NCBI GenBank assembly: GCA_003647765.1
Contig: QMNM01000120.1
Location: 1-5,670, forward strand
Direction: 5' to 3'
DNA from: Candidatus Cloacimonadota bacterium
GTDB taxonomy: Bacteria; Cloacimonadota; Cloacimonadia; JGIOTU-2; B8-G9
DNA: 5,670 nucleotides
Of this stretch, positions 1 to 5,670 are shown piece by piece (positions within the stretch are counted from its first letter, which is position 1; every line of letters starts with the position of its first letter). Both the position numbers and the translations under genes were made by a program. A model generated the notes under the pieces. That model searched no databases, was not told the origin of the DNA, and saw only the letters and a list, made by a program, of their open reading frames with translations.

Positions 1-46
1 ATAATTTAATTAAAATCTTTGCGTTCTCAGCGTCTCTGCGGTGAAA
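1..46 (+). repeat. Partial third copy of the ~92-bp cassette repeat
   Basis: This stretch matches the right half of the repeats at 82-172 and 575-666: an AT-rich centre (AATTTAATTAAAATC) followed by TTTGCGTTCTC, then GCGTCTCTGCGGTGAAA. It differs from the others by CAGCG in place of CCGCG. The left half would lie before the window. The 35 bases between this copy and the next one hold no recognisable gene, so two repeat copies lie almost back to back here. That suggests either a cassette that lost its gene or the right end of another cassette upstream. Confidence 0.8.
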
Positions 47-81
47 AAGAAGACAAAGGAGATGGGGCTTCGGTAAAATGG

Positions 82-172
82 TTTACACCGCGGAGTCGCA
101 AAGAACACAGAGAAAATAAATAATTTAATTAAATCTTTGCGTTCTCCGCGTCTCTGCGGTGAAACATAAGGA
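82..172 (+). repeat. ~92-bp imperfect-palindrome direct repeat, copy A
   Basis: Copy A is nearly identical to 575-666: by eye there are four substitutions and one single-base indel. Each copy is itself an imperfect inverted repeat. The left arm reads TTTACACCGCGGAGTCGC and so on, the right arm ends TCTCTGCGGTGAAAC, and the arms pair around an AT-rich loop (AATAAATAATTTAATTAAA). The right end contributes the SD-like AAGGA (168-172) used by the GxxExxY gene that starts at 178. Confidence 0.9.
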
Positions 173-177
173 ATATT

Positions 178-564
178 ATGAATAGAGAAGAATTAAATCT
201 GCTTTCGGAAAGGATAATTGGCTGTGCAATAGAGGTTCATAAACATTTAGGTCCAGGTTTATTGGAATCAGCATATAGAGAATGTCTCGGGTATGAGTTT
301 GATTTAGATGGAATGAATTATAAGAAAGAATATGCCATTCCTCTATTCTATAAGGGTAAACAGATAAACTGTTCATATAGAATTGACTACTTAGTTGAAA
401 ATGAAATTATTATTGAACTAAAATCCGTTGAACAAATTTTACCAATTCATAAGGCACAACTATTAACTTATCTTAAAATTACCGATAAACGATTAGGACT
501 ATTAATTAACTTTAATGTTAACTTGCTTACCAAAGGAATAGTAAGATTAGTTAATAATTTTTAA
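178..564 (+). CDS. GxxExxY protein (PD-(D/E)XK nuclease-like fold), copy 1
   Basis: This 128-residue protein belongs to the GxxExxY family, which is placed in the PD-(D/E)XK nuclease superfamily; its cellular role is not established. The naming motif is visible as GLLESAY (G27, E30, Y33), preceded by VHKHLGPG. The nuclease-like core follows: D70 in RIDYLVEN, then E80 and K82 in IIIELKSVE, then the usual H91-x2-Q94-x3-Y98 segment. All putative catalytic residues are present, so it looks intact and is near the usual family length. The ATG at 178 has AAGGA at 168-172, five bases upstream. It lies between two ~92-bp direct repeats and is clearly divergent from the second GxxExxY gene at 3696-4073. 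DNA cleavage or processing is possible but unproven. Confidence 0.9.
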   Translation: MNREELNLLSERIIGCAIEVHKHLGPGLLESAYRECLGYEFDLDGMNYKKEYAIPLFYKGKQINCSYRIDYLVENEIIIELKSVEQILPIHKAQLLTYLKITDKRLGLLINFNVNLLTKGIVRLVNNF

Positions 565-574
565 AATGTAATGA

Positions 575-666
575 TTTACACCGCAGAGTCGCAAAGAACA
601 CGGAGAAAATAAATAATTTAATTAAAATCTCTGCGTTCTCCGCGTCTTTGCGGTGAAACATAAGGA
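575..666 (+). repeat. ~92-bp imperfect-palindrome direct repeat, copy B
   Basis: Copy B of the repeat described at 82-172 begins ten bases after the GxxExxY stop codon. Its arms (ACACCGCAGAGTCGCAAAG on the left, CTCCGCGTCTTTGCGGTGAA on the right) pair imperfectly around the loop at about 608-626. A transcript through it could form a long hairpin directly upstream of the iron-sulfur protein gene. Its last bases, CATAAGGA, overlap the SD of that gene. Confidence 0.9.
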
Positions 667-668
667 GG
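662..668 (+). promoter_or_regulatory. Strong Shine-Dalgarno at the cassette edge
   Basis: AAGGAGG lies seven bases before the ATG at 676 and fixes that start. The preceding repeat ends inside this site. The same GGAGGAATAAAT context precedes the hydrogenase small-subunit-like gene (4202-4213), so this is probably the ancestral leader of the operon genes, with the cassette inserted just upstream. Confidence 0.8.
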
Positions 669-675
669 AATAAAT

Positions 676-1362
676 ATGGCAAAAGACCAAGAAATGGTTA
701 AAGTTTATATCTTAGGTGAGGGCTTTGATGTGCCTGCTAGCTCAACTATTATTACTGCAATGGAATATGCCGGATTCCAACTTACAACGGGAGTCGGCTG
801 TAGAGAAGGCTTTTGCGGCGCTTGTGCAACTCTATATCGTGAAAAAGGTGACTATAAGTTACAAGCCGGTCTCGCCTGTCAAACAGTTGTTTCTGACGGA
901 ATGTATATCGCACAAATTCCTTTCGTGCCTGCTGAAAAACCTATTTATGACATTACAAAACTAACACCGGATATTAATTCTTTTAAAACACTTTATCCCA
1001 CTGTATTCCGTTGTGTATCTTGCAATACTTGCACAAAAGCATGTCCACAAGATATTGAGGTTATGGATTATGTTCAAGCACTCATAAAAGGAGATATTGC
1101 AAAGGCAGCAGATTTATCATTTGATTGCATTCGCTGTGGACTTTGTGCTCTCAGATGCCCAGCTGAAATCGTGCAATATAATGCTGGAATTTTAGCTCGT
1201 CGCCTTACAGGAAGGTATCTTCTCAAAAAGAGTCCTGACCTTGAACTTCGCGTAAAAGAGATTGCAGAAGGAAAATATGATAAAGATATTGAAAAATTAA
1301 TGAAAACAAATAAAGAAAAAATAAAGAAATTATATTACGAAAGAGAGGTAAAACTCGGATAA
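676..1362 (+). CDS. Fumarate reductase/TfrB-type iron-sulfur electron-transfer protein
   Basis: This 228-residue soluble protein carries electrons between redox partners. Residues ~8-85 form a plant-type [2Fe-2S] ferredoxin domain, with ligands C42, C47, C50 and C68 in GCREGFCGAC...LAC. Residues ~105-175 form a two-cluster ferredoxin domain: C113, C116, C119, C123P and C151, C154, C157, C161P. Both motifs are complete CxxCxxCxxxCP, so two [4Fe-4S] clusters are predicted. Standard SdhB/FrdB instead carries one [4Fe-4S] and one [3Fe-4S]. The layout resembles the N-terminal part of archaeal thiol:fumarate reductase subunit B (TfrB), but the C-terminal cysteine-rich CCG domains are absent and the protein ends in a Lys/Glu-rich tail (about 185-228). 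The flavoprotein at 1796 is the likely partner, separated from it only by an inserted four-helix-bundle gene. The start is fixed by AAGGAGG at 662-668. The cofactors are well supported; the exact substrate system is inference. Confidence 0.9.
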   Translation: MAKDQEMVKVYILGEGFDVPASSTIITAMEYAGFQLTTGVGCREGFCGACATLYREKGDYKLQAGLACQTVVSDGMYIAQIPFVPAEKPIYDITKLTPDINSFKTLYPTVFRCVSCNTCTKACPQDIEVMDYVQALIKGDIAKAADLSFDCIRCGLCALRCPAEIVQYNAGILARRLTGRYLLKKSPDLELRVKEIAEGKYDKDIEKLMKTNKEKIKKLYYEREVKLG

Positions 1363-1399
1363 TTTTAAATTTTTAATTAATAATTTTCAATTAATAATT
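1363..1399. repeat. AT-rich left flank of the four-helix-bundle insert
   Basis: This flank is almost pure A/T and begins right after (or at) the stop codon of the iron-sulfur gene. It contains AATTAATAATT twice, at 1375-1385 and 1389-1399. The reverse complement occurs twice on the other side of the gene (1768-1778, 1775-1785), giving an inverted-repeat bracket. Low complexity weakens the case, but two 11-mers on each side are hard to dismiss. Confidence 0.6.
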
Positions 1400-1759
1400 G
1401 TGAAAACTGATAATATAATTAAAGAGAAAACCTATAATTTTGCAAGGAGAATAGTAAGACTTTATAGATTTCTAATTGAAAATAGGGAATACATTTTATC
1501 TAAACAAATTCTTCGCTCTGGCACAAGCATTGGGGCAAATGTTGAAGAAGCAATTGCTGCCCAAAGTAAAAAGGATTTTATTGCAAAAATGTATATTGCT
1601 TTAAAGGAAGCAAGAGAAACAAATTATTGGTTAAGAATATTAAACGACGAGGATTTCGTAAAAACCAGCAGAATAGAAAACTTAAAAAATGAATCTATTG
1701 AAATCATCAAAGTGATAACATCAATAATTAAATCAACTCAAAAGCAAAAAAATAATTAA
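1400..1759 (+). CDS. Four-helix-bundle protein (23S rRNA intervening-sequence type)
   Basis: This 119-residue protein belongs to the four-helix-bundle family first seen in intervening sequences of 23S rRNA genes; it is structurally related to the Avd accessory protein of diversity-generating retroelements. Family landmarks are SKQILRSGTSIGANVEEA (34-51) and KDFIAKMYIALKEARETNYW (58-77), with amphipathic helices throughout and no membrane segment. Members form small oligomeric bundles; a general function is not known. Translation probably starts at GTG 1400, since the next in-frame ATG (1589) is too late, and there is no clear SD, so expression may be weak or coupled to the gene upstream. Here the gene is not in an rRNA gene or a retroelement. 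It sits between the iron-sulfur and flavoprotein genes, bracketed by AT-rich inverted repeats, and is best read as an inserted cassette. Confidence 0.88.
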   Translation: MKTDNIIKEKTYNFARRIVRLYRFLIENREYILSKQILRSGTSIGANVEEAIAAQSKKDFIAKMYIALKEARETNYWLRILNDEDFVKTSRIENLKNESIEIIKVITSIIKSTQKQKNN

Positions 1760-1767
1760 AAATTAAA

Positions 1768-1785
1768 AATTATTAATTATTAATT
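1768..1785. repeat. AT-rich right flank of the four-helix-bundle insert
   Basis: Two overlapping copies of AATTATTAATT (1768-1778, 1775-1785) are the reverse complement of the 11-mer found twice on the left side of the gene. The flank ends directly at AGGAG (1786-1790), the SD of the flavoprotein gene, so the insert keeps the translation signal of the next gene intact. Confidence 0.6.
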
Positions 1786-1793
1786 AGGAGAGG
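1786..1793 (+). promoter_or_regulatory. Shine-Dalgarno of the flavoprotein gene
   Basis: AGGAGAGG is followed two bases later by ATG at 1796. The AGGAG core is five bases from the start, which supports this start over internal methionines. The AT-rich insert flank stops at its first base. Confidence 0.75.
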
Positions 1794-1795
1794 TT

Positions 1796-3463
1796 ATGTA
1801 TCCAGAATATATGCAAGAATCAATAAGAAATGTTGAGAAGACAAGACCTGCAAGATTAAAATTAGCAAAGTCAGGAAAGCAATTATTTCCTCGTATGTCA
1901 GCACAAGAAAGGGATGTAGTTCTAAACAAATTTCATCCAGACTACAAACCAGAGGCAAGAAGAGAAATCAGAATAGGTCCAAATAAGGGAGAAAGAATAA
2001 CAACAAAAGTTGCTGAACTGCTTGAAACTTTTTCAAGAATCAATCCAGCAGATTTTGATTTAGACCATCCAGATTATGAGACAGATGTGTTGGTAATAGG
2101 TGCTGGCTCTGCTGGATTTTCGGCTTCAATTCTTGCGGCTGAAAATGGTGCAAATGTAATTCTTGTTACTAAACTCAGGATTGGTGATTCAAATTCAATG
2201 ATGGCTCAAGGTGGCATTCAAGCTGCGGTCAGACCTGACGATTCTCCTGTTCTACATTATTTAGATGTTATTGGCGGGGGGCATTTTGATAATAAACCTG
2301 AATTGGCAAAAGCATTGGTTTGTGATGCTCCAGATGCAATAAAATGGCTTCAAGACCTGGGCGTTATGTTTGATAGAAATCCTGATGGAACAATGAAGAC
2401 AAAATCTGGTGGGGGAACTTGCAGACCACGAATGCATTCTGCCAGAGACTACACTGGTGCAGCAATCTGCAGAACTCTGCGTGATGAAGTTCAAAATAGA
2501 CCTGATAAGATTAAAATCCTTGAACATCAACCTGCTGTGGAACTAATAAAAGATAGTAATGGACGAGTCGCAGGTGCAGTTCTTTATCATCTTGAAAATA
2601 AAGAATATTTTACTATTAAAGCCAAAGCTACAATCCTTTCTACAGGTGGATTTGGCAGACTGCACATACAGGGATTTGAAACCACTAATCATTACGGTGC
2701 TACAGCAGATGGTCTGGTAATGGGCTATAGGGCTGGAGCAAACTTGTTATATATGGATTCTGTTCAGTATCATCCAACTGGAGCTGTGTATCCGCTGCAA
2801 ATCGTTGGATTCTTATGCACAGAAAAATTGCGAGGAATGGGTGCCCAACCTGTAAATAAAAATGGCGAACTCTTTGTATATCCACTTGAACCCCGTGATA
2901 TAGAGGCATCAGCTTTTATAAGAGAATGCACAGAGAGAGGAAATGGAATAAAAACTCCTGCTGGAAATCTCGGCATATGGCTGGATACTCCACTTATTGA
3001 ACAAATCAATGGTGCAGGAGCAATTAAACAAAATCTGCCTGCAATGTTAAGACAGTTTGGTCGGTTTGATGTGGACATAACAAAAGAGCCGATGCTCGTT
3101 TATCCTACTTTGCACTATCAGAATGGGGGATTAGAAATAAACGACCATTGCGAAACAAAGCTGCCTGGACTTTATGTGGCTGGCGAGGCTTCTGGCGGCG
3201 TGCATGGTAGAAATCGTTTGATGGGTAACTCTCAACTTGACCTTATCGTATTTGGCAGAAGAGCAGGTAGATACGCAGCAGAATATGCAAAAGGTGCAAA
3301 ACTTGGCAAATTGAATTTAGACCATGTCTACGAATATGAAAAAGAAGTTGAAAAACTTGGTATAGATAGGAAAAAGATTTCTCCAATGGTTCTGCCTGAT
3401 TATATTCCAGAAGCAGTAAAGAAGCGTCAGTATACCACACACTACGAAGGAACGCTTAGATAA
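1796..3463 (+). CDS. FAD-binding fumarate reductase-type flavoprotein (FrdA/TfrA/NadB superfamily)
   Basis: This 555-residue soluble flavoprotein probably reduces fumarate, or oxidises a related dicarboxylate, using electrons from the iron-sulfur protein upstream. A ~95-residue N-terminal extension precedes the Rossmann motif GAGSAG (102-107). Other superfamily signatures follow: SMMAQGGIQAA (134-144), TADGLVMGYRAGA (303-315), YHPTG (325-329), the EPRD segment with R367 (aligned by eye with the catalytic Arg of FrdA), HYQNGG with H440, and the C-terminal FAD segment LYVAGEASGG...HGRNRLMGNS (459-479). The position of the His that binds FAD covalently in SdhA/FrdA is Asn here (N133), as in L-aspartate oxidase, so FAD should be non-covalent. 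There is no signal peptide or anchor. Pairing with a two-[4Fe-4S] protein and a hydrogenase-type subunit favours a Tfr-like soluble fumarate reductase over NadB, which is usually encoded with NadA/NadC. The precise substrate is unproven. Confidence 0.88.
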   Translation: MYPEYMQESIRNVEKTRPARLKLAKSGKQLFPRMSAQERDVVLNKFHPDYKPEARREIRIGPNKGERITTKVAELLETFSRINPADFDLDHPDYETDVLVIGAGSAGFSASILAAENGANVILVTKLRIGDSNSMMAQGGIQAAVRPDDSPVLHYLDVIGGGHFDNKPELAKALVCDAPDAIKWLQDLGVMFDRNPDGTMKTKSGGGTCRPRMHSARDYTGAAICRTLRDEVQNRPDKIKILEHQPAVELIKDSNGRVAGAVLYHLENKEYFTIKAKATILSTGGFGRLHIQGFETTNHYGATADGLVMGYRAGANLLYMDSVQYHPTGAVYPLQIVGFLCTEKLRGMGAQPVNKNGELFVYPLEPRDIEASAFIRECTERGNGIKTPAGNLGIWLDTPLIEQINGAGAIKQNLPAMLRQFGRFDVDITKEPMLVYPTLHYQNGGLEINDHCETKLPGLYVAGEASGGVHGRNRLMGNSQLDLIVFGRRAGRYAAEYAKGAKLGKLNLDHVYEYEKEVEKLGIDRKKISPMVLPDYIPEAVKKRQYTTHYEGTLR

Positions 3464-3511
3464 TTAACCATGAATTAACCATGAATTAACCACGAATTAA
3501 CACGAATTAAC
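3462..3511 (+). repeat. Short tandem repeat at the left edge of the second GxxExxY cassette
   Basis: Five near-identical units follow each other: AATTAACC (3462-3469), ATGAATTAACC twice (3470-3480, 3481-3491), then ACGAATTAAC twice (3492-3501, 3502-3511). The first unit overlaps the stop codon of the flavoprotein, so the insertion junction is at or inside the end of that gene. Confidence 0.85.
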
Positions 3512-3516
3512 ACAAA
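3486..3516 (+). repeat. Left terminal inverted repeat of cassette 2
   Basis: The sequence begins TTAACCACGAATTAACACG and ends AATTAACACAAA. Its reverse complement matches 4160-4189 with two substitutions and a one-base gap near the outer end. Matching over about 30 bases across 640 bases of intervening sequence is well beyond chance, even for AT-rich DNA. Confidence 0.85.
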
Positions 3517-3550
3517 TGATAATGAAACATACATGTCCTTGATACCTCGG

Positions 3551-3685
3551 GGACACAAAGGAGTATGAAAATGGCAAGTAAGCATTCCCAGGCTGGGGCT
3601 TCTGTCTCGGCTTGGCCGAGCCAAGACGGATGAGAATGAGAGTTTATATTTATTTTCTTTGTGTCTTTGTGACTTTGTGGTGAAA
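3551..3685 (+). repeat. Hairpin repeat element, copy 1 (REP/MITE-like)
   Basis: The left part, ACACAAAGGAGTATGAAAAT and then GCATTCCCA, and the right part, TTTATTTTCTTTGTGTCTTTGTG, recur in the element at 5309-5400. CACAAAG-type sequence on the left and CTTTGTG on the right make the outer arms inverted. The centre differs from the other copy: here 3604-3627 is a 24-base near-palindrome around GGCTTGGCCGAGCC, with one mismatch and one T-G pair. The right end, CTTTGTGGTGAAA, directly precedes the GxxExxY gene. It is non-coding as far as I can see. Confidence 0.75.
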
Positions 3686-3695
3686 GGATTTTCAG

Positions 3696-4073
3696 ATGAA
3701 AAAGAACAAGATCTTGTATAAAGAGTTGTCTTATGAAATTATTGGGCTTGCAATGAAAGTACATACTATACTTGGGCCAGGTTTTTTAGAAAAGGTTTAT
3801 GAAAATGCATTAATGGTTTTATTCGGAAAAGAAGGAATTAAAGCAGTCCAGCAGGCTCCAATAAAAGTAAAATTTGAAAATGAGATAGTCGGTAATTATT
3901 ATGCTGATATTTTAATAGAGAATAAGATTATCTTAGAATTGAAAACTGTAGAAAAAATTACAGATATACACCGAGCACAGGCACTAAATTATTTAAAAGC
4001 CACTGGTCTAAAGTTGGCAATTATCTTGAATTTTGATGCTAAAAGTCTTGAATATGAAAGACTTGTTTTGTAG
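3696..4073 (+). CDS. GxxExxY protein (PD-(D/E)XK nuclease-like fold), copy 2
   Basis: This 125-residue protein belongs to the same family as the product of 178-564. The naming motif is GFLEKVY (G29, E32, Y35) after VHTILGPG. The nuclease-like residues are D71 in ADILIEN, E81 and K83 in ILELKTVE, and H92/Q95/Y99 in IHRAQALNYL. All are retained, so the gene appears intact. Outside the motifs the two proteins differ widely, in a manner expected of separate acquisitions rather than a recent local duplication. The ATG at 3696 is preceded by GAAAGGA (3682-3688), a modest SD. The leader CTTTGTGGTGAAA before it parallels the CTCTGCGGTGAAA before the first copy. Its biochemical role is unknown. Confidence 0.9.
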   Translation: MKKNKILYKELSYEIIGLAMKVHTILGPGFLEKVYENALMVLFGKEGIKAVQQAPIKVKFENEIVGNYYADILIENKIILELKTVEKITDIHRAQALNYLKATGLKLAIILNFDAKSLEYERLVL

Positions 4074-4123
4074 TAATACTTTATAAAAAATTATTACATA
4101 TTTTACATTATTAAAGTAATATT

Positions 4124-4191
4124 ATTCGTATTAATTCGTGGTAAAAAAATAAAATATAATTTGTGAAAATTCGTGTTAATTCGTGGTAAAA
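4124..4191 (-). repeat. Right terminal inverted repeat of cassette 2, with a duplicated inner copy
   Basis: ATTCGTGTTAATTCGTGGTAA (about 4169-4189, preceded by TTTGTGAA) is the inverted partner of 3486-3516. A second copy, TTCGTATTAATTCGTGGTAA, lies just inside it at 4125-4144. Both are followed by A-rich sequence. The outer copy ends about a dozen bases before the SD of the next gene. Confidence 0.8.
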
Positions 4192-4201
4192 TAAGTTTTA
4201 C

Positions 4202-4206
4202 GGAGG
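4202..4206 (+). promoter_or_regulatory. Shine-Dalgarno of the hydrogenase small-subunit-like gene
   Basis: GGAGG lies five bases before the ATG at 4212, in the context GGAGGAATAA. The same context precedes the iron-sulfur gene at 676. This decides the start and marks the likely edge of the original operon sequence to the right of cassette 2. Confidence 0.8.
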
Positions 4207-4211
4207 AATAA

Positions 4212-5213
4212 ATGGCAAAACCTAAAGTCGCTTTTTATTGGTGTGCCTCGTGTGGTGGATGTGAAGAAGCCATAATTGACTTAAATGAAGATATACTTAA
4301 AGTAGCTGATTTAGTTAATATCGTCTTCTGGCCCTGTGCTATGGATTTCAAATACGCTGATGTAAGAAAAATGAAAAAAGATGAAATAGATGTAACATTC
4401 ATAAATGGAGCTATTCGCACAGACGAACAAGAAGAAATGGCAAAACTGCTAAGAGAAAAATCAAAGATAATTGTATCTTATGGAGCTTGTTCACAACTTG
4501 GTGGAATTCCTGGGTTAGCTAATTTCTGGGATAGAGAAACCATATTTAATTCTTCGTATGGCAAGAATTGTCCATCAATTGATAATCCAAAGGGAATAAC
4601 TCCTCAGACAGTTTCAAAAGTGCCTGAAGGGGAATTAACTTTACCTGCCTTTCATAACACAGTAAAGACTACCGACCAGGTGATTGATGTGGATTATTAT
4701 CTCCCAGGTTGCTCTCCTGCACCTTATTTAACAATGAAAGCAATCAATACAATTTTGTCAGGTGATTTACCTTCAAAAGGTACAGTCCTTTCTCCAAATA
4801 AAGCCTTATGTGAAACTTGCTCTCTTAATGAAACCAAGCCTGAAAAATTATCAATAGAAAAGATAAATAGGATTTCTCTTGTTGAAGCAGACCCGGAAAA
4901 ATGCTTTCTTGCGCAAGGGATTATTTGTATGGGACCCGTAACTCGCTCTGGATGCAGTGAGGAGGGAGATGGTAGGTGTATTAAAGCTAATATGCCCTGT
5001 CGCGGATGTTACGGACCAACATCTGAGGTAAAAGATGTGGGCGCAAAGATGACTTCTGCCCTTGCATCAATCATTGGACTTGAAGGTGAAGAAAATATGA
5101 GCGAGGAAAAAGTAAAAAAACTGATGTCCCAAGTTGTTGACCCAGCCGGGACTTTCTATCGTTTTTCTATGCCAAAATCATTGTTGATGAGGAAAATGAA
5201 GGATAAACATTGA
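4212..5213 (+). CDS. [NiFe] hydrogenase small-subunit-like oxidoreductase (MvhG/group 3 type)
   Basis: This 333-residue soluble iron-sulfur protein belongs to the family shared by [NiFe] hydrogenase small subunits and the 20-kDa subunit of complex I. The proximal-cluster pattern is visible: WCASCGGCEEA (C11, C14, C17), GACSQLGG (C93) and PGCSP (C167). A C-terminal ferredoxin-like part with further clusters follows: C200 and C203, then C231-FLAQGIIC-C239-MGP, C248, C256, and PCRGCYGP (C263, C266). That last block is characteristic of F420-non-reducing hydrogenase gamma subunits (MvhG), which work with a large NiFe subunit and pass electrons to heterodisulfide reductase-type partners. There is no twin-arginine signal, which fits a cytoplasmic enzyme. 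The large subunit is not in the window, so whether an active NiFe site accompanies it is open. Together with the TfrA/TfrB-like genes it suggests hydrogen- or thiol-linked fumarate chemistry. Confidence 0.88.
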   Translation: MAKPKVAFYWCASCGGCEEAIIDLNEDILKVADLVNIVFWPCAMDFKYADVRKMKKDEIDVTFINGAIRTDEQEEMAKLLREKSKIIVSYGACSQLGGIPGLANFWDRETIFNSSYGKNCPSIDNPKGITPQTVSKVPEGELTLPAFHNTVKTTDQVIDVDYYLPGCSPAPYLTMKAINTILSGDLPSKGTVLSPNKALCETCSLNETKPEKLSIEKINRISLVEADPEKCFLAQGIICMGPVTRSGCSEEGDGRCIKANMPCRGCYGPTSEVKDVGAKMTSALASIIGLEGEENMSEEKVKKLMSQVVDPAGTFYRFSMPKSLLMRKMKDKH

Positions 5214-5214
5214 C

Positions 5215-5260
5215 GGAAGGAATATTAATGTCCCGAAAACAAGTCAGGATACCCAATTAA
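5215..5260 (+). pseudogene. Possible broken start of the next operon gene
   Basis: GGAAGG (5215-5220) followed by ATG at 5228 looks like a normal gene start two bases after the hydrogenase-like stop, but the frame ends after MSRKQVRIPN (TAA 5258-5260). Another frame is open across 5200-5361 and reads RFNPSEIGRNFTRRTKEYEN in the middle, with no good start of its own. A frameshift joining the two, followed by interruption by the hairpin repeat at 5309, would explain both. The text faintly resembles the N-terminus of HdrC-like proteins, but no cysteine motif is left to confirm this. It could also be chance. Confidence 0.3.
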
Positions 5261-5281
5261 ATAGGAAAAGATTTAACCCAA

Positions 5282-5303
5282 GTGAAATAGGAAGAAATTT
5301 CAC
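5282..5303 (+). repeat. Small hairpin
   Basis: GTGAAAT (5282-5288) and ATTTCAC (5297-5303) form a seven-base stem with an eight-base loop at the left edge of the second hairpin element. It may be a degraded part of that element's outer arm, which would be expected to carry a TTTCACC-type end. Confidence 0.4.
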
Positions 5304-5308
5304 AAGGC

Positions 5309-5400
5309 GGACAAAGGAGTATGAAAATTCAGGCATTCCCAAGCTCTATCTTGGGAATGCCTGAATTTGTTTATTTCTTTTCTTTGTGTCTTTGTGGTTA
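5309..5400 (+). repeat. Hairpin repeat element, copy 2 (REP/MITE-like)
   Basis: This element shares ACAAAGGAGTATGAAAAT and GCATTCCCA on the left, and TTTCTTTGTGTCTTTGTG on the right, with the copy at 3551-3685. The outer arms are imperfectly inverted. The centre here is a perfect hairpin (5325-5368), unlike the GC-rich palindrome of copy 1. No coding potential is convincing. Confidence 0.75.
5325..5368 (+). terminator. Perfect 19-bp-stem hairpin, possible terminator
   Basis: AAATTCAGGCATTCCCAAG (5325-5343) and its exact complement (5350-5368) are separated by the six-base loop CTCTAT. A T-rich run follows (GTTTATTTCTTTTC). In the transcript this would be a very stable hairpin located ~110 bases after the hydrogenase-like gene, so it could end or stabilise the message. 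Because it is the core of a dispersed repeat, termination may be a side effect rather than its purpose. Confidence 0.55.
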
Positions 5401-5491
5401 GAAAGAATTGGAAAAAATAGTAAGTCCATTGGATAGGATGAAGGAAAGGAGTGAAATTGACAAAGAAAAATAATTGGCACACAAAAGGATG

Positions 5492-5517
5492 TATATCCGA
5501 AGTATACTTCGGATATA
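5492..5517. repeat. Perfect 26-bp palindrome
   Basis: TATATCCGAAGTA is followed immediately by its exact reverse complement TACTTCGGATATA, with no spacer. It shares the outer TATATCCG...CGGATATA with the palindrome at 5533-5557. It could be a protein-binding or recombination site, or part of another small repeat. Confidence 0.9.
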
Positions 5518-5532
5518 ACACCATATTGGTTA

Positions 5533-5557
5533 TATATCCGCATTAATTGCGGATATA
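5533..5557. repeat. Related palindrome with 10-bp arms
   Basis: TATATCCGCA (5533-5542) and TGCGGATATA (5548-5557) flank a five-base TTAAT spacer. It is a sibling of the palindrome at 5492-5517, with centres about 40 bases apart. Confidence 0.9.
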
Positions 5558-5670
5558 AATAAGTTATACGACATTCCGCCCGCCTCTAAAAGAACTATTT
5601 TTGAAGGGTTTTCGTGGCAAAGAGAAAACTTTTTAAATACGTGTATGTATTCAGCAATACAGGTAAATAA

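Follow-up and report, generated by a model that had tools for sequence, protein, structure and literature searches.

The gaps of an electron-transfer operon in the window, a 5,670-nt stretch of DNA from a Candidatus Cloacimonadota assembly, hold inserts that are probably minimal mobile elements of ~0.4–0.6 kb, in each of which one small gene lies between two arms, the right arm being the reverse complement of its left counterpart. The inserts point to a little-described kind of element, which would comprise two families: GxxExxY units, with a Cas4-like predicted nuclease and a CRCNRAG arm found across phyla, and four-helix-bundle (4HB) units, with the anatomy of 23S rRNA intervening sequences (IVSs) and private arms. 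We propose that a unit settles in the short spacer that follows a stop codon, along the direction of transcription, a position that would break no cistron and would let the host operon express the insert gene. After entry, the gene may stay under selection for long; later decay of the unit would leave arms or ORF-less hairpins behind.

If this is true, two very common annotations of unknown function, GxxExxY and four helix bundle protein, would denote proteins carried as cargo by small mobile elements whose ends are defined, and the repeats scattered over many genomes would gain a testable role. Odd tails (e.g. TAESQRTQRK) on otherwise conserved proteins would also be explained.

The operon and the anatomy of its inserts

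The window carries three backbone genes on the plus strand, encoding a TfrB/HdrC-like iron-sulphur subunit (676–1362; profile matches and synteny), a TfrA/FrdA-like flavoprotein (1796–3463; profile matches) and a VhuG/MvhG-like subunit (4212–5213; profile matches and synteny). A preliminary description took them for an operon with foreign-looking material in the gaps, and both points hold: the synteny is kept in relatives, the small genes and their families are as described, and the repeats are real. The operon, in the order hdrA-hdrA'-mvhD-tfrB-like-tfrA-like-vhuG-like, is spread over two contigs, and the pattern goes on upstream in contig C114 with GxxExxY3, 4HB2 and more hairpin copies. In total, there are five small genes (three GxxExxY, two 4HB), plus ORF-less copies. 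Searches of the window found no known RNA family and no rRNA.

The usual bracket of a small gene is a pair of complementary repeat arms. Thus 4HB1 (1400–1759, plus strand; PF05635/TIGR02436), a member of the four-helix-bundle or 23S rRNA IVS protein family that scores 95.6 bits against a cut-off of 33.8 (S23p/PF05635), has a left arm (1368–1399) that begins a few nucleotides past the Fe-S gene's stop codon; its right arm (1754–1785) ends just 5' of the next ribosome-binding site, and the two form an inverted repeat of 32 nt with 84% complementarity. Folded as RNA, the unit closes via these arms but barely beats shuffled sequences (z −1.7). Each 4HB element has an arm sequence of its own. GxxExxY2 (3696–4073, plus strand; PF13366/TIGR04256) follows the same plan. 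Its left arm (3464–3521), with an 11-nt tandem repeat in front, has CACGAAT/CACAAAT units at 3491, 3501 and 3511, and its right arm (4120–4190) has the reverse units at 4134, 4159, 4169 and 4179, with 89% complementarity over the 36-nt inverted repeat 3486–3521/4155–4190. GxxExxY1 (178–564, plus strand; PF13366/TIGR04256) is bracketed instead of simple arms by two complete palindromic hairpin elements: copy 1 (86–165), with plus-strand units at 89/97/106, an AT-rich loop and minus-strand units at 135/144/152, and copy 2 (575–660), in direct orientation relative to copy 1. The direct repeats flanking the gene (77–133/570–626) match at 95%. A further palindromic hairpin element is represented at positions 1–47 by its right half, with three reverse CRCNRAG-type units (17, 26 and 34); this repeat is also found at the end of C114.

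The preliminary description gave each gap a repeat type of its own, which is not borne out. The arms of both GxxExxY copies are variants of the CRCNRAG unit (in copy 2, CACGAAT). The hairpin that follows 5213 (5296–5400; stem 5313–5343/5350–5380, reverse CACAAAG units at 5382 and 5390) repeats an ORF-less element whose other copy is nested within GxxExxY2's left flank (3541–3682) and ends with three reverse CACAAAG units (3657, 3665, 3673). From Bacteroidota to methanogens, the arm grammar of GxxExxY units is CRCNRAG every 8–10 nt (mode 9 nt). Across the order, flank complementarity exceeds the 99th percentile of shuffles in 49% of 72 elements, as against 2.7% of 222 control genes; by this strict score, about half of the elements have no clear inverted arms.

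Provenance, orientation and density

Judged by identity and composition, the window's contig is misbinned or horizontally acquired. Contigs C146 and C114 share 91.6–94.6% amino acid identity with G002, as opposed to a median of 53.5% and a maximum of 76% for the other orthologues of the window's own assembly (G000) and G002; their GC content is 35.5%, compared with ~32%. Since the contig stands apart from its own assembly in both composition and phylogeny, genome-wide copy counts taken there, as the preliminary description proposed, would be misleading, and a clustering test inside that assembly (five of seven copies on the two contigs) was discarded as invalid, both contigs being outliers by identity and GC.

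As first described, the inserts share the operon's orientation: across the order, 64 of 64 elements at co-directional junctions run with the operon, and across phyla 46 of 57 do so. Ordinary genes, however, are nearly as co-directional (216/259 same/same), and the orientation therefore fits targeting and selection for harmless sites alike. It is a serious possibility, though somewhat short of an even chance, that the density in this operon is chance survival in an element-rich genome, where insertion is random and selection leaves the sense-oriented junction inserts; this would be compatible with mobile elements. The co-directionality of ordinary genes in G002 speaks for it, as do the 33 family matches in that genome's 1.9 Mb. 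Against it stand the five copies in ~12 kb, which at the G002 rate have a Poisson probability of 3e-6 per window (for a window picked after the fact), and the placement of the arms, which often begin within a few nucleotides of a stop codon (for 23 of 34, the distance from the upstream stop is 4–30 nt).

Gain, persistence and recurrence

Comparison with relatives supports insertion for part of the set. The FeS-FAD gap, filled here, spans 14–49 nt in most relatives and the HdrA2-MvhD gap, likewise filled, 19–49 nt; 4HB1, 4HB2 and GxxExxY1 were not found in the relatives, where the gaps stay short. Two further junctions occur in filled, decayed and empty states, the empty sites being too diverged for a read-out of target-site duplication; no unit was seen to move. 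GxxExxY2 has an orthologue with the same arm type in the same gap of G006 (72% amino acid identity) and significant, decayed remnants in G009, G010 and G011, and GxxExxY3 is also present in G002, again upstream of hdrA (93–95% amino acid identity, dN/dS 0.13). A candidate GxxExxY2 remnant in G004 was no better than shuffles, and the FeS-FAD gap of G002 gave no support for a 4HB relic (p = 0.22).

The insertion reading of the preliminary description is supported for 4HB1, 4HB2 and GxxExxY1, whereas GxxExxY2 and GxxExxY3 show in part what it had named as the mark of stable operon members, namely the same small genes conserved in the same gaps. Some inserts are therefore old, selected residents. 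The dN/dS of the insert proteins, ~0.12–0.13, indicates that purifying selection appears to act on them, which would make them long-lived residents, beyond tolerated debris; the vhuG value against G002 was discarded, as it conflicts with 95% amino acid identity and looks like a codon misalignment.

We also considered that the small genes are ordinary, stable members of the operon, such as RNA-binding or repair accessories, with the repeats serving as hairpins for mRNA processing or stability. The two genes shared in place, their low dN/dS and a thiC-4HB-thiD junction that is filled in five genomes would all suit this explanation, which we nevertheless regard as unlikely: it is weakened by the empty gaps of relatives that lack the other three genes, and both families occur at unrelated junctions, the highest count in one genome being 46 matches, in G008 (33 4HB and 13 GxxExxY). 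Moreover, a 472-bp stretch running from one arm to the other is 90% identical between two GxxExxY units at different junctions, and beyond it BLAST gave no match between these loci. By this alignment, the mobile unit is arm-ORF-arm, and this gene-plus-repeats unit recurs at other gene junctions in many bacteria and in some archaea; cultured carriers include Gelidibacter pelagius and Lacihabitans soyangensis. Many 4HB units stay at one junction across genera, with their arms shared, and most copies are thus inherited, not freshly inserted; no pairs of 4HB units above 75% identity with differing neighbours were found.

Slightly less probable still is that the arms are MITE/REP-type repeats moved by an unrelated transposase, with the small genes as passengers caught between two copies in a composite: ORF-less copies exist and GxxExxY1 lies between two complete, directly oriented palindromes, but across phyla the CRCNRAG grammar goes with a single gene family (at both ends of 51% of GxxExxY copies and 0% of control genes) and none of 43 4HB flanks has two such units, which disfavours passive capture.

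The encoded proteins and known systems

The two GxxExxY copies in the window score 148 and 136.8 bits against a curated cut-off of 35. Six residues (E30, D70, E80, K82, Q94, Y98) are invariant across 36 sequences, and GxxExxY1 keeps E30, D70, E80-x-K82 and Q94-xxx-Y98 intact. The structure model (pLDDT 95) aligns with Cas4 SSO0001 over 99 residues (Z 9.6, rmsd 3.0); matches to Cas4 profiles are weak, and no solved structure matches convincingly by sequence. Residues and modelled fold together mark GxxExxY as a predicted nuclease of the Cas4/lambda-exonuclease branch of PD-(D/E)XK. A defence system was rejected, the only matches being weak ones to Cas4 and restriction enzymes, and carriage by phages (0/50,697) or plasmids (8/72,556) was rejected.

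We infer that each encoded protein acts on the arms of its own unit, either as DNA or as an RNA hairpin. The GxxExxY nuclease might support homing or repair-coupled insertion, the 4HB protein might bind an RNA hairpin, and expression of either would rely on the host transcript. Binding or cleavage could be assayed directly on the arm unit and on the pair that matches over 472 bp. We raise more tentatively, as rather less than probable, the wider proposal that GxxExxY with CRCNRAG arms forms an undescribed class of ~470-bp minimal mobile elements in many bacterial phyla and methanogens. In these, the Cas4-like nuclease would recognise the arms of its own unit, which would insert itself after stop codons in transcribed operons, and 23S rRNA IVSs would form, within a parallel 4HB class, the branch that resides in rRNA. 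In a literature search mostly outside subscription journals, we found nothing on GxxExxY as operon inserts and no mention of the arm sequences; nor did the accessible portions of papers citing the domain accessions yield any on operon inserts.

Several known systems resemble these units in part. With MITEs and REP-type repeats they have in common short inverted-repeat units, ORF-less copies and intergenic location, and the ORF-less palindromes at 86–165, 575–660 and 5296–5400 have terminal inverted repeats without a transposase gene, as MITEs do. Unlike these, most inserts contain a gene that belongs to a fixed family, with an arm grammar tied to that family. Like homing endonuclease elements, intron-encoded or free-standing, GxxExxY units have a small predicted-nuclease gene as sole cargo, tolerated sites and a cycle of gain, decay and loss; they differ in having no intron or intein, a Cas4/lambda-exonuclease-like fold and repeat arms as boundaries. 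Avd of diversity-generating retroelements is a four-helix bundle homologous to 4HB (PMC10053308); the match of 4HB1 to the bAvd profile is weak and below cut-off, and the window, unlike Avd systems, has no reverse transcriptase gene.

The IVS comparison would tie the operon inserts to a long-unexplained feature of 23S rRNA. In Coxiella burnetii, the IVS in helix 45 of 23S rRNA has an S23p ORF, 28-bp complementary ends and heptamer tandem repeats, and is excised by RNase III (PMC4990558). The 4HB units differ in lying between protein genes of operons (4HB1 between the tfrB-like and tfrA-like genes) and not in 23S rRNA, and in having arms that vary from element to element. They share with IVSs a PF05635 protein, a length of ~0.4 kb, complementary ends, short tandem repeats by the ORF and ORFs in decay (PMC4990558).

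Operon backbone and genomic setting

The contig examined here, C146, is one of 360 in assembly G000, and the 5670-base window covers all of it. Its three backbone genes lie on the same strand and encode a TfrB/HdrC-like iron-sulphur protein (FeS, 676-1362), a TfrA/FrdA-like flavoprotein (FAD, 1796-3463) and a VhuG/MvhG-like protein (4212-5213). The gene order hdrA'-mvhD-FeS-FAD-vhuG is conserved in relatives of the order and class. A second contig of the assembly, C114, contains hdrA, hdrA', mvhD and two inserts, namely a GxxExxY gene (GxxExxY3) and a four-helix-bundle gene (4HB2); by synteny, its hdrA, hdrA' and mvhD make up the upstream half of the operon continued on C146. One hairpin repeat is common to the end of C114 and the start of C146, and the two contigs probably adjoin. 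Thus joined, the operon gaps would hold five small genes and several hairpins without an ORF. At 5486-5562, 3' of the hairpin element, two unlike short palindromes, ATATCCGAAGTATACTTCGGATAT and ATATCCGCATTAATTGCGGATAT, stand in succession.

The proteins encoded on C146 and C114 are 91.6-94.6% identical to those of G002, a genome from another family, whereas the remaining G000-G002 reciprocal best hits have a median identity of 53.5% and reach at most 76%. The GC content is 35.5%, compared with about 32% in the bin. The two contigs are phylogenetic and GC outliers, either misbinned or recently acquired horizontally from a G002-like organism. Since they do not fit the G000 bin, the correct yardstick for copy number is G002 (1.9 Mb; 25 4HB and 8 GxxExxY matches), not G000 (3 and 4, respectively).

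The arm-ORF-arm unit

What fills the gaps is neither random debris nor a set of ordinary operon genes; it is a recurrent unit in which an ORF is flanked by repeats ('arms'), the downstream one reverse-complementary to the upstream one. The repeat-bounded inserts seen in the preliminary description are real; no description of such a unit was found in the literature searched. Flank complementarity exceeded the 99th percentile of shuffles in 49% of 72 elements of the order, as opposed to 2.7% of control genes (n=222) and 4.5% of swapped flanks. Further, GxxExxY copies at two unrelated junctions (L079 and L083) share 90% identity along 472 bp, from the left arm through the ORF to the right arm, and BLAST found no further match outside this stretch. 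The arms belong to what moves.

GxxExxY arms were surveyed at 80 loci spread over many phyla, with a Methanothrix and a Methanosarcinales archaeon among the hosts. Their CRCNRAG units are spaced by 8-10 nt (mode 9), and at least two units occur in the upstream flank in 58%, in the downstream flank in 78% and in both flanks in 51%; the values for control genes of the same loci are 3%, 1% and 0%. The spacing near 9 nt would permit translation of the arms, and arms do form N-terminal tails on GxxExxY proteins (TTENTESTEK). At L079, L083 and L082, the start codons apparently lie upstream of the left arm, making the arm an N-terminal tail. An arm can also extend into a coding end: mvhD here ends in ...TENTSTAESQRTQRK, its final residues being arm-encoded, and the ends in relatives differ. 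At the locus carrying this gene (L055 346-420, minus strand), the C-terminus is replaced by the arm-derived TAESQRTQRK.

The 4HB arms are without CRCNRAG. Each element has its own short tandem repeat (e.g., GTAGAGC, AGTGGC, GTTGGAAA or GGTCGAGA), with the inverse complement downstream. Arms are common to different 4HB elements almost only where similar proteins lie between the same neighbours, and such sharing reflects descent. One junction, which we take to be thiC-thiD from the flanking peptide sequences, carries a 4HB unit with related GTTNGAAAG arms in five genomes (L110, L107, L097, L115 and L098), offering a natural series for arm evolution.

Insertion, residence and orientation

The FeS-FAD gap, with 4HB1 (1400-1759), measures 436 nt here versus 14-49 nt in most relatives; the HdrA2-MvhD gap, with 4HB2, measures 514 nt versus 19-49 nt. 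An orthologue of GxxExxY2 (3696-4073) occupies the corresponding gap of G006 (72% amino acid identity, shared arm type), and significant remnants were found in G009, G010 and G011. GxxExxY3 is also at the same place in G002, with a dN/dS of 0.13 compared with 0.07-0.09 for HdrA1, FeS and FAD. At two more junctions, the unit is intact, decayed or missing depending on the species within one genus. Taken together, these observations indicate that the units enter, can persist under selection, and decay. The insertion previously suggested is supported by gaps that are short in relatives and filled here, although GxxExxY2 and GxxExxY3, shared in place with G006 and G002 respectively, appear to be old residents under selection. 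Two further gaps show other arrangements. In the FAD-vhuG gap of G002 (L037 7800-8240), a small element bounded by CCCCGTTAGATAA / TTATCTAACGGGG interrupts a broken 4HB gene, and the FeS-FAD gap of G044 (L045 oriented, 5903-6234) holds about four tandem copies of a ~77 bp non-coding repeat and no small gene.

In the order, both neighbours share the element's own orientation in 64 of 68 cases, and none of the 68 is opposed to its upstream gene. All 64 elements at co-directional junctions point with their neighbours, which would have a probability of 5e-20 under random orientation. Ordinary genes of the order are mostly co-directional too, so that the elements exceed them only modestly (p = 0.03). 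When loci from many phyla are taken, the bias is weaker (46 vs 11; p = 2e-6 vs random) and not different from that of ordinary genes (p = 0.3). The arm starts 4-30 nt 3' of the upstream stop codon in 23/34 cases, and 13/20 4HB arms start at -6 to +12 relative to that codon. Placement and orientation fit tolerated insertion in spacers. The co-directionality with the operon seen in the preliminary description holds; its proposal of targeting to junctions is not proven by this.

Encoded proteins and a possible mechanism

GxxExxY1 (178-564) retains E30, D70, E80-x-K82 and Q94-xxx-Y98, which are invariant across 36 sequences from many phyla. Among the structural matches to its model (pLDDT 95), SSO0001, a Cas4 nuclease, ranks first, with Z 9.6 and an rmsd of 3.0 over 99 aligned residues; in Foldseek, lambda exonuclease comes next. 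In the predicted RNA of GxxExxY2 the left and right arms base-pair with each other, enclosing the ORF (z -4.7), that of GxxExxY1 forms two separate strong hairpins, one on each side (z -8.2), and the predicted fold of 4HB1 is weak (z -1.7). We propose that the unit may be a minimal selfish element carried on the host transcript, whose gene product would act on its own arms; arm recognition, the insertion route and RNA processing are inferred.

4HB1 is a member of the S23p family, which is known from 23S rRNA IVSs; Avd, from diversity-generating retroelements, is a homologue of this family (PMC4990558, PMC10053308). The IVS of Coxiella, which RNase III excises, comprises an S23p ORF, heptamer tandem repeats and complementary ends that form a stem of 28 bp (PMC4990558).
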